From the NCBI GenBank assembly GCA_020849625.1, contig JADLFV010000031.1:1-64000 (forward strand): DNA of 64,000 nt. The letters are read 5' to 3'. Below, in pieces: positions 1 to 64,000 of the stretch (the first letter of the stretch is position 1; every line of letters begins with the position of its first letter). The stretch is from Phycisphaeraceae bacterium. Lineage in GTDB: Bacteria > Planctomycetota > Phycisphaerae > Phycisphaerales > Phycisphaeraceae. Position numbers and translations under genes: made by a program. Under the pieces are notes generated by a model, which searched no databases, was not told the DNA's origin, and saw nothing but the letters and a program-made list of their open reading frames with translations.

Positions 1-184
1 CGGCGTGATGGCGCAGGCGCTGGGGCAGGCCGAAATACTGGGCGGGCTTGCCCTGGTCGTTGGTGGGATTGCGGTAGTAGTCCCACAAGCGGCGCAGACG
101 GGGCAGCGTGACGGTGGTGTGCTCATCGAGCAGGGCTTGCAACAGGTCGGCTTCGAGCGTGGCGGGTGGGTCAACTGCGTTCAT
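1..184 (-). CDS. Partial hypothetical protein, possibly a phage portal-like N-terminus
   Basis: This leftward gene starts at 184 and runs off the left edge; 61 codons are visible. The N-terminus begins MNAVDPPATLEADLLQALLD and continues with the stretch LRRLWDYYRNPTND. Basic-aromatic LWxYYRNP stretches are typical of the first residues of phage portal proteins, but this rests on resemblance to a short motif only. A GGAG lies roughly a dozen bases upstream of the start. Because a terminase large subunit lies at 29.7 kb without its own portal, a relation to that cassette is possible but unproven. Confidence 0.4.
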   Translation of the reverse strand, partial: MNAVDPPATLEADLLQALLDEHTTVTLPRLRRLWDYYRNPTNDQGKPAQYFGLPQRLRHHA

Positions 185-224
185 GTCGTTGCGGCTCCGG
201 GTTGGAGGTCTCCACCCTTGGCCG

Positions 225-243
225 CAGCGCAACGTTTGTGCGC
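225..243 (-). repeat. Dispersed 19-bp repeat, copy 1
   Basis: Reads CAGCGCAACGTTTGTGCGC on the plus strand, the reverse complement of the 19-mer found at 2105-2123 and 25149-25167. It lies just upstream of the left-edge gene. Function unknown. Confidence 0.6.
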
Positions 244-382
244 GCTGAGCGGGGTATTTTGGCGACAAATATTTTATAAATACATAAAAATCAAAAAAAT
301 AACTTTTTTATCCACAATTCAATAAAAATGAAAATCGCGTGCCAGCCTGTGCGCGCCGGGCCAAAACGACCAATAGATGGGC

Positions 383-410
383 TGGAAAATGATCCGATTG
401 CTGATATAAT
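383..410 (+). promoter_or_regulatory. Extended -10 promoter giving a leaderless transcript
   Basis: A perfect TATAAT (405-410) preceded by TGn (402-404) forms an extended -10. A weak -35 match, TGGAAA (383-388), lies 16 bp upstream. The ATG of the sigma-54 activator gene is at 419, only 9 bp past the -10, so transcription would start at or next to the start codon. There is no room for a Shine-Dalgarno sequence. The 185-380 gap upstream is markedly AT-rich around 260-320. Confidence 0.55.
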
Positions 411-418
411 CATCAGCT

Positions 419-1996
<1,578 letters not shown>

Positions 1997-2586
1997 CCTC
2001 CGCGAGCTCCGCTACTGCGTTTCGCGCGCACCAGCGCGCCCGCGCCGCAGCCCTCTCGCTGACCGCCTTACCTCTTCCCGGATCACTGTTTATCCACCGC
2101 CCGCGCGCACAAACGTTGCGCTGTAACCATTCGACTCGCGCATCGTCTCATCGGCCGACTTCTCCACCCCTGCCCCCAATCCGCGCAACGACTGTCTCGC
2201 TCTGATGAAATAAAGCGCAGATTTGCCTCTTCGCGACTCGTGATCAAGCACTGTCCCTCGCAACGTTCATATCGCGCAGCCATGAACATGAATGCCCCAG
2301 CATCTCGCATGACTACCGCCGCCATACAACAACGATACCGACATCTTTTCCCCTTGCCCGGTCGCTGCCTCGCCGGTCAGCCTCGGCCGGTTATCATCGC
2401 GGGGCAGTTGGTCTTGTGTCGGATCGCCCGATACCTTACTATACCCTAACGAAACAAGCCAACCTCGCCCAGGGGAGCCGTTATGCCGGTGCTTCAGTGT
2501 AAAGGTAAATCCGTCCATGTTGGATCGGCAAAACGAAATGAGATGGTGCTGCTGCGGTCTTGATATCGGCTTAGGTTAAACCCCAG
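1997..2586. other. Gene-poor gap with no convincing coding sequence
   Basis: About 590 bp between the sigma-54 activator and the XamI-type pseudogene. I see no supported ORF; short frames at 2240-2449 and 2483-2563 lack ribosome sites and protein-like composition. One copy of the dispersed 19-mer lies at 2105-2123. GC content drops toward the restriction locus, consistent with a boundary of acquired DNA. Confidence 0.5.
2105..2123 (+). repeat. Dispersed 19-bp repeat, copy 2
   Basis: GCGCACAAACGTTGCGCTG, identical to 25149-25167 and inverted relative to 225-243. Confidence 0.65.
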
Positions 2587-3544
2587 ATGCAACCAAAACA
2601 CATTAACGCGGATAGACCCCACCTATGGAGCCGATATCGCCGCATCGGTTGACCAGTTCAATCATTGGTTCATGCGGTTTGCGCCTGAGGCCTACCGATC
2701 TACACGCATCAAGACTACCGAGCATGTCAAAACCGCGCTGCTCGCCACGGACGATCTTCGCAACATAGACGCCACGACATTGAAAGCGAACCCCGGTGCG
2801 TTGCCCACGTTACGGATGTGCACCGCGCCGCCATTGGCGGTCGACCGCTTAATCGGTTTGGCTGGAGTGAATAAGTCGCTCATTGGACGCATGGAGCAGA
2901 GCAAGTTATCGATCCGTATGAAAGCGGAGGTTCTTGACTACAATCTGGGCAAAGTCTGTGGCGTGTTGATCCGGCTCCTGGACCGAGATATTTTTCCATG
3001 GCTGGATGCGAAGAAGAACCCGACAGATCGCGAGCGCGAACGGGCATCGACGATCATCGCCGACCGTTTATGCAGCGCAGTGGCTAATCCGATTGTTCGC
3101 AACGCTCAGGAACAGCGTCAATTGACCGGTATTGGCGAGTGGCTCCACCAGCGGGGATATCGGAAGCAGTCAAATCCCCCCGGTCAACCTCAGACCCAAA
3201 TGGAAGCGGGCACTTACACGTTCCGCATGAATGTACCCGTTGGCGAGGCTGTCAAGGTGAACATTCCGATCGATGTCGTGATTCAACCCAGGAGGTTGCG
3301 GAAGGATCGCTTGCCCGTCCTGATCGAGTGCAAATCAGCGGGTGACTTCACCAACACCAACAAGCGACGCAAAGAGGAGGCTACGAAGATCCGTCAACTG
3401 AAAACAGCCTATGGTCCAGGCGTGAGGTTCGTGCTGTTCCTTTGTGGCTATTTCGGCAGCGACTATCTCGGATATGAAGCGGCCGAATGAATAGACTGGG
3501 TATGGGAGCATCGGATCGACGACCTGGCCAAACTGGGGCTATGA
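2587..3544 (+). pseudogene. Broken XamI-type type II restriction endonuclease
   Basis: The reading frame encodes a protein resembling the XamI restriction endonuclease family (GTCGAC cutters), recognised from stretches such as ADIAASVDQFNHWF, FAPEAYRSTRIKTTEHV, RMCTAPPLAVDRL and VLIECKSAGD; this is from memory of the family. The gene is broken twice. The start lies at ATG 2587 (MQPKHINADRPHLW), but the frame shifts near 2629, after which the protein resumes one frame over as ADIAASVDQF. Near the 3' end an in-frame TGA (3488-3490) interrupts the coding frame, and a family-like tail IDWVWEHRIDDLAKLGL continues for 17 codons to a second TGA at 3542-3544, four bases before the methyltransferase ATG. 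An internal ATG at 2672 would give a 272-residue product lacking both ends. Probably inactive, but a sequencing error at either site would restore it. Confidence 0.75.
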
Positions 3545-3547
3545 ACC

Positions 3548-5143
3548 ATGATTGTTGGGCACGACATTCTGAATGAGGCCCGCCGCCAGGTGTTGCAGGC
3601 GGCACTAGATGCCGCCAAATCACCAGCTGAGCGGAACCGTCTCGGTCAGTTCGCGACTCCCAATGCTCTGGCCGTCGATATCGCTCGCTACGTGGGCTCG
3701 TTGATGACCGGCCGGGAAGAAATACGTTTCGCTGACCCTGCGATCGGCTCTGGCAGTTTTTTTTCGGCGGTGTTGGCGGTCTTTGACCGCAGTCGCATTC
3801 ACAGCGCCGTGGGAATTGAACTCGATCCCGCATTCGCCAACGCGGCCCGTGAGTTGTGGTCCGACGCCGGGCTTCAGGTTGTAGTCGGCGATTTTACGGA
3901 ATTGGTAACCCACGCGTCGTGTCCGCCGCCGCCGAACCTTATCCTGACAAATCCACCCTATGTCCGACACCATCATATCGACCGCCGCGATAAAGAATGC
4001 CTGCAACGTCTGGTTCGTGAATTGGCTGGAATGGAAGTCAATGGACTGGCGGGCCTGTACGTCTACTTTCTGTTATTGGCAACATGCTGGATGGAAACCG
4101 ACGGATTTGCGGCGTGGCTGATCCCGTCGGAATTCATGGATGTCAACTACGGGGTCGCGCTTAAGCATTTTCTCACAGATCGAGTCACATTGTTCCGCGC
4201 TCACCGCTTTGCCCCCCAGGATGTTCAGTTCGGCGATGCCCTTGTTTCTTCGGTCATCCTGGTATTCTGCAAGAAGCCGCCTGCCGCCGATCACGCGGTC
4301 GAGTTCACGTTGGGTGGCACACTTTCTGAACCGTACACCCGCGACAGGATTCAACTCGAACGGCTACGGAAATCGCGCAAATGGAGCGTCTATCCCCGCC
4401 ATGTCACGAATGATCGACACACGCTCAACAATGATAGCGGTCCAGCGCTCGGCCACTTGTTCCACATCCAGCGCGGCATCGCCACTGGCAGCAATAAGTT
4501 TTTCATCTTAGAGCGCACGGATGCCAAGCGTCGTGGTTTGCCCAGCGAATGCCTGCGCCCGATTCTTCCCAGCCCACGGCATCTCAAGCAGACGGTGATT
4601 GAAACGGAAGATGACGGCTATCCGCTCATCGGCCAACAGTTATGTGTGATTGATTGCGACTTGCCCGAACACATCGTCGAGCAGCGCTATCCGGCGTTAT
4701 GGGAATACCTGCAAACCGCCGGGGCTCTGGGAATACTGGATGGTTACCTGGTTGGCAAACGCTCACGGTGGTATAAACAAGAGCAACGCGAACCGGCTCC
4801 CTTCCTTTGCACCTACATGGGGCGAGGCTCGGACGACAAGCAACCCTTCCGTTTCATTCTAAATCGTTCTCAAGCTATTGGGACTAATCTCTACCTCATG
4901 TTGCATCCGCGGAAGGGACTGGCAGCGATGTTACATCGACATCCTGACCGGATCACCGAAGTGCATGAACTACTCGGCCAGATCACCGGCCACGAACTTC
5001 GCGGTGAGGGGCGGGTTTACGGTGGCGGACTCCATAAGATCGAACCGTCCGAATTGTCTCGTATCTCAGCATCCACTTTTGTAGACCGCTGGCCCGAGCT
5101 TGAGATTGGCGTACTACCTGTCGAAGCAAATACGTTGTTTTGA
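3548..5143 (+). CDS. N6-adenine DNA methyltransferase of an XamI-type restriction-modification system
   Basis: A 531-residue gamma-class adenine methyltransferase. S-adenosylmethionine motif I is DPAIGSGSF (63-71), the acidic motif II is GIELD (89-93), and the catalytic motif IV is NPPY (135-138), followed by a long C-terminal target-recognition region. The N-terminus GQFATP (33-38) is typical of this class. The gene follows the broken endonuclease by a few bases, as expected for an R-M operon, and appears full length. It would now act as an orphan methyltransferase, presumably on the endonuclease's site (GTCGAC if the XamI assignment is right). The locus is less GC-rich than its neighbours, consistent with horizontal acquisition. 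Confidence 0.88.
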
Positions 5144-5174
5144 TATTGTTGGGAATACCATAGAAAGCAAGCTC

Positions 5175-5342
5175 ATGAATCAGAACTCGGCTGATCGTGA
5201 AAGGCTTGCGGTTGAGCGCGTACGGAAAGCGGGCGTCAAGGCGCCCGAATCCGCGATCCTGGCCTGGATTCGCTCGGTTGGTGCTGATTCGATCTTGTCG
5301 GCCAAGTTGTCCGATATTCGTGCCGTGGCAAACGCATTTTGA
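5175..5342 (+). CDS. Small hypothetical protein downstream of the methyltransferase
   Basis: A 55-residue ORF (MNQNSADRERLAVERV start) rich in charged and small residues, ending SDIRAVANAF. I do not recognise it. It follows the methyltransferase by 31 bp and shares its lower GC, so it may belong to the acquired block. The ribosome site is weak. A longer frame from TTG 5100 overlaps the methyltransferase and is less likely. Confidence 0.35.
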   Translation: MNQNSADRERLAVERVRKAGVKAPESAILAWIRSVGADSILSAKLSDIRAVANAF

Positions 5343-5468
5343 GATTGGATTCAGCCGAGGTATGGACCCGGCCGCGATGGGCTGTCGTGATTCAAGGGGG
5401 ACATGGCGGCCACCCCGGCCAAATGGCCGGGCTATATGGGGGTGGGTGGAGGCGGTACACTTGGGGGG

Positions 5469-7256
5469 ATGCGATGGGTGTTGATCTTCTGTTGCCTGTG
5501 GATCGCGGCCTGCGGGCGGGTGGAGCCGGGGGCGGATTTTGTGTTCATCACCGAAGCGCCGCACAACCGCCGCGATCCGCAGAAGATGTCGTACATGCAC
5601 GACATTCGGCTGGCGCACAATCTTTTTGAGACGCTGGTCAATCTTGACTTTTCCGACATGACGTTGGAGGCGGCGGGGGCGGCGAGGTGGGAGGTGTCGG
5701 AGGACGGGCTGAGCTACACGTTTCATCTGCGTCCCGAAGCCCGCTGGTCCAACGGCGATCCGGTCACCGCACACGATTACATTTATGCCTGGCGTCGGGC
5801 CATGACGCCGGACTTGGCGACGCCGTATGCGGACCTGATGTTTTACGTGCGTGGGGCGAAGGCGTTTTTCGAGTTTCGCGTGGAGCAGTTGAAGGCATAT
5901 GCGCGGAACGTGGAGCGGGGGGGACGGCCGGTGAACCGGCCTCCGCCGGGCCCGGAGGGGGCGGGCGCGGGCGAAAGCGGTGAGGGGAGGGCGAGGCTGG
6001 TGTGGGAATTGGCGCTGGATGAGTTTGATCGGCATGTCGGCCTGCGGGCGGCGGGCGATCTGACGCTGGTGGTCGAGCTGGAGCATCCGACGCCGTACTT
6101 CCTGCAATTGGTCGCGTTCGCCACTTTCATGCCGGTGCATGCGGCATCGGTGGAGGCGAACACGCATTTCGATCCCAACACGGGGCAGTGGGAAGTGGAT
6201 AACGCCTACTGGCATCGCCGCGACCAGTTGATCACCAACGGGCCATACGTTTTGGGCGACGTCAAGTTCCGTCAGCACACGGATCTGCTGGCTTCGCCGA
6301 CGTACTGGAATCGAGCCGCCTCGCGCAACCGTTCGATCCGCGAGTTGATCGTGGAATCGCCCAACACCGCCCTGCTGCTGTTCGAGCGGGGCCAGGCGGA
6401 CTTCTGGCCCGGCGCTCCGGGCGGGCAGTTCGGTGAAACCCTGCTCAAACAGAAGCACGGCAACGTACACACGGTGACCATGGCGGGGACCTATTTCTAC
6501 AACTACAACTGTGCTGACAAACTGCCCGACGGCCGCGACAATCCGCTCAAGGACGCTCGTGTTCGCTGCGCTTTGTCCATGGCCATCGACCGCGAGGCGC
6601 TGACCCGATTCGTCACCGGCCTGGGTGAGCCGGCCGCTTACAGTTTCATTCCGCCGGGCGCTCTGCCCAATTACGAGCCACCCGTCGAGGCTGGCGTCCG
6701 CTTCGATCCCGTCGCTGCCCGCAAGCTGTTGGCCGAGGCCGGTTATCCCGATCCTTCCAGAATCACCGGCCTGTCGATTCTCTACGCCCCGGTCAGCATT
6801 CACGAGGACGTCGCCCAGGCGGTGGCGCACATGTGGCAGGAGCACCTGGGCGTGCCGGTGGCTCTGGAGAAGTTGGACCCCAAGGCCGCGGCGCAGAAGC
6901 AACTCGACCGCCAGTACGTCATCTCCCGCTCCGGCTGGTTCGGCGACTATCCCGACCCCAACACCTGGCTGGAGATGCGCACCACGGATGCACCCAACAA
7001 CACCACGAGCTGGTCCAACGTGGAGTATGATCGGCTGATCCGCGACTCGATGAGTGAACTGGACCCCCGGAAGCGGATGCAAATGCTACGAGATGCCGAG
7101 ACGATCCTGCTGCGCGAGCAACCGATGGCGATGCTGTTCCATTACGTTTTTCTGAACCTGTACCGCGAAGACCAGATCACCGGCCTCGACTCCAATGCCT
7201 GGGGGCGATGGCGGATGGAAAAAGTGAAAGTGAACCGGGACTCGAATGACGAATGA
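5469..7256 (+). CDS. Peptide/oligopeptide ABC transporter substrate-binding lipoprotein
   Basis: Family 5 solute-binding protein (OppA/DppA type), 595 residues from ATG 5469. That start gives a lipoprotein signal MRWVLIFCCLWIAAC with the lipidated Cys at 15; an upstream ATG at 5403 would bury it. Family landmarks are LAHNLFETLV near the N-terminus, the WSNGDPVTAHDYIYAWRR motif, and AMDREALTRFV-type core segments further on (here SMAIDREALTRFVTG). It should bind peptides at the outer face of the inner membrane and pass them to a permease such as the next gene. The last codons and stop (SNDE-stop) are made by the heptad repeat that follows. Confidence 0.9.
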   Translation: MRWVLIFCCLWIAACGRVEPGADFVFITEAPHNRRDPQKMSYMHDIRLAHNLFETLVNLDFSDMTLEAAGAARWEVSEDGLSYTFHLRPEARWSNGDPVTAHDYIYAWRRAMTPDLATPYADLMFYVRGAKAFFEFRVEQLKAYARNVERGGRPVNRPPPGPEGAGAGESGEGRARLVWELALDEFDRHVGLRAAGDLTLVVELEHPTPYFLQLVAFATFMPVHAASVEANTHFDPNTGQWEVDNAYWHRRDQLITNGPYVLGDVKFRQHTDLLASPTYWNRAASRNRSIRELIVESPNTALLLFERGQADFWPGAPGGQFGETLLKQKHGNVHTVTMAGTYFYNYNCADKLPDGRDNPLKDARVRCALSMAIDREALTRFVTGLGEPAAYSFIPPGALPNYEPPVEAGVRFDPVAARKLLAEAGYPDPSRITGLSILYAPVSIHEDVAQAVAHMWQEHLGVPVALEKLDPKAAAQKQLDRQYVISRSGWFGDYPDPNTWLEMRTTDAPNNTTSWSNVEYDRLIRDSMSELDPRKRMQMLRDAETILLREQPMAMLFHYVFLNLYREDQITGLDSNAWGRWRMEKVKVNRDSNDE

Positions 7257-7351
7257 CGAAATTCGAATGACGAATCAATGTCCGAATGACGAATAACGAA
7301 AGCACGGAACATTGGTCATTGTTTCGAATTTCGAATTTCGTCATTTGAGTT
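7243..7351. repeat. Heptad hairpin repeat, unit GAATGAC
   Basis: Left arm built of GAATGAC/GAATAAC-like 7-mers; right arm of complementary GTCATT/TTTCGAA units after a short spacer. It overlaps the 3' end of the upstream CDS. About 30 bp are shared with the element at 58872. It could act as a transcript end. Confidence 0.8.
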
Positions 7352-7373
7352 TCCGCCTTTATATTGGGCGGCC

Positions 7374-8294
7374 ATGCTCAACCTGATCCTGCGACGTCTG
7401 CTGCAATTGCCGATCATCCTGGCGGTGATCTTCGCCATCACGTTCGCGCTGGCGTGGCTGGTGCCGGGCAATCCGCTGCAGAATGAGGAGCGGCAGATCA
7501 GCCCGGAGATCGCGGCCGCGATGCAGCGGCGCTATCACCTGGACAATCCCCGGAAGTTTTTAACCGAGTATCTGGAGGGTGTGTTTTTGCGGGCGGATTT
7601 CGGGCCGTCGATGGTGTATCAGGACTGGACGGTCAGCGAGATCATCGGCGGCGCGCTGCCGGTCAGTGTCACACTTGGCGCCGCGGCCATCGTGGTGGGG
7701 TTAATCCTCGGCACCGCGGCTGGTGTGGCGGGAGCATTGCGCCCGGGTTCGATGTGGGACGCCTCCAGTCTAGCGATCGCTTTGATCGGCGTCAGTTTGC
7801 CCAGCTTCGTCACCGGCTCGGTTCTGCTGGTGGTCTTCGGCGGATTGCTGGCGTGGCTGCCGGTCAGCGGGTGGGGAAGTCCGCAACAGGTCGTGCTGCC
7901 CGCCATCACGCTGGGGCTGATGCCGGCCGCGTACATCGCACGTCTCATCCGCCTGAGCCTGGCCGACGTGATGAGCAGCGACTTCGTGCGCACCGCCCGG
8001 GCAAAGGGACTTTCGCAGCGACAGGCATTGTTCCGCCACGCTTTCAAAGTCGCCTTCCTGCCCGTGCTCAGCTTCCTGGGCCCCGCGGCGGCCTATGCCA
8101 TGACCGGCTCGTTCGTCGTCGAAAAGGTCTTCAACATCCCCGGCCTGGGTCAACATTTCATCAATGCCGTGCTGGCCAAAGACCAGTTCCTGATCCTCGG
8201 CGTGGTGCTGCTGTTCTCCACCATGCTGGTGCTGTTCAACCTGATCGTTGACGTGCTCTATGCGTACGTGGATCCGCGGATTGAGTTGGGGTGA
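7374..8294 (+). CDS. Peptide ABC transporter permease, OppB/DppB type
   Basis: A 306-residue inner-membrane permease of the binding-protein-dependent transport family. It has a first membrane helix near 5-28 (RLLQLPIILAVIFAITFAL), several further helices, and the ATPase-contact EAA loop around DFVRTARAKGLSQRQAL (203-219). The C-terminus YAYVDPRIELG is the classic end of OppB/DppB subunits. It forms a likely operon with the binding lipoprotein. The partner permease (OppC) and both ATPases are absent nearby, because the next gene is a leftward lgt, so the full transporter must be completed from elsewhere. Confidence 0.9.
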   Translation: MLNLILRRLLQLPIILAVIFAITFALAWLVPGNPLQNEERQISPEIAAAMQRRYHLDNPRKFLTEYLEGVFLRADFGPSMVYQDWTVSEIIGGALPVSVTLGAAAIVVGLILGTAAGVAGALRPGSMWDASSLAIALIGVSLPSFVTGSVLLVVFGGLLAWLPVSGWGSPQQVVLPAITLGLMPAAYIARLIRLSLADVMSSDFVRTARAKGLSQRQALFRHAFKVAFLPVLSFLGPAAAYAMTGSFVVEKVFNIPGLGQHFINAVLAKDQFLILGVVLLFSTMLVLFNLIVDVLYAYVDPRIELG

Positions 8295-8302
8295 GTGGGG
8301 GA

Positions 8303-8397
8303 GAAAGTGAAAAGTGAAAAGTGAAAAGTGAAAATATGAAGACCCGCCACGGGCAAACTTTGTGATTTTCACTTTTCACTTTTCACTTTTCACTTTG
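8303..8397. repeat. Heptad hairpin repeat, unit TGAAAAG
   Basis: Three to four TGAAAAG units, a spacer, then four complementary CTTTTCA units. It lies between convergent genes and encodes the last residues of Lgt (KVKSEK). It may serve as a bidirectional terminator. Confidence 0.85.
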
Positions 8398-9221
8398 CCT
8401 CCCCAACCCCCCATCGGCTCGCGCCGGCTGCGATGCAGGAACCACAACAACACCGCCGCGCCTGCGATCATGGCAGCGCTGAGCCATTGGCCTCGGGTGG
8501 TGCCGAATGGCTCAAAGCCGACCTGCTCATCGGGCTGGCGGAATTGCTCGCAGCAGATGCGGGCGATGGCGTAGCCGATCAGGAACACCGCACCCACGAA
8601 GCCCGGCTTGCGCGGCTTGCGGTAGAACCACAGCATCACCAGAAACAGCAGCAGCCCTTCGGTGGCAGCTTCATACAACTGTGACGGATGGCGCGGCAGC
8701 ATCTGGGGATCGCCGGGGAAGATGACCGCCAATGGGAAGTCGCGCGATACCGCTCGCCCCCACAATTCGCCGTTGACAAAGTTGGCGATGCGTCCGAAGA
8801 ACAAACCCAGCGGCGCGGCGAAGGCCATCAAATCCCATACGAACGGCACCGGCTGCTGGTACTTGCGGGCCAGCCACCAGCAAGTCAGGGCGCCGCCGAT
8901 GACGCCGCCGTGGAACGACATGCCGCCCTTGTTCAGCGCCAGCAGATGCCAGAATGGAATCTCCTTGCTGAACGTCCACAGCAGGGCCGGCTCATAGAAC
9001 AGCACGTATCCCAGTCGCCCGCCGATGACGATGCCCAAGGCCAGCGTTACCACCAGATCACCCGCCTTGCGATGATCCAGATCACATCGCCCCACCCGCA
9101 GCACGCGGCGAATCCACAGCCAGGCGATGAAGAACCCCACCAGGTAGGACAGGCCGTACCACCGGATCGGTCCGATGGCATAGGGTGAAAGGTCGTGATA
9201 GTAGAGGGCGAGGTTCATCAT
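8376..9221 (-). CDS. lgt: Prolipoprotein diacylglyceryl transferase
   Basis: Lgt transfers diacylglycerol from phosphatidylglycerol to the lipobox cysteine of prolipoproteins, the first step of lipoprotein maturation at the inner membrane. With start at 9221 the protein is 281 residues with about seven membrane helices. It carries the family signature GRIANFVNGELWGR (143-156) and the essential HGG motif (104-106). A nine-codon upstream extension (MCEQARTLN) overlaps a palindromic repeat and is unlikely. The C-terminal KVKSEK is encoded by the heptad repeat, a repeat-derived tail beyond the conserved fold. Confidence 0.95.
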   Translation of the reverse strand: MMNLALYYHDLSPYAIGPIRWYGLSYLVGFFIAWLWIRRVLRVGRCDLDHRKAGDLVVTLALGIVIGGRLGYVLFYEPALLWTFSKEIPFWHLLALNKGGMSFHGGVIGGALTCWWLARKYQQPVPFVWDLMAFAAPLGLFFGRIANFVNGELWGRAVSRDFPLAVIFPGDPQMLPRHPSQLYEAATEGLLLFLVMLWFYRKPRKPGFVGAVFLIGYAIARICCEQFRQPDEQVGFEPFGTTRGQWLSAAMIAGAAVLLWFLHRSRREPMGGWGGKVKSEK

Positions 9222-9225
9222 GTTG

Positions 9226-9281
9226 AGCGTGCGAGCTTGCTCGCACATCGCACAAGGACGAGCAAGCTCGCCCGCTAAACG
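9226..9281. repeat. Palindromic repeat of the GAGCAAGCTCGCCCGCT family, copy 1
   Basis: GCGAGCTTGCTCGC followed by GACGAGCAAGCTCGCCCGC, two facing copies of a GAGCAAGCTC core ending CCCGCTAAAC. Sits in the lgt-rnr gap. Related copies lie inside pepA (14310) and murE (18707). Confidence 0.75.
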
Positions 9282-9282
9282 G

Positions 9283-11583
9283 TCAACGCCGCCGTTTTTT
9301 GCGTTGGTTCTGCTTGATCTTCATCGTCTGTTTGTGCGCTCTTTTGGCGCCCTTCGACTGCTTGCGGCCGCTTTTCTTCTCCTGCTTCCGGGGGGGCTCG
9401 ACCACGACTAATTCCATGCGGCGGCGGGGCAGGTCGATGCGGGCGATGCGCACGGTGAAGGTGTCGCCGATGGTGATGGTCTTGCCGCTGCGCTGGGCCA
9501 CCAAAGCCCCGGTGTTGCGGTTGAGCTGCCAGCGCTCGTCGGGCGGACCCGGCAGATCCTCCAGCGGCACGAAGCCGTCCACGAGGTATTTGTTCAACTC
9601 CACAAACGCCCCGCTGCCGCTGACACCAGTGACCGTGCCGGCAAAGTCCTCGCCCAGTTGATCGCTGAGCAACTCCAGCACCAGGTACGTGCGCAGCTCG
9701 CGCTCGGCGGATTCGCTGTTGACTTCGGTGGCTGAGCAGTGCTTGCCGATCTGGCCCAGCGTCTGCTCATCGGGAAGCTGGTCGCGCAGGGCCTGCTTGA
9801 TCTGTCGTCGCTTGCCGCCGCGGGCATCGAGGTAGGCGTCAATGCCGCGATGCACCACCAGATCGACATAGCGGCGGATGGGCGAAGTGAAATGCGTGTA
9901 GTGCTCGCTGGCCAATGCGAAGTGCCCGACCAGCAGCGGCGCGTATTCAGCCTTGCTGAGCGTCTTGAGCACGGCCAGGTGCACCGCATGTTGAGCGGGT
10001 TTGCCGCGCACGGCATCGAGCAGCCCCTGCAACTGCCGGCGATCGGGGCGGGCGGGGATGTTGTAACCCGCCACACGGGTGAAGCGCTCCAGTTCCGACA
10101 GGTCGTGCGGGTCCGGGTCGGCATGAACGCGGCGAAGCATGGCGGCATCCAGTGAATCGAACAGCCGGGCCGCCGCTTCGTTGGCCTCGACCATGAACAT
10201 CTCGATCAGGGTGTGCGTGAAGGCGTCGTCCTCCGGCACCGCATCGATCACCCGGCCGCTCTCATCGAAGATCAACTCCACCTGCGGCAGGCCCAGCACA
10301 ATCATGCCCTCGTCCAGCCGCCGCTTGCGGATCACCTTGGCCAGTTCATCCATCAACTGCAACGTCGGAATCAACTTTCGGGGGTACCTTGGCACACTTC
10401 CGGAGGGCACGTGCTTGATCGCTTCGCGCAGGTCGCCGTCGATCAGGGCCTGGGCCTCCAGGTAAGTCAGGCGCTTGGCGGAACGGATCACCGAGCGTGC
10501 GAAGCGGGCATCCTGCACGTTGCCTTCGCCGTCGTAGCGGATGAAGCAACTCTTGGCGTAGCGATTGACGCCCTCCTGCAGCGAGCAGACGCCGTTGGAC
10601 AACAGCTCCGGCAGCATGGGGATCACGCGGCGGGGCAGGTACGTGGAGTTACCGCGCTGCTGCGCTTCCTGGTCCAGGGCTGAACCGGGTCGCACGAAGT
10701 GGGCCACGTCCGCGATGTGGACGCCCAACTGGTAGCCGCCATCGTCGGTGCGCTCGATGCTGATCGCATCGTCGTAGTCCTTGGCATCAGGCGGATCGAT
10801 GGTGCAGATGAACAGGTTTGTCAGGTCCTCACGTTCCGGCGGCAATTGATCGGGCTTGAAAGTCGCGGCCGCCTGTCGTGCCTGCTCCACAACCTGCTCA
10901 GGGAACTGATCGGGCAGACCATAGGCGTGCATGACCGCCAGCGTTTCGACATCGGGCTGGCCCGCTTCGCCGAGCACCTCGGTGATGACGCCGGTTGGTA
11001 ATTGGTTACTTCCGGAGGCGCGATCGACCAGTTCGATGACCACCTTGTCGCCGGCCCTGGCGTTGCGGGCCTGCGGGTCGCGGATGATCACCGGATCGTG
11101 CAACGCCTTGCCGTCCACGATGACCAGCCAACTGCTGCCCTTACGGGTCAGTGTCCCGGCATAGCGGCGGTCGGTGTGTTGAAGAATCTCAACGATCTGC
11201 CCGACATAGGAGGCCTGCCCGCTTCGCCGCTCTTTTCGCACCTTGGCCCGGACACGGTCGCCGGTGATGGCGTCGAGGCTGTCACCGGGGGGGATGAACA
11301 GGTCGCCGTGCTCGGTGGGCGAGTCGGGGATGACGAAGCCGAAGCCGCGCTCGTGCCGGCGGAAGGAGCCGGTGACGAACCGTCCCATGGGCGGCAGGAC
11401 CACCTGCCCGCCGCCGCTGCGGAGGATTCGGCCCTCCTGCACCAGCTCGTCCAGACAGCGCCGAAAGGTGTCGAATTGATCTTCGGGGATCGCCAGCTCC
11501 GCAGCCAGATCCCGCACTCCGCGCGGCTCGTAGCGGCGGTCGGCCATGTAATCCAGAATGCGTTCGGTGTAGTGTTCGGACAA
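9283..11583 (-). CDS. rnr: Ribonuclease R (RNB family 3'-5' exoribonuclease)
   Basis: A 766-residue processive exoribonuclease able to degrade structured RNA. Domain order is an N-terminal winged-helix (about 1-60), cold-shock OB folds with RRHERGFGFV around 75, the RNB catalytic domain with the metal-binding motif IDPPDAKDYDDAISI and the later HYTHFTSPIRRYVDL, a C-terminal S1 domain (GVSGSGAFVELNKYLVDGFV), and a basic tail rich in Lys/Arg that is usual in RNase R. The catalytic acidic residues are present. Upstream is a heptad hairpin region. Confidence 0.95.
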   Translation of the reverse strand: MSEHYTERILDYMADRRYEPRGVRDLAAELAIPEDQFDTFRRCLDELVQEGRILRSGGGQVVLPPMGRFVTGSFRRHERGFGFVIPDSPTEHGDLFIPPGDSLDAITGDRVRAKVRKERRSGQASYVGQIVEILQHTDRRYAGTLTRKGSSWLVIVDGKALHDPVIIRDPQARNARAGDKVVIELVDRASGSNQLPTGVITEVLGEAGQPDVETLAVMHAYGLPDQFPEQVVEQARQAAATFKPDQLPPEREDLTNLFICTIDPPDAKDYDDAISIERTDDGGYQLGVHIADVAHFVRPGSALDQEAQQRGNSTYLPRRVIPMLPELLSNGVCSLQEGVNRYAKSCFIRYDGEGNVQDARFARSVIRSAKRLTYLEAQALIDGDLREAIKHVPSGSVPRYPRKLIPTLQLMDELAKVIRKRRLDEGMIVLGLPQVELIFDESGRVIDAVPEDDAFTHTLIEMFMVEANEAAARLFDSLDAAMLRRVHADPDPHDLSELERFTRVAGYNIPARPDRRQLQGLLDAVRGKPAQHAVHLAVLKTLSKAEYAPLLVGHFALASEHYTHFTSPIRRYVDLVVHRGIDAYLDARGGKRRQIKQALRDQLPDEQTLGQIGKHCSATEVNSESAERELRTYLVLELLSDQLGEDFAGTVTGVSGSGAFVELNKYLVDGFVPLEDLPGPPDERWQLNRNTGALVAQRSGKTITIGDTFTVRIARIDLPRRRMELVVVEPPRKQEKKSGRKQSKGAKRAHKQTMKIKQNQRKKRRR

Positions 11584-11645
11584 GGGATATCAGTTTCTGA
11601 TGATGAGGGTGTAGCCGGGTGCATGACAGCCCACGCGGGGCGGCC

Positions 11646-11790
11646 AAAACTCGAAATCCGAAACTCGAAACTCGAAACTCGAAATAAATCCCAAACCCAA
11701 AACCTCAAAACACACTTTGTCTGCGGCTTTTTCTTGTTCGAGTTTTGAGTTTATTTCGAGTTTCGGGCTTCGGGTTTCGGGTTACGGGTT
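11646..11790. repeat. Heptad hairpin repeat, unit TCGAAAC
   Basis: Left arm of AACTCGA units, loop, and right arm of GAGTTT/TTTCGGG units between divergent rnr and the YlbF-family gene. Sub-repeat spacing is 7 bp. Related unit sequence recurs at 12184 and 31992. Confidence 0.8.
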
Positions 11791-11835
11791 GTTATGCTAC
11801 CGGAGAATCGTGGTTGGAAACAGCAAGGGGCATTT

Positions 11836-12186
11836 ATGACCGCCACCGAAGACATCCTCCGCCGGGCCCATGAGCTGGGCAAACTCATCGCCGATCATGA
11901 GGCGGTCCGGCAACTGAATCAGACGCTGGACAACCTGAAACAGGACACGGACGCCCAGCGCGCCTTGTCCGACTTCGAGCGCCACGTGCAGACGCTTGGT
12001 GAAAAGCAGGCGGCCGGCAAACCCATCGAGGTCGAGGACAAGCACAAGCTGCAGTCGCTGCAACTGGCGGTGGCCCGCAACCCGTTGCTGCGCGATCTGC
12101 AGGTGCAGCAGATGAATTACCTCGATCTCTTGCGTCAGGTGGACGAAGCGATGCGCCGGGAATATGAACCGGAGGAGAAGCTGTGA
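11836..12186 (+). CDS. YlbF/YmcA family (Com_YlbF) small helical protein
   Basis: 116 residues from ATG 11836, preceded by AAGGGG about 10 bp upstream; an in-frame ATG at 11794 falls next to a repeat. All-helical, with EDILRRAHELGKLIADHEAV at the N-terminus and VARNPLLRDLQVQQMNYLDL near the C-terminus, typical of the Com_YlbF family. In Bacillus these proteins bind RNase Y and affect mRNA processing. Here a link to RNA turnover is only suggested by divergent rnr. The stop codon lies in the following heptad repeat. Confidence 0.75.
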   Translation: MTATEDILRRAHELGKLIADHEAVRQLNQTLDNLKQDTDAQRALSDFERHVQTLGEKQAAGKPIEVEDKHKLQSLQLAVARNPLLRDLQVQQMNYLDLLRQVDEAMRREYEPEEKL

Positions 12187-12261
12187 GTTTCGAGTTTCAA
12201 GTTTCGAGTGTCGAGTTTTGCGCCAGGGAACCGAATTGAAAAACTCGAAACTTGAAACTTC
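12184..12261. repeat. Heptad hairpin repeat, unit GAGTTTC
   Basis: GAGTTTC repeated about four times, then complementary GAAACTC/GAAACTT units. It lies between convergent genes and overlaps the stop codons of both sides. Confidence 0.8.
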
Positions 12262-13366
12262 ACTGTCCCGCGGTCGCCAGGTCATCCTCGGTGAAGTTGA
12301 ACGGCGGCTGCATCAGCACGGCGTGCCATTGCGTGGCGGCCACCTGAAGAGCGCTCCAGTTCTTGCCGAAGGCTGCGGCATCGATGCTGGGCGGAGCGGA
12401 CACGCCGCTCTGGAGGGCCTCGTGAGCCTGCCGCAGCACCATATCGCACAGCTTGACCATCTCCAGATGATCGCGTTCGGTTTCTTCATCCAGGGCGGCG
12501 CCCGGGGTCTGCTTGGTGATCAACTCCATGTAACGGCAGGCCGCCCGTGCCAACTGGCGGAACGACTGATCCACCACCTGGCCGCTGGCTAAATCCACCT
12601 GGATTTTGCGAAGCAGCGAGCGCATGGCCTCGCGATTGGAGTCATATGTCAGCCTGGGTTTATCAACATGCTGCTTGATTTGCTCATTGAGGGCCTGCAG
12701 CACCTGATCCGCCGCGTCTTGCTCGATCAGCGCCAGCAGCAGTTGCCGCACCACTTCTTCGACCTGCTCCACGTTGACCTGTCGGCCGAGCGTGGTCACC
12801 AGCTTGTTCTTCTGCTCCTGGGCCAGATTGGACTCGCCCCCGCCGATCACCGCACGCACCGCCCAGTAGCGCACGGCCGGGTTCTCGTCCTCGATCCCCT
12901 TGAGGATCAGATTGATCACGTGGTCGTCCTTGATCAGCCGCGAACTGACGACCATCGTGTTCAAGCGCACCACCACCTGGCGGGCGGCTTCCTTCCGATT
13001 GGCCTGCTCATCGTCACCGCTGGGCGCGGCCGGCTTGTTCATGGCCGCCGAGGCATCCAGCTTGCGGGCAACGATCACGGAGTACTGCTCGTTGAACGTT
13101 TTGCTGCCGCCCTTTTCCATTGGCGCGACCAGTTCGTTGCGGCCGTCAACAATCGCGTCCTCCTGGCCGGAGACCAGTTGGTGGATGTAATAATCGACGT
13201 AGGACTCGACCGTCCTCAACTGATCCGCCGAAAACGGGCCATCGACCTGATACATCTCGGCAGGAATGGTGGGACGCGCCTGGTCCTGGGCCTGTGCCAT
13301 CACGACCACAAACATCGCGACAAGGACACATGCCCACCCAGCCATCGGCCATGAAGTGAACTTCAT
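12260..13366 (-). CDS. Exported hypothetical protein with HEAT-like helical region
   Basis: 368 residues. A signal peptide is visible (MKFTSWPMAGWACVLVAMFV, cleavage near AQA-Q at about 25-28). The mature part is helical; DENPAVRYWAVRAVIGG around 165-185 resembles a HEAT repeat, and conserved enzymatic motifs are absent. It probably acts in the periplasm as a binding or scaffold protein, but I do not recognise a family. The start is the ATG before the signal sequence; a longer frame adds seven residues that would spoil the signal. Confidence 0.7.
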   Translation of the reverse strand: MKFTSWPMAGWACVLVAMFVVVMAQAQDQARPTIPAEMYQVDGPFSADQLRTVESYVDYYIHQLVSGQEDAIVDGRNELVAPMEKGGSKTFNEQYSVIVARKLDASAAMNKPAAPSGDDEQANRKEAARQVVVRLNTMVVSSRLIKDDHVINLILKGIEDENPAVRYWAVRAVIGGGESNLAQEQKNKLVTTLGRQVNVEQVEEVVRQLLLALIEQDAADQVLQALNEQIKQHVDKPRLTYDSNREAMRSLLRKIQVDLASGQVVDQSFRQLARAACRYMELITKQTPGAALDEETERDHLEMVKLCDMVLRQAHEALQSGVSAPPSIDAAAFGKNWSALQVAATQWHAVLMQPPFNFTEDDLATAGQ

Positions 13367-13593
13367 TCGAACCCTCGCAGATTCCACAGCGCCGCCAACC
13401 TCTCAACTCCTATTCGCCAACGCCCGCGACGGCAACCCGCAGGCATACAGGGTGGGGTGGCAACTTACCAGCCCGTTTAGAGGCTGTCAAACCTTTGCGC
13501 GACCCGCTGTCGCGCTCAACTACTTTACAACATTAGCGTTGCGCCATGATACACTGCCACGGGCTTTTATCCCGCTCGCCGGAGTGTTGCTCC

Positions 13594-15120
13594 ATGTACC
13601 GACAGATCCGCAGCAATCGCTCGCCCCGTGCCGTTCGTGTCCTGCCCGTAGTCCAGGGCGGACGCCCGATCAGCCTCGCCATTCCCAGCCTCGACCAAGC
13701 GGTGGCCCACGGCCTCAGGCAGACCCCCTTCCGCGGCGAGATGGGAGAAACCCGTCTGATCGACGGCCGCATCATCCTGGCTGGCCTGGGCCCCGCCGAG
13801 CAGGTCAACGTCGCCACCTGGCGTCGGGCCGCGGCCGCGGTGCTGCGCTGCGCCTTCAGTAACCGCCTGTCCGCCCTGCGCTGGATCGACCCGGCCGCGG
13901 TCAGCGATCGCCTGTCCGCCCCCGACGCCGCAGCCGTCATCGCCGCTGCGGTCAACCTGGCCAACTTCGATTTCAGCGATTTCCGCAGCAAGGTTGCCGC
14001 CGTCCGGCAGGACCCGCCGCTCGACCTGGACCTGGCCATCGACGGCGACAAAAAGATCACCGACGCCCTGCGCGACAGCCTGCTGGTGGGTAAGTCCGTG
14101 GACATCGCCCGCCGCTTGGCTGCCACGCCTCCCAACGTGGCCAATCCCGCCTACATGGCCCGCTTCTGCCGCGACCTGGCCCGCAAGACGACCGGCCTGC
14201 GCTGCAGCATCATCGATCAGGCGAAGGCCAGGCAACTCAAGATGGGCGGCCTGCTGGCGGTCGGCTCAGGCGGTTCCACCCCACCCGTCATGATCGTGCT
14301 CGAGTACCAGGGGCGAGCAAGCTCACCCGCTCAACGATCCAATCAAAAATCAAAAATCAAAAATCAAAAATCTCCGCCCATCCTGCTGGTCGGCAAAGCC
14401 GTCACCTTCGACACCGGCGGCTACTCGCTCAAGCCCGGTGGCGGCAAGACCATGAAGTATGACAAGTGCGGTGGCTGTGCCGTCATCGCCGCCATGGTCG
14501 CTGCCGCGCAACTCAAGCTGCCCCAGCGCCTGGTCGCGCTGGTCCCCTGCGTCGAGAACATGATCGACAGTGCCAGCTACCGCGTTGACGATATCGTCAC
14601 CTTCATCAATGGCGTTACCTGCGAAGTGACCAACACCGACGCCGAGGGCCGCCTCATTCTCGCCGATGCCCTTGCTTACGGCAGCAAACGCTACCAGCCG
14701 CGCATTGTGGTGGACCTGGCGACGCTCACCGGCGGCATCACGGTGGCCCTGGGCCCGTTCTGCGCCGGGCTGTTCGCCAACGACGACAAGCTGGCCGATC
14801 AGTTCATCAACGCCGGCCAGAGCAGCGGCGATCGACTGTGGCGCATGCCGCTGTGGAACGAGCTGCGCGACATGATGAAAGGCTCGCACGCCGACCTGAT
14901 CAACGCCAGCGAAAAGCGCTGGGCCCATTCCGGCCAGGGGGCAGGTTTTCTTTCCTATTTCGTGGGTGAAAATGCCCCCAGCCAGATGCCCACCCTGCCC
15001 TGGGCCCACCTGGACATCGCGGCCGTGGCCAACACCGAATCCGACAGTGTGGAACTGGCCAAAGGCCCCACCGGCTTCGGCGTCCGCCTGCTGATCGACT
15101 GGCTGCGGGCCAACGCGTAA
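13594..15120 (+). CDS. pepA: Leucyl aminopeptidase, M17 family
   Basis: A 508-residue cytosolic dizinc aminopeptidase removing N-terminal residues from peptides. The C-terminal catalytic domain shows VGKAVTFDTGGYSLKP and the family signature NTDAEGRLILADAL, which hold metal ligands and the catalytic residues. ATG 13594 is chosen because the frame upstream (from 13546) is not protein-like. Between MIVLEY and ILLVGKAV lies an in-frame insert of about 22 residues (around 239-261). It is encoded by a GAGCAAGCTC palindrome plus AAAAATC heptads and interrupts a normally tight junction just before the metal-binding lysine segment; it should form a surface loop. Confidence 0.92.
   Translation: MYRQIRSNRSPRAVRVLPVVQGGRPISLAIPSLDQAVAHGLRQTPFRGEMGETRLIDGRIILAGLGPAEQVNVATWRRAAAAVLRCAFSNRLSALRWIDPAAVSDRLSAPDAAAVIAAAVNLANFDFSDFRSKVAAVRQDPPLDLDLAIDGDKKITDALRDSLLVGKSVDIARRLAATPPNVANPAYMARFCRDLARKTTGLRCSIIDQAKARQLKMGGLLAVGSGGSTPPVMIVLEYQGRASSPAQRSNQKSKIKNQKSPPILLVGKAVTFDTGGYSLKPGGGKTMKYDKCGGCAVIAAMVAAAQLKLPQRLVALVPCVENMIDSASYRVDDIVTFINGVTCEVTNTDAEGRLILADALAYGSKRYQPRIVVDLATLTGGITVALGPFCAGLFANDDKLADQFINAGQSSGDRLWRMPLWNELRDMMKGSHADLINASEKRWAHSGQGAGFLSYFVGENAPSQMPTLPWAHLDIAAVANTESDSVELAKGPTGFGVRLLIDWLRANA
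14310..14376. repeat. Composite repeat inserted in frame in pepA
   Basis: GGGCGAGCAAGCTCACCCGCT (palindrome family of 9226 and 18707) followed by four to five AAAAATC heptads. Encodes GRASSPAQRSNQKSKIKNQK. Confidence 0.85.
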
Positions 15121-15133
15121 CATCGATCGGGTT

Positions 15134-15315
15134 GAACCGCAGAGACGCAGAGGACACAGAGGAAGACAAGATAGACAATACAATGGCCGCGAGAAGGCAC
15201 AAAAATCACAAAAGGGGATGAGATTCAGCCCTGAATTTTGTGACTTCTGCGCCTTTTTGCGGTTATCTCTTCTTTCTATTGCCTTTCTCTGCGTCCTCTG
15301 CGTCTCTGCGGTTCC
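15134..15315. repeat. Long inverted repeat with CGCAGAGACGCAGAGG arms
   Basis: GAACCGCAGAGACGCAGAGG at the left and CCTCTGCGTCTCTGCGGTTC at the right, enclosing further imperfectly paired sequence (TCACAAAA with TTTTGTGA at the centre). It fills the gap between convergent pepA and mraY and could terminate both. Confidence 0.85.
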
Positions 15316-15326
15316 ATGCCTTCCGC

Positions 15327-16541
15327 TCACCGCAGCTTGATCGTCGCCAACGCCGCGGCGGCCAGCAGGGCGGTGATCAGCCAGAAGCGCACCACCACCT
15401 GCTGTTCAGTCCAGCCCAGCAGGTGGAAGTGATGGTGGATCGGGGCGCACTTGAAGATGCGCTTGCCGCCGGTGAGCTTGAAGTAAGCCACCTGGAGGAT
15501 GACGCTCAGAGCCTCGGTGGCGAAGATGCCGCCGATCATCAGCAGCAGAAACTCCTGGCGGATGACCACCGCGATGAAGCCGATCAGACCGCCCAGGGTC
15601 AGCGAGCCGGAGTCGCCCATGAACACCTGGGCCGGTGAGCAGTTGAACCATAAAAAGCCCAGGCACGAACCGACCATCGCCCCGGCCACGATCGCCAGTT
15701 CATCCGCCAATGGAATGAACGGCACCAGCAGTTTCTTGGCCAGGACGAAATTGCCGTCCTCGTAGCCGGCGATGATGCACAGCACCACGAAGGCGAAAGC
15801 CACGATCGCCATCACGCCGCCCGCTAAACCATCCATGCCGTCGGTCAGGTTCACCGCGTTGCTGGCCCCCACGATCACGATCACCGCCAGCAGCACGAAC
15901 GCACCCGTGCCCAAAACGATCAGGTTGGGTGACGGCTCCCAGCGGCCATCGACAAACACCCAGCTCTTGAGCAGCGGCAGGTTCAGGGCGTGGCTCATCT
16001 GCTTGATCTCGTCAAGCTCCAGCGGCCGCTTCTGATAGCCCCAATAGAAAATGAAGATGCCCAGCAGCAAGGCCAGACCCACCTGATAGACCAGCTTCTC
16101 CCAGGTATAGAGCCCCTCGCGGCGCCCGCTTCCGGGGGCCCGCCGGGCGCTGGTCAGCTTCAGCCAGTCGTCGATGGCCCCGATGGCGAAGAATCCGCCC
16201 ATGCACACCATGGCCATGCGGATGTAGAAGCTGCCCAGGTCCGCCAACAGCAGCACGGTGATGAAGATCGAAGCCACGATCAGGATGCCGCCCATGGTGG
16301 GCGTGTTGGCCTTGGTCTTCATCAACTGGTTGAGGTCTTTGTGATAGAACTCCGGCTGATCGCCGATCTTGCGGGCCAGCAGCCAGCGGATCGTCCGCTT
16401 GCCGCTGAGCACCACAATGGCGAAGCTGACCACGATCGCCACCACCGCCCGGAACTCCACGTAGCGGAACACCCGCAGCGGCGAAAGGAATCCGCCGCTG
16501 TCGATCGTGGGCCTGAGCAGTTCAATCAGCCAGTGCAGCAT
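15327..16541 (-). CDS. mraY: Phospho-N-acetylmuramoyl-pentapeptide transferase
   Basis: MraY makes lipid I at the inner membrane from UDP-MurNAc-pentapeptide and undecaprenyl phosphate. The protein is 404 residues with about ten membrane helices. Hallmarks are KANTPTMGG near residue 78, the aspartate pair AIDDWLKL, NLTDGMDGLAGG, FMGDSGSL and the histidine cluster PIHHHFHLLGW. Third gene of the leftward murE-murF-mraY run. Confidence 0.97.
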   Translation of the reverse strand: MLHWLIELLRPTIDSGGFLSPLRVFRYVEFRAVVAIVVSFAIVVLSGKRTIRWLLARKIGDQPEFYHKDLNQLMKTKANTPTMGGILIVASIFITVLLLADLGSFYIRMAMVCMGGFFAIGAIDDWLKLTSARRAPGSGRREGLYTWEKLVYQVGLALLLGIFIFYWGYQKRPLELDEIKQMSHALNLPLLKSWVFVDGRWEPSPNLIVLGTGAFVLLAVIVIVGASNAVNLTDGMDGLAGGVMAIVAFAFVVLCIIAGYEDGNFVLAKKLLVPFIPLADELAIVAGAMVGSCLGFLWFNCSPAQVFMGDSGSLTLGGLIGFIAVVIRQEFLLLMIGGIFATEALSVILQVAYFKLTGGKRIFKCAPIHHHFHLLGWTEQQVVVRFWLITALLAAAALATIKLR

Positions 16542-16555
16542 GGGGGTAGTCTAGT

Positions 16556-16650
16556 GCGTAGGCAGGTAGGCAGTAGGCAGTAGGGGTTCAAATTTGATGG
16601 CGTCCCGTGACTTCAAACCCTACAGCCTATTGCCTACTCCCTACTGCCTG
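16556..16650. repeat. Heptad hairpin repeat, unit GGCAGTA
   Basis: GTAGGCA/GGCAGTA units, spacer, then complementary TACTGCC/TGCCTAC units. It lies between murF and mraY and supplies the murF stop codon (CAG TAG). Confidence 0.85.
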
Positions 16651-17915
16651 AATCGTTCCTCGATGGCCGGGATCAGTCGCTCCAGTCTCATGGCACGCGA
16701 GCCTTTCAACAACACCAGGTCACCTTCGCGCAGCAGTTCCGCGACGCGGGTCGGCATGTCGGCTGCTTCCGCGTCGAAAGTGTGTTCACCTCCAGCCAGG
16801 CGGGCATCAGTGCCGATGGCGATCAACAGGTCCTGACTCTCACGCAGCTTGCGATAGTGCGCCCCCACCCGCCGATGTGCTGCGGCACTGTGCTCGCCCA
16901 GTTCACGCATGTCGCCCAGCACCAGCACCCGCCGGGAAGCCTTCTGAATCACCAGCAGGTCGATGGCTGCGATGGCGGAGTCGGGGTTGGCGTTGTAGGC
17001 GTCGTGGATCACCGTCACGCGCCCGAGGCGCATCGTCTGCCAGCGGCCTTCCAGCGGCGCCCCCGGAAGATCCGCCAGACGCTGCGCGATCAGCACGTCG
17101 TCTAAGCCCATCCACTGCGCCACCACCGCCGCGGCCTGGGCATTTCTTCGCATGTGCGCCCCCGGAAGAGGCAGGCGGCCGACCAGCGCGTCATCGGGTT
17201 GCAGATCGGGCTGCACCTTCAGACCGCCGGGCGCCACGTGATCGTAGAGCGAGCGTTTCTCTTTCTCGATGGCGGAGCGTGTGCCGAAGTTGCCGATGTG
17301 GGCCAGGCCGATGGTGGTGATGACCGCGGCATCCGGGCGCAGGATCTCGGCAAGCGGCGCGATCTCGCCGGGATGATTGGTGCCGACCTCGGCCACCACG
17401 AAGTCATCATCCGCGCGGGCGGCCAACAATGTCAGCGGCACGCCCAGGTGATTGTTGAAACTCTTGGGCGACTGTGTGCCGTGGAAGCGGGCGCTCAGCA
17501 GATAATGGATGAGATGGCGCGTGGTGGTCTTGCCGTTGGACCCGGTGACGGCAATCACCTTGCACCCCCCGGCCGCCAACTCCTTGCGCCAGGCGGAAGC
17601 CAGTAGCTGCAGGGCCTTGACGGTATCTTCCACCAGCAGCATGGGGATCGCCTCCGGGCTTCGGACTGGCCGCTTAAGCGGCCAGTCCAACGCGCGGGCT
17701 ACGATGGCGAAAGTTGCACCTTTGCTGATCGCCTGCTCCACGTAATCGTGCCCGTCGAACTGCTCGCCCTGGATAGCCACGAACACCTGCATGGACTGGA
17801 TGGTGCGCGAATCGATGCTCGCCCCCAGCAGCGGCGCATCCAGGTCGGCTGGCTCACGCAGCCAGCGACCGGCAATGATCTGAGCGAAGCGTCTTGGCGT
17901 CCAGAAGTCGGTCAT
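16641..17915 (-). CDS. murF: UDP-N-acetylmuramoyl-tripeptide--D-alanyl-D-alanine ligase
   Basis: MurF adds D-Ala-D-Ala to UDP-MurNAc-tripeptide in the cytoplasm. 424 residues from the ATG at 17915 (MTDFWTPRRFAQIIAG), with AGG upstream; the longer frame reads through a heptad repeat. The central domain has the ATP loop VTGSNGKTTT, then SFNNHLGVPLTLL and EVGTNHPGEI, and the C-terminal domain has DAYNANPDS. A perfect 24-bp palindrome (17664-17687) encodes part of the LDWPLKRPVRSPEA segment in the N-terminal domain, probably a tolerated insertion. Confidence 0.95.
   Translation of the reverse strand: MTDFWTPRRFAQIIAGRWLREPADLDAPLLGASIDSRTIQSMQVFVAIQGEQFDGHDYVEQAISKGATFAIVARALDWPLKRPVRSPEAIPMLLVEDTVKALQLLASAWRKELAAGGCKVIAVTGSNGKTTTRHLIHYLLSARFHGTQSPKSFNNHLGVPLTLLAARADDDFVVAEVGTNHPGEIAPLAEILRPDAAVITTIGLAHIGNFGTRSAIEKEKRSLYDHVAPGGLKVQPDLQPDDALVGRLPLPGAHMRRNAQAAAVVAQWMGLDDVLIAQRLADLPGAPLEGRWQTMRLGRVTVIHDAYNANPDSAIAAIDLLVIQKASRRVLVLGDMRELGEHSAAAHRRVGAHYRKLRESQDLLIAIGTDARLAGGEHTFDAEAADMPTRVAELLREGDLVLLKGSRAMRLERLIPAIEERFRQ
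17664..17687. repeat. Perfect 24-bp palindrome inside murF
   Basis: GACTGGCCGCTT followed by its exact reverse complement, in frame within the murF N-terminal domain. Resembles REP-type insertions seen elsewhere in this window. Confidence 0.85.
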
Positions 17916-17925
17916 GACGGTAACC

Positions 17926-18009
17926 TGATGGATGATCGATGATGGATGATGGATAGGCAGCGGTGTGATTTCACACATCATCCATCATCCATCATCCATG
18001 ATCCATCCT
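17926..18009. repeat. Heptad hairpin repeat, unit GGATGAT
   Basis: GATGGAT-type units on the left and four ATCATCC units on the right, with spacer containing TGTGATTTCACA. It lies between murE and murF and encodes the murE C-terminus (MDHG-stop). Confidence 0.85.
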
Positions 18010-19515
18010 TCCCCACTTCGCCAGCGCCGCGGCCGCATGCTCGCGATCATCAAAGTGAATCTTGCGCGTCCCGCCCGCCGCCGCGGAATCAGCGATGATC
18101 TGGTAGTCCTCGTGCCCCTTGCCCGCCAGCAGTACGGTGTCATCTGCTTTCGCCATCTCGATCGCCTGCCGGATCGCCGCCGCCCGATCGCGCTGCACGA
18201 TCACCGACTTGCCGGCCGCGCCTTGCATGATGTCAGCGATGATCGCATCGGGGTCTTCGCGGCGCGGATTGTCGCTGGTGACAATCACCACGTCCGCCAG
18301 TTCGCACGCCACGGCCGCCATCTTCGGCCGCTTGCTCCTGTCCCGATCGCCCCCGCAGCCGAACATGCAGATCAACCGCCCACGCACCGACGGCCGCAGC
18401 GCCTCCAGTACGTTCTTGAGCGCATCGTGCGTGTGCGCGTAATCCACGAACACCACCGGCAAATCCGTTCGCCCTTGCACTTCCACCCGCTCAAGCCGCC
18501 CCGGCACCTGCGGACAAGCCGCCAGCGCCTGCGGCAGAATGCTTGAAACATCCGTGATGCTGTGACTGGCTGCGATCGCCTGCAGCGCGTTGGACACATT
18601 GTGTTTTCCCACCAGCGGCAGCGCCGCATCCACCGCGCCCCACGGCCCGATGAACGTCACCTCGCTGCGCTCGCCGGTCAATTCGTGAATCGCGGCGAGG
18701 CAATACGGGCGAGCAAGCTCGCCCGCTAAACGTTTAGCGGCGGAGCTTGCTCCGCCATCCGTCATCCCTCCCACCGTCGTCCACACCACCGGCGCCTTGC
18801 AACCACGTGCCATGCGTTTGGCGTAGGCGTCATCACGATTGATCACCGCACAGGCATCGGCATCCAGTGCGTCGAACAGCTTCGCCTTGGCCTCGGCGTA
18901 CTCCTGCATGGTGCCGTGATAGTCCAGGTGATCGCCGGTGAGGTTCGTGAACACCGCGCTTGTGAAGCGCAGATGCGACGTGCGCCCCTGGTGCAAAGCG
19001 TGGCTCGACACCTCGCACGCCGCGGCCTGACAACCGTTGGCGACCATCCGCGCCAGGTAGCGCGAGAAGTCGATCGGCCCCGGCGTGGTCAACTCGGCCG
19101 GGCGTCGATCTGCCCCATCGTCGATGATCACCGTACCGATCAGACCGCAGGGCATTCCCGCGGCCTTGAGCAGGTGCTGAATCAGAAAGCAGATGGTCGA
19201 TTTGCCCTTGGTGCCGGTGACGCCGATCAGTTTCAGCCTGCTGCCCGGGCGGCCGAAGAAACGCTCAGCCAATTCGCCCACCACGCTCATCTGATCAGCC
19301 TCGATCACCGCGGCCGCCCCGCGCCTGATTGCATCTTCCACGTAGCGCCGCCCGTCAGCCTGCGAGCCCGGCCGGGCCACGAACGCGCAACCCACCGACG
19401 CCTGCCGCGAGTCGTCCACCAAGTCGCTCACCACCGTCTGCCCATCGCCGCGACTCAGGCGCACGTGCAGCCCGGCCGTCAACTCACTCAATGTCATGCC
19501 TTGCTCTGGTTTCAT
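17992..19515 (-). CDS. murE: UDP-N-acetylmuramoyl-L-alanyl-D-glutamate--2,6-diaminopimelate ligase
   Basis: MurE adds the third stem residue. 507 residues from ATG 19515 (AGGG about 9 bp upstream); ATG 19497 is an alternative. ATP loop VTGTKGKSTI, TTPGPIDF, EVSSHALHQGR, FTNLTGDHLDYHGT and the C-terminal substrate motif DNPR (SDNPRRED) are present. DNPR points to meso-diaminopimelate rather than lysine. An in-frame insert around residues 250-270 (GGASSAAKRLAGELARP) comes from a palindromic repeat at 18707-18760. First gene of the leftward mur run. Confidence 0.95.
   Translation of the reverse strand: MKPEQGMTLSELTAGLHVRLSRGDGQTVVSDLVDDSRQASVGCAFVARPGSQADGRRYVEDAIRRGAAAVIEADQMSVVGELAERFFGRPGSRLKLIGVTGTKGKSTICFLIQHLLKAAGMPCGLIGTVIIDDGADRRPAELTTPGPIDFSRYLARMVANGCQAAACEVSSHALHQGRTSHLRFTSAVFTNLTGDHLDYHGTMQEYAEAKAKLFDALDADACAVINRDDAYAKRMARGCKAPVVWTTVGGMTDGGASSAAKRLAGELARPYCLAAIHELTGERSEVTFIGPWGAVDAALPLVGKHNVSNALQAIAASHSITDVSSILPQALAACPQVPGRLERVEVQGRTDLPVVFVDYAHTHDALKNVLEALRPSVRGRLICMFGCGGDRDRSKRPKMAAVACELADVVIVTSDNPRREDPDAIIADIMQGAAGKSVIVQRDRAAAIRQAIEMAKADDTVLLAGKGHEDYQIIADSAAAGGTRKIHFDDREHAAAALAKWGRMDHG
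18707..18760. repeat. Palindromic repeat of the GAGCAAGCTCGCCCGCT family in murE
   Basis: GGGCGAGCAAGCTCGCCCGC, then CTAAACGTTTAG, then GGCGGAGCTTGCTCCGCC. Two hairpins joined by a palindrome. Same core as 9226 and 14310. Confidence 0.85.
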
Positions 19516-19644
19516 CACGCCCTGCCGTCGGCTGAACTTGATCAATTGCAGCGAGATTTTATCGGCCGAATCCGCGGCGAACGATTAACACCGCCCGCCG
19601 CACACCACCTTCAGTGCCCCTCACAACTTACCGATAACAATCCT

Positions 19645-20823
19645 GTGACGCACCGCGCTGACAAACCCATCGAAACGCTTCGCCTTTCCGCCGAGCAGAA
19701 GCAGCGCCTGGTGGCTCACGTCAACCAGTCCTACCAGAAGCCCGTGCCTCAGGAGCGGCGAAGTCCGCGCGTGCCCTACCTGGCCAAGGGCGCCATCATC
19801 GCTGTGCGGCAACCCAACGGCAACCTCTCGCGACATGCCGTGCTGACCCGCAACCTCTCCTCCGGCGGGCTGTCCTTTATGGTCGGACGCTTCATCTATC
19901 ACAACAGCCCCGCTGAGGTCATCCTGCCCATGCTCGACGGCCGCGGCATGATCATCACCGGCCGCATCGTCCGTTGCCGCCTGTTCGAAGGCATCATCCA
20001 CGAATGTGCCGTCATGTTCGACGAGGCGCTGGACATCAACCTGTTCGTCAACGCCAATAGCTCTCCACCTGTGGCTGTAGCCTCGGAGATCAACCTCGCC
20101 GACGAAGGCCAGAACGTGCCCGCGGCCGGACCGGCCATCAAGCCGCTGGTGCTGATCGTGGACGATTTCAAAAATGACCGCCGGCTGTTCTGCCTCTGGA
20201 TGGAAAAGCTCGGCTTCCAGACTCTCGAAGCCCACAACGTCGCCGGCGCCGAGAAGATCATCAGTGAAAATAACGTGGAAATGGCCCTGATCAACCGCAA
20301 GCTGGGCGACGAAGATGGCCTGGAGCTGGTCAAAAAGATGCGCAGCGACGGCTTCGGCGGACCCATCCTGGTGGCCTCAGCCGACGATGACCAGGCTTTC
20401 CGCGTTCACGCCCGCGGCGCCGGCGCCGACGAATACATGACCAAGCCGTTCGATCAACTCGACCTCAAGCTCGCCATCGATCGCCTGTTCACGCCCGGCG
20501 AGCCCAAGCCGCAACCCACCACCCCCATCCGCAGCGATCTGGCCGGCAACGACGCCATGAAACCGCTGCTGCGCGACTTTGTGGCCGGCCTGGGACAGAC
20601 CGCCGATCAACTCGATGGGGCCGACCCCGAGCAGGACCAGGACGCCATCGCTGACCTCTGCCTGGAACTCAAAGGTTCCGGCAGCGGCTACGGCTTCCCG
20701 CAGATCAGCAAGCTCGCCCTGCTCGTGCTCGACCAGTTGGAAACCGAGCAGACCGATGTCGAAGTCCTGAAGAAAACGGTCGTGGAACTGACCACCATGC
20801 TGCGGCGGGCCAAGGCGGAATGA
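19645..20823 (+). CDS. PilZ - pseudo-receiver - HPt-like protein
   Basis: 392 residues from GTG 19645; no upstream start is credible. An N-terminal PilZ domain (about 36-135) keeps both c-di-GMP motifs, RRSPR (38-42, RxxxR) and NLSSGG (70-75). A receiver domain (about 166-282) has the acidic pair D173-D174, S245 and K267, but the phospho-acceptor position is Asn217 (INRKLGDEDG) instead of Asp. The C-terminal part (about 300-390) matches the HPt fold by LELKGSGSGYGF (340-351), yet the histidine position is Leu340. The protein should bind c-di-GMP but could not take part in phosphotransfer itself, suggesting a signalling scaffold or a locked-state regulator. It is divergent from murE with about 130 bp between. 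Confidence 0.8.
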   Translation: MTHRADKPIETLRLSAEQKQRLVAHVNQSYQKPVPQERRSPRVPYLAKGAIIAVRQPNGNLSRHAVLTRNLSSGGLSFMVGRFIYHNSPAEVILPMLDGRGMIITGRIVRCRLFEGIIHECAVMFDEALDINLFVNANSSPPVAVASEINLADEGQNVPAAGPAIKPLVLIVDDFKNDRRLFCLWMEKLGFQTLEAHNVAGAEKIISENNVEMALINRKLGDEDGLELVKKMRSDGFGGPILVASADDDQAFRVHARGAGADEYMTKPFDQLDLKLAIDRLFTPGEPKPQPTTPIRSDLAGNDAMKPLLRDFVAGLGQTADQLDGADPEQDQDAIADLCLELKGSGSGYGFPQISKLALLVLDQLETEQTDVEVLKKTVVELTTMLRRAKAE

Positions 20824-20829
20824 GGAAGA

Positions 20830-20926
20830 AATGTCTAATGTCTAATGTCTAATGACCAGAGCACGCGCTCCTCCTTTAGGCATTAGTCATTAGGCATTAG
20901 ACATTAGACATTAGACATTAGACATT
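20830..20926. repeat. Heptad hairpin repeat, unit TCTAATG
   Basis: TCTAATG three times, loop, then seven complementary CATTAGA/CATTAGG units. Between convergent genes; likely terminator-like structure. Confidence 0.9.
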
Positions 20927-21121
20927 TCACGCACAGGCCCTCTGTGTCACGGCCGGCTCGGTCGTCTGCCTCACCCACACACTGTTGCGGCCGCGATGTC
21001 CGTTGAGGTTCAGCCGCGACAGGTAATCGCCCAGCGTCCGCTCGTCGAACGACAGCAGAAATTCATCCGAAGCCGAGCGGTTGCACTGGCGGATTTTTTC
21101 GATCATCTCACTCTTGCTCAT
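20927..21121 (-). CDS. Small hypothetical protein (64 aa)
   Basis: Begins MSKSEMIEKIRQCNRSASDE with a clear AGGAG seven bases upstream of ATG 21121, which supports translation. The N-terminal half is helical and acidic; the C-terminal tail is basic. No known family recognised. A longer frame upstream to 21211 reads through the ribosome site and is rejected. Confidence 0.65.
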   Translation of the reverse strand: MSKSEMIEKIRQCNRSASDEFLLSFDERTLGDYLSRLNLNGHRGRNSVWVRQTTEPAVTQRACA

Positions 21122-21335
21122 GGCTGACTCCTGGATATTCGCGGACGTTTCCGGGGGCGTTTCCGGCCACCACCCATCGGGCGATCGCCTCCAAGCAATC
21201 GGACGAACCACGTTGACTGAAAAAATTTGTAACTGAAGTGGACGCCCTTTTTCGCCGATAGACCCCCTTCGCGCAGATTACTGGACCTATCGTCCCACGC
21301 GGCCGCCGGGTAAAATGACCAGTCGCGAGCACGTC

Positions 21336-22586
21336 ATGCCCATCATCGTCCACAGCCCGTACTCCGGCCTACCCGTCAAGGTGCGCGATCAGGACATCAG
21401 CCGCGCCCTGCGCGACGAGGAAGGCCGCATCTTCTATGCCCTGCCCAAGAGCGACGGCTCGGGTTACTACGGCTCACCCACCCGCCAGGGCTCAGCCTTG
21501 CACGAGCAGCGCGCCGCCGACATGGCCGCCAAAATGGCCCAGGCCAAATCCAGCGGCCAGCAGCAAACCCAGCAGCAGTTGCACGATGCCACCGGCCGCA
21601 AACGCGGCGGCAAACGACGCCTGCTGGTCTGGCTGATCATCCTGGCCGCCATCGTCCTGGGCGCCTGGTACTTCCTGTTCAAAACCCCCCAGGGCGCCGC
21701 GATACTTGAAAAGATGGGCGTGGCCGATGACGTGATGGCGGATGGCGGATGGCGGATGGCGGATGTTCAGAACACGGACGCGCATGGCGAGACATCCGAC
21801 ATCCGAAATTCGACGTCCGACATTCCCTCTTCCCTCCCCTGGGTCAGCACCGCCAGCGGCCTGCGCTATCGCATTGAAGAATCCGGCCACGGCCAAACCG
21901 CCACCGCCGGCAAGTTCGTCCGTGTGTACTACTCTCTGGCGGCTGCCGACACCGAGCAGACCACATCCGCTATCCGCCATCCGCCATCCGCCATCGCATC
22001 ACCCGATACCATCGGCTTCGTGCTCTGGTCCGGCCAGGCCATCCGCGGTTGGGACGAAGGCATTGCTGGCATGCGCGTGGGCGAAACCCGCACCCTGCTG
22101 CTGCCGCCGCAGTTGATCAGCGGCGGCTGGGCCGGCCGCCTGGACGCCAACCTGCCGGATGCCACGCTGCAATTTCAGATCACATTGCTGGAAGTCCTTC
22201 CGGGGGTCGAGCATGAAGTGTTGCACGCCGGCGCAGGTCGCATCGCACGACCCGGCGATGCCGTGGAATTCAACTACGTCACGTACGTCGAAGGCCGCGC
22301 GGATCCCTGCGATGACAGCGCCACTCGCGGCCGACCCCTGCGCTGCCGCATCGGTGACAACCAACTGATCCCCGGCTGGGAACTGGGCCTGATCGGCATG
22401 GCTGAAGGTGAAAAGCGAGTGCTGGTCATTCCGCCCTACCTGGCCTACGGAGCGCGCGGGGCCGGCGCATTGATCCCGCCCGACGCCACGCTTAGCGTCG
22501 AGATCGAACTGCTGCGCATCCTGTCCGATACGACTTCCGAAGCTCTGCTCACCCAGCGCCCGACACTGCCGCGACTTGGCGGATAA
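21336..22586 (+). CDS. Membrane-anchored protein with two FKBP-type peptidyl-prolyl isomerase domains
   Basis: 416 residues from ATG 21336; ATG 21315 adds seven residues. An N-terminal cytoplasmic segment (IIVHSPYSGLPVKVRDQDIS) is followed by one membrane helix (LLVWLIILAAIVLGAWYFL, about 97-115), placing the rest in the periplasm. The first FKBP domain spans about 170-286 (ASGLRYRIEESG, GWDEGIAGMRVGETR) and the second about 290-400 (RPGDAVEFNYV, PGWELGLIGMAEGEKR, PPYLAYGARG). The second looks more complete, with the usual IPP-AYG end; the first lacks the YG motif and may be a degenerate folding domain. Heptad repeats insert about 35 residues between the membrane helix and domain 1, and 12 residues within domain 1. 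Confidence 0.85.
   Translation: MPIIVHSPYSGLPVKVRDQDISRALRDEEGRIFYALPKSDGSGYYGSPTRQGSALHEQRAADMAAKMAQAKSSGQQQTQQQLHDATGRKRGGKRRLLVWLIILAAIVLGAWYFLFKTPQGAAILEKMGVADDVMADGGWRMADVQNTDAHGETSDIRNSTSDIPSSLPWVSTASGLRYRIEESGHGQTATAGKFVRVYYSLAAADTEQTTSAIRHPPSAIASPDTIGFVLWSGQAIRGWDEGIAGMRVGETRTLLLPPQLISGGWAGRLDANLPDATLQFQITLLEVLPGVEHEVLHAGAGRIARPGDAVEFNYVTYVEGRADPCDDSATRGRPLRCRIGDNQLIPGWELGLIGMAEGEKRVLVIPPYLAYGARGAGALIPPDATLSVEIELLRILSDTTSEALLTQRPTLPRLGG
21733..21832. repeat. Heptad hairpin repeat inside FKBP gene, unit GGATGGC
   Basis: Four GGATGGC units, then ACATCCG/ACGTCCG units as the second arm. In frame; encodes MADGGWRMADV... A partner block of ATCCGCC units lies at 21963-21996. Confidence 0.9.
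21963..21996. repeat. ATCCGCC heptads inside FKBP gene
   Basis: Four to five ATCCGCC/ATCCGCT units, complementary to the GGATGGC units 200 bp upstream. Encodes SAIRHPPSAIA in frame. Confidence 0.85.
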
Positions 22587-22669
22587 CAATCCAACTTTTT
22601 CGGCGTGTTCACGCAACTACGAGAAGCGTTACACTGCGATTGTCTTTCTACCGGCAACGCAGGTGGCGT

Positions 22670-22954
22670 ATGAACCAGCCTACGAAGCAGTCTGCACCTG
22701 AACCCGCTGAAACATCTGAGTGCGACGTGTGCGAACGTTGCGGGCAAACCGCCGTCGGCCGGCGACGGTGGATGTTTTACCGCTGGTACGAGAGATTTCC
22801 ACAATCACCGATCTCACGCCAGTTTTTCTGCCACCGTTGCAATCACATCATGCAACTGCACGGCATCATCGCGCTGATCGTGCTGATCCTCGTGGCTACC
22901 GGCGTCTTCGTTGCCGTGTTCTGGTTACAGCGCTTCATCGACTACTTCGGTTAG
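22670..22954 (+). CDS. Small zinc-ribbon membrane protein
   Basis: 94 residues, ATG 22670 preceded by AGGTGG. Two CxxC pairs (C21/C24 and C54/C57) suggest one zinc site on the cytoplasmic or periplasmic side, followed by a single membrane helix (GIIALIVLILVATGVFVAVF, about 65-84). No family recognised. It precedes the debranching enzyme by 9 bp and may be co-transcribed with it. Confidence 0.65.
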   Translation: MNQPTKQSAPEPAETSECDVCERCGQTAVGRRRWMFYRWYERFPQSPISRQFFCHRCNHIMQLHGIIALIVLILVATGVFVAVFWLQRFIDYFG

Positions 22955-22963
22955 ACTGTCCCC

Positions 22964-25042
22964 ATGGACCTCGACTGGCGAACGCACGCCATTGATTTCG
23001 ACGGCTTCGCCGAGCAGCGAGTCAACCAGGAGTGGCTGCTGACCAACGGCAGCGGCGCTTTTGCCGCCTCCACCGCGCCCGGCATCAACACCCGGCGCTA
23101 TCATGGCCTGCTGATCGCGGCATGCAAACCACCCGTTGACCGTGTTGTGGTGCTAAATCAAATCTGGGATCAACTGGTCATCCATCGGCCTCACGATGCG
23201 GGCGAGCCGACCGACCTTTCGCAGCCCATCGACCTTGCCTCGCTGATGTTCCGCAGCGGGCCGGGCGGACGTGACACCGTGTTCGCTCCCATCGGATGCC
23301 ACATGCTGCAGCGCTTCGAGCGCGGCCTGAGCGTGCGCTGGACTTTTCACTGGGGGACCATCGAAATCCAGCGCGAACTGTTCCTGCATTGGAAAAAACA
23401 GGCCATCACGTTGCGTTACCAGTTGCGCGGCCTCGAAACACTCAAGGCCCGCGCCACCATGCGCCTCTCGCCCATGCTCACCTTGCGCGATTTCCATGCC
23501 GTGTGCGGACAGCACTGGGGCGAGCCGGGCATCACCGTCGAGGGCGACACGTTGCGCGCCCGGCGCGGCGACCTGATCGTCACCTGTCACCTGCCCGGTA
23601 GTAGTTTCGAACCCAATGCGCACTGGTGGCAGCACGTCTTCTATCCCGTTGATGCCGAGCGCGGCCAGGAATGCAGCGAAGACTACTTCGTGCCCGGCGC
23701 GATGGTCGTCGATGTGCCGGCCAACGGCGAAATCCTCTTTACCGCCGCCCTCGGTGATAAGGCCGCCAAACCGCAGCCCGACACCACCGCCCGCGCCAAA
23801 CACCTGGCGCCCGTGCGCAGCAAACTCGCCGGCCAACATGCCGCGACGTTCGCTGTCGCCTGCGATGATTTCGTGGTCGATCGCACGGTGAACAAGCGAA
23901 AACTCTCGACGATTCTGGCTGGTTATCCTTGGTTCGCCGACTGGGGCCGCGACACGTTCATTGCCCTGCCCGGGCTGCTGCTGTGCACCGGTCGCCACGC
24001 CGAGGCCAAGCGCGTGCTGCAGACCTTCGCCGCCCACCTGCGCGACGGCGTGATCCCCAATCGCTTCCACGATCAGGTGTCTGCTGACGAAGCTGCCACT
24101 TCCACCGGGGCCGACTACAACACGGTCGATGCCAGCTTGTGGTTCGTCTATGCCGCGTTCGAATATCTGCGCGTGACACGCGATGACGTCGCCTGGAAAA
24201 GCTTCCTGCGCAAGGCGGTGATCCACATCGTCGAATCGTATCTCAACGGCGCGTGGACCGACGACAAAACGCGCATCCACAGCGACGACGACGGCCTGAT
24301 CGTTGCGGGACACGCGCGCTCGCAGTTGACCTGGATGGACGCGGCCTGCGGCGGCGTGGTCTTCACCCCGCGCTTCGGAAAAGCCGTGGAAATCAACGCG
24401 CTTTGGTATCACAGCCTGATGTGCCTGATCCAGCGCGAATCCAAACAGAAGCGCTACGAACAACTCGCCCAGCGCGTGCGCGACAGCTTCGAAGCAACCT
24501 TCTGGAACCAGCACGCCGGCGGACTGTACGACCATGTCTATCTCGACGAACAGAACGAGCTGCGCCGCGATGCGTCAGTGCGTCCCAACCAGGTTTTCGC
24601 CGTCAGTCTGCCGCATTCTCCGCTGTCCAAACCGAAGCAGCAGGCGGTGGTGGAACTGCTGCGCAACAAGCTGCTGGTGCCGATGGGTCTGCGCACGCTG
24701 CCGCCGGATGACGCTCACTATCATCCACGCTACACCGGCAATGCTTATCAGCGCGACGAGGCGTATCACCAGGGCACGGTCTGGCCGTGGTTGATCGGGC
24801 CGTATGCCGAGGCGACGCTTCGGGCGTACGACTTCTGCCAGGAAGCGCGGCAGCGGGCGGCCCGCGCCATCGCGCCGCTGATCGAGCAGTTGACCGCCTC
24901 TGACCCGCGCCCGTGCAGCTTCGGACAGCTCCACGAGGTCTTCGAAGCCGAGCCCGCCGACGCCGCCCGACCCGTGGGCTGCTTCGCCCAGGCCTGGTCT
25001 GTCGCCGAGCTGCTTCGTGCCATGTGCCTGGTCGAATCCTGA
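22964..25042 (+). CDS. Glycogen debranching enzyme (amylo-alpha-1,6-glucosidase)
   Basis: 692 residues. An N-terminal bacterial GDE domain begins QEWLLTNGSGAFAASTAPG and continues NTRRYHGLLIAA; the C-terminal (alpha/alpha)6 catalytic domain has YPWFADWGRDTFIALPGL, GADYNTVDASLWFVYA and, late, YHQGTVWPWLIGPYAEA. These are hallmarks of the archaeal/bacterial GDE type (GH133-like) that hydrolyses alpha-1,6 glucose stubs on glycogen. Catalytic acids appear intact. It acts in the cytoplasm in glycogen breakdown; other glycogen genes are not adjacent. Confidence 0.92.
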   Translation: MDLDWRTHAIDFDGFAEQRVNQEWLLTNGSGAFAASTAPGINTRRYHGLLIAACKPPVDRVVVLNQIWDQLVIHRPHDAGEPTDLSQPIDLASLMFRSGPGGRDTVFAPIGCHMLQRFERGLSVRWTFHWGTIEIQRELFLHWKKQAITLRYQLRGLETLKARATMRLSPMLTLRDFHAVCGQHWGEPGITVEGDTLRARRGDLIVTCHLPGSSFEPNAHWWQHVFYPVDAERGQECSEDYFVPGAMVVDVPANGEILFTAALGDKAAKPQPDTTARAKHLAPVRSKLAGQHAATFAVACDDFVVDRTVNKRKLSTILAGYPWFADWGRDTFIALPGLLLCTGRHAEAKRVLQTFAAHLRDGVIPNRFHDQVSADEAATSTGADYNTVDASLWFVYAAFEYLRVTRDDVAWKSFLRKAVIHIVESYLNGAWTDDKTRIHSDDDGLIVAGHARSQLTWMDAACGGVVFTPRFGKAVEINALWYHSLMCLIQRESKQKRYEQLAQRVRDSFEATFWNQHAGGLYDHVYLDEQNELRRDASVRPNQVFAVSLPHSPLSKPKQQAVVELLRNKLLVPMGLRTLPPDDAHYHPRYTGNAYQRDEAYHQGTVWPWLIGPYAEATLRAYDFCQEARQRAARAIAPLIEQLTASDPRPCSFGQLHEVFEAEPADAARPVGCFAQAWSVAELLRAMCLVES

Positions 25043-25242
25043 TCCGGCGCGCACAGGCTGGCACGCCGGCGGCGATTTTTTGACCCTCCGAAAAATTTTC
25101 TAATTGCAATCCGCAGCAGCACATGCGCCGCGCTGGTGTCGCGCCGGCGCGCACAAACGTTGCGCTGCGTCCCTTTGTGACACGTGAATGTGGCGATGAA
25201 CAGCCTCAACCGCGGCTGTCGCGCCATCGCTGCGCGGTCGGA
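25043..25242. other. Gap at left flank of the phage-derived cassette
   Basis: No gene seen. It holds the direct copy of the 19-bp repeat (25149-25167) and an AT-rich patch near 25078-25105. It marks the boundary between the debranching enzyme and the repressor gene. Confidence 0.5.
25149..25167 (+). repeat. Dispersed 19-bp repeat, copy 3
   Basis: GCGCACAAACGTTGCGCTG, identical to 2105-2123. Confidence 0.65.
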
Positions 25243-26124
25243 CTACAACCGACTGATGCGCAGCACCGCGCGATACAGACCCGCCACGTGCCCGCGCTTG
25301 ACGATCCGCGGCGCAAAGGTCGGGTTCAGCGGTTGAAGGCGGATCATGCTGCCGCCGCCGTCAAAGAAAATTCGCTTGAAGGTCGATTCATGGTCCGGCT
25401 CCAAACGCACGAAGCAATCGCAACCGTCGAACACGTCGGCCAGCGGCGAAAAGACCACCACGTCGCCTTCGCGATAGGCTGGCTCCATCGACGCACCCAC
25501 CACCGCAGCCGCGAACGCATCGGGATCTTCGATGCCGTAAGCAGGGACATAGTCGTCCGCGACACGGGCCGGGTAATCGAGATCGGTGAAGTCGCGCGGA
25601 TAACCAGCCGCGACCTTGTTGATCAGCGGCACCTTGCAGATGGCAGATGGCAGATGGGAAATGGCAGATTGAGCTTCGCCTGTCTGCTTACCATCCGCCC
25701 TCTGCCCTCGGCCCTCGGCCATCTGCGATTCGTCCTCGGCCAGCGCGCTCTGGATGCGTCGGCGCAAAGCGCCGCTGCGGTAGAGTTGATCGAGTCGGCG
25801 AAGTCCGCCGCGGCGTGGCGTGACCTGGTTGAGCCACTGCGCCAGGTCGCGGCCGCGCTGGGCCTGGTCGGCCAGTTGCTGCACGGTATCCAGCACCGCA
25901 CCGGGAGCGCGCTGCCACGCGGCCGCACGCTGAAGCTCGCCTTGACGCATCTGCAGTGCTGCTTCCAGCCGGCCCAGCACCGCGGCCGAGGGCGGATTGT
26001 CCACGCGATGGTTCTCGATCATTGACAGATAGCTGACCGCCACCTCGGCCCGAGCGGCCAGGGCGCTGAGGGTCAGGCCCAACTGCTCGCGCTGCGTGCG
26101 AATGCGTTGTCCGACAGTTTGCAT
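25243..26124 (-). CDS. XRE-type HTH repressor with S24 (LexA/CI-like) peptidase domain
   Basis: 293 residues from ATG 26124. N-terminal XRE helix-turn-helix (about 1-65: LGLTLSALAARAEVAVSYLS, with the usual SYLSMIE). C-terminal S24 domain carries the cleavage-type AAG (KVAAGYPRDF), the catalytic serine in VVGASMEPAYREGD, and the lysine in STFKRIFFDG. Such proteins repress a phage or element operon until RecA-dependent self-cleavage. It is divergent from the terminase cassette, whose promoter it likely controls. The linker carries an in-frame heptad repeat (about residues 132-164, AEGRGQRADGKQTGEAQSA...), lengthening the hinge next to the cleavage region; whether self-cleavage still works is open. 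Confidence 0.88.
   Translation of the reverse strand: MQTVGQRIRTQREQLGLTLSALAARAEVAVSYLSMIENHRVDNPPSAAVLGRLEAALQMRQGELQRAAAWQRAPGAVLDTVQQLADQAQRGRDLAQWLNQVTPRRGGLRRLDQLYRSGALRRRIQSALAEDESQMAEGRGQRADGKQTGEAQSAISHLPSAICKVPLINKVAAGYPRDFTDLDYPARVADDYVPAYGIEDPDAFAAAVVGASMEPAYREGDVVVFSPLADVFDGCDCFVRLEPDHESTFKRIFFDGGGSMIRLQPLNPTFAPRIVKRGHVAGLYRAVLRISRL
25635..25730. repeat. Heptad hairpin repeat inside the repressor gene, unit GGCAGAT
   Basis: GGCAGAT units, spacer, then GCCCTCT/GCCCTCG/GCCATCT units. In frame in the linker between HTH and S24 domains. Confidence 0.9.
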
Positions 26125-26160
26125 GCTGATGCTTCCGAGCGCCAAACCCTTCCGGGGGCA

Positions 26161-26179
26161 TTTCAAATTCTACTGAAAA
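26161..26179. promoter_or_regulatory. Operator-like site O1
   Basis: TTTCAAATTCTACTGAAAA: TTTCA and TGAAA half-sites separated by 8 bp. It lies in the divergent repressor/operon control region, 6 bp before the -35. A near copy (17 of 19 identical) lies at 26728-26746. Likely bound by the S24 repressor. Confidence 0.5.
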
Positions 26180-26184
26180 CTGCC

Positions 26185-26212
26185 TTGACACGCCTTGCTT
26201 TTCCACTACAAT
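26185..26212 (+). promoter_or_regulatory. Sigma-70 promoter of the terminase cassette
   Basis: Perfect TTGACA (26185-26190), 16-bp spacer, TACAAT (26207-26212). Transcription would start near 26219, about 35 bp before the first ATG at 26254. Operator-like O1 abuts it, so repressor binding would block polymerase. Confidence 0.7.
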
Positions 26213-26253
26213 ACCTAACATATACCATACATCCCAATGGAAAGCAAGACCCC

Positions 26254-26697
26254 ATGACCAGCGAACGTTTCGGCGGGCAGGCGGCTCGGGACCGACGACG
26301 CAAACGCCTGAATCAACTGGTGGACCTGGCCCGGCACCTGCCGGAGGCCGATCGCCTTCTGATCGAGCACATCTACTGGCACGGCCTGCCCATCAGTCGT
26401 CTGGCCAAGGCCACCGGATGCCCGCCGCGGACCTTGCAGCGGCGTCTGGCGATTCTCATTAAGCATATGTCTAGCACGGAGTTCCAGTTCTTGGCCCGCC
26501 GCGGCCGCAACCTCGATCCCGACACCCGCCGCACCGCCTGCCGCGTCATCTTGCTGGGGCAGAATTACCGCCACGTGGCTGACGAACTGGGCCTGAGTCT
26601 GCACGAAGTTCGCCGGCAGATGGCCCGCTTTCGCCGCCATCTTTACCAGCGTCTGCCACCCCCGCAATGGCCGCCTCCTCCGGGCGGTGACCACTGA
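26254..26697 (+). CDS. HTH protein resembling sigma-70 region 4
   Basis: 147 residues. Two HTH-like segments can be seen: LPISRLAKATGCPPRTLQRRL (around 48-68) and YRHVADELGLSLHEVRRQM (around 107-125), both of the pattern found in sigma region 4 and phage regulatory proteins. Pro-rich C-terminus. First gene of the repressor-controlled operon; probably its transcription or DNA-recognition factor. No exact family assigned. Confidence 0.65.
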   Translation: MTSERFGGQAARDRRRKRLNQLVDLARHLPEADRLLIEHIYWHGLPISRLAKATGCPPRTLQRRLAILIKHMSSTEFQFLARRGRNLDPDTRRTACRVILLGQNYRHVADELGLSLHEVRRQMARFRRHLYQRLPPPQWPPPPGGDH

Positions 26698-26727
26698 AAT
26701 GATATCCCCTCGGCGAGGGCAATCCGG

Positions 26728-26746
26728 TTTCAATTTCTAATGAAAA
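26728..26746. promoter_or_regulatory. Operator-like site O2
   Basis: TTTCAATTTCTAATGAAAA, matching O1 at 17 of 19 positions with the same half-sites and spacing. It overlaps the ATG (26740) of the ABC ATPase gene, which lacks a Shine-Dalgarno sequence. It could be a second repressor site or a ParB-type binding site. Confidence 0.5.
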
Positions 26747-27459
26747 ATACACCAGACCAACTTCCGGGGGCTACCAACCTCACCGCAGCCAACGACCAGA
26801 CGCTCTCGCTTGCCTGCTGTATGCCCACCGCAGTGACGCCTTCGCCCAACGTGCTGCAGGTCGCCGCCATGTTCGGCCTGGGCGTCGATCAACAGCGGCA
26901 GATCCCCGTGGTCAAGCCCACACAACTTGTCCTGCGCCCCGGCGAAGTCGTCTTCATCACCGGCCCCTCCGGCTCGGGCAAGAGCACGCTGCTGCGCCTG
27001 ATCCGCCAGCAACTGGCTGACAACGAATGTGTCACGCTGATCGACTTCAACGATCTGCCCGCGCTGGGCGACGTCGCGCTGGTCGATACGCTGAGCTTGA
27101 CGCTGGATGACAGCCTGCGTCTGCTGTCGCTGGCCGGGCTCAACGATGCCTTCGTCATGCTGCGCTCGCCCAGCCAACTGTCCGACGGCCAGCGCTATCG
27201 CCTGCGCCTGGCGCAGATCATGGCCACGGTCGAACAGCGCCGCGATGACAAGTGGTGCGTGGTGCTGGCTGACGAGTTCGGCGCCGCCCTGGACCGGGTG
27301 ACCGCGAAGGTGATTGCCGCCAACGTGCGCAAGTGGACAACGGACAAATCGGTCTGCTTCGTGGCAGCCACCACGCACGATGACCTGCTGGAGGAACTTT
27401 CGCCCGACTGCCTGATCGAACAGCACCTGGGGGCGGAGCTGGAGATGGTCAGGAGATAA
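26740..27459 (+). CDS. ABC-type ATPase (COG2401-like, partner of the adjacent GNAT)
   Basis: 239 residues. Walker A GPSGSGKSTLLRLI (about 72-85), ABC signature-like LSDGQRYRLRLA (about 147-158) and Walker B CVVLADEFGAALDR. There are no membrane helices and no transport partner nearby, so it is a soluble ABC ATPase. With the following acetyltransferase it resembles a split form of the COG2401 (MK0520-like) ABC ATPase fused to a GNAT domain; this link is from family knowledge. Role in the cassette unknown; DNA- or ribosome-related action is possible. Confidence 0.75.
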   Translation: MKNTPDQLPGATNLTAANDQTLSLACCMPTAVTPSPNVLQVAAMFGLGVDQQRQIPVVKPTQLVLRPGEVVFITGPSGSGKSTLLRLIRQQLADNECVTLIDFNDLPALGDVALVDTLSLTLDDSLRLLSLAGLNDAFVMLRSPSQLSDGQRYRLRLAQIMATVEQRRDDKWCVVLADEFGAALDRVTAKVIAANVRKWTTDKSVCFVAATTHDDLLEELSPDCLIEQHLGAELEMVRR

Positions 27460-27463
27460 ATGT

Positions 27464-27546
27464 TGGAATGCCTGATTTCTTGATTGCTTGAATGTCAAAT
27501 CTATTCAAGCATTCAGGCATTCAAGCAATCAAGCAATCACTCATTC
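27464..27546. repeat. Hairpin repeat with 8-bp units (TGATTGCT / TCAAGCAA)
   Basis: TGATTGCTTGAATG on the left; TTCAAGCATTCAGGCATTCAAGCAATCAAGC on the right. Same architecture as the heptad elements but with 8-bp spacing. Related element at 29035. Confidence 0.85.
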
Positions 27547-27555
27547 CCAACGACC

Positions 27556-28302
27556 ATGCTCACCGACCAACTGAAACTCGTCCCCGGCAACGTCCGCGAT
27601 TACCTGGCTCTGGCCGAGCATCATTACCGATCAGCCCGGCCCGCCACGATGGCGCGCGTGCTGGCGCTTCGCCGCGTGGCGCCCACGGTGGTCGGGCGTT
27701 ACCTGAAGCAGCCGCAGCGCACGCAGACGGTGGCCGTGCTGGTCGAATCGCTGCCGGCCCTGATGTGCCGCATGCGCAATTTGGCCTTGGATGACAGATA
27801 CGGCACGTGGTTACTACCGGGGGAGCGGGCACGGCTGCTGAATGCGGAGCTGCGCTGCATCAGCCGGGTGGTGGTGCATCCGCAGTGGCGCGGGCTGGGC
27901 CTGGCGGTGAAGCTGGTGCGTCATGCCCTGGACAGCGCCACCACGATCTACACCGAGGCGTTGGCTGCGATGGGCAAGGTCAATCCGTTCTTCGAGCGGG
28001 CGGGCATGACGGCGTACCATCGGCCGCGCCATGCTTTCGATGATCGCCTGCACGCCGCTTTGTCCCAGGTGAATCTTTCCTGCCACGATCTGACCGACCT
28101 CGACGCAGCCTGGCGACACATCGAGCAACTTCCGGCAGCGCAACAAACCTGGCTGCTCAGTGAACTGCAGCGCTGGTACCGGCAACTGGCGGGACGGTCT
28201 TCGTGCGCCAGCGCCGATCCGCGCGATCACCTGCGCTATGCCAGGGATCATCTGCTGCTGGAGCCGGTGTATTACCTGCGCGATAACAGGGAGCAACCAT
28301 GA
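27556..28302 (+). CDS. GNAT-fold acetyltransferase of the ABC-GNAT pair
   Basis: 248 residues from ATG 27556. The acetyl-CoA-binding motif A is seen in CISRVVVHPQWRGLGLAVKL (about 98-117), followed by AALAAMGKVNPFFERAGM-like motif B (TEALAAMGKVNPFFERAGMT). N- and C-terminal helical parts are unique. It overlaps parB by 4 bp (ATGA), so the two are translationally coupled. The substrate is unknown. Confidence 0.72.
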   Translation: MLTDQLKLVPGNVRDYLALAEHHYRSARPATMARVLALRRVAPTVVGRYLKQPQRTQTVAVLVESLPALMCRMRNLALDDRYGTWLLPGERARLLNAELRCISRVVVHPQWRGLGLAVKLVRHALDSATTIYTEALAAMGKVNPFFERAGMTAYHRPRHAFDDRLHAALSQVNLSCHDLTDLDAAWRHIEQLPAAQQTWLLSELQRWYRQLAGRSSCASADPRDHLRYARDHLLLEPVYYLRDNREQP

Positions 28303-29048
28303 ACATCGAAATCATCCCCTTATCCGCCCTGCACGCGCATCCGGCCAACAGCAACGTGATGTCGGCCGAGATGCTGAACAAGCTGGTGGCTCACCTCAAG
28401 CGAAGCGATCGTTATCCGCCGCTGATTGTGCGCGTCATGCCCGCCCTCGGAACAGAGCCGGGCACTGTGTGCCCGGACCGGACTCGCAGGGTCCGGCTCG
28501 GCCCCACCCCTGGAAATGCAACACAGGGCGAGGCGTGCTTCACTTGCGGGGGCAGCACGCCGGGCGATTCAACCCACGCCCCCAAAAACAAAAACCTCGC
28601 TCCCCCGCCGCACTATCAGATTCTCGACGGCCATCACCGTGCCATCGCCCTGCAAAAGCTCGGACGCGACTCGGCCCGCTGCATGGTGTGGGATGTCGAT
28701 GACGACGAGGCCCTGTTGCTGCTGGCCACGCTCAATCGCCTGCAGGGCCAGGATGATCCGCGCAAGCGAGCTCAGATTCTCAAACAACTTCAGGCGAAGT
28801 TACCGCGCCTCGAGGCGCTGCTGCCGGAGGCGAAGCAGAAGCTGCAACGGCTGTTGACCCTGGCCCAGTCGCAGCCCCCGGCCCCGCGCCCGCCGCGCGT
28901 GGCGGAGCAGTTGCCGGCCCCGGTGCATTTTTTCCTGCCGCTGCCGCAGAAAATACACCTGGAAGCGAAGCTGGCGCAAATCGGCGGCACGCGGGAACAG
29001 GCTTTGATGAAACTGGCGGGGTGGGAGGGGGAATTGATGATTGCTTGA
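28299..29048 (+). CDS. ParB/Srx-like nuclease-fold protein
   Basis: 249 residues. The ParB fold is marked by IEIIPLSALHAHPANSN at the N-terminus, YPPLIVR, and the nucleotide/DNA box ILDGHHRAIALQKLG. The fold is interrupted after PLIVRVMPAL by about 55 repeat-encoded residues (around 48-103), between the strand and the GHHR box. The C-terminus is a helical, Pro-rich tail. In phages such proteins sit next to small terminase genes. The stop codon lies in the next repeat. Function may be DNA site recognition for packaging or partition. Confidence 0.75.
   Translation: MNIEIIPLSALHAHPANSNVMSAEMLNKLVAHLKRSDRYPPLIVRVMPALGTEPGTVCPDRTRRVRLGPTPGNATQGEACFTCGGSTPGDSTHAPKNKNLAPPPHYQILDGHHRAIALQKLGRDSARCMVWDVDDDEALLLLATLNRLQGQDDPRKRAQILKQLQAKLPRLEALLPEAKQKLQRLLTLAQSQPPAPRPPRVAEQLPAPVHFFLPLPQKIHLEAKLAQIGGTREQALMKLAGWEGELMIA
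28450..28605. repeat. Composite palindromic insert inside parB
   Basis: Contains CCGGGCACTGTGTGCCCGG, an ACCGGACTCGCAGGGTCCGG hairpin, then GGCGAGGCGTGCTTC and GCAGCACGCCGGG arms of the repeat family shared with 29842 and 45489. Encodes low-complexity residues in frame. Confidence 0.8.
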
Positions 29049-29121
29049 ATGCCTGATTGCTTGAATGCCGGAATGAACGAGTGTTTGACATTCAAGTAAT
29101 CAAGAAATCAGGCAATCAAAA
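29035..29121. repeat. Hairpin repeat with 8-bp units
   Basis: TGATTGCTTGAATGCC repeated on the left; complementary TTCAAGTAATCAAG on the right. Overlaps the parB stop. Same family as 27464. Confidence 0.85.
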
Positions 29122-29141
29122 CTTTTCAAAGGAGTGCCATC

Positions 29142-29609
29142 ATGGTGCGACCGATCGGAGAGCAGCGGCGAGCGAAGCTGCTGATGGAGTTGATCAAGGG
29201 TGAGAAGGACGTTGTCGAAATCGCTCAGGAATATCGCCTGAGCCTGAGCAACCTGATCTACTGGGTCCGGCTGCCGGAGAACTGGACGGTGCTGGCGGAC
29301 GTGGCGCGATTGAACGATGCCCAGACGCGCTTGCAGTTGTCGCGTTATCGCCGCCACGGCCTGTGGAAGCTGGCCGCCCTGCTCAGCAGCACGAAGTCCA
29401 ACAAGGAAGACGACGTGATGCGCCGGGCCAGCGTCGATCTGCTGAAGGCTGCCCCGGGTCTTAAGCTGCTGCCCGGGCCGCAGGATGAGGCTGGGGACGA
29501 CGCGAATGATTCGGAGTTGACCAGCTTCTTCGCGCAGATGAGCGAGACGCGCGAGCAACTGAAGATCGCCGGCCAACGCCAGCACCTGGACGCCCAGGAC
29601 GCGGACTGA
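29142..29609 (+). CDS. HTH protein, likely terminase small subunit
   Basis: 155 residues; AAAGGAG lies 8 bp upstream of the ATG. An N-terminal helix-turn-helix (KDVVEIAQEYRLSLSNLIYW, about 22-41) is followed by acidic helices. Position immediately before the terminase large subunit suggests the DNA-recognising small subunit, although the sequence is divergent. Confidence 0.55.
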   Translation: MVRPIGEQRRAKLLMELIKGEKDVVEIAQEYRLSLSNLIYWVRLPENWTVLADVARLNDAQTRLQLSRYRRHGLWKLAALLSSTKSNKEDDVMRRASVDLLKAAPGLKLLPGPQDEAGDDANDSELTSFFAQMSETREQLKIAGQRQHLDAQDAD

Positions 29610-29620
29610 GCAAGTCTTTG

Positions 29621-29704
29621 GCCACGGATAGACACGGATTAGCACGGATGGGAAGAGGCGCATGGCCGATTCATCCGTGTGTATCCGTGTTCATCCGTGG
29701 CTGG
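29621..29704. repeat. Hairpin repeat, CACGGAT units
   Basis: GCCACGGATAGACACGGATTAGCACGGATG, loop, then ATCCGTGTGTATCCGTGTTCATCCGTGGC. Perfectly paired arms with about 10-11-bp spacing. Lies between the putative small and large terminase genes. Confidence 0.9.
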
Positions 29705-29723
29705 TCTTCTTTGGAGTTCAATC

Positions 29724-31583
29724 ATGACCACATCACGCAGTAAGCAGCGGCGACTCAAAGCCCTGTGGAAGTATCGCCCGCGCGATCCGCGCCAGTTGCG
29801 CACGTTCGTGCAGGCTGTGCTGGGACTGGATGTCCCGAGCGCCCTCGCAAGTGCAACACAGGGCGCCCCCGCAAGTGCAACGCGGGGCGAGGCGTGCTTC
29901 AGCACGCCGGGTGCATCCGCCCCCGGAAGTGTCCCAGTCAGCGCGGAGGGCGCATCACCACTGGACTATCTGTCCCATGCGTTTTTCGATCGTGGACAGG
30001 ATGTGGTGGTCTGGGCCCCGCGCGGCGGAGGCAAGACCATGCTGGGGGCGGCCGCGACGGTGCTGGACCTGCTGTTCAAGCCTGGCATCGAGCTGCGCAT
30101 TCTGGGCGGATCGCTGGAGCAGTCGCAGCGGATGTACGAGCACGTGCTGGCCCTGCTGGATCGGCCGCTGCTGCGTGGCTTGCTGCGCGGCGAGCCGACA
30201 CAGCGGCGGGTGGTGACGCGCACCGGGGCGCGGGCGGCGGTGCTCAGCCAGTCGCAGCGCAGCGTGCGCGGCTTACGCGTGCAGAAGCTTCGCTGCGACG
30301 AAGTGGACATGTTCGGCCCGGATGTGTGGGAAGCCGCTCAACTGGTGACGCGCAGCGCCGATTGCGCCGGGCAACATGTGCCGGGGGTGATCGAAGCCCT
30401 GTCAACCATGCACGTGCCCGGCGGCCTGATGAGCCGACTGGTGGGAGAGGGGACGATGGCGGATGGCGGAACCGGGGAAATGGCGGATGGCGGATGGGCG
30501 ATGGCGGATGGATTGTTGTCAAATGGTCGAAGTGGATCGTGGCCAGCCACGTCATCGCGGCCTACAGGTGACACCAGCTTTGCGCGTGACGCCGCGGGCT
30601 GCGATCCATCCGCCATCCGCTATCCGCCATCCGCCATCGAAGAATCCGCTATCTCCAGGCCACGTCTGATTCGCTGGACGGTGCTGGACGTGATCGAGCG
30701 TTGTGGGCCGGATCGGCCGTGCGCCGGCTGCGTGTTGTGGGACGACTGCGGCGGTCGCGCCAAGCATGCGGCCGGCTTCGTGAGCGTCGATGACCTGGTG
30801 CGCCAGTGGAAGCGCAGCAGCCGCTTGACCTGGGACTCGGAGATGATGTGCCGCCTGCCCGCGGCACGGGAGCGGGTGTTTGAAGAGTTTGCCCCCCGTC
30901 GCCACGTGCGCGAGCAGATCACCTGGCCCGCCGCCGCTCCCGCCGCAACCATCGCCCCCATCGCCGAAAACACCTGCTCGCCTATCCTTGTCGGCACCGG
31001 AAAAGCGAAAGGTCGGCAGAACGCATTTAGCCTAAATGCTAAATGGTTAATGGTCGGGGGCATGGACTTCGGGTGGCGCAATCCGACGGTTTTTCTGTGG
31101 GCAATCGTTCGTGGACGGCTCGACGGCGGCGGCGACAACCTGCTGGTGCACGTGATCGATGAGTATGCGCAGCAGCGCACGCGGCTGGAGGATCACGTGG
31201 CAGCCATCCAGGGACGCGGGCACGGCGAGCTGGCGTGGGTGGGCATCGATCCGGCTGGGGGCGCGGGCAACAGTCAGACGGGACTGAGCGATGCGGCGGT
31301 GCTGCGCAGACATGGTTTTCGTGTGCGGGCGCGGCAGGCGACGATCCGGGAAGGCGTGGAGCTTGTTCGTCGGCTGCTGGATCACGGGCAGTTATTCATT
31401 CACCCGCGCTGCACGGGGTTGATCGAGGCGATGCGGACATATCACTACGACGTGCGGCGGCCGCGTCGGGAGGAGCCGGTGAAGGACGGGCCGGACCATT
31501 TCTGTGATGCGTTGCGTTACCTGCTGACGAACCTGGGGCTCGGCGGGCGATTGCAGAGGCGGGACTATCTGTATGGATCGTGA
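29724..31583 (+). CDS. Phage-type terminase large subunit
   Basis: 619 residues from ATG 29724 (GGAG 9 bp upstream). The motor domain has Walker A APRGGGKTMLG and Walker B-like LRCDEVDMF; the RNase H-like nuclease has GGMDFGWRNP, WVGIDPAGG and, near the end, DGPDHFCDALRY, with all three acidic positions kept. It would cut and pump DNA into capsids, but no portal, protease or capsid genes follow. It is longer than usual because of repeat-encoded inserts: one near residues 40-75 (palindromic), one near 245-312 (heptads, between motor and a Cys-rich region DRPCAGCVLWDDCGG), and a short one near 433-446. Despite these the reading frame is unbroken. Confidence 0.88.
   Translation: MTTSRSKQRRLKALWKYRPRDPRQLRTFVQAVLGLDVPSALASATQGAPASATRGEACFSTPGASAPGSVPVSAEGASPLDYLSHAFFDRGQDVVVWAPRGGGKTMLGAAATVLDLLFKPGIELRILGGSLEQSQRMYEHVLALLDRPLLRGLLRGEPTQRRVVTRTGARAAVLSQSQRSVRGLRVQKLRCDEVDMFGPDVWEAAQLVTRSADCAGQHVPGVIEALSTMHVPGGLMSRLVGEGTMADGGTGEMADGGWAMADGLLSNGRSGSWPATSSRPTGDTSFARDAAGCDPSAIRYPPSAIEESAISRPRLIRWTVLDVIERCGPDRPCAGCVLWDDCGGRAKHAAGFVSVDDLVRQWKRSSRLTWDSEMMCRLPAARERVFEEFAPRRHVREQITWPAAAPAATIAPIAENTCSPILVGTGKAKGRQNAFSLNAKWLMVGGMDFGWRNPTVFLWAIVRGRLDGGGDNLLVHVIDEYAQQRTRLEDHVAAIQGRGHGELAWVGIDPAGGAGNSQTGLSDAAVLRRHGFRVRARQATIREGVELVRRLLDHGQLFIHPRCTGLIEAMRTYHYDVRRPRREEPVKDGPDHFCDALRYLLTNLGLGGRLQRRDYLYGS
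29842..29945. repeat. Composite palindromic insert in terminase, GAGGCGTGCTTCAGCACGCC family
   Basis: Two GCAAGTGCAACACAGGG-like blocks followed by GGCGAGGCGTGCTTCAGCACGCC, a hairpin with an 8-bp stem. Contains one CCCCCGGAAG motif (29918). In frame. Confidence 0.85.
30455..30657. repeat. Heptad hairpin repeat inside terminase, unit GGATGGC
   Basis: GGATGGC units at 30457-30512 and complementary ATCCGCC units at 30603-30640 with about 90 bp between. In frame; encodes MADGG-type peptides. Same unit as in the FKBP gene. Confidence 0.9.
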
Positions 31584-31723
31584 GGTTGATGCACCCGTTG
31601 CGGTGGTCTGCGGGGGCGTGTTTTCGGCCGGAGCGTTCAAGTTGCGCGGAGTCTGTTTCGAAAATATTGCTGATGGCTTCGGACTGACCGAAGCGGACCG
31701 GGTATCACTCAACCAAACCGAAC

Positions 31724-31993
31724 ATGGCCCAGCGATGGTTATCAGTGATGGAGGCAGCCCAGATGCTGGGTGTTCATCCGTCACAAGTGCGCCATGACAT
31801 CATCGCGGGCAGAGTGATTTCACGTTTTGACGAGAGCGGGCGCATGGTGCTGGTGGGCCAGCCGGACGGTGCGCTGCCAGCGGAGGATCCGCATCTGCGG
31901 CGGCGGCTGGGGCGATGGACGTGGATCAGTTGGATGATCGCGGGCATCCTGGCGGTGCTGGCGAGCATCGTGTATGGCATGGGGGGAGGGTGA
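31724..31993 (+). CDS. Small HTH protein with a C-terminal membrane helix
   Basis: 89 residues. MerR/excisionase-type HTH (LSVMEAAQMLGVHPSQVRHDIIAGR, about 6-30) followed by a basic stretch and a single membrane helix (WISWMIAGILAVLASIVYGM). A membrane-tethered DNA-binding protein would be unusual for a phage operon. Last gene of the cassette; no ribosome site is obvious. Confidence 0.6.
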   Translation: MAQRWLSVMEAAQMLGVHPSQVRHDIIAGRVISRFDESGRMVLVGQPDGALPAEDPHLRRRLGRWTWISWMIAGILAVLASIVYGMGGG

Positions 31994-32060
31994 GTTTCGA
32001 GTTTCGAGTTTCAAGTTTCGAATGTCGAATGTCGAATGTCGAATTTTGGATCTCGACTTT
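31992..32060. repeat. Heptad repeat, units GAGTTTC and GAATGTC
   Basis: GAGTTTC x3-4 changes into GAATGTC x3-4 without a break in 7-bp spacing, then short complementary segments. Between convergent genes. It shows one unit type turning into another. Confidence 0.85.
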
Positions 32061-33031
32061 CACATTTCCGGCTCGATGAAGTCGATCGGGCCGGGGTCGG
32101 GTACGAAGCCGGCGGCTACGGCCTGTTCGATCAGGCGGCGCACCGCGGCGCGGCCTTTTTCGCCGTAGTCCAGCGTCCAGTCGTTGACGTACATGCCCAC
32201 GAAACGATCGGCCAGGGCGCTGTCCATGTCGCGGGCGTAATTCAGGGCGAAGCGCACTGCATCATTGCGGTGCTCCAGCGCGTAACGGATTGAATCCAGC
32301 AGCACGCGACAGATCGCCGGGCCTTGGCCCGACTCGAGCAGGTCACGACGAATGGCGTTGCCACCCAGCGGTAGAGGCAGCCCGCGCGTGCGCGTCCACC
32401 ATGCGCCCAGGTCGATCACCAGGTGAAGCTGCTGATTCTGATAGGTGATCTGGCCCTCGTGAATGATGAGACCGGCCTCGAAATCGCCCGCGGCCACTCG
32501 GGGGATGATCTGATCGAAGGGCACGAAATGCCAGTCCAGGTCATCGATGGTCAAGCCAAGCTCGGCCAGCATGATGCGGCAGGTGAGCCACGCGGTGGTG
32601 CGTTCGCCGGGCATGGCCAGGCGCAGGCCCTTGAGGTCGGCGGCCTTGGGTTGCAGCGGGCGAGATGAGATGATCATCGGGCCGTAGTGATCGCCCATGG
32701 ACGAGCCGCAACTGGTCAGGGCATAGCGATGGGTGACGAAGGGATACTGGTGGATGCTCAGGGCGGTGATTTCCAGTAACTTCCGGGGGTCACCCTTTTC
32801 GCTGCGCACATTCAGGGACTGGATATCTTCGAGCACATGGATGAACTGGTAGCCGCGGGTGTCGATCTGCGGCGAATGCCTGACGCCGTCGGGCGCCACG
32901 AAGTCCGCCAGCGGCCACCACATGAAAGCGTCATCGGGATCGGGCGAGTGGCCGAGGTGGAGGGGGGAGGTGATTTTAGATTTTTGATTTGCGATTTTAG
33001 ATTGGCCCACAACATCACCTTCACAACACAT
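32060..33031 (-). CDS. mqnD: 1,4-dihydroxy-6-naphthoate synthase (futalosine pathway)
   Basis: 323 residues. MqnA/MqnD family, assigned to MqnD from LHLGHSPDPDDAFMWW near the N-terminus, a family hallmark, with SCGSSMGDHYGP, LRLAMPGERTTAWL and LIIHEGQITYQ. It converts cyclic de-hypoxanthine futalosine to 1,4-dihydroxy-6-naphthoate in menaquinone synthesis. The first 22 residues (to KITSP) are largely encoded by AAAATCT-type heptads, so either the protein has a repeat-derived leader or starts at a non-ATG codon after it; no better start exists. Confidence 0.88.
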   Translation of the reverse strand: MCCEGDVVGQSKIANQKSKITSPLHLGHSPDPDDAFMWWPLADFVAPDGVRHSPQIDTRGYQFIHVLEDIQSLNVRSEKGDPRKLLEITALSIHQYPFVTHRYALTSCGSSMGDHYGPMIISSRPLQPKAADLKGLRLAMPGERTTAWLTCRIMLAELGLTIDDLDWHFVPFDQIIPRVAAGDFEAGLIIHEGQITYQNQQLHLVIDLGAWWTRTRGLPLPLGGNAIRRDLLESGQGPAICRVLLDSIRYALEHRNDAVRFALNYARDMDSALADRFVGMYVNDWTLDYGEKGRAAVRRLIEQAVAAGFVPDPGPIDFIEPEM

Positions 33032-33078
33032 CGCCCAAATTGAAAAATCTAAAATCTAAATTGTAAAATCTAAAATTC
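32972..33078. repeat. Heptad hairpin repeat, unit AAAATCT
   Basis: ATTTTAGATTTTTGATTTGCGATTTTAG in one arm, AAAATCTAAAATCTAAATTG in the other. It covers the start region of mqnD. Confidence 0.85.
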
Positions 33079-33082
33079 CCAA

Positions 33083-33637
33083 TCACCGTGCTTCAGCGCG
33101 GGCAAAGATCATCGCCAGCAGGCGTTTTTCGTACTCGGCGTCGCGGCCGATGGGCAGGTCGTAGCCGGCCTCGACGCCGCGGCGGGACCACTCGGCGGGC
33201 ACGTCGTTGAGGGTACTGATGCGCTGTCGCGTGGCCGTGCCGGTCAATCGCCGCAGCGGCTGTTCCTGTCTCTCGATGATCACCTCGACCCGCAGCGTGT
33301 AGGCGCCTTCGACCTCCGGCACGGGATCGAACAAAACATTGACCTGCCGCTGAAGCTGATCCAGCGTCGAGGCCAGCGTCTGCTGCGCGGTGCTGTTGTG
33401 TCCGCGCCACGGCTCGACAATGCTGGGCGAATCGAGCGCGGCCGTGCTGATGCGACCGAAGCGATAGTCCTGGCGCTCGACGCGAAATCCCTCGTCGCGC
33501 AGCGTGTCGATGGCCGCCCGATACACGTCGTCGTATTCACCGGCCACCACCGGAGCGGGATTGCTGGGCGCCTCGGCCGGCACGCTGCGGCAGCCGGCGA
33601 AAGAAAGGGCGAGAATGACCCATGACCAATGCCCCAT
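33083..33637 (-). CDS. Hypothetical lipoprotein
   Basis: 184 residues if started at ATG 33637, giving lipoprotein signal MGHWSWVILALSFAGC with Cys16 as lipidation site. The mature part begins YDDVYRAAIDTLRDEGF and is alpha/beta; no family recognised. The first eight residues of the signal are encoded by the heptad repeat at 33612-33718, so the repeat supplies the start codon and n-region. The frame is open to 33715, but that region is all repeat. Confidence 0.65.
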   Translation of the reverse strand: MGHWSWVILALSFAGCRSVPAEAPSNPAPVVAGEYDDVYRAAIDTLRDEGFRVERQDYRFGRISTAALDSPSIVEPWRGHNSTAQQTLASTLDQLQRQVNVLFDPVPEVEGAYTLRVEVIIERQEQPLRRLTGTATRQRISTLNDVPAEWSRRGVEAGYDLPIGRDAEYEKRLLAMIFARAEAR

Positions 33638-33718
33638 GACCAAGAGCCAAAATCGCGGCGTTTTGCGCCTTACTGGGCAGTGGACATTCGTCATTCGACA
33701 TTCGTCATTTGACATTAC
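33612..33718. repeat. Heptad hairpin repeat, units AATGACC and CATTCGT
   Basis: AATGACC-type units, spacer, then CATTCGT/CATTCGA units. Overlaps the start and signal-peptide codons of the leftward lipoprotein gene. Confidence 0.85.
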
Positions 33719-33743
33719 CGTAGTGTAACCGCTAAATCGGACG

Positions 33744-35357
33744 TTGAATAGCGCCGATGAACACTGCGTGAGTTCTGCTGCAATCCCAGTTCAGGACGAG
33801 GCAATCGATCAGCCGCGCGGCAGCCTCCAGCGTCGCGTGGTGTTGTGGACACTGGGTTTGGTCATCGCTGCCACGCTCATCAGCGCGCTGTGGCTGGGTG
33901 ACATCGCCCGCCGCTCGCTCAGTGACAGTCACGTGCGCACCTGCGAACTGCTGGCCCAGACCCTGGCCGCGGCTTTTGCCGGCAGCATCGAGGACGGCCA
34001 CTGGACGTCCAATGCCGACCAGGTGCTCGACGGCCTGTCGCTGGATCCGCGCGTCGCCTTCGTGGCGGTCACCGACTCCAGCAGCCACACCATCTATCAG
34101 CACACCTTCGATCCCCTGGCTTATGCCGGTTTCGCCGAGGTCGCCCTGGCGTTCGACGGCAAATACATCGAGCCCAGCGAGCCCATCGAATTATCTGACG
34201 GCAGCACGGTGGTGGCCCGCAAGACGCCGATCTGGAACCCACCCAAGGGCATTGATGAGCGGGCCCATTCCGGCCTGGTGCGCGAACTCGACGGCTTCGT
34301 GGTGCTGGCCATGCGCGATCGTCGCATCGGTGAGGCACAGACGCAGATGCAACTGGCCCAGTTGGGCGCGGCCGGCATGGTCTGCCTGATCTCGCTGCCG
34401 CTGGTGGTCTGGTCAGTGCGGCGATGGACCGGCCCGCTGCTGGCGCTGGTGCGCGCCACCGCCGACCTGGCGCTCGGCCGCCAACCCACCACCGTGCCTC
34501 CGGCCGGCAACGACGAACTGGGCCTGCTCACGCAGCGCTTCAACGACATGGCCAGCCACCTGCTGACCGCCCGCAATCAACTGCAGCAGGCCAACGCGCA
34601 ACTGGAAGCCAAGGTCCGCCAGCGCACCGCTGAGCTGGAGAAGCTCAATCTCCGTCTGCAATCGGAGATGCGCGACAAGGAAGAGTTCCTGCGGGCTGTC
34701 AGCCACGACCTGGGCGCGCCGCTGCGCAACATTGCCGGGCTTTCCGACCTGCTGGTGCGCAAGCATCACGACGACCTGGCCCAGGACGTGCTCAATAAGC
34801 TGCAGCGCATCACCAGCAACGCCCACCAGCAGACGGAGATGATCAACGACCTGCTGGAGATCTCGCGCATCCACACCCGTCCGGGCGAAAAGCAGATGGT
34901 CGAGACCGAGGCCCTGTTGCGGGAGATCGCTGACAACCTGGCCTACGACCTGGAGCAGAAGGGCATCGAGTTGAAGATCGATTCGCCCCTGCCGGCCGTG
35001 TTCGCCGAGCGCAACCGCCTGCGCCAGGTGTTCCAGAACCTGATCGACAACGCCATCAAGTACATGGTGGACGAAGGCGAAAAGCGCATCAGCATCCGGG
35101 CCCAGCAGACGCCGACCGACGTGACGTTTTATGTGGCCGACACCGGGCGCGGCATCGATCCGCGCGATCTGGACCAGGTGTTCCAGGTCTTCCGCCGCGC
35201 CACCCACTCCGGCACGCACAGCATCCCCGGCCGCGGCGTCGGCTTGGCCAGCGTCAAGAGCATCATCCAGACCCACGGCGGCGACATCCGCGTCCAGTCC
35301 ACCCCCGGCCAGGGCAGCACCTTCATCTTCACCCTGCCCGCCGCACCCGGCGCCTGA
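33744..35357 (+). CDS. Membrane sensor histidine kinase
   Basis: 537 residues. First membrane helix about 32-51, extracytoplasmic sensor about 52-203, second helix about 207-225, HAMP about 226-280, coiled coil, HisKA domain with phospho-accepting His321 (AVSHDLGAPLRN), and ATPase domain with N box NLIDNAIKYM, DTGRGID and GRGVGLASVKS. All catalytic boxes are intact. No ATG is available near the start: TTG 33744 is assumed and GTG 33768 is possible. No response regulator adjoins, so its partner is unlinked. Confidence 0.88.
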   Translation: MNSADEHCVSSAAIPVQDEAIDQPRGSLQRRVVLWTLGLVIAATLISALWLGDIARRSLSDSHVRTCELLAQTLAAAFAGSIEDGHWTSNADQVLDGLSLDPRVAFVAVTDSSSHTIYQHTFDPLAYAGFAEVALAFDGKYIEPSEPIELSDGSTVVARKTPIWNPPKGIDERAHSGLVRELDGFVVLAMRDRRIGEAQTQMQLAQLGAAGMVCLISLPLVVWSVRRWTGPLLALVRATADLALGRQPTTVPPAGNDELGLLTQRFNDMASHLLTARNQLQQANAQLEAKVRQRTAELEKLNLRLQSEMRDKEEFLRAVSHDLGAPLRNIAGLSDLLVRKHHDDLAQDVLNKLQRITSNAHQQTEMINDLLEISRIHTRPGEKQMVETEALLREIADNLAYDLEQKGIELKIDSPLPAVFAERNRLRQVFQNLIDNAIKYMVDEGEKRISIRAQQTPTDVTFYVADTGRGIDPRDLDQVFQVFRRATHSGTHSIPGRGVGLASVKSIIQTHGGDIRVQSTPGQGSTFIFTLPAAPGA

Positions 35358-35419
35358 GTTTCATTCAGCCTTGCCTTCCAACACGCCGCTAATGCCGCGT
35401 CTGGGTGAAATGACTCACA

Positions 35420-35830
35420 TTAGCATGTTGAATGGTAATGAATCGCTACTCGTTTACCTGCCCGTTTCAGGCGATTGTAAAGGTCGATTGCTTTCTTGTT
35501 CGTGAGGATGTGAATTTCGCACCCCTCATATGTTCTGATTCGGTCATCGGGCACCGTGAGCCCCTGCCATCCCTGTGCGATGATCAAAACGTCCGGCCTG
35601 GGGTCCAACAACCATTGAATTTGATCAAATGACAAATCGTGGGTCTTGTCGATCTTTCGTATCTGGCCATCTCCACGGATTTGAAAGTCTGATACGAATC
35701 GTGGCAATGAGTTGTACGTGGAAAAGCCGTAGTAGGACCAACCAAAACGGCCGGGTGGATTGGTGAACAACCAAAGCGTAAACAACACCACAACGACGAC
35801 CAACAGCGCGATGAGTTTCTTGTGTCGCAT
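35420..35830 (-). CDS. Membrane-anchored Mth938/NDUFAF3-like domain protein
   Basis: 136 residues from ATG 35830 (GGGAA upstream). One N-terminal membrane helix (KLIALLVVVVVLFTLWLF) and a C-terminal domain with RPDVLIIAQGWQGL and the typical end RVAIHYHSTC, as in Mth938-like proteins (DUF498). The domain's biochemical role is not established. Lower GC than neighbours and close to the RAYT island. Confidence 0.7.
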   Translation of the reverse strand: MRHKKLIALLVVVVVLFTLWLFTNPPGRFGWSYYGFSTYNSLPRFVSDFQIRGDGQIRKIDKTHDLSFDQIQWLLDPRPDVLIIAQGWQGLTVPDDRIRTYEGCEIHILTNKKAIDLYNRLKRAGKRVAIHYHSTC

Positions 35831-35919
35831 GGCCGTTCCCACAGGGAGAGGGGTAGGGCACCATGATTATTGTCATGGTGACGGGTTTGCGGGTCAATAA
35901 CGCAACGCGTCGAACTCAG

Positions 35920-35942
35920 AAAAGGTTCCAGGAACCTTTTTT
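35920..35942. repeat. REP element 1 of the RAYT island
   Basis: AAAAGGTTCCAGGAACCTTT palindrome followed by TTT; near-perfect inverted repeat of GGTTCC/GGAACC. Confidence 0.9.
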
Positions 35943-36018
35943 AGAACAGCCGCGCGGATAAAAGCAAGATAAAGCTTAATTTGCCGCATTTTTTACGATT
36001 AGCAGCACCGCAACCATG

Positions 36019-36042
36019 AAAAAGGTGTCAGGAACCTTTTTT
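36019..36042. repeat. REP element 2, at the 3' end of the transposase gene
   Basis: AAAAAGGTGTCAGGAACC followed by a T-run. It provides the last codons and TGA stop of the RAYT gene (PKKGS-stop). Confidence 0.9.
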
Positions 36043-36714
36043 AGGGCGGCCACGCGGGCGGAAGCAGGAATCGAGTCCGAATTGCTTTGTCACGCGCGCT
36101 TGCCAGTTCTGCGAGCCAAACGGCCGGCCGCGCTGGCTGGCGGTGCGGATCGCTTCCAGTTCGTCCTCGGTCAGAGGTTGATTCACCAGTCGCAACCAGT
36201 TGCTCGGCCGCCTGCCAGAGGGCGTGGGCCAGGGGCTGAGCAACTTCTTTGAAGCCGCGTCACCGTAATGCCAGCGCCATAAGCTCGACCATCGCCACGC
36301 TTCAGCCTGATCGACCAGCCCCGCGCGCGCCGCATTGCGCTCCGTGTACCGGCAAACCGTCGCCAGATAACGTTCTGTTTCCACGAGAAATGATCGATAT
36401 CTGCCCTGGTACACATGTCCGCGGCCCGAGGTGCCTCGATGGGCGTGCCAGCGTTGAGTGTGAGTCAGAGTCACCCAACCGACAAATCGCGACAGGTCGC
36501 CGTCGTCCGTCGGCCACAGGACGAGGTGCCAATGGTTAGGCATCAGGCAATACGCCACGATGCGCACGTTCGGAAATTTCTCAGCCGCCTCCTCCAGCAC
36601 CGCATCGAAGGCTGCAAAGTCACCCCCGTCAGCGAACAACGTCATCTGCCCATTACCGCGGTTGAGCACGTGGTAGGCATAGCCGCCGACATCGATACGC
36701 ACCGCTCTTCCCAT
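36028..36714 (-). CDS. REP-associated tyrosine transposase (RAYT, Y1/HUH family)
   Basis: 228 residues. The Y1 transposase fold carries the HUH metal motif in MPNHWHLVLWP and a catalytic-tyrosine region YRSFLVETERYLATVCRYTERNAARAG. RAYTs are domesticated or slow-moving relatives of IS200/IS605 TnpA that process REP hairpins. Here the gene is flanked on both sides by GGTTCC/GGAACC palindromes, and its own C-terminus RPRGRPKKGS is partly encoded by one of them. Start 36714 has AGGA 9 bp upstream; 36723 is an alternative and the longer frame is REP sequence. All catalytic residues seem intact. Confidence 0.9.
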   Translation of the reverse strand: MGRAVRIDVGGYAYHVLNRGNGQMTLFADGGDFAAFDAVLEEAAEKFPNVRIVAYCLMPNHWHLVLWPTDDGDLSRFVGWVTLTHTQRWHAHRGTSGRGHVYQGRYRSFLVETERYLATVCRYTERNAARAGLVDQAEAWRWSSLWRWHYGDAASKKLLSPWPTPSGRRPSNWLRLVNQPLTEDELEAIRTASQRGRPFGSQNWQARVTKQFGLDSCFRPRGRPKKGS

Positions 36715-36748
36715 CCGCAACATCCTACCATTCCCACACGGCACTGTC

Positions 36749-36773
36749 AAAAAGGTTCCAGGAACCTTTTTTT
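36749..36773. repeat. REP element 3, 5' side of the transposase gene
   Basis: AAAAAGGTTCCAGGAACCTT plus T-run; perfect inverted repeat. Confidence 0.92.
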
Positions 36774-36813
36774 GAAAAATCGTCAATTAATGAGGATAAA
36801 AACGAAAATAATG

Positions 36814-36860
36814 AAAAAAGACTCCTGGAACCTTTTTGACTCCCTGGAACCTTTTTGACT
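36814..36860. repeat. REP half-sites, tandem pair
   Basis: ACTCCTGGAACCTTTTTG and CTCCCTGGAACCTTTTTG in tandem, matching the right half of the REP palindrome. Confidence 0.85.
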
Positions 36861-36903
36861 CCTCAAGCGGCGGCCTGGCGCGGGAATCTGCGAATAGCGC
36901 ACA

Positions 36904-37005
36904 ACACCGCGTTGCGTTGTAACGCGGCGAGATGCTGCAAAATACAACAGGAGCTCGCTGCAACGCGCTTAGCTGCGATGCAACGCGTCTCTGACGGCGC
37001 GGCTA
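36904..37005. repeat. Long repeat upstream of the CNNM/CBS gene, copy A
   Basis: Contains CGCGTTGCGTTGTAACGCGG, GCGCTTAGCTGCGATGCAAC and CTGACGGCGCGGCTATCATG. The same blocks in the same order lie at 38326-38404 directly before the GNAT gene. Confidence 0.8.
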
Positions 37006-37015
37006 TCATGTTCGC

Positions 37016-38308
37016 GTGACTCCCGTCCTTCAATTGATTCTGGTGCCTGTTCTTATTGCGGTGAACGCGTTCTTCGTGGCTGCGGAGTATGCCGTGGTCG
37101 CCACGCGGCCGATGCACCTGGACTTGCTGCGGCGCACGGGCCATCGCGCCGCCGCCGACGCGATGGCGGTCTTGCGACGTCACGCCGCCGACTCCATCGG
37201 CACGGTCCAGATCTGCATCACCATGACGAACCTGATACTGGGCTGGCTGGGCGAGCCTGCCATGACGCGCGTGCTGCACGCACTGCTGGGAGGACTGGCG
37301 GATGCGATTCCGCCGGCGGTGTTGACGCCCATGTCCATCGTGCTGGCGTTTCTGCTGGTCACGCTGCTGACGGTCGTGTTCAGCGAGCTTTTGCCCAAGG
37401 CGCTGACGTTGCGGCACGTGACGTGGGCGGCGCGATACACCGCCCTGCCGGTGCTGGCGATCGCCCGCGTGGTGCGACCGCTGGTGTGGGTGATGAACCA
37501 ACTGGCCAACGTGGTGACCGTGCCGCTGGGCCTGGGCCGGGTAGACACGCACGATCAACAGCGGGTGACGACGGCTGAGATTCGCCTGTTGACCAAGGCC
37601 GCCGCGGAGGAAGGCGAGTTAACGCCGCGGGAACGGTCGGTCATTCTCAACGCTCTGACGCTGGCGGATCGGCCGGTGAGCCAGGTCATGGTACCGCGTG
37701 TGCGGGTCAAACACCTGGACATGAAGTGGACGATGCAGGAGAACCGGGCGGCGATCAACGAGCGGCTGTATAGCCGGCTGCCCCTGTGCGACGGGGGCAT
37801 GGACCGGGTGATCGGCATCGTACACACCAAAGAGTTCCTCAGCGCCTACAACGCGGCGGGCGACGTGACGGTGCTGCTGTTGATCGCGCGCGAGCCGGTG
37901 TACGTGCCCCAGACTCAGACGATTGACCAGTTGCTGGCGATGTTCACGCAGACGCACAGCCAGATGATGATCGTGCTGGATGAATACGGCGGAGCGGCGG
38001 GCGTGGTGACGTTGCGCGACACGATCGACAATCTGCTGGGGGCGGGTGACGCTACTTCCCTTTACCCACCCAAGACGCTCGAAGTGTCAGGCGACACGCC
38101 GCTGTACGATCTGGCCCGTTCGCTGCATCGCCACGACTGGTGCGCCAGCGAAACCATCGCGACCGTGGGCGGCCTGGTCCTGGATCGCCTCGGTCACTTC
38201 CCCGTCGCCGGTGAGGCTGTCGAAGTCGATGGCGTGCGACTGCACGTGATCGCCGTCGATGGCCGTAACACGCTGCGCATCCGCGCCATTCCCACTCACG
38301 CCACCTGA
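37016..38308 (+). CDS. CNNM/CBS-domain membrane protein (TlyC/CorC-like)
   Basis: 430 residues from GTG 37016. An N-terminal CNNM (DUF21) domain with about four membrane helices (NAFFVAAEYAVVATRP, FSELLPKAL), a CBS-domain pair (VSQVMVPRVRV, LPLCDGGMDRVIGIVHTKE, VLDEYGGAAGVVTLRD) and a C-terminal CorC/HlyC transporter-associated domain (TVGGLVLDRLGHFP...). The family handles divalent cations, mostly Mg or Co efflux. Preceded by the long repeat copy A. Confidence 0.9.
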   Translation: MTPVLQLILVPVLIAVNAFFVAAEYAVVATRPMHLDLLRRTGHRAAADAMAVLRRHAADSIGTVQICITMTNLILGWLGEPAMTRVLHALLGGLADAIPPAVLTPMSIVLAFLLVTLLTVVFSELLPKALTLRHVTWAARYTALPVLAIARVVRPLVWVMNQLANVVTVPLGLGRVDTHDQQRVTTAEIRLLTKAAAEEGELTPRERSVILNALTLADRPVSQVMVPRVRVKHLDMKWTMQENRAAINERLYSRLPLCDGGMDRVIGIVHTKEFLSAYNAAGDVTVLLLIAREPVYVPQTQTIDQLLAMFTQTHSQMMIVLDEYGGAAGVVTLRDTIDNLLGAGDATSLYPPKTLEVSGDTPLYDLARSLHRHDWCASETIATVGGLVLDRLGHFPVAGEAVEVDGVRLHVIAVDGRNTLRIRAIPTHAT

Positions 38309-38325
38309 TGGCGCTGAGTGCGTGA

Positions 38326-38404
38326 ACACCACCCCGCGTTGCGTTGCAACGCGGCTAGGCGCTTAGCTGCGACACAACATGTCGCTGACGGCGCGGTTAG
38401 AATG
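38326..38404. repeat. Long repeat upstream of the GNAT gene, copy B
   Basis: CGCGTTGCGTTGCAACGCGG, GCGCTTAGCTGCGACACAAC and CTGACGGCGCGGTTAGAATG. Shorter than copy A by about 25 bp in the middle. Confidence 0.8.
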
Positions 38405-38409
38405 GTCGC

Positions 38410-38913
38410 ATGCTCATCGAAGCGCAACGAGTCGAGGATAGCGCGGCGATCCATATCATGCTTGAGCGGGCGTTCGGGCGAACGGTCGAGGCCGAGCTGG
38501 TGGATCAACTGCGCGAGGATGGCGATCTGACGTTGTCGCTGGTGGCGCGCGAAGGTGAGCAGATCATCGGACACGTCGGGTTCAGCCCGATTTTGATTGA
38601 CGGCCGGTTGCAGCCTGATGTTCTGGGGCTGGCGCCGGTGGCGGTCGACACGGATCATCAGCGGCGCGGCATCGGGGCCCGACTGGTGCGGGCGGGGCTG
38701 GATGCCTGCCGCGAGGGTGACTATCACGTGGTGATCGTGTTCGGCGATCCGCGCTACTATCAGCGTTTCGGCTTTCAGACCGCCTCGCGCTTCGGGCTGC
38801 TCAATGCCTACGGCGCCACCGATGCGTTCATGGTCGTGCAGTTGCAGCCCGACGCTCTGCGCGGCCGGGTCGGCATGGTCCGCCACGCCCGGGCTTTCGA
38901 TGCGTTTGTCTGA
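38410..38913 (+). CDS. GNAT family N-acetyltransferase (YhbS-like)
   Basis: 167 residues. Acetyl-CoA site LAPVAVDTDHQRRGIGARLV (about 78-97) and the DPRYYQRFGFQ motif place it near the YhbS group. Substrate unknown. It is preceded closely by a long repeat that may include its promoter (GGTTAGAATG, ATG 12 bp later). Confidence 0.85.
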   Translation: MLIEAQRVEDSAAIHIMLERAFGRTVEAELVDQLREDGDLTLSLVAREGEQIIGHVGFSPILIDGRLQPDVLGLAPVAVDTDHQRRGIGARLVRAGLDACREGDYHVVIVFGDPRYYQRFGFQTASRFGLLNAYGATDAFMVVQLQPDALRGRVGMVRHARAFDAFV

Positions 38914-39032
38914 AGCTCGCCCGATAATACTCTGATTCACATAGCGCGGCGACATTAAGTGCCCCCGCAGATCGGTCGATAGCGACTGTACCGGTTGTAG
39001 CGACCGAACCAGTCGTGCCGGCGAGGGTATCG

Positions 39033-39872
39033 ATGTCGTCGATGCAGGCATCCAGGTTGACCGTGATCGGGCCGCGGCGCGGCATGGCGGCGCTCGACCT
39101 TGCGGGCGTGTGGCGTTACCGCGAACTGTGGTGGACGCTGGCGGTGCGCGATCTGCAGATCCGCTACAAGCAGACGCTGCTGGGCGTGGCGTGGGCGGTG
39201 ATCGTGCCGGTGGTCACCATGCTGGTACTGCACGTATTCTTCGGCAAGGTGATGGGATTGGCGGCGCGAATGGATGGCGTGGCGTACCCGGTGTTTCTTT
39301 TTGCCGGGAATCTGCCGTGGCTGCTGTTTTCCAACACGCTCAATTACTCCAGCAACAGCCTGGTCAACAACAGTCACATTCTCAGCAAAGTCTATTTTCC
39401 CCGGCTGATTCTGCCACTGAGCGCCGCCGCGGGGCCGGTGGCGGATTACCTGATCGCATTCGTGGTGCTGCTGGGCATGTGCGTGTGGTTCGAGGTGGCG
39501 CTCACCTGGCGATTGATGATGCTGGCGCCGCTGCTGGTGTTGCTGATGGCAGCGGCGCTGGGTTTGAGCGTGCTGCTGGCGGCTGTGATGGTCAGTTACC
39601 GCGATGTGCGGCACGTGATTCCGTTCCTGACGCAGGTGCTGTTTTTCGTCACGCCCGTGATTTACCCGTTGAGTTTCGTGCCGGAACGCTACCAGTGGCT
39701 GATGTATCTGAACCCCCTGTGCGGCATCATCGAGGCGATGCGGGCGGTGACGCTGGGCGGCGCGATCAACGTTGAAGGATTGACCACCTCCGGCGGCGCA
39801 GCAGTGCTGCTGCTGATCGTGGGCGTGTTATGGTTCGGGGCGGCGGAGCGAAAGTTCGCGGATGTGATTTGA
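39033..39872 (+). CDS. wzm: ABC-2 type polysaccharide export permease
   Basis: 279 residues from ATG 39033 (GCGAGGG upstream). N-terminal AVRDLQIRYKQTLLGVAWAV motif followed by six membrane helices, as in Wzm/KpsM/TagG permeases; it also has LFAGNLPWLLFSNTL and the PFLTQVLFFVTPVIYPLSFVP segment. It moves lipid-linked polysaccharide across the inner membrane together with the next gene's ATPase. First gene of the polysaccharide operon. Confidence 0.92.
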   Translation: MSSMQASRLTVIGPRRGMAALDLAGVWRYRELWWTLAVRDLQIRYKQTLLGVAWAVIVPVVTMLVLHVFFGKVMGLAARMDGVAYPVFLFAGNLPWLLFSNTLNYSSNSLVNNSHILSKVYFPRLILPLSAAAGPVADYLIAFVVLLGMCVWFEVALTWRLMMLAPLLVLLMAAALGLSVLLAAVMVSYRDVRHVIPFLTQVLFFVTPVIYPLSFVPERYQWLMYLNPLCGIIEAMRAVTLGGAINVEGLTTSGGAAVLLLIVGVLWFGAAERKFADVI

Positions 39873-39879
39873 GATGACT

Positions 39880-39929
39880 GAGCCGCGAGTCTAAGCGAGC
39901 GGAAAACCGCTCCCTGACGGTCGCGGCTC
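39880..39929. repeat. Hairpin with GAGCCGCGA/TCGCGGCTC arms
   Basis: Nine-bp perfect outer stem, inner GCGG/CCGC pairing around AAAA. It sits between wzm and wzt, just before the AGGAAAG ribosome site. A type of intergenic hairpin I associate with planctomycete genomes. Confidence 0.75.
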
Positions 39930-39940
39930 AGGAAAGAAAA

Positions 39941-41155
39941 ATGACTGAACCGGCCATCCAGATCGAACACCTGTCCAAGCGTTACCGGCTGGGAACGACG
40001 ACAGGCATCGCCCGTCTGCTGCGGCGGACAGCTTGTCTGGATGCGCTGCGTGACGTCAGCTTCGACGTGCGGCGCGGTGAAGTGATGGGCGTCATCGGCC
40101 GCAACGGCGCGGGTAAGAGCACTCTGCTGAAAATCCTGGCGCGCATCACGCCGCCCAGCGACGGACGCATCACGTTGCGCGGCCGCGTGGCGTCACTGCT
40201 GGAAGTCGGCACCGGGTTCCATCCCGAACTGTCGGGCCTGGAGAACATTTATCTTAACGGCTCGATCCTGGGCATGGTGCGGCGCGAGATCCGCCGCAAG
40301 CTCGATCAGATCATCGAGTTCAGCGGCGTCGAGCGCTTCCTCGACACGCCGGTCAAGCGCTATTCCAGCGGCATGCGCGTGCGCCTGGCTTTCGCCGTCG
40401 CCGCCCATCTGGACCCGGAGATTCTGCTGATCGACGAGGTGCTGAGCGTGGGCGACGCATCGTTTCAGCAGCGCTGCCTGGGCAAGATGCGCGACGTGGC
40501 GGGACGCGAAGGACGCACAGTGCTGTTCGTCAGCCACAACATGGCGGCTGTGACCACCCTGTGCGATCGCGTGGTGTGCCTGGCCAACTCTCAGATCGCG
40601 GCCCTTGGCGATCCGGAAACCGCCATCGCCAGCTACCTCAGCGGTCAGGCAACCGCCAACGAAGCGGACCTGCGCTACGTCGAGCAGCGCGAAGGCAACG
40701 GCGATGCCATCTACACCCGCGCTCGGCTGCTCAATGAACACGATCAGCCTCTGTCGCATCTGCCCATGGGCCGGGCGATGACCATCGAGCTGCGGTTCGA
40801 GACGCGCCCCGACACGGTGCTGAACGATCCCTGCTTCGGCATCAGCATCTGCAACAGCGTCGGCCAACCGCTGCTGCGCCTGATCAGTCGTGAAACGCAC
40901 GGCCAACTTCCACCGGCTCGGGCCGGCGGGCTGGTGCGCCTGCACATCGAACGGCTGGACCTGCTGCCGGGCAACTACTACCTCACGCTCGGTCTTTCCA
41001 ACCTCGGCCAGCAACTGGACCTGCTCAAGGATGCCATCAAGTTCGAAGTCGTCCCCCGTGCGGTCTATCCCACCGGCAAGGTAGTCGCGCCCGGCCACGG
41101 CTACGTGATGTTCGCACCCTGCCATTGGAGCACCGACTACGCCAAAGCCGCCTAA
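39941..41155 (+). CDS. wzt: ABC transporter ATPase for polysaccharide export with Wzt-type C-terminal domain
   Basis: 404 residues. Nucleotide-binding domain about 1-240: Walker A GRNGAGKSTLLKIL, signature YSSGMRVRLAFA, Walker B EILLIDEVL and switch His in FVSHNM. The C-terminal beta-sandwich (about 265-400, PTGKVVAPGHGYVMF at the end) is of the Wzt_C class that binds the non-reducing end of the glycan and couples chain modification to export. AGGAA lies 6 bp upstream. This implies a polymer that is capped or length-controlled before export. Confidence 0.93.
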   Translation: MTEPAIQIEHLSKRYRLGTTTGIARLLRRTACLDALRDVSFDVRRGEVMGVIGRNGAGKSTLLKILARITPPSDGRITLRGRVASLLEVGTGFHPELSGLENIYLNGSILGMVRREIRRKLDQIIEFSGVERFLDTPVKRYSSGMRVRLAFAVAAHLDPEILLIDEVLSVGDASFQQRCLGKMRDVAGREGRTVLFVSHNMAAVTTLCDRVVCLANSQIAALGDPETAIASYLSGQATANEADLRYVEQREGNGDAIYTRARLLNEHDQPLSHLPMGRAMTIELRFETRPDTVLNDPCFGISICNSVGQPLLRLISRETHGQLPPARAGGLVRLHIERLDLLPGNYYLTLGLSNLGQQLDLLKDAIKFEVVPRAVYPTGKVVAPGHGYVMFAPCHWSTDYAKAA

Positions 41156-41166
41156 AGACACCACGC

Positions 41167-42012
41167 ATGCACGCGCCAACCGATCATACCCTCGACCTCT
41201 CGTCATCTGCCGCACAGCAGCTTCTGCGCCGCGTGGCGGACAAGCGTCTGATCTTCACCGTCACCACCGGCCGCAGCGGAACCAACCTGCTCGAACACCT
41301 GCTGGCGCTTCTGCCCGACGTCACGTGCGTCCATGAAGCGGCGCCCGATTTCGCCGACGCCATGCGCTGCGCTCAGAACGATCCGACCGCGGCTGCGAAG
41401 TTCTGGCTCGAACACAAACTGCCCGCCATCGCCCAGCAGGCTGCGCCCATCTACATCGAAACCAGCCACCTGTTCTGCAAGGGTTTTCTCGAACCGCTGC
41501 TGGAGATGGGACTGCGCCCGGACCTGATCGTGCTCAAGCGGGCCCACCGCGACATCGCCCAGAGCCTCTATCGCATTCAGACCATTCCCGGCCGCACCGA
41601 CATGGGCTGGAAATACCTGCTGTATCCGGACGATCCGGGCGTGCTGGCGATGCCCGGCTGGCAGCAGATGCACGACTACCAGCTCTGCTACTGGTACACG
41701 CTGGAGATCGACCGCCGGGCGGCGCATTACCAGCAGATGATGCGACAGCGCGGCGGGCGGGTGACCAGCGTCTGGCTGCACGAGTTGACCACCTTTGCCG
41801 GGTTCTGCCGCGTGCTGCGCGAATTGGAGCTGCCGCGCCCGTGCCTGGTGGGTTGGCTGCGCTATGCGCGCCGGCGGCGGCAGGTCGTCAATCCCAAGCG
41901 ATGCTTTGCCCGGCCGGAGATTGAGACTTTCGACTTTGACCAGATGGAACAGGAAGTGCGCGAGCGCATCGTCATCGGCGACGATGTGACCGCCGTCGCA
42001 CTGGCTGCCTGA
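41167..42012 (+). CDS. P-loop sulfotransferase-like protein
   Basis: 281 residues. The N-terminal P-loop FTVTTGRSGTNLLEHLL (around 29-45) fits the PAPS-binding 5'-PSB loop of sulfotransferases, and the later VLKRAHRDIAQSLYRIQ resembles the 3'-phosphate-binding segment. It may sulfate the exported glycan, but the acceptor is unknown. It follows wzt by 11 bp. Confidence 0.65.
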   Translation: MHAPTDHTLDLSSSAAQQLLRRVADKRLIFTVTTGRSGTNLLEHLLALLPDVTCVHEAAPDFADAMRCAQNDPTAAAKFWLEHKLPAIAQQAAPIYIETSHLFCKGFLEPLLEMGLRPDLIVLKRAHRDIAQSLYRIQTIPGRTDMGWKYLLYPDDPGVLAMPGWQQMHDYQLCYWYTLEIDRRAAHYQQMMRQRGGRVTSVWLHELTTFAGFCRVLRELELPRPCLVGWLRYARRRRQVVNPKRCFARPEIETFDFDQMEQEVRERIVIGDDVTAVALAA

Positions 42013-42035
42013 AGATTGGAAACGGAAACACCACC

Positions 42036-42737
42036 ATGAACATCACCCGACCCGCGAAGCTGGCACTCATGTTGAGCCGATGGCGCCTGGCGCGACACTC
42101 GGCTGCAATCCGTCGCCGCTTCCCGCGCATCGACGAACCGCTGCCGCGCGAGATTCAGCAGGAACTGGCCATGGCCCATGCCGAGTACACCGACCACGTG
42201 TCCGGCGCGGGCATGGCGGCGTCGCTGGAAACGTCGCTGCTGTTGTGGCGATTGTGCGACCAGATGGGGCCAATCCATCTGCTGGACACCGGCTCGGGTT
42301 TCAGCTCGTTCGTGCTGCGCCGCTGGGCACGCGATCGCGGCGACGCCCTGGTCTGGTCGCTGGATGACGACGAACAGTGGCTGGAGCGCACGCGCGAATA
42401 TCTGGCGTCGCGCAACCTCAGTGATGAAGGGCTGATGACCTGGGAGCAGTTTGCCGCCGGCCACTTCGGGCCGTTCGACCTGGTCTTCCACGACCTGGGC
42501 AGCATGGAAACGCGCATCCGCACCTTGCCGCGGGTTCTGGAACGCATGCACACGCAGACGGGTGTGCTGGTGCTCGACGACACGCACAACCTGGAGTACG
42601 AAACAGCCGCCCTCGACCAGTTGCGTCGCTACCGCGCCACGATGCTGGACGCCCACTCCTGGACGATCGATCGCTTCCGCCGCCGCGCTGCGATTGCCTG
42701 TGACATTGCGACGCCCCCGCTGTGCAACGCCGCCTGA
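42036..42737 (+). CDS. Class I SAM-dependent methyltransferase-like protein
   Basis: 233 residues. Rossmann motif I in HLLDTGSGFSSFVLR (about 81-95), acidic motif in VWSLDDDEQWL, and FDLVFHDLG for the post-motif strand. It is polysaccharide-cluster associated; the target may be a sugar or an amino group. It is in the same direction as its neighbours with a 23-bp gap. Confidence 0.7.
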   Translation: MNITRPAKLALMLSRWRLARHSAAIRRRFPRIDEPLPREIQQELAMAHAEYTDHVSGAGMAASLETSLLLWRLCDQMGPIHLLDTGSGFSSFVLRRWARDRGDALVWSLDDDEQWLERTREYLASRNLSDEGLMTWEQFAAGHFGPFDLVFHDLGSMETRIRTLPRVLERMHTQTGVLVLDDTHNLEYETAALDQLRRYRATMLDAHSWTIDRFRRRAAIACDIATPPLCNAA

Positions 42738-42778
42738 AGCCGCTTTGATTCGCACGATTCGTTCGAAGGAGCATGACC

Positions 42779-42967
42779 ATGACAGACACACCCGACCGCC
42801 ACACGCCCGATGCCGATGAACCGCAGTTGGGAACGATCGCTTGCCCGCAGGAGATCGAGCGCCACTTGGAGGCGGCCGCCGCGCGATTCCGCCGCAACAC
42901 GCGGTTGCTCTGCGCCGGCTCGGTGGAGATCGAGCCGTTCGAGTATGGAGAGCGCGATGAGCGTTGA
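42779..42967 (+). CDS. Small hypothetical protein, coupled to the next glycosyltransferase
   Basis: 62 residues from ATG 42779, with AAGGAG 7 bp upstream; ATG 42773 would be too close to it. Helical segment PQEIERHLEAAAARFRRNTR. It ends 10 bp inside the next gene, which suggests translational coupling. No family recognised. Confidence 0.6.
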   Translation: MTDTPDRHTPDADEPQLGTIACPQEIERHLEAAAARFRRNTRLLCAGSVEIEPFEYGERDER

Positions 42968-43868
42968 CCCGCGCCTCAGCGTCATCATGCCGGCCCACAA
43001 TGCCGCGCCCTACATCGCCGAGGCGATCGGGAGCGTGCTGGGTCAGACGCTGCGCGAACTGGAACTGATCGTGATCGATGACGGCTCGACCGATCGCACG
43101 GCCAGGATCGTGAGCGGGATCATGCGTCGCGATGATCGCCTGCGCCTGCTGCGCCTGGAGCATCGCGGCATCGTCAACGTCAACGTCGGCGTTGAAGCCG
43201 CCCGCTGCGACCTGGTGGGGCGCTGCGATGCCGATGACATCAGCCTGCCCACCCGCTTTGAAAAACAGCTTGCATACATGGAAGCGCATCCGGAATGTGC
43301 CGCGGTGGGTTGCTGGCTGCAGCGGACCGATCCGTTTGGTTCACCCACGGGCGAGCAGCATCCGCCCACTGAACATGCTGACATCGACGCGGCACTGTTG
43401 GCGGCGGACGGCTCGGCGATCGTGCAGGGCGCTTCGGTGTATCGCCGCGACGCCCTGCGCCGCTGCGGCGGATGGCGCGATGACTATGGCTGGATCGAAG
43501 ACCTGAACCTGTTCCTGCGCCTGGGTGAGGTCGGCCGACTGGCCAACATCCCCGAGGTGCTCTACCGCTATCGCCGCCACATCGCCAGCGTGTGTGCGAT
43601 CAACTACGAAGCGATGCGATCGCGGATCGAAGCCCTGCTGCGCGAGGTGTATCAGCGGCGCGGCATCGAAGGTGAGCCGGACCTGGCGCGGCTGCGGCCG
43701 GAGCTGACCGCGCAGGAATCCCCGGCCCAGACCATGCGCCACTGGGCCTGCCATGCCATCGAGCAGCACAACGGTGCCATTGCGCGACGGCATGCGTGGG
43801 CGGCCCTGTGCCGTGAGCCGTGGTCGATTCAGTCGTGGAAAGTGCTGCGATGGGCCCTGGCGGCGTGA
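42957..43868 (+). CDS. Glycosyltransferase family 2
   Basis: 303 residues from ATG 42957 (GGAGAG 7 bp upstream). GT-A fold: RLSVIMPAHNAAPYIAEAI at the N-terminus, ELIVIDDGSTDRTA, then the metal-binding DxD as RCDADD, and GGWRDDYGWIEDLNLFLRLG as acceptor region. Transfers a sugar from a nucleotide donor at the cytoplasmic face during glycan assembly. Donor and linkage cannot be read from sequence. Confidence 0.9.
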   Translation: MSVDPRLSVIMPAHNAAPYIAEAIGSVLGQTLRELELIVIDDGSTDRTARIVSGIMRRDDRLRLLRLEHRGIVNVNVGVEAARCDLVGRCDADDISLPTRFEKQLAYMEAHPECAAVGCWLQRTDPFGSPTGEQHPPTEHADIDAALLAADGSAIVQGASVYRRDALRRCGGWRDDYGWIEDLNLFLRLGEVGRLANIPEVLYRYRRHIASVCAINYEAMRSRIEALLREVYQRRGIEGEPDLARLRPELTAQESPAQTMRHWACHAIEQHNGAIARRHAWAALCREPWSIQSWKVLRWALAA

Positions 43869-43903
43869 GAGATTTGGTGGTTTGGCGGTTTGGTGATTGA
43901 AAC

Positions 43904-44665
43904 ATGATTGATTGGATCAAACCCATTTACTGGAACCTGCTGAACCGGCTGCACCCGGCCAACACGGTGCTGTCGCCGCACGATGAATTGGACGCCATCG
44001 CTCAGTGCCTGGGTGACACCGATCGCAGAATCGTGATGGTGGACGGCGGGGCGCACGACGGCGTGGTGGCCCGCAAGTTCGCGCGGAAACTGGGTGATGT
44101 GGAGGTTCACGCCTTCGAGCCCAACACCGATCTGCTGCCGCAACTGCTTGACAACCTGGCCAACGTGCCCGGGTCGATCAATCCGCTGGCCCTGGCCCAG
44201 CGCAGCGGTCCGCTGTCGCTGAATGTCAACGCATCGCCCATGACCAGTTCGATCCTGCCCCGCGGCGCGATGAGCGAGCGTTACTTCAACGAGGTGACGC
44301 GCCCGCTGGAGACGCGCAGCATCGAGGCGGTGTCGCTGGATGATTTCTGCGCGCGGCGCGGCATCGAACACATCGACGTGCTCAAGCTGGACCTGCAGGG
44401 CTACGAAGCGCACGCCCTGCGCGGGGCGAGGCGGATGCTGGCTCGCGGGATCGCCGCGGTGTTCACCGAGATCAGCTTCGGGCAGATCTACCAGGGCGGG
44501 GCCCAGTTCGGCGACATCGAAGCCGTGATGCGCCAGGCCGGCTACGAGTTGCACAACCTCTATCACCTTTCAACGCGCAATGACGACGGACGCCTGATCG
44601 GCGGCGACGCCCTGTACGTGCCGCGCCAGGCAACCGGACAGATTCAACTGCGGAGGGCGGCATGA
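43904..44665 (+). CDS. FkbM-family methyltransferase (1)
   Basis: 253 residues. FkbM layout: MVDGGAHDGVVARKF (motif I, about 45-59), VHAFEPNTDLL, SLDDFCARRGIEHIDVLKLDLQGYE and AVFTEISFGQIY. These enzymes O-methylate sugars in surface glycans. It overlaps the next FkbM gene by 4 bp (ATGA). Confidence 0.9.
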   Translation: MIDWIKPIYWNLLNRLHPANTVLSPHDELDAIAQCLGDTDRRIVMVDGGAHDGVVARKFARKLGDVEVHAFEPNTDLLPQLLDNLANVPGSINPLALAQRSGPLSLNVNASPMTSSILPRGAMSERYFNEVTRPLETRSIEAVSLDDFCARRGIEHIDVLKLDLQGYEAHALRGARRMLARGIAAVFTEISFGQIYQGGAQFGDIEAVMRQAGYELHNLYHLSTRNDDGRLIGGDALYVPRQATGQIQLRRAA

Positions 44666-45456
44666 CGACTTTTTATTCCCAACACGGCGAGGACATCATC
44701 GCGTTGCAGGCCATCGGCAAATCGCGCGGGCCGCGCTATTTCGTGGAGGTCGGCGTGATCGACGGGCGGCGCTTCAGCAACACGCTGGCCCTGGAGCAGC
44801 AGGGCTGGCGCGGGCTGTGCATCGAAGCGCATCCGCGCTTCGTGGACCTGGTGCGACGCAATCGCCCGGGCAGCACGGTGATTCACGCCGCAGCGTCGGC
44901 TCCCGCAACTGGAAGTGGCGGCACGCTGCCGTTCTACGCTGACCCGCGCGGTGATTTGTCCAGCCTGATCGCCCGCGACGAACGGGAATTAAAGCAGCGC
45001 TTCGGCGGTGACTTCCGGGGGCTGGAGCGCATCGAGGTGCCGGTGCGCACCCTGGACGACATGCTGTACGCTGCCGACGCCCCGCGCGGGATGGAGGTGG
45101 TGTCCATCGACGTGGAAGGTGCGGAGCTGTCGGTGCTGGCGGGGTTCAACCTGTCGTACTGGCGGCCGCGCATGCTGATCGTGGAGGCTGACGACGCCAT
45201 GGCGCTGGCCAAGCTGACGTATGCCATGTGCAGCCGCGGCTATCGGCCGGCCCGGCGCGTGGGTGTCAACGCCATATTCTGCCGCAACCGCATCGACGCC
45301 CTGCGCGTGCGCCTGGCCCGCGTGAACCGGAACGTGCTGCACACAGCCAATCCTTTCGACGATTCGCCGCGCGACCTGAACATCGTGCCCAGCGCCTACG
45401 AAACGCGACGGCAGTACGCCGCCCGCTGGCTGCGCCATCTTGGAAAAGCTGCATGA
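44662..45456 (+). CDS. FkbM-family methyltransferase (2)
   Basis: 264 residues. It opens FYSQHGEDIIALQAIG, typical of a second FkbM subfamily, with YFVEVGVIDGRRFSNTL, GLCIEAHPRFVDLVRRNRP and VVSIDVEGAELSVLAGF. Likely sugar O-methylation. Tandem arrangement with the preceding FkbM gene suggests two different methylation sites. Overlaps the next gene by 4 bp. Confidence 0.9.
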   Translation: MTTFYSQHGEDIIALQAIGKSRGPRYFVEVGVIDGRRFSNTLALEQQGWRGLCIEAHPRFVDLVRRNRPGSTVIHAAASAPATGSGGTLPFYADPRGDLSSLIARDERELKQRFGGDFRGLERIEVPVRTLDDMLYAADAPRGMEVVSIDVEGAELSVLAGFNLSYWRPRMLIVEADDAMALAKLTYAMCSRGYRPARRVGVNAIFCRNRIDALRVRLARVNRNVLHTANPFDDSPRDLNIVPSAYETRRQYAARWLRHLGKAA

Positions 45457-46487
45457 CCCCCGGAAGCTCAGCCCATGAAAATGCTTTCGGCGAGGCGTGC
45501 TTCAGCACGCCGGGGATCCCTCACCCCGCGCCCGGAACATTAGACAAGTTGCCGATCACAGCCATCGTGATCTTTCGCAACGAGCGGGAGTTGCTCGATG
45601 GTTGCCTGTGCGCGGTGCGGGCGCTGTGCGACCAGGTGATCGGCGTCGATATGCAGTCGAGCGACGGCTCGCGGCAGGTGGCGATGATCTACGTCGATCT
45701 GCTGCTGGAAGCGCCGCTCTATCCGATCGCCGAGCCGACGCGGGTGGCGGCAGCGAAATTCGCCAGGCACGACTGGATTCTGCTGATCGATCCTGATGAA
45801 CACATCCCCCGGAAGCTGGCGGATCAGATCCGGCAAGTGATGTCGAATGTCGAATGTCGAATGTCGAATGTGAAAAGTGATATCTCGGGCCTTGACACAT
45901 CAGCCATCCGGCATCCGCCATCCGCCATGATCGGGGCCATTCGCCTGCCTTGGTGGTACTACTTCAAGCGAAAGCGTCTGGACGGCACGATCTGGGGCGG
46001 CGGGCGCTCGACCAAGCGCATGCTGGTGCACCGCCGGCGATGCAACCTGCTGCCTTACTGCAACCGCATCGTTGAATTGAAAGATGGATACACGGAAATC
46101 ACCATTGAGCACGACACTTCCGGGGGTGGCGAAAACCACATCCGCCATTACTGGTGCGATTCCTATCGCAAACTGCTGCGGCGGCACCTGACCCGTTACT
46201 GCCACACCGAGGCGGCCGCCCAGGTTGCCAACGGCCAGCGCTTCAGTTTCAGTTACGGGCTCATCCATCCACTGCGCGAGCTGTATCGCTGCCTGCGCCA
46301 TTACGACGGCTGGCGGCTGGGCGTGCGCGGCTGGTTGCTCAGCGGCATCTATTTCCTGTACGTCCTGGCATCAAGCTGGCTCGTGCTGGCCTATCAGCGC
46401 AAGGGGCACACGGCGGAGGACTCGAAAGGCGCGGTCCCTACGCTCAAACAGATTCACCTCCAGGACGAATGGAGAAAAGCGGCATGA
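45453..46487 (+). CDS. Glycosyltransferase family 2 (WaaE/KdtX-like) with repeat-encoded inserts
   Basis: 344 residues from ATG 45453. The conserved core starts ITAIVIFRNERELLDGCL, with VIGVDMQSSDGS and WILLIDPDEHIPRKL (aspartates of the metal site), and a late GLIHPLRELYRCL and a C-terminal membrane helix. The first 30 residues (GEACFSTPGIPHPAPG) come from a palindromic repeat and residues about 128-160 (SNVECRMSNVKSDI...) from heptads; both are in frame. Probably active if these loops are surface exposed. Confidence 0.82.
   Translation: MTPGSSAHENAFGEACFSTPGIPHPAPGTLDKLPITAIVIFRNERELLDGCLCAVRALCDQVIGVDMQSSDGSRQVAMIYVDLLLEAPLYPIAEPTRVAAAKFARHDWILLIDPDEHIPRKLADQIRQVMSNVECRMSNVKSDISGLDTSAIRHPPSAMIGAIRLPWWYYFKRKRLDGTIWGGGRSTKRMLVHRRRCNLLPYCNRIVELKDGYTEITIEHDTSGGGENHIRHYWCDSYRKLLRRHLTRYCHTEAAAQVANGQRFSFSYGLIHPLRELYRCLRHYDGWRLGVRGWLLSGIYFLYVLASSWLVLAYQRKGHTAEDSKGAVPTLKQIHLQDEWRKAA
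45489..45515. repeat. GAGGCGTGCTTCAGCACGCC palindrome, copy 3
   Basis: GGCGAGGCGTGCTTCAGCACGCC hairpin inside the glycosyltransferase gene. Same family as in parB and terminase. One CCCCCGGAAG motif precedes it at 45457. Confidence 0.85.
45836..45930. repeat. Heptad repeat inside glycosyltransferase, units GAATGTC and ATCCGCC
   Basis: GAATGTC x4, spacer, then ATCCGGC/ATCCGCC x3. The two arms do not pair with each other, unlike other elements, as if two half-elements were joined. In frame. Confidence 0.85.
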
Positions 46488-48112
46488 ACTGGCCACGCAT
46501 CAGCGTCATCACGCCCAGCTTCAACCAGGCCCCGTTCCTGGAAGCGACCATCCGCAGCGTGCTGGAGCAGGACTATCCCAATCTCCAGTTCGGCGTGGTC
46601 GATGGCAACTCCACGGATGGCTCGATCGAGATCATCGAGCGATACCGGGATCGGTTGGACTTCGCCATCATCGAGCCGGACCGCGGTCAGGTCGATGCCC
46701 TGAACAAGGGATTGCAGCGGGCCGACGGCGAGATCGTCTGTTTTCTCAACAGCGATGACACGTTCACTCCCGGCGCTTTGTTCGCTGTTGGCGAATACTT
46801 CCGCGACAATCCGCAGGATGATTGGGTGATGGGCCATTGCGTGTTCATCGATGCCGAGGGCCGGCAGGTGGTCGATGCCGAATGGGGCGGCGACACGATG
46901 ATCGTCACGCCGATCGACGGATTGGCTCATGCCCTGCTGCGCGACAAAGCGTTCGTCATGCCGCAGCCGAGCATTTTCTGGAAGCGGCACATGCTGGAAA
47001 AGCACGGGCTTTTCGATGAGCAACTGGAATACACCTTCGACTATGAGATGTGGTGCCGGTATCTGGCGGCTGGTTACCGCGTGAAGATCATTGATCGCGT
47101 GCTCTCGAACTATCGCCTGCACGATCAGAGCAAGACCTGCGCCCTGCGCCACAAGCAGTTGCGCGACCACATCGAAACCGAGCGACGATACGCCCGCCAT
47201 CTGACGCTGGCGCAGCGCATCCGGCTGTACCGCGGAATCGGTTACCGGCAGCGGCAACTGGCGGTGATGCGGGGCGAAGCGCGCAAGCAACTGTTGCGCC
47301 GGCCGTGGTGGCTGCTCAGCCGACAGGTGCGGGAGGCAGTGCTGACGGGCGCGGCGGAGAAGAAAGACAAAACAGCCCAGACGCGGACGTGGGACCATGT
47401 GTACGAGCATCCCGATGCCCGCTTAACGGCTGACCGCCTGCAGCGCGAGCGCGGCCGCCAGCGCTGGCGCACGTTGCGCCATTACCTGAAGCAGCAGTAC
47501 GGCACCCGCACGCTGCGCTGCGTCGAACTTGGCTGCGGTGAGGGCGACCTGTCGGTGCTGCTGTCCCAGCAGGGTCACGAGGTGACGCTGGTGGATTTCT
47601 CCGAGGCGGCGCTGAACGCAGCGAGGCGGCGCTTCGAGGCGCTGGGGCTACGGGCGCAGTTCGTGCAGGCGGACCTGTTCGTATATGCAACGGAGCATCG
47701 CGGGCAGTTCGACCTGTCGGTGTCGCTGGGCGTGGCGGAACACTTCAGCGGCGCCATGCGCGATCGGATCATCGAGGCGCACGCGCAGGTGTTACGCGAA
47801 GGTGGCGCGGCTTTCATCAGCGTGCCCAACAGGCATTGTCTGCCGTATCGGCTGTGGAAGCTGTACCTGGAAGCGAGGCAGATGTGGCCGTATGGGTATG
47901 AAGGCCCGTTCTCTCCGCGCGAGTTGAAACACGCGGCCGAGCGCAGCGGTTTGACGCGCTGCCTGACCTACAACAGCGGCTTCGCGGCGGCGGTCGATGG
48001 CTGTCTGCTGCTACCGATGACCGGCCGGCGACGCGGCTGGGGCGACGGCCCGGCGGTGCTCAACAAGCTGGGCGGATGGGAAGTGAACCTGATCGGGCGA
48101 AGGGCGGCGTGA
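46484..48112 (+). CDS. Fused glycosyltransferase (GT2) - SAM methyltransferase
   Basis: 542 residues from ATG 46484 (4-bp overlap with the preceding gene). The N-terminal GT2 half (about 1-290) has RISVITPSFNQAPFLEATI, FGVVDGNSTDGSIEI, LNSDD as the metal motif and YTFDYEMWCRYL. The C-terminal half (about 300-542) is a class I methyltransferase with CVELGCGEGDLSVLLS, VTLVDFSEAALNAA and LSVSLGVAEHF. A sugar may be transferred and then methylated by one polypeptide. Confidence 0.88.
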   Translation: MNWPRISVITPSFNQAPFLEATIRSVLEQDYPNLQFGVVDGNSTDGSIEIIERYRDRLDFAIIEPDRGQVDALNKGLQRADGEIVCFLNSDDTFTPGALFAVGEYFRDNPQDDWVMGHCVFIDAEGRQVVDAEWGGDTMIVTPIDGLAHALLRDKAFVMPQPSIFWKRHMLEKHGLFDEQLEYTFDYEMWCRYLAAGYRVKIIDRVLSNYRLHDQSKTCALRHKQLRDHIETERRYARHLTLAQRIRLYRGIGYRQRQLAVMRGEARKQLLRRPWWLLSRQVREAVLTGAAEKKDKTAQTRTWDHVYEHPDARLTADRLQRERGRQRWRTLRHYLKQQYGTRTLRCVELGCGEGDLSVLLSQQGHEVTLVDFSEAALNAARRRFEALGLRAQFVQADLFVYATEHRGQFDLSVSLGVAEHFSGAMRDRIIEAHAQVLREGGAAFISVPNRHCLPYRLWKLYLEARQMWPYGYEGPFSPRELKHAAERSGLTRCLTYNSGFAAAVDGCLLLPMTGRRRGWGDGPAVLNKLGGWEVNLIGRRAA

Positions 48113-48212
48113 GGATCGGGTATCGGGTGTCGGGTATCGGGTATCGGGTCAAGGCAGCCGATAATCGCGTGGTTTGCGATACCCGAATCCCGATACCCGA
48201 TACCCGACTTAA
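48113..48212. repeat. Heptad hairpin repeat, unit GGGTATC
   Basis: GGGTATC/GGGTGTC units x5, spacer, then complementary GATACCC units x3. Between GT-MT fusion and last GT2 gene. Same unit as inside leuS (59957). Confidence 0.9.
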
Positions 48213-48366
48213 CGATCGTGACGATTTTTCCGTCTGTGAGGTTAAGTCGCGCCCTGAGCGTGTCGATGGCCGGGATACGGTGGATGCGACTTCAGCGGCC
48301 GACCGACGGCGGCTGAAGCCACCTCCGCCAAATGGCCGCCGGGTCGAACACTCAGGGAGCATTGAC

Positions 48367-49287
48367 ATGTCCAGTTCGCCTCGTATCAGCGTGATCATCC
48401 CCAGTCTTAATCAATGTCGTTACCTGGAGCGGGCCATCTGCTCGGTGCTGGATCAGGGTTATGACAACCTGGAGCTGATCGTCATCGACGGCGACTCGCA
48501 GGACGACAGCACGGACATCATCGCCCGCTACGACAACGACATCACCTACTGGCACAGCGAGATGGACAACGGCCCGGCCGATGCCATCAACAGCGGATTA
48601 GCGCGAGCCACCGGCGACATCATCGGCATCCTGCACGCGGATGACCTGTATCTTCCGGGGGCCCTTGACGCGGCAGCCGACGCCATGCACCGGCGGGGCA
48701 AGGCGGAATGGATCGTGTCGCACGTGCTGCGCATCGACGCGGACGATCAACACCTCGGCCAGCAAAGCGCCTCGGCCCCGGATGCGGAGCACTGGCACCT
48801 TTTCCTGTCGCAGGAGCAGGGTGTGCTGCCGCTGTCAGCTTCGTTCTATCAACGACGGCTGTTCGATCGCTTCGGCGGGTTCGACGCCACGCTGCACTAC
48901 GCATACGACTTCGACTTCCACGCACGCCTGCTTTACAAGGGCCATCAGCCGCAGGTGCTGGAGTTGATCCTGGCTGCCCAGCGCGAGCACGGTGAAAGCC
49001 GTTGCGCCCGGTCGGTGGTGGCCATGGGCGTCGAGCAGGTGGACACAGCCCTGAAGCACGGGGAGAACCTGGAAATGCGCCATCGCTTCGCCCTGTGGCA
49101 GAGCTGCGATGAGAAGCGGCGGATCTACACCATCGCGGCCGCGGAGATGCCGCGCAGCGATCACCGTAAATACCTGTGGCAGAAACTGCTGCGTCACCCC
49201 TGGTGGCTGGCCAGCTCGCGCTATCGCGAATCGCTGCTGCGCGGCGTGCTCGAGCCGATCCAGTTGCCGCAGCGCAAAGCGGCCTGA
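48367..49287 (+). CDS. Glycosyltransferase family 2
   Basis: 306 residues from ATG 48367 (GGGAG upstream). RISVIIPSLNQCRYLERAI, ELIVIDGDSQDDSTDII, and GILHADDLYLPGAL with the DD metal motif. Its C-terminus RHPWWLASSRYRESLL resembles that of the preceding fusion's GT half (LRRPWWLLSRQVREAVL), suggesting duplication. Last gene of the polysaccharide operon. Confidence 0.9.
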   Translation: MSSSPRISVIIPSLNQCRYLERAICSVLDQGYDNLELIVIDGDSQDDSTDIIARYDNDITYWHSEMDNGPADAINSGLARATGDIIGILHADDLYLPGALDAAADAMHRRGKAEWIVSHVLRIDADDQHLGQQSASAPDAEHWHLFLSQEQGVLPLSASFYQRRLFDRFGGFDATLHYAYDFDFHARLLYKGHQPQVLELILAAQREHGESRCARSVVAMGVEQVDTALKHGENLEMRHRFALWQSCDEKRRIYTIAAAEMPRSDHRKYLWQKLLRHPWWLASSRYRESLLRGVLEPIQLPQRKAA

Positions 49288-49357
49288 CCGCGCTGCCACC
49301 ATCCTGCAAACAACGGGCGCGGCGGTCGGGGAAAAGAAAAAAACGTATCCGTATGAT

Positions 49358-50398
49358 TCAATACGTGGTGCGCTTGGATTTCAGCAGTTCCTTCACGTGC
49401 CTCATGCGTGCTTCGGCCTGGGGCAGGTTGGGGTCCTGCTCCAGCCGCTGCAATTCGCGCTGCAGGACCGCGTCGGCCTCTTCATAGCGCCCAAGCTTGA
49501 TCAGCAGATGGGCGTGCTGGCAGACGGTGTGCGCGTCGAGCAGGCGCGGGTGCTGCTGCATGTACTCGTAGATGGCCAAAGCCTGATCGTCGAGGCCGCT
49601 GACCTGCTCGTAGTAGTGGGCGTTGAGTTCAAACTGGTAACCGAGCCAGGGCGTGTAATGCTTCAGCAGCAGGTTGGAGCCGAACACGCATAACGTGGCA
49701 AGTCCAGCCGCGATCAAGGCGCGGCGGCCCGGGCCCAGCGGCCAGCCGCGCAGGGCGCGATGCCTCGTCAGCGTTTCCAGTCCCAGCAGCATGGCGCAGA
49801 TGGCGATGGCCAGTTCGCCGACCTCGGTCAATTTGGTCATGCGCAGGTCCACGCAGATCAGCACCGCGCCCGGAATCAGCCAGAACCAGCTCAAGGAGCC
49901 GGCCAGCGGCACGCCCCACCGCCGCACCCGCAAACGCCAGCGCACCGGGCTGAACGAGATAGACAGCCAGGCGAGCATCACCGCACCCAAGGTCTGGTGC
50001 ACGATGTGATTCTCCACGAAGTTGTGCAGCGTCAACTCGCCCTGGAGGTTGTGCTGCTCGAACACGGGCGGCGGCGTGTAGCCCAGCAGGCGCTGGCCCC
50101 AGCTCAACTCCTCCATGCCGGCGGCGAACCCGCCCAGAGCGAACAGCGCCAGCACGATCCGTTTGCGTCGCGCCCCCGCCCCCGGAATTCCCGGCAGCAC
50201 GGCCGCGATGGCGAACAGCAACGCCGCCAGGCACATGGCGATGGCCGTGGCGTTTTCACCGACGTGGTCTTCGCCGGTCAGATAGGAATAAGCAACCGGA
50301 TCACGAAAATACAACAGCAACACCGCGCCCAGCAGGCCGCAGGCCAGGATCGGGTATGTCCACTTTTCCGCGGTTGCGTAGCCGGGCATGGGTCCCAT
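49358..50398 (-). CDS. Polytopic membrane protein with C-terminal TPR-like region
   Basis: 346 residues from ATG 50398. About seven membrane helices (starting YPILACGLLGAVLLLYF) enclose EELSWGQRLLGYTPP, a motif I associate with uncharacterised planctomycete and cyanobacterial membrane proteins, and a conserved HNFVENHIVH stretch. The C-terminal ~90 residues are helical and TPR-like (QALAIYEYMQQHPRLLDAH, LLIKLGRYEEADAVLQREL). Function unknown; it lies convergent with the polysaccharide operon and may relate to envelope assembly. Confidence 0.7.
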   Translation of the reverse strand: MGPMPGYATAEKWTYPILACGLLGAVLLLYFRDPVAYSYLTGEDHVGENATAIAMCLAALLFAIAAVLPGIPGAGARRKRIVLALFALGGFAAGMEELSWGQRLLGYTPPPVFEQHNLQGELTLHNFVENHIVHQTLGAVMLAWLSISFSPVRWRLRVRRWGVPLAGSLSWFWLIPGAVLICVDLRMTKLTEVGELAIAICAMLLGLETLTRHRALRGWPLGPGRRALIAAGLATLCVFGSNLLLKHYTPWLGYQFELNAHYYEQVSGLDDQALAIYEYMQQHPRLLDAHTVCQHAHLLIKLGRYEEADAVLQRELQRLEQDPNLPQAEARMRHVKELLKSKRTTY

Positions 50399-50449
50399 TA
50401 TCGTCAAAAAGCGGTTAATGATGTGAGGGCGTGCGGGGACGATAACCAA

Positions 50450-50569
50450 AAAATGCGATGAGGGACACGCGGGCTCGGGTGATGGCTCGGCCCACGGACA
50501 GCAGTCCGTGTGCTTTGGTCGTCACGGGGATCCGTTTCGACACTTCCGGGGGCGGGGCACTTCCGGGGA
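50450..50569. other. Gap downstream of rpoD
   Basis: Contains a CACGGACAGCAGTCCGTG hairpin (around 50493-50510), one exact CTTCCGGGGG (50543) and one variant (50560) 17 bp apart. The hairpin may help terminate the dnaG-rpoD mRNA. Confidence 0.45.
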
Positions 50570-52486
<1,917 letters not shown>

Positions 52487-52509
52487 ATACGCCGCACTTG
52501 ATTTCCCTT

Positions 52510-54441
52510 TTAACTTTCCTCCGGCGACACGCGGGCAATGCGGCCGGGCGACAACTGCCGACCGCGCTGCGCGACGTACTGTCGCAGGTCCTGTTCACTG
52601 TCACGCATCGCCTGGCGCTGGCGGCGCAACTGCACTTCCGCGTGGTGGTCCAGCAGGGCTGCGCAGGCTGACTGCCACAACCGCTCCAACTGCTGCGGTT
52701 GATGATCGGCGGTGATCTGCTCGACCTCGGCTTCGGCGCTGGTCAACAGGTCGCACAGGTCCTGGCGATCCAACTCCGCCAGATCGCGGCTGAGGCGATG
52801 CACGCTCACGTCCTGTCCCTCCGCCAGATGGTCGGCGACCACCTGGAACAACGCCGCGCCCGCCCTGCTGACGAAGACCTGCGCGGTCACCGTCTCGTCG
52901 AAGGGCCGGCCGTCGGCCAACGGGCGGTCAAACAGTTTCGGGTCGCGCACCAGCGCGCCGATCACCTGCCGTTCCGCCAACTCCAATGCTCTAAGTTTAC
53001 GCCCGCTTACGGCCGGGGCCACGTCATTTTGACCCCAATTTTCGCTTGCCATCGGCGATTCCGGGGGGAGGGGCACATCCTGCTCAGCCGACTGGCGGCG
53101 GCCGGCAGCCCGGTCGTGCTGTTTGAGAAGCTGGTGAACCTGCTCGCCGGGAACTTTCAGCAGTTCGCCCAACCGTTGCACCACGAACGCCCGCCGAACA
53201 GCCCCCGCCCGGCTCAGGCCCAGTTGCGCCACCAGGGCCAGATAATCTTCCATCACCCGCTGGCGGCCGGTCACCGTGTCGGCTGCTTCCAGCTTTCGCC
53301 GCACCTGTTCGAGCTGGTAATCCAGGGCATCCTGGGACTTGGCCACCGCCTCGCGCCACAGGTCCACGCCGTCGTCGCGCCGCATCAGGTCGAAGGGGTC
53401 GGTCTTCGTTCCGGGCTCCGAGGGCAGGCGGGCGATCGACACGTCCAGGTCGCCGGTCAGGAACAGTTCCACCGCGCGATCCGCCGCTTTGTCTCCAGCG
53501 GCATCGGCGTCGAAGATCAGCACCACCTTGTCAGCGAAGCGGCGAAGCTCCGCCACGTGCTGGCGGGTCAGGGCGGTGCCCAGCGTGGCGACCACGTTCT
53601 TCTCCCCGCGCTGATGGCAGGCGATCACGTCAGTGTAGCCCTCGACCACCACCGCCACCCGGGCGTCGATGATGGCTTTCTTGGCCAGGTGCAATCCGTA
53701 GAGCGTGGCGGACTTGTTGAACAGGGCGTGCTCGGGGCTGTTGAGATACTTCGGCTCATCCTCCTCGCGCAGCTTGCGCCCGCCGAAGGCGATCGGGCGA
53801 CCCAGCGAATCGAAGATGGGGAAGATCAGGCGGTGGCGCAGGCGGTCGTAATGCGACCCGTCATTGCGCGGACTGACCAGGCCGGCCAGTTCAAAACCGC
53901 GGCGGTCCCAGTTTTTCGACTGGATCATCTGCACCAGGCCGTCCCAGCGATCGGGGGCGTAGCCGATCTGGAACAGCGTCTGCATTTCATTGGAAATCCC
54001 GCGGTTTTCCAGGTATTGGCGTGCGATCTGGCCGTGCTCGGCGTGCCGGAGCATGACGCGAAAAAACTCCAAGGCCAGCCCGCTGGCCGTCGCGATGCGC
54101 TTGCGCTGCGAGACCGATTCGCCCTCCGCCTGCTGGCCTCCGCCCTCTGCTTTCGGAATCTCGATGCCCGCGCGGTCCGCCAGGTGACGCAGGGCTTCGG
54201 GGAAGCTCATCTTGTGATAGTTCATCACGAAGCTGAAGCAGTCGCCCCCGGCCCCGCAGGAAAAGCACTTGTAAATCTGCTTGCTGGGTGAGACATTCAA
54301 CGAAGGCGTCTTGTCATCGTGAAACGGGCACAGCCCCACGCGCTCGCGGCCCTTGGCGCGAAGCGCAATCTGCTCGCCGATCAGGCGCACGATGTCGGTC
54401 GCCTGCTGCACGCGGTCCTTGATGTCATCGCGGATAGGCAT
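52510..54441 (-). CDS. dnaG: DNA primase
   Basis: 643 residues from ATG 54441 ([11 protein letters not shown]); the upstream part of the frame overlaps a heptad repeat. Zinc-binding domain has [10 protein letters not shown] and [11 protein letters not shown] (CHC2 finger). TOPRIM core has [23 protein letters not shown] and [11 protein letters not shown]. The C-terminal helicase-interaction domain follows. It makes RNA primers at the replication fork. Operon with rpoD. Confidence 0.97.
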
Positions 54442-54446
54442 GGGTG

Positions 54447-54544
54447 GTGAGGCTTGAGGCTTGAGGACTGAGTGATGCGGCGCGGGGCCATGCATCAACA
54501 GCGAGCTGTGAGAAACTCACAACTCAAGCCTCAAGCCTCAGGTC
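54447..54544. repeat. Heptad hairpin repeat, unit GAGGCTT
   Basis: GAGGCTT x2, GAGGACT on the left; AACTCAA, GCCTCAA and GCCTCAGG on the right with about 50 bp between. Upstream of dnaG, so possibly part of its leader. Confidence 0.85.
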
Positions 54545-54685
54545 TTTGTTGACGGTCACTGGAGCAATCGGGCCGAAGTGGTGATGGGGGTGGGCCTCTT
54601 CGATTGTCGCCGTCACGGGTTCTTGATTGTAGGGCGCGTGGAACGCAAAAGCGTCCACGTATAAGACGACGGAGCCTGGATTTTG

Positions 54686-54952
54686 TTACTCGCTGGCGGG
54701 TTTGTAGGCGTACTTGCGTTTGAGGGGTTTGACGATCATGCCACAGCGAATGGCCTTGGTCGAGACCCGGACGCGTTTGACCGAGCCGTCGTCCATGACG
54801 GTCAGGACACTCTGGAGGTTGGCGCGGAAGTTGCGCTTGGTCTTGCCGGTGACCTTGGTGCCCACGCCGCCGAGGTACTTGGCCTTGCCGCGATGGGTGT
54901 AAGTATTGCCGGAACTGGTTTTACGTCCGGTGAACTGACAGACACGGCTCAT
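54686..54952 (-). CDS. rpmB: 50S ribosomal protein L28
   Basis: 88 residues from ATG 54952, preceded by AAGGGAG. L28 features are MSRVCQFTGRKTSSGN at the N-terminus and KRNFRANLQSVLTVMDDG with VRVSTKAIRCGM. Basic, binds 23S rRNA. Monocistronic as far as seen; an inverted repeat (GTGGAACGC/GCGTCCAC) lies downstream near 54640-54660. Confidence 0.96.
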   Translation of the reverse strand: MSRVCQFTGRKTSSGNTYTHRGKAKYLGGVGTKVTGKTKRNFRANLQSVLTVMDDGSVKRVRVSTKAIRCGMIVKPLKRKYAYKPASE

Positions 54953-55102
54953 GGCGCTGCTCCCTTGCTGAGACCTGGGTCGAAAAAATCGAGCCGTGAA
55001 TTGTAGCCGCCCGGCCCGGCGATGCAAACTGGCCGGCTGGGGGGTAAAGTTGGCCGATCCCGTTCCTGATCCTGCCAGGTGTCGGTCCAGGAAAAGCCCC
55101 TC

Positions 55103-57040
55103 ATGTGCGGTATCGCGGGCATTTTGCGACAAGGCGGTCCTGACCCGGCCGATGCGGGGCGGATTCAGCGGATGACCGCACGCATGATCCACCGCGGGCC
55201 CGATGACTTCGGGCATCTGCTGCTGGACAGTCGCAGCGGCCGTCACTTATTGGCCCAGACCCTGCCGCAGCGTGCGGCGGAAGCGGCTGATGTGTGTCTG
55301 GGCAGTCGGCGGCTGGCCATCCTGGACCTCAGCGAGCACGGCCGCATGCCCATGGCCGATCCCGCAGAACAGTGCTTCATCACCTACAACGGCGAAATCT
55401 ACAACTACCTCGAACTTCGCCGCGAGCTTCAGCAACTCGGCCACCACTTCGTCACCGAGACCGACACCGAGGTCGTCCTGCACGCATACCTGCAATGGGG
55501 CGACCAGTGCGTGTGCCGCTTCAACGGCATGTGGGCCTTCGCCTTGTGGGATCAGCGGCAGCGGCGGTTGTTCTGCTCGCGCGATCGCTTCGGGGTCAAG
55601 CCGTTTTATTACATGCTCAGCGATGAGGCGTTCATCTTCGCCTCAGAGGTCAAGGCCATCCTGCCTGCCCTGCCCGATCGTCCGCGGCCCAACGAGCGGG
55701 TCATCCACCAGTTCCTGGTCGATCGGTTGCAGTATCACGATCGCGAGACGTTTTTCGATGGCATCCTGCGCCTGCCGCCGGCCCACAACCTGTCGCTGAA
55801 AGACGGCCGGGCGCAACTGCAGCGGTACTGGGACTACGACACGATCAGCCACCATTACGACCTGGCCGATCCAGCCGCCACGCTGCGCGATCTATTGGAC
55901 GAAGCGACGGCCATACGCCTGCGCAGCGACGTGCCCACGGGTCTGGCGCTCAGCGGCGGCTTGGACTCAACTTCCGTGCTTTCCTGCATGAAAAAGCATC
56001 GGCCGCAGCAGCATTTCCACGCATTCAGCGCCCGATTCACCGGCAGCCGTTTCGATGAGTCGCCCTACACGCAGCAGGCGGCTGAGCACTTCGGCGTGCA
56101 GTTGCACTGGATCGATTATGACGCCGACCGCTTCGTGGACGACCTGCGGGATGTGATCTGGCACTTGGATTTTCCGATGCTGAACTATCAGCCGCTGGCG
56201 ATCATGCAGGTGATGCGGCGGGCCAAACAGCAGGTGACGGTGATGCTGGAGGGCCAGGGCTCGGATGAGATTCTGGCTGGTTACCAGGAACGGTATTTCG
56301 TGCCGCACGTGCTGGATGAACTGGGCCGGGCCTTGCGCAGCGCGGATGTGACCGCAGCGCGCGGTGCATGGCGGACGTGCCGGGCCATTGCCCAGCGCTA
56401 CGGCCGCACGCCGTTTCTGCATGGCGCAGCCAGATTGTGTGGCCCGCTGGAGAAGCTGCGCCTGGCGCGGCGGCTGCCGCGTTGCGGACTGGCGCGGGAC
56501 TTTATCGCAGCGCATGGCGGACCCCAGCGGCGAAACTGGCCGCGCGTCACGGGCGATCGACTCAACGATGCGATGCGCGATGAGCATGCACGCACCTACC
56601 TGCCGTGGATCCTGGCCCAAGGTGATGCCATCAGCATGGCGGCGTCCGTTGAATCGCGCATGCCGTTTATGGACTATCGCCTGGTGGAGTTCGCTTTCCG
56701 GCTTTCAAGCGAAATGAAGATGAGAAACGGGGTCACCAAGTTGCTGCTGCGTCAGGCAACCGGCGAGCGCCTGCCCCCGGCGATCCTGGCCCGGCAGGAC
56801 AAGATCGGATTCATCGCCCCAGCGGAACAGTGGATCGCCGCCACGCTGGATGAGCAGATCCGCCCGCTGCTGACCAGCCGGCGTTTCCGGGAAAGAGGGT
56901 ATTTTGATCCCGCCACCGTCGAAAAGCTGCTACAGCCGGCGCGTCTGGGCCACTTTTACGTCAGCGACAGCATTTTCCAGGCCCTGAACGTGGAATTGTG
57001 GTTCGGCCGCTTCATCGACGGCCAGGACGGGGGCGGCTAA
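55103..57040 (+). CDS. asnB: Asparagine synthase (glutamine-hydrolysing)
   Basis: 645 residues from ATG 55103, placing the nucleophile Cys2 at the required N-terminus (MCGIAGILRQGG). The glutaminase domain has MIHRGPDDFG and YNGEIYNY; the synthetase domain has LALSGGLDSTSVLS (pyrophosphate loop) and, late, MPFMDYRLVEFAF. Converts aspartate to asparagine; long forms like this also act in envelope or peptidoglycan-precursor amidation, so the exact substrate is not certain. Confidence 0.93.
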   Translation: MCGIAGILRQGGPDPADAGRIQRMTARMIHRGPDDFGHLLLDSRSGRHLLAQTLPQRAAEAADVCLGSRRLAILDLSEHGRMPMADPAEQCFITYNGEIYNYLELRRELQQLGHHFVTETDTEVVLHAYLQWGDQCVCRFNGMWAFALWDQRQRRLFCSRDRFGVKPFYYMLSDEAFIFASEVKAILPALPDRPRPNERVIHQFLVDRLQYHDRETFFDGILRLPPAHNLSLKDGRAQLQRYWDYDTISHHYDLADPAATLRDLLDEATAIRLRSDVPTGLALSGGLDSTSVLSCMKKHRPQQHFHAFSARFTGSRFDESPYTQQAAEHFGVQLHWIDYDADRFVDDLRDVIWHLDFPMLNYQPLAIMQVMRRAKQQVTVMLEGQGSDEILAGYQERYFVPHVLDELGRALRSADVTAARGAWRTCRAIAQRYGRTPFLHGAARLCGPLEKLRLARRLPRCGLARDFIAAHGGPQRRNWPRVTGDRLNDAMRDEHARTYLPWILAQGDAISMAASVESRMPFMDYRLVEFAFRLSSEMKMRNGVTKLLLRQATGERLPPAILARQDKIGFIAPAEQWIAATLDEQIRPLLTSRRFRERGYFDPATVEKLLQPARLGHFYVSDSIFQALNVELWFGRFIDGQDGGG

Positions 57041-57157
57041 AATGAACAGCGTCCAGCGGATTGAAAAGCGTTTGACAGGCAAGCGGTTAGCAGCGACAAT
57101 CTCCGGTCAGCGTGCTTGTGGGAAGTTGTACCTGCCGCCACAATTGAGGGAAATCGA

Positions 57158-57421
57158 ATGAAGCGAACCCTGTTCCAACTGTGCCTCGCCGCCGCGGGGT
57201 TGACCATGCTTTTGGCTGTCAGCGGCTGCAATACCGTGCGGCCGGCCCAGGTCCGTCACAACATGACCCCAGCTCTGGCCACCGCCGATTCCACCCGGGC
57301 CCAGAAACGCAACGACATAGCCCGCGTCATCGACCACAATACCCGCACGGCCTGGGATGATTTTTACCGGCTGATGCTGCTGGATGAGGCGACGCCCCTG
57401 TCGCCGTACTCCATTCCGTAA
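57158..57421 (+). CDS. Small lipoprotein
   Basis: 87 residues from ATG 57158, with GAGGGAAA 8 bp upstream. Lipobox LAVSGC within the first 26 residues; the mature part is short and helical (NDIARVIDHNTRTAWDDFYR). Likely anchored in the outer membrane. Function unknown. Followed by a clear terminator. Confidence 0.75.
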   Translation: MKRTLFQLCLAAAGLTMLLAVSGCNTVRPAQVRHNMTPALATADSTRAQKRNDIARVIDHNTRTAWDDFYRLMLLDEATPLSPYSIP

Positions 57422-57463
57422 ATCGACCTCGCTTTTATCGGTCCAATCGACGACTGTCCCCGA

Positions 57464-57493
57464 CCCCTCCTACCCTGGAGGGGTTATTTTTTC
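57464..57493 (+). terminator. Rho-independent terminator
   Basis: CCCCTCC-TACCCT-GGAGGGG, a 7-bp GC-rich stem, followed by TTATTTTTT. It ends transcription of the small lipoprotein gene. Confidence 0.85.
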
Positions 57494-57569
57494 TAACTTG
57501 CTGAGTTCAAGGTGGCTATTGGATACGTCGATTAGACCTATGTCTGACTATTAGGGGATTTATGTAAGC

Positions 57570-58076
57570 ATGCTGAAAGGCGGGAAACCGAACAGCGCCA
57601 TGATCGCGCCAGACACGGACAAATCATTGCTCAAACGCCTGCACGGCATCGAGCAGGCCAGAGAAGTCCCCAACGATGAAAACCACCCGCGGATGTTCCG
57701 CCGCTTCGTGGTGCGGGGCGATGCCCTGCTGCATCCGATGAACCGCAGCCGCCTGGACGCCACGCCCGTCGATGTGAAGCTGCGCGATATCAGCCGCAAC
57801 GGCATCGGGTTCATCTGCAATCAGCCTCTGCCCATCAACAGTTGCTGGCGGATCGAGCTGCAACTGGCTGGTTATGCCATCGGTTCGCAGGCCCTGGTCG
57901 TCCGTCACGTCCGCGAGGTGGGCGACGGCATGTTCCTCTGCGGGGCCAACTTCGTCATCGACACCGCCCTGCTGGCCCTGCTGGGCGTCGAGCCTTCGCT
58001 GCTGGAGGAGCCGGAGGACGCTGGTCAACCCAACGTGCCCGACGACCACTTCGTCGCTCCGGGTGAAGTGGGATAA
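57570..58076 (+). CDS. PilZ-domain protein
   Basis: 168 residues from ATG 57570. A PilZ domain has RFVVR (RxxxR) and DISRNGIGF (DxSxxG), both c-di-GMP contact motifs, followed by CWRIELQLAGY and VVRHVREVGDGMFLCGANF. The tail is acidic and Pro-rich. Cytoplasmic c-di-GMP receptor; effector target unknown. It stands after a terminator, so it is transcribed separately. Confidence 0.85.
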   Translation: MLKGGKPNSAMIAPDTDKSLLKRLHGIEQAREVPNDENHPRMFRRFVVRGDALLHPMNRSRLDATPVDVKLRDISRNGIGFICNQPLPINSCWRIELQLAGYAIGSQALVVRHVREVGDGMFLCGANFVIDTALLALLGVEPSLLEEPEDAGQPNVPDDHFVAPGEVG

Positions 58077-58213
58077 CAGATCCGACTTCAACTTCCCGCC
58101 AGGCGCGTCCGAGCCGCGTCGGGTCGCTCCGCGCGCCGCCATTGCTCGGCAGTGAACTCGAAACACCTCCCTCGTGATGTGCTTTGCCTGCGCACATTCA
58201 CCCATGACGGGCT

Positions 58214-58858
58214 TCAACCTTGTGCGACAAGCCTGGGCGCGGGCAGGCCCAGGAAGTTGGCCAGCAGCAGCGGGCCTTCGGTGGTCAAAAAGCTTTCCGG
58301 GTGAAACTGCACGCCTTCCAGCGGGGCGCTATTCCCTGGGCCGAAGACGCCGGGCCTGGCGCGGACGCCCATGATTTCGCCTTCCTCGGTCCAGGCGCTG
58401 ATCTCGAAGCGCTGCGAGTCGAACGAATCGCGATTGATGACCAGGCTGTGATAGCGGGTGGCTGTGAAGGGGTTGCTCATCCCGGCGAAGATGGTTTTGC
58501 CATCGTGATGGATGGGTGAAGTTTTGCCGTGCATGAGGCGGTAGTTGCGTTCGACGATCATGCCGTGGGCATGGCCGATGGACTGATGCCCCAGGCACAC
58601 GCCGAAAGTAGGCACCTTGCCGGCGAAAGTGATGATGATGTCGCAGGAAACCCCCGCCTCGCGCGGCGTGCACGGCCCCGGGGAAACGATGACGTGCGAC
58701 GGCTTGAGTGCGACCGCTTCCTGCGGCGTGATCTTGTCATTGCGGACGACCTTCATGGGCAGATCATCCGGATCGCGCCCCTGAGCCACCAGCAGTTCCC
58801 CGATGCGCTGCACGAGGTTGTAGGTGAAGCTGTCGTAGTTGTCGATGAGCAGGATCAT
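58214..58858 (-). CDS. Glutamine amidotransferase subunit of anthranilate/aminodeoxychorismate synthase
   Basis: 214 residues. Class I GATase: [17 protein letters not shown] start, IVSPGPCTP oxyanion loop, GVCLGHQ with the catalytic cysteine, and GVQFHPES with the His-Glu pair. It supplies ammonia for anthranilate (tryptophan) or 4-amino-4-deoxychorismate (folate) formation; the single sequence cannot decide between TrpG and PabA. No synthase partner nearby. Confidence 0.93.
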
Positions 58859-58871
58859 GGGCGCTGCGCTT

Positions 58872-58961
58872 CAATGACGAATGACGAAATTCGAATGACG
58901 AATCAAATTCCAATGGCGAATGTTCGAAGAACGAAATAACGGCCATTCGTCATTCGTCATT
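58872..58961. repeat. Heptad hairpin repeat, unit GAATGAC
   Basis: GAATGACGAATGACGAAATT start nearly identical to the element at 7243; right arm CATTCGTCATTCGTCATT. Lies upstream of the GATase gene and downstream of leuS. Confidence 0.9.
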
Positions 58962-58968
58962 ATCATAC

Positions 58969-61911
58969 TCAATTGGCCACCAGATTCACCAACCGCCCGG
59001 GGATCACGATCTGCTTACGCAGCGTTTTGCCCTCCAGATGCGCGGCCACGTTGGGCTCTGCCTTGGCTGCTTCGATGATCGCATCCTGATCGGCGTCGGC
59101 GGGCACGGTGATGCGACCGCGGAGTTTGCCGTTGACTTGCACGGGTAGTTCGATCGTTGCCTCAGCCAACGCCGCTTCGTCCCAGGCCGGCCAGTGGGCC
59201 TCGGCGATGGAGTGCGGGTAATCCATCAGGCTCCACAATTGCTCCGCCACGTGCGGGGCCAGCGGTGAGAGCAAGCGCGGCAGGGTGTCCGCCAACTCGC
59301 GCGGCAGTTTCTCCAAACTGACCAGCTCGTTGTTCAGCTCGATCAGCGCAGCGATGGCGACGTTGAAGCTCATCGTTTCCATGGCTTCCGTCACACGACT
59401 GATCGTGCGGTGCAGCAGGCGGTGCAGTTCAGGTGAAGGTTTGTCGTCGCTGACCAGCAGTTCACCTGATTCTTCGTTGATGTAGTTGCGCCACAGGCGG
59501 TTGAGAAAACGATGCACGCCCACGATGTCGGCTGTGTTCCAGACCTTCGATTGCTCCAGCGGGCCCATGTACATTTCATAAAGCCGCAGCGTGTCGCAGC
59601 CGTACTTCTCGCAGATTTCATCGGGTGCGATGGCGTTCTTCAGACTTTTTCCCATCTTGCCGTACTCTTCGGTGACCGGCTCCCCCCGCCCCCGGAAGAA
59701 GAATTTCTGACCCTTTTGGCCCTGCACGTCAGATGCGGGCTTGCCCTCAGCGTTAACCACTTCGGCCGCTTCCACCGCGATGCCGCGCTGGTCGCGATAG
59801 CAGTAGGCCTGGATGTAACCCTGGCTGAACAGCTTGCCGAACGGCTCAGGTGATGAAACGTGCCCCAGATCGAACAGCACCTTGTGCCAGAATCGTGCGT
59901 ACAACAGGTGCAGCACCGCGTGCTCGACGCCGCCAACGTAGAGATCGACGCCATTGGATCGGGTATCGGGTATCGGGTGTCGGGTATCGGGTAAACCAGA
60001 CATCCAGTAACGTTCGGCTTCCGCGCCGACGAGGCGTTCGCTGTTCCGGGGGTCGATGTAGCGCAGGTAGTACCAGCAGGAGCCGGCCCAGTTGGGCATG
60101 GTGTTCAATTCGCGAGTGTACACTTTGCCGTCAATTTCGACCTGTTTCCAACTTCCGGGGGCGCGACCCAGCGGCGGCTGCGGGGGCGCGTCAGGATCAT
60201 CACTGCCCACCGGCTTGAAGTCCTCCATCTGCGGCAACTCCACCGGCAAATCCGTTTCATCCACCGGGCGAATCTCGCATTCCGGGGGCGGGCCGTGCAG
60301 AATCGGGAACGGCTCACCCCAGTAGCGCTGGCGGCTGAACAACCAGTCGCGCAGCTTGAACTGCACTTGCGCTTTGCCCAGGCCCTTCTCTTCCAACCAG
60401 TTGGTGATGCGCACCTTGGCATCGGGCACGGTCTGGTCATTGAGGTCAACTTCATCGTTTTCGCTGTTGACCAGCGTGCCGTCGCCGGTGTAGGCCTCTT
60501 TCGAGATATCGCCTCCGCTGACCACTTCGACGATGGGCAGGTTGAACTTTTTGGCGAAGGCATAGTCGCGTTCGTCGTGAGCGGGCACCGCCATGATGGC
60601 GCCGGTGCCGTAGCCGGTCATGACGTAGTCCGCGATCCAGATGGGGATTGCCTGTCCGTTGACGGGGTTGATGGCGAAGCTGCCGGTGAAGACGCCGGTC
60701 TTTTCTTTGATGTCGGTCTGGCGGTCAATGCTGGATTTCGCTTTTGCCCGCAGGATGTAATCACGCACCTGCTTTCTACGATCGGGAGTGACAATCGTCT
60801 GTACCGCAAGCTCGGCGTTGGTTTCGCGACACCAATCGCAAAGGTTGGGGTCATCCTCGATCAACACTGATGTGACCAGGTCGTGTTCCGGTGCGAGCAC
60901 CATGTATGTCGCACCAAACAGCGTGTCTGGCCGCGTGGTAAACACCCGAATGTTGTCGCCGGCGCAGGGACCGTCTTTGATCTTGAAATCCACCATCGCG
61001 CCGTGGCTGCGGCCGATCCAGTTGCGCTGCAATAGTTTGATCGGCTCGGGCCAATCGACCAGATCCAAGTCCTCGATCAGACGATCGGCATACGCGGTGA
61101 TGCGCAGCATCCATTGCTTGAGCGGGCGTTTGAAGACGGGGTAGTTGCCGCGCTCGGAGCGGCCGTCGTTGGTCACTTCCTCGTTGGCCAGCACGGTGCC
61201 CAGGCGCGGACACCAGTTGACCTCGACGTCGGCCATGTAGGCCAGGCGATATTCATCGAGCAGGCGCTGCTGTTGCTGGGGAGACAATTCCTGCCACTTG
61301 CGGGCGGTGGGATCGCCCAGGCCGCCCAGCGCTTCGAGGTTCTCCTCAAGGCCGCCGTAGATCAGCTCGCCGTCCAATCCCACCAGGTACTGCTCCTGCT
61401 CCAGCTTCTCGATCAGGTTTGTGATGGGCATGGCTTTTTCCTGCAGCGGATCGAAGTAGCTGTGGTAGAGCTGCAGGAAAATCCACTGCGTCCAGCGGAC
61501 ATAGCCCGGATCAGTGGTGGCGATCATGCGGTCCCAGTCGTAGCCCATGCCCAGGCGTTTGAGCTGGCGGACCATGTTGTCGATATTCGTTTCCGTCGTC
61601 TTCCGGGGGTGCGTGCCGGTCTCGACGGCATACTGTTCAGCCGGCAGGCCGAAGGCATCGAAGCCCATCGGATGCAGGACGTTGTAGCCGCGCATCTTTT
61701 TGTAGCGGGCCACGATGTCGGTGGCGATGTAGCCCAGGGGATGGCCCACGTGCAGGCCGACGCCGCTGGGATAGGGGAACATGTCCAGCACGTAGAACTT
61801 GGGCTGCTGGGAGTCGAAACCCTCATCGCCGGGGTTGCGGGCACGGAAGGTTTTCTGCTGTTCCCAGTATTGCTGCCAGCGTTGTTCGATCTGTTTGAAG
61901 TCGTATTTCAT
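58969..61911 (-). CDS. leuS: Leucyl-tRNA synthetase
   Basis: 980 residues from ATG 61911 ([16 protein letters not shown]). Class I synthetase: HIGH motif as [16 protein letters not shown] (about 37-52), editing (CP1) domain with [19 protein letters not shown], and KMSKS as GKMGKSLKN. Between the editing domain and the C-terminal part, residues about 640-652 ([11 protein letters not shown]) are encoded by GGGTATC heptads, inserted before [16 protein letters not shown], a conserved catalytic-domain segment. Attaches leucine to tRNA-Leu; essential, so the insert must be tolerated. Confidence 0.96.
59957..59994. repeat. Heptad repeat inside leuS, unit GGGTATC
   Basis: GGGTATC/GGGTGTC x5 in tandem, in frame, single arm only. 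Same unit as the intergenic hairpin at 48113. Confidence 0.9.
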
Positions 61912-62012
61912 GGTCGATCCACAGGCATCGGCGGCCGCGCAGAGCGGACGCATTCAACGTTTGTCTGGTCCGCGGACCATCTTAACCAAAAGCCCGTCCC
62001 CGGCCGACGGTG

Positions 62013-62564
62013 TCAGAAACTCATCATCAGGCCGCCATAGCACTGGGCGGCGTCCAGGCCGTTGTTGCCGGGTGTGATGTAGGCGTTGGAGATGTGCAGC
62101 CAGCGCACGCCGCCCATCAGGCGCGCTCGCCCGGCCAGTTTCCAGGTGGCGCCGAGGCCGGCCTGCGGACGGAAGTTAAAGTGGCTGTCGGAGGGGAAAT
62201 TGGTGTCGGCCTGCTGAATGCCCCCGCCGAAGTCCGTGTACAGGCTCCAGTTTTCGCCGGTCACAAAGTGCCAACGGAACAGCATGTCCAGCCCGGCCGC
62301 CATGCCGTTGTCATCGCCTGAGATTTCGCCGGGCACCACGCGACCGCCCACCAGTTCCAAGTTGAGCGACCAGTCGTCCACGAAGTAGTAGCCGACGCCC
62401 AGGTGAGCGGAGTAGATGTCGCCGTGCGAGCTATCGCCGTAGGTGCCCGAACCGTAAGCCTGGAGCGTCCAGGCGCCCTCGGCAAAGTCGTCCGCCAGTG
62501 CCCCGGTCGAGATCATCACCAGCAACAACACCATCCAAACGCTGCATCCTGCGAAGCTGCTCAT
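62013..62564 (-). CDS. PagL-like acyloxyacyl hydrolase, outer-membrane beta-barrel
   Basis: 183 residues. Signal peptide ending near GALA-DD (about 25). The mature part alternates hydrophobic and polar residues like an 8-stranded barrel and ends in an aromatic F (MMSF). RWLHISNAYI and NNG near the C-terminus match the PagL active-site pattern HxSN...NxG, so it may remove a 3-acyl chain from lipid A. Assignment rests on the motif and barrel pattern; catalytic function not proven. Confidence 0.7.
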   Translation of the reverse strand: MSSFAGCSVWMVLLLVMISTGALADDFAEGAWTLQAYGSGTYGDSSHGDIYSAHLGVGYYFVDDWSLNLELVGGRVVPGEISGDDNGMAAGLDMLFRWHFVTGENWSLYTDFGGGIQQADTNFPSDSHFNFRPQAGLGATWKLAGRARLMGGVRWLHISNAYITPGNNGLDAAQCYGGLMMSF

Positions 62565-62678
62565 GTTTTTTCCTCGTTGCGTTCTTGCCTTGAATCATTC
62601 ACGGCCAAGCCATTATCCGCAGCCGCCGTCGGCTTGGCAAAGCGACGCCGCCGCGCGGTTTTGCTACATTCTTCGCCC

Positions 62679-63812
62679 ATGACCGACCGACCCGCCATCG
62701 CCGCCGCCACCGCCCGGAGCCTGCGCCGCTTCGCCGGCCGCATCGCCCAGACCAATGTCCTGGTCGGGTTCGACGGCTTCGTCGATTCCATCATCCAGGT
62801 CGTCGATCAGCGCCGGGACGATCACCACTACGAGCCGATCGCCACCATCGATCGCTTCGGCAAAAAAATCACCGCCATGGCCGGGCACAGCGGCAACTTC
62901 GAACTGGTCCGCACCCTGGAAAAGCTCGGCGGCAACGGCCCGATCATGGCCAACGCCCTGGCGACCGCCGGCTTGCCCGTCACCTTCGTCGGCTGCTGCG
63001 GACAACCCGACCTGCATGCCGCCTTCCAGCCCCTGGCCCAACGCGCCAACGTCATCAGCATCGCACCGCCGGGTCAGACCGATTGCCTCGAATTCGCCGA
63101 CGGCAAACTGCTGATGGGCAAGTACAACCACATGGTGGCCATGTCCAGCCAGCACGTGATCGACGCCGTCGGGCCCGCACGCTTCACCCAACTGGCCCGC
63201 CAGAGCAAACTCATCGGCGCCGTCAACTGGACCATGATGCCGCACCTCGATGGCATCTGGAGCAAGCTGCGCGATCTGCTTGATCCCAGCGACGACACGC
63301 TGGTGTTCGCCGACCTCTGTGACACCGCCAAGCACGCCCCCGATGTCGTGCGCAAAGCGATGCACACCTTGGCGGAGCTGCGCGGCTGCGCCCGTGTGGT
63401 GTTGGGACTGAACCTCAGCGAATCGACGCAGGTGGCCTCCGCATTGGGCCTCACCGTGCCCGCCGACGCCGAGGCCGCCATCATCGAAACCGCCACCGCC
63501 ATCCGGGAAGCACTCGACATCCACTGCGTGGTGATTCACCCCCGCAAGTGCGCCGCCGCCGCCCGCCAACCGAAACGCGGCAGCAGCGAAGTCGAGACCG
63601 GCATCTTCTTCGGCCCCTTCACCGACAAACCCAAACTCTCCACCGGCGGCGGCGACAACTTCAATGCCGGCTTCTGCCTCGGCCTGCTGGCTGAACTTGC
63701 CCTCGAACAGTGCCTCTGCACCGGCAACAGCACCAGCGGCTTCTACGTCCGCAACGCCCACAGCCCCAGCCTCGACGAGTTGATCGCCTTCTGCGACCAC
63801 CTGCCAGCCTGA
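62679..63812 (+). CDS. PfkB-family carbohydrate/nucleoside kinase-like protein
   Basis: 377 residues from ATG 62679. Ribokinase fold: LVGFDGFVDSII near the N-terminus, GHSGNFELVRTLEKLGGNGPIMANALATAG, and the C-terminal PfkB motif STGGGDNFNAGFCLGLL with the catalytic aspartate position. Contains HPRKCAAAARQPKRG as a basic loop. Phosphorylates a sugar or nucleoside; substrate unknown. Confidence 0.82.
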   Translation: MTDRPAIAAATARSLRRFAGRIAQTNVLVGFDGFVDSIIQVVDQRRDDHHYEPIATIDRFGKKITAMAGHSGNFELVRTLEKLGGNGPIMANALATAGLPVTFVGCCGQPDLHAAFQPLAQRANVISIAPPGQTDCLEFADGKLLMGKYNHMVAMSSQHVIDAVGPARFTQLARQSKLIGAVNWTMMPHLDGIWSKLRDLLDPSDDTLVFADLCDTAKHAPDVVRKAMHTLAELRGCARVVLGLNLSESTQVASALGLTVPADAEAAIIETATAIREALDIHCVVIHPRKCAAAARQPKRGSSEVETGIFFGPFTDKPKLSTGGGDNFNAGFCLGLLAELALEQCLCTGNSTSGFYVRNAHSPSLDELIAFCDHLPA

Positions 63813-63907
63813 ACCGCGCCGGGCAGCCTGCCCCGTGCCGCCACATTCATCGCCACCCCATCAACCGCCGCCCCCCCCCTGTCTCCGCCATCTGTCGTGC
63901 TGACAAG

Positions 63908-63944
63908 GAAGAACATATTTAACTTAAATATGTTCCTTGCAGTC
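63908..63944. repeat. AT-rich hairpin and partial second copy at the right edge
   Basis: AAGGAAGAACATATTTAA pairs with TTAAATATGTTCCTT. The last bases of the window (GGAGAACATAT, 63990-64000) begin another copy of the same arm, so a repeat or mobile element probably continues to the right. Confidence 0.65.
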
Positions 63945-64000
63945 AGCATATCGAGGCTGGGTGATCGGGTGGCGTGGAGGCTGAAAACAGGAGAACATAT

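Follow-up and report, generated by a model that had tools for sequence, protein, structure and literature searches.

What a receiver and an HPt-like domain might do in a protein where neither keeps the residue that would carry phosphate is the question raised by a gene in the 64,000-nucleotide stretch of Phycisphaeraceae bacterium DNA analysed here (the window), whose product is predicted to be a c-di-GMP sensor fused to two phosphorelay-type domains without phosphate-carrying residues. The gene (19645..20823, + strand) is an open frame of 392 aa, uninterrupted from a GTG start, a choice that matches homologues (KPIETLRL N-terminus), to a TGA stop. Its architecture, shared by homologues, comprises a PilZ domain (residues 36–127; 19750..20025, +; Pfam E 1.9e-5, over the cut-off), a receiver (residues 169–278; 20149..20478, +; Pfam Response_reg E 4e-17) and a four-helix HPt-like domain without a single His (about residues 306–391; 20560..20817, +). 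The Pfam Hpt match behind the last label (residues 308–391, E 0.0076) lies under the curated cut-off, and the label is backed by homology to the HPt tails of hybrid kinases and by a low-confidence model: AlphaFold2, run on this stretch alone in single-sequence mode, gave four helices (pLDDT 64), with an HPt, 3myf, as best PDB match (Foldseek, E 0.04). Receiver and HPt-like domain are joined by a linker conserved in the alignments (residues 294–308; 20524..20568, +; P294, S297, D/N302, M305 and P307-L308), and alignment of the window's clade identifies a conserved HPt motif, KGSGSGYGF, from K343-G344 to G350-F351 (20671..20697, +). A pseudogene was ruled out by the intact frame and the retained key residues.

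At residue 217, where the receiver would accept phosphate, stands Asn (AAC, 20293..20295, +), and at residue 340, where the HPt His is expected, stands Leu (CTG, 20662..20664, +); alignment with homologues places both residues in the phospho-Asp and phospho-His columns. These substitutions had been pointed out in an earlier note on this DNA, together with the retention of DD173-174, S245 and K267 in the receiver, and codons, homologue columns and sequence bear out both observations. The possibility, also raised there, that another Asp or His occupies the active sites was pursued and a substitute ruled out, with no Asp in residues 214–220 and no His beyond residue 255. The domain retains the fold of a receiver together with its acidic pair, its Ser/Thr and its Lys (Pfam; Foldseek matches to receivers, target TM about 0.9) and lacks the phospho-accepting Asp, placing it among pseudo-receivers, that is, receiver folds without a key phosphotransfer residue; the HPt-like domain likewise lacks its phospho-accepting His. 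A full-length model was confident for the receiver (pLDDT >90), fair for the HPt-like bundle, with helices at 306–325, 332–346, 352–366 and 372–391, and poor for PilZ, and no confident receiver–HPt contact was found in it, its pTM of 0.42 making the domain arrangement unreliable.

The PilZ motifs for c-di-GMP are complete, as the same note had reported (RxxxR 38–42, with R38/R42; NxSxxG 70–75, with N70/S72/G75), and their columns are near invariant across 73 homologues, as is H119, PilZ being the most conserved of the three domains in this comparison. From these motifs the domain is predicted to bind c-di-GMP, and the host genome encodes nine GGDEF domains, pointing to enzymes for making the ligand. 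With the phospho-sites absent and both the PilZ motifs and the other signature residues of the tail kept, c-di-GMP is the only known input still intact. A stand-alone PilZ-like protein of 168 aa, with a sub-threshold Pfam match, is also encoded in the window (57570–58073, +).

How the two sites came to be lost was read from a survey of 60 loci with flanks and 73 aligned homologues, 71 of which contain both receiver and HPt and come from the same bacterial order. The host genome (4.82 Mb, 154 contigs) encodes a single PilZ-REC-HPt protein; matches, some of them partial, are present in 24 of 51 genomes of the taxonomic family and 104 of 201 of the order. Full-length PilZ-REC-HPt proteins were not found outside the order in a 294-genome sample of the phylum (E ≤ 1e-25; six candidates scored per genome), where matches in other orders were receiver or REC-HPt stretches; this confinement rules out a phylum-wide family. 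A contig search with the single protein as query returned receivers only.

Position 217 is Asp in 47/71 homologues and non-Asp in 24/71; position 340 is His in five, the remaining 66 (93%) carrying mostly Leu, Gln or Arg. Both sites are lost in 23/71, with no association between Asp loss and His loss (Fisher P = 0.66, 71 homologues), and a tree from which both site columns (217, 340) were excluded requires a minimum of 15 changes between Asp and non-Asp and five between His and non-His. Rows nearest the window protein are mostly Asp-bearing; L130 shares the Asn, in contrast to L128 and L129, its Asp-bearing sisters, and Asn217 is restricted to a few scattered lineages. Since His is lost so widely and Asp mostly kept, the nearest rows included, Leu340 is, on these alignments, usual for the family, and Asn217 is a change at the level of the lineage. 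The simultaneous, coupled loss at both ends of a would-be relay proposed in the earlier note is not supported by these counts; for the Asp half, the nearest relatives show the outcome that the note had named as refuting it, and the homologue states rule out a recent joint loss. With His missing nearly family-wide and Asp only in scattered lineages, the window's among them, the two domains resemble a scaffold put to new use more than a relay dying at both ends together. Because most Asp-bearing relatives are without the His, the PilZ-fused form has, in most of the family, probably at no time relayed phosphate in two steps. For much of the family phosphorylation is probably important, as so many members keep Asp and some adjoin a hybrid kinase. 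Relative to published base rates of 0.9% of HPt domains without His and 2.0% of receivers without Asp (PMC12632262), both states are strongly enriched when counted by sequences, which are not independent events.

Kin of the tail are found in nine long proteins with weaker matches (L188–L196; 706 to 1232 aa), which share a similar linker and a KG[SA].GGYGF-type HPt motif and stand adjacent to the PilZ proteins in the tree, separated by a well-supported branch (98). The three checked by Pfam are hybrid histidine kinases, differing from the PilZ proteins in the HisKA/HATPase domains upstream, and all nine tails keep both Asp and His. By these likenesses the REC-HPt tail is homologous to hybrid histidine kinase tails; we infer the direction of descent, from kinase tail to PilZ fusion, from a tree rooted on the kinase-type tails. 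Best Hpt matches in the genomes of the family carried His in 28 of 28 readable cases (L248 was excluded, and L262 is itself a PilZ-REC-HPt protein).

Were PilZ the only part that matters, the REC-HPt tail would be drifting and Asn217 would mark one step of decay, an explanation that we consider unlikely though far from negligible. It would accommodate the few scattered lineages with Asn217 and their mostly Asp-bearing relatives, but random drift would not so selectively spare DD173-174, S245, K267, K343, G344, G350 and the linker, and the tail has acquired neither stop nor frameshift. The 19 rows of the window's clade and its surroundings keep K267 in 19/19, K343 in 18/19, G344 in 16/19 and G350 in 19/19, whereas column 340 is comparatively variable, ranking 17 of 84 in the HPt domain. 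Motif conservation is weaker across the whole family (K or R at 343 in 51/71, G at 344 in 41/71), and conservation of K343/G344 may simply serve the fold. In eight close homologue pairs, every domain gave dN lower than dS wherever the latter was computable (two dS values were not, and several were saturated), with PilZ the most conserved and the HPt-like domain evolving about as slowly as the receiver.

Relaxation would also be consistent with the content of the host genome, where neither a His-bearing HPt domain (all three HPt-like domains detected are His-less) nor CheW (E ≤ 0.01) was found, so that phosphorelay partners may be gone, although in an assembly 96% complete either may have been missed. 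Two of these domains lie outside the window: a REC-HPt protein on contig 105 (L218, 916–1812, +) carries Arg in place of the phospho-Asp and Asp in place of the Lys and lacks the HPt His, its loss of Asp and Lys adding to the case for decay, and a stand-alone HPt-like protein of 122 aa on contig 128 (L220, 1426–1791, −) has Gln at the His position. FliG is present here and in 30/30 genomes of the family examined. Many relatives in the family carry CheA-like HPt domains, in contrast to this genome with its FliG but no CheW match.

The gene neighbourhood bears on a further explanation. Divergent from the gene lie, by Pfam, a murE-type Mur ligase (17992..19545, −), a murF-type gene (16641–17981) and mraY (15327–16541), and the same layout was observed in 13 of 20 loci fetched from the taxonomic family, with an FKBP-type gene like that of the window following in five of these 13; nothing but position connects the gene with the cell wall. 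Elsewhere in the order, in other families, the gene has different neighbours, which at some loci include tandem copies and hybrid kinases. A tail lacking both Asp and His could bind a histidine kinase or receiver as a decoy, blocking or titrating a phosphorelay, with c-di-GMP setting its availability. Resemblance to hybrid-kinase tails, retention of HPt surface residues in the window's clade and the adjacency of some paralogues to hybrid kinases would suit such a role, which is nevertheless improbable for this gene, which is flanked by murE-murF-mraY and an FKBP isomerase and adjoins no kinase gene. In plants, the pseudo-HPt AHP6 reportedly blocks or titrates a phosphorelay; plant pseudo-HPt proteins are alike in being HPt-type without the phospho-His, and differ in serving a cytokinin relay without c-di-GMP or a receiver fusion.

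Directly behind the stop codon lies a pair of arrays of 7-base units (20830–20926), in a segment (20821–20945) that folds at −52.4 kcal/mol (z −8.5). The window holds 21 such tandem arrays (others include 8304–8398, 12185–12262 and 45840–45928), with zero in ten shuffles; several form inverted pairs about 30–80 bases apart, the heptamer changing between pairs.

Immediately before the lost His position stands Cys339 (20659–20661), present in 41/71 PilZ-REC-HPt proteins and in 0/9 hybrid-kinase tails. That distribution would be compatible with another chemistry at this site, such as redox or modification of the Cys, but 30 homologues are without it, and packing can explain it, as the residue it replaces is small, in kinases often Ala; we regard such chemistry as highly improbable.

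The reading to which the evidence leans, if modestly, is that of a c-di-GMP effector of PilZ type in which the inherited REC-HPt tail serves as an interaction module independent of phosphorylation. The PilZ domain would bind c-di-GMP, and a tail of hybrid histidine kinase type would have been retained for protein contacts. The HPt-like domain, its His gone since early in the family's history, would transfer no phosphate and instead offer a surface for docking or packing, and the Asp to Asn change in this lineage would leave a receiver that cannot be phosphorylated in vivo and should stay in its unphosphorylated state. Binding of c-di-GMP at PilZ would then be the sole switch, altering the contact of the tail, or of the entire protein, with a partner. 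Counted in favour are the loss of His in 66/71 with the KG..GYGF motif largely retained, dN below dS, the conservation of PilZ, the place of the tail next to the nine hybrid-kinase-type tails with complete sites, the nine GGDEF domains and the precedents of PixA and of pseudo-receivers; counted against are the retention of Asp in 47/71, the weaker family-wide conservation of K343/G344, the want of a confident receiver–HPt contact in the model and the dispensability of c-di-GMP binding by PixA for motility under the conditions tested. It is doubtful, if conceivable, that the mechanism extends to an order-wide family in which a c-di-GMP sensor captured a kinase-type REC-HPt tail and made of it a conformational module that works without phosphate, its HPt face docked against the receiver or a partner, with c-di-GMP, rather than phosphate, controlling a phosphorelay-shaped interaction.

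The closest studied relative is PixA, a PilZ-REC protein of Myxococcus xanthus, which binds c-di-GMP, is functional as D180N and not as D180E, and does not depend on c-di-GMP binding for motility under tested conditions (PMC8316039). It resembles the window protein in its N-terminal PilZ with c-di-GMP motifs, C-terminal receiver and orphan gene, and differs in keeping the phospho-Asp and in being described without an HPt-like domain (PMC8316039). Bacterial pseudo- or aspartate-less receivers, which can act through protein contacts, share the receiver fold without phospho-Asp and with other active-site residues kept; here, in contrast, the receiver is fused to PilZ and HPt-like domains, and Asp is lost in 24/71 as against the published 2.0% (PMC12632262). 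A separate census dropped part of its sequences for lacking His or Asp (PMC4558063).

The domain state is thus real and somewhat unusual, that of an order-level family which is a variant of PilZ response regulators, pseudo-receivers and His-less HPt domains. How pseudo-receivers work in bacteria has been called a 'mystery' in review (PMC12632262), and this family offers a natural test case for it. His-less HPt domains being rare (0.9%, PMC12632262), a family that is 93% His-less yet constrained is also a natural test of what the HPt fold does without phosphotransfer.
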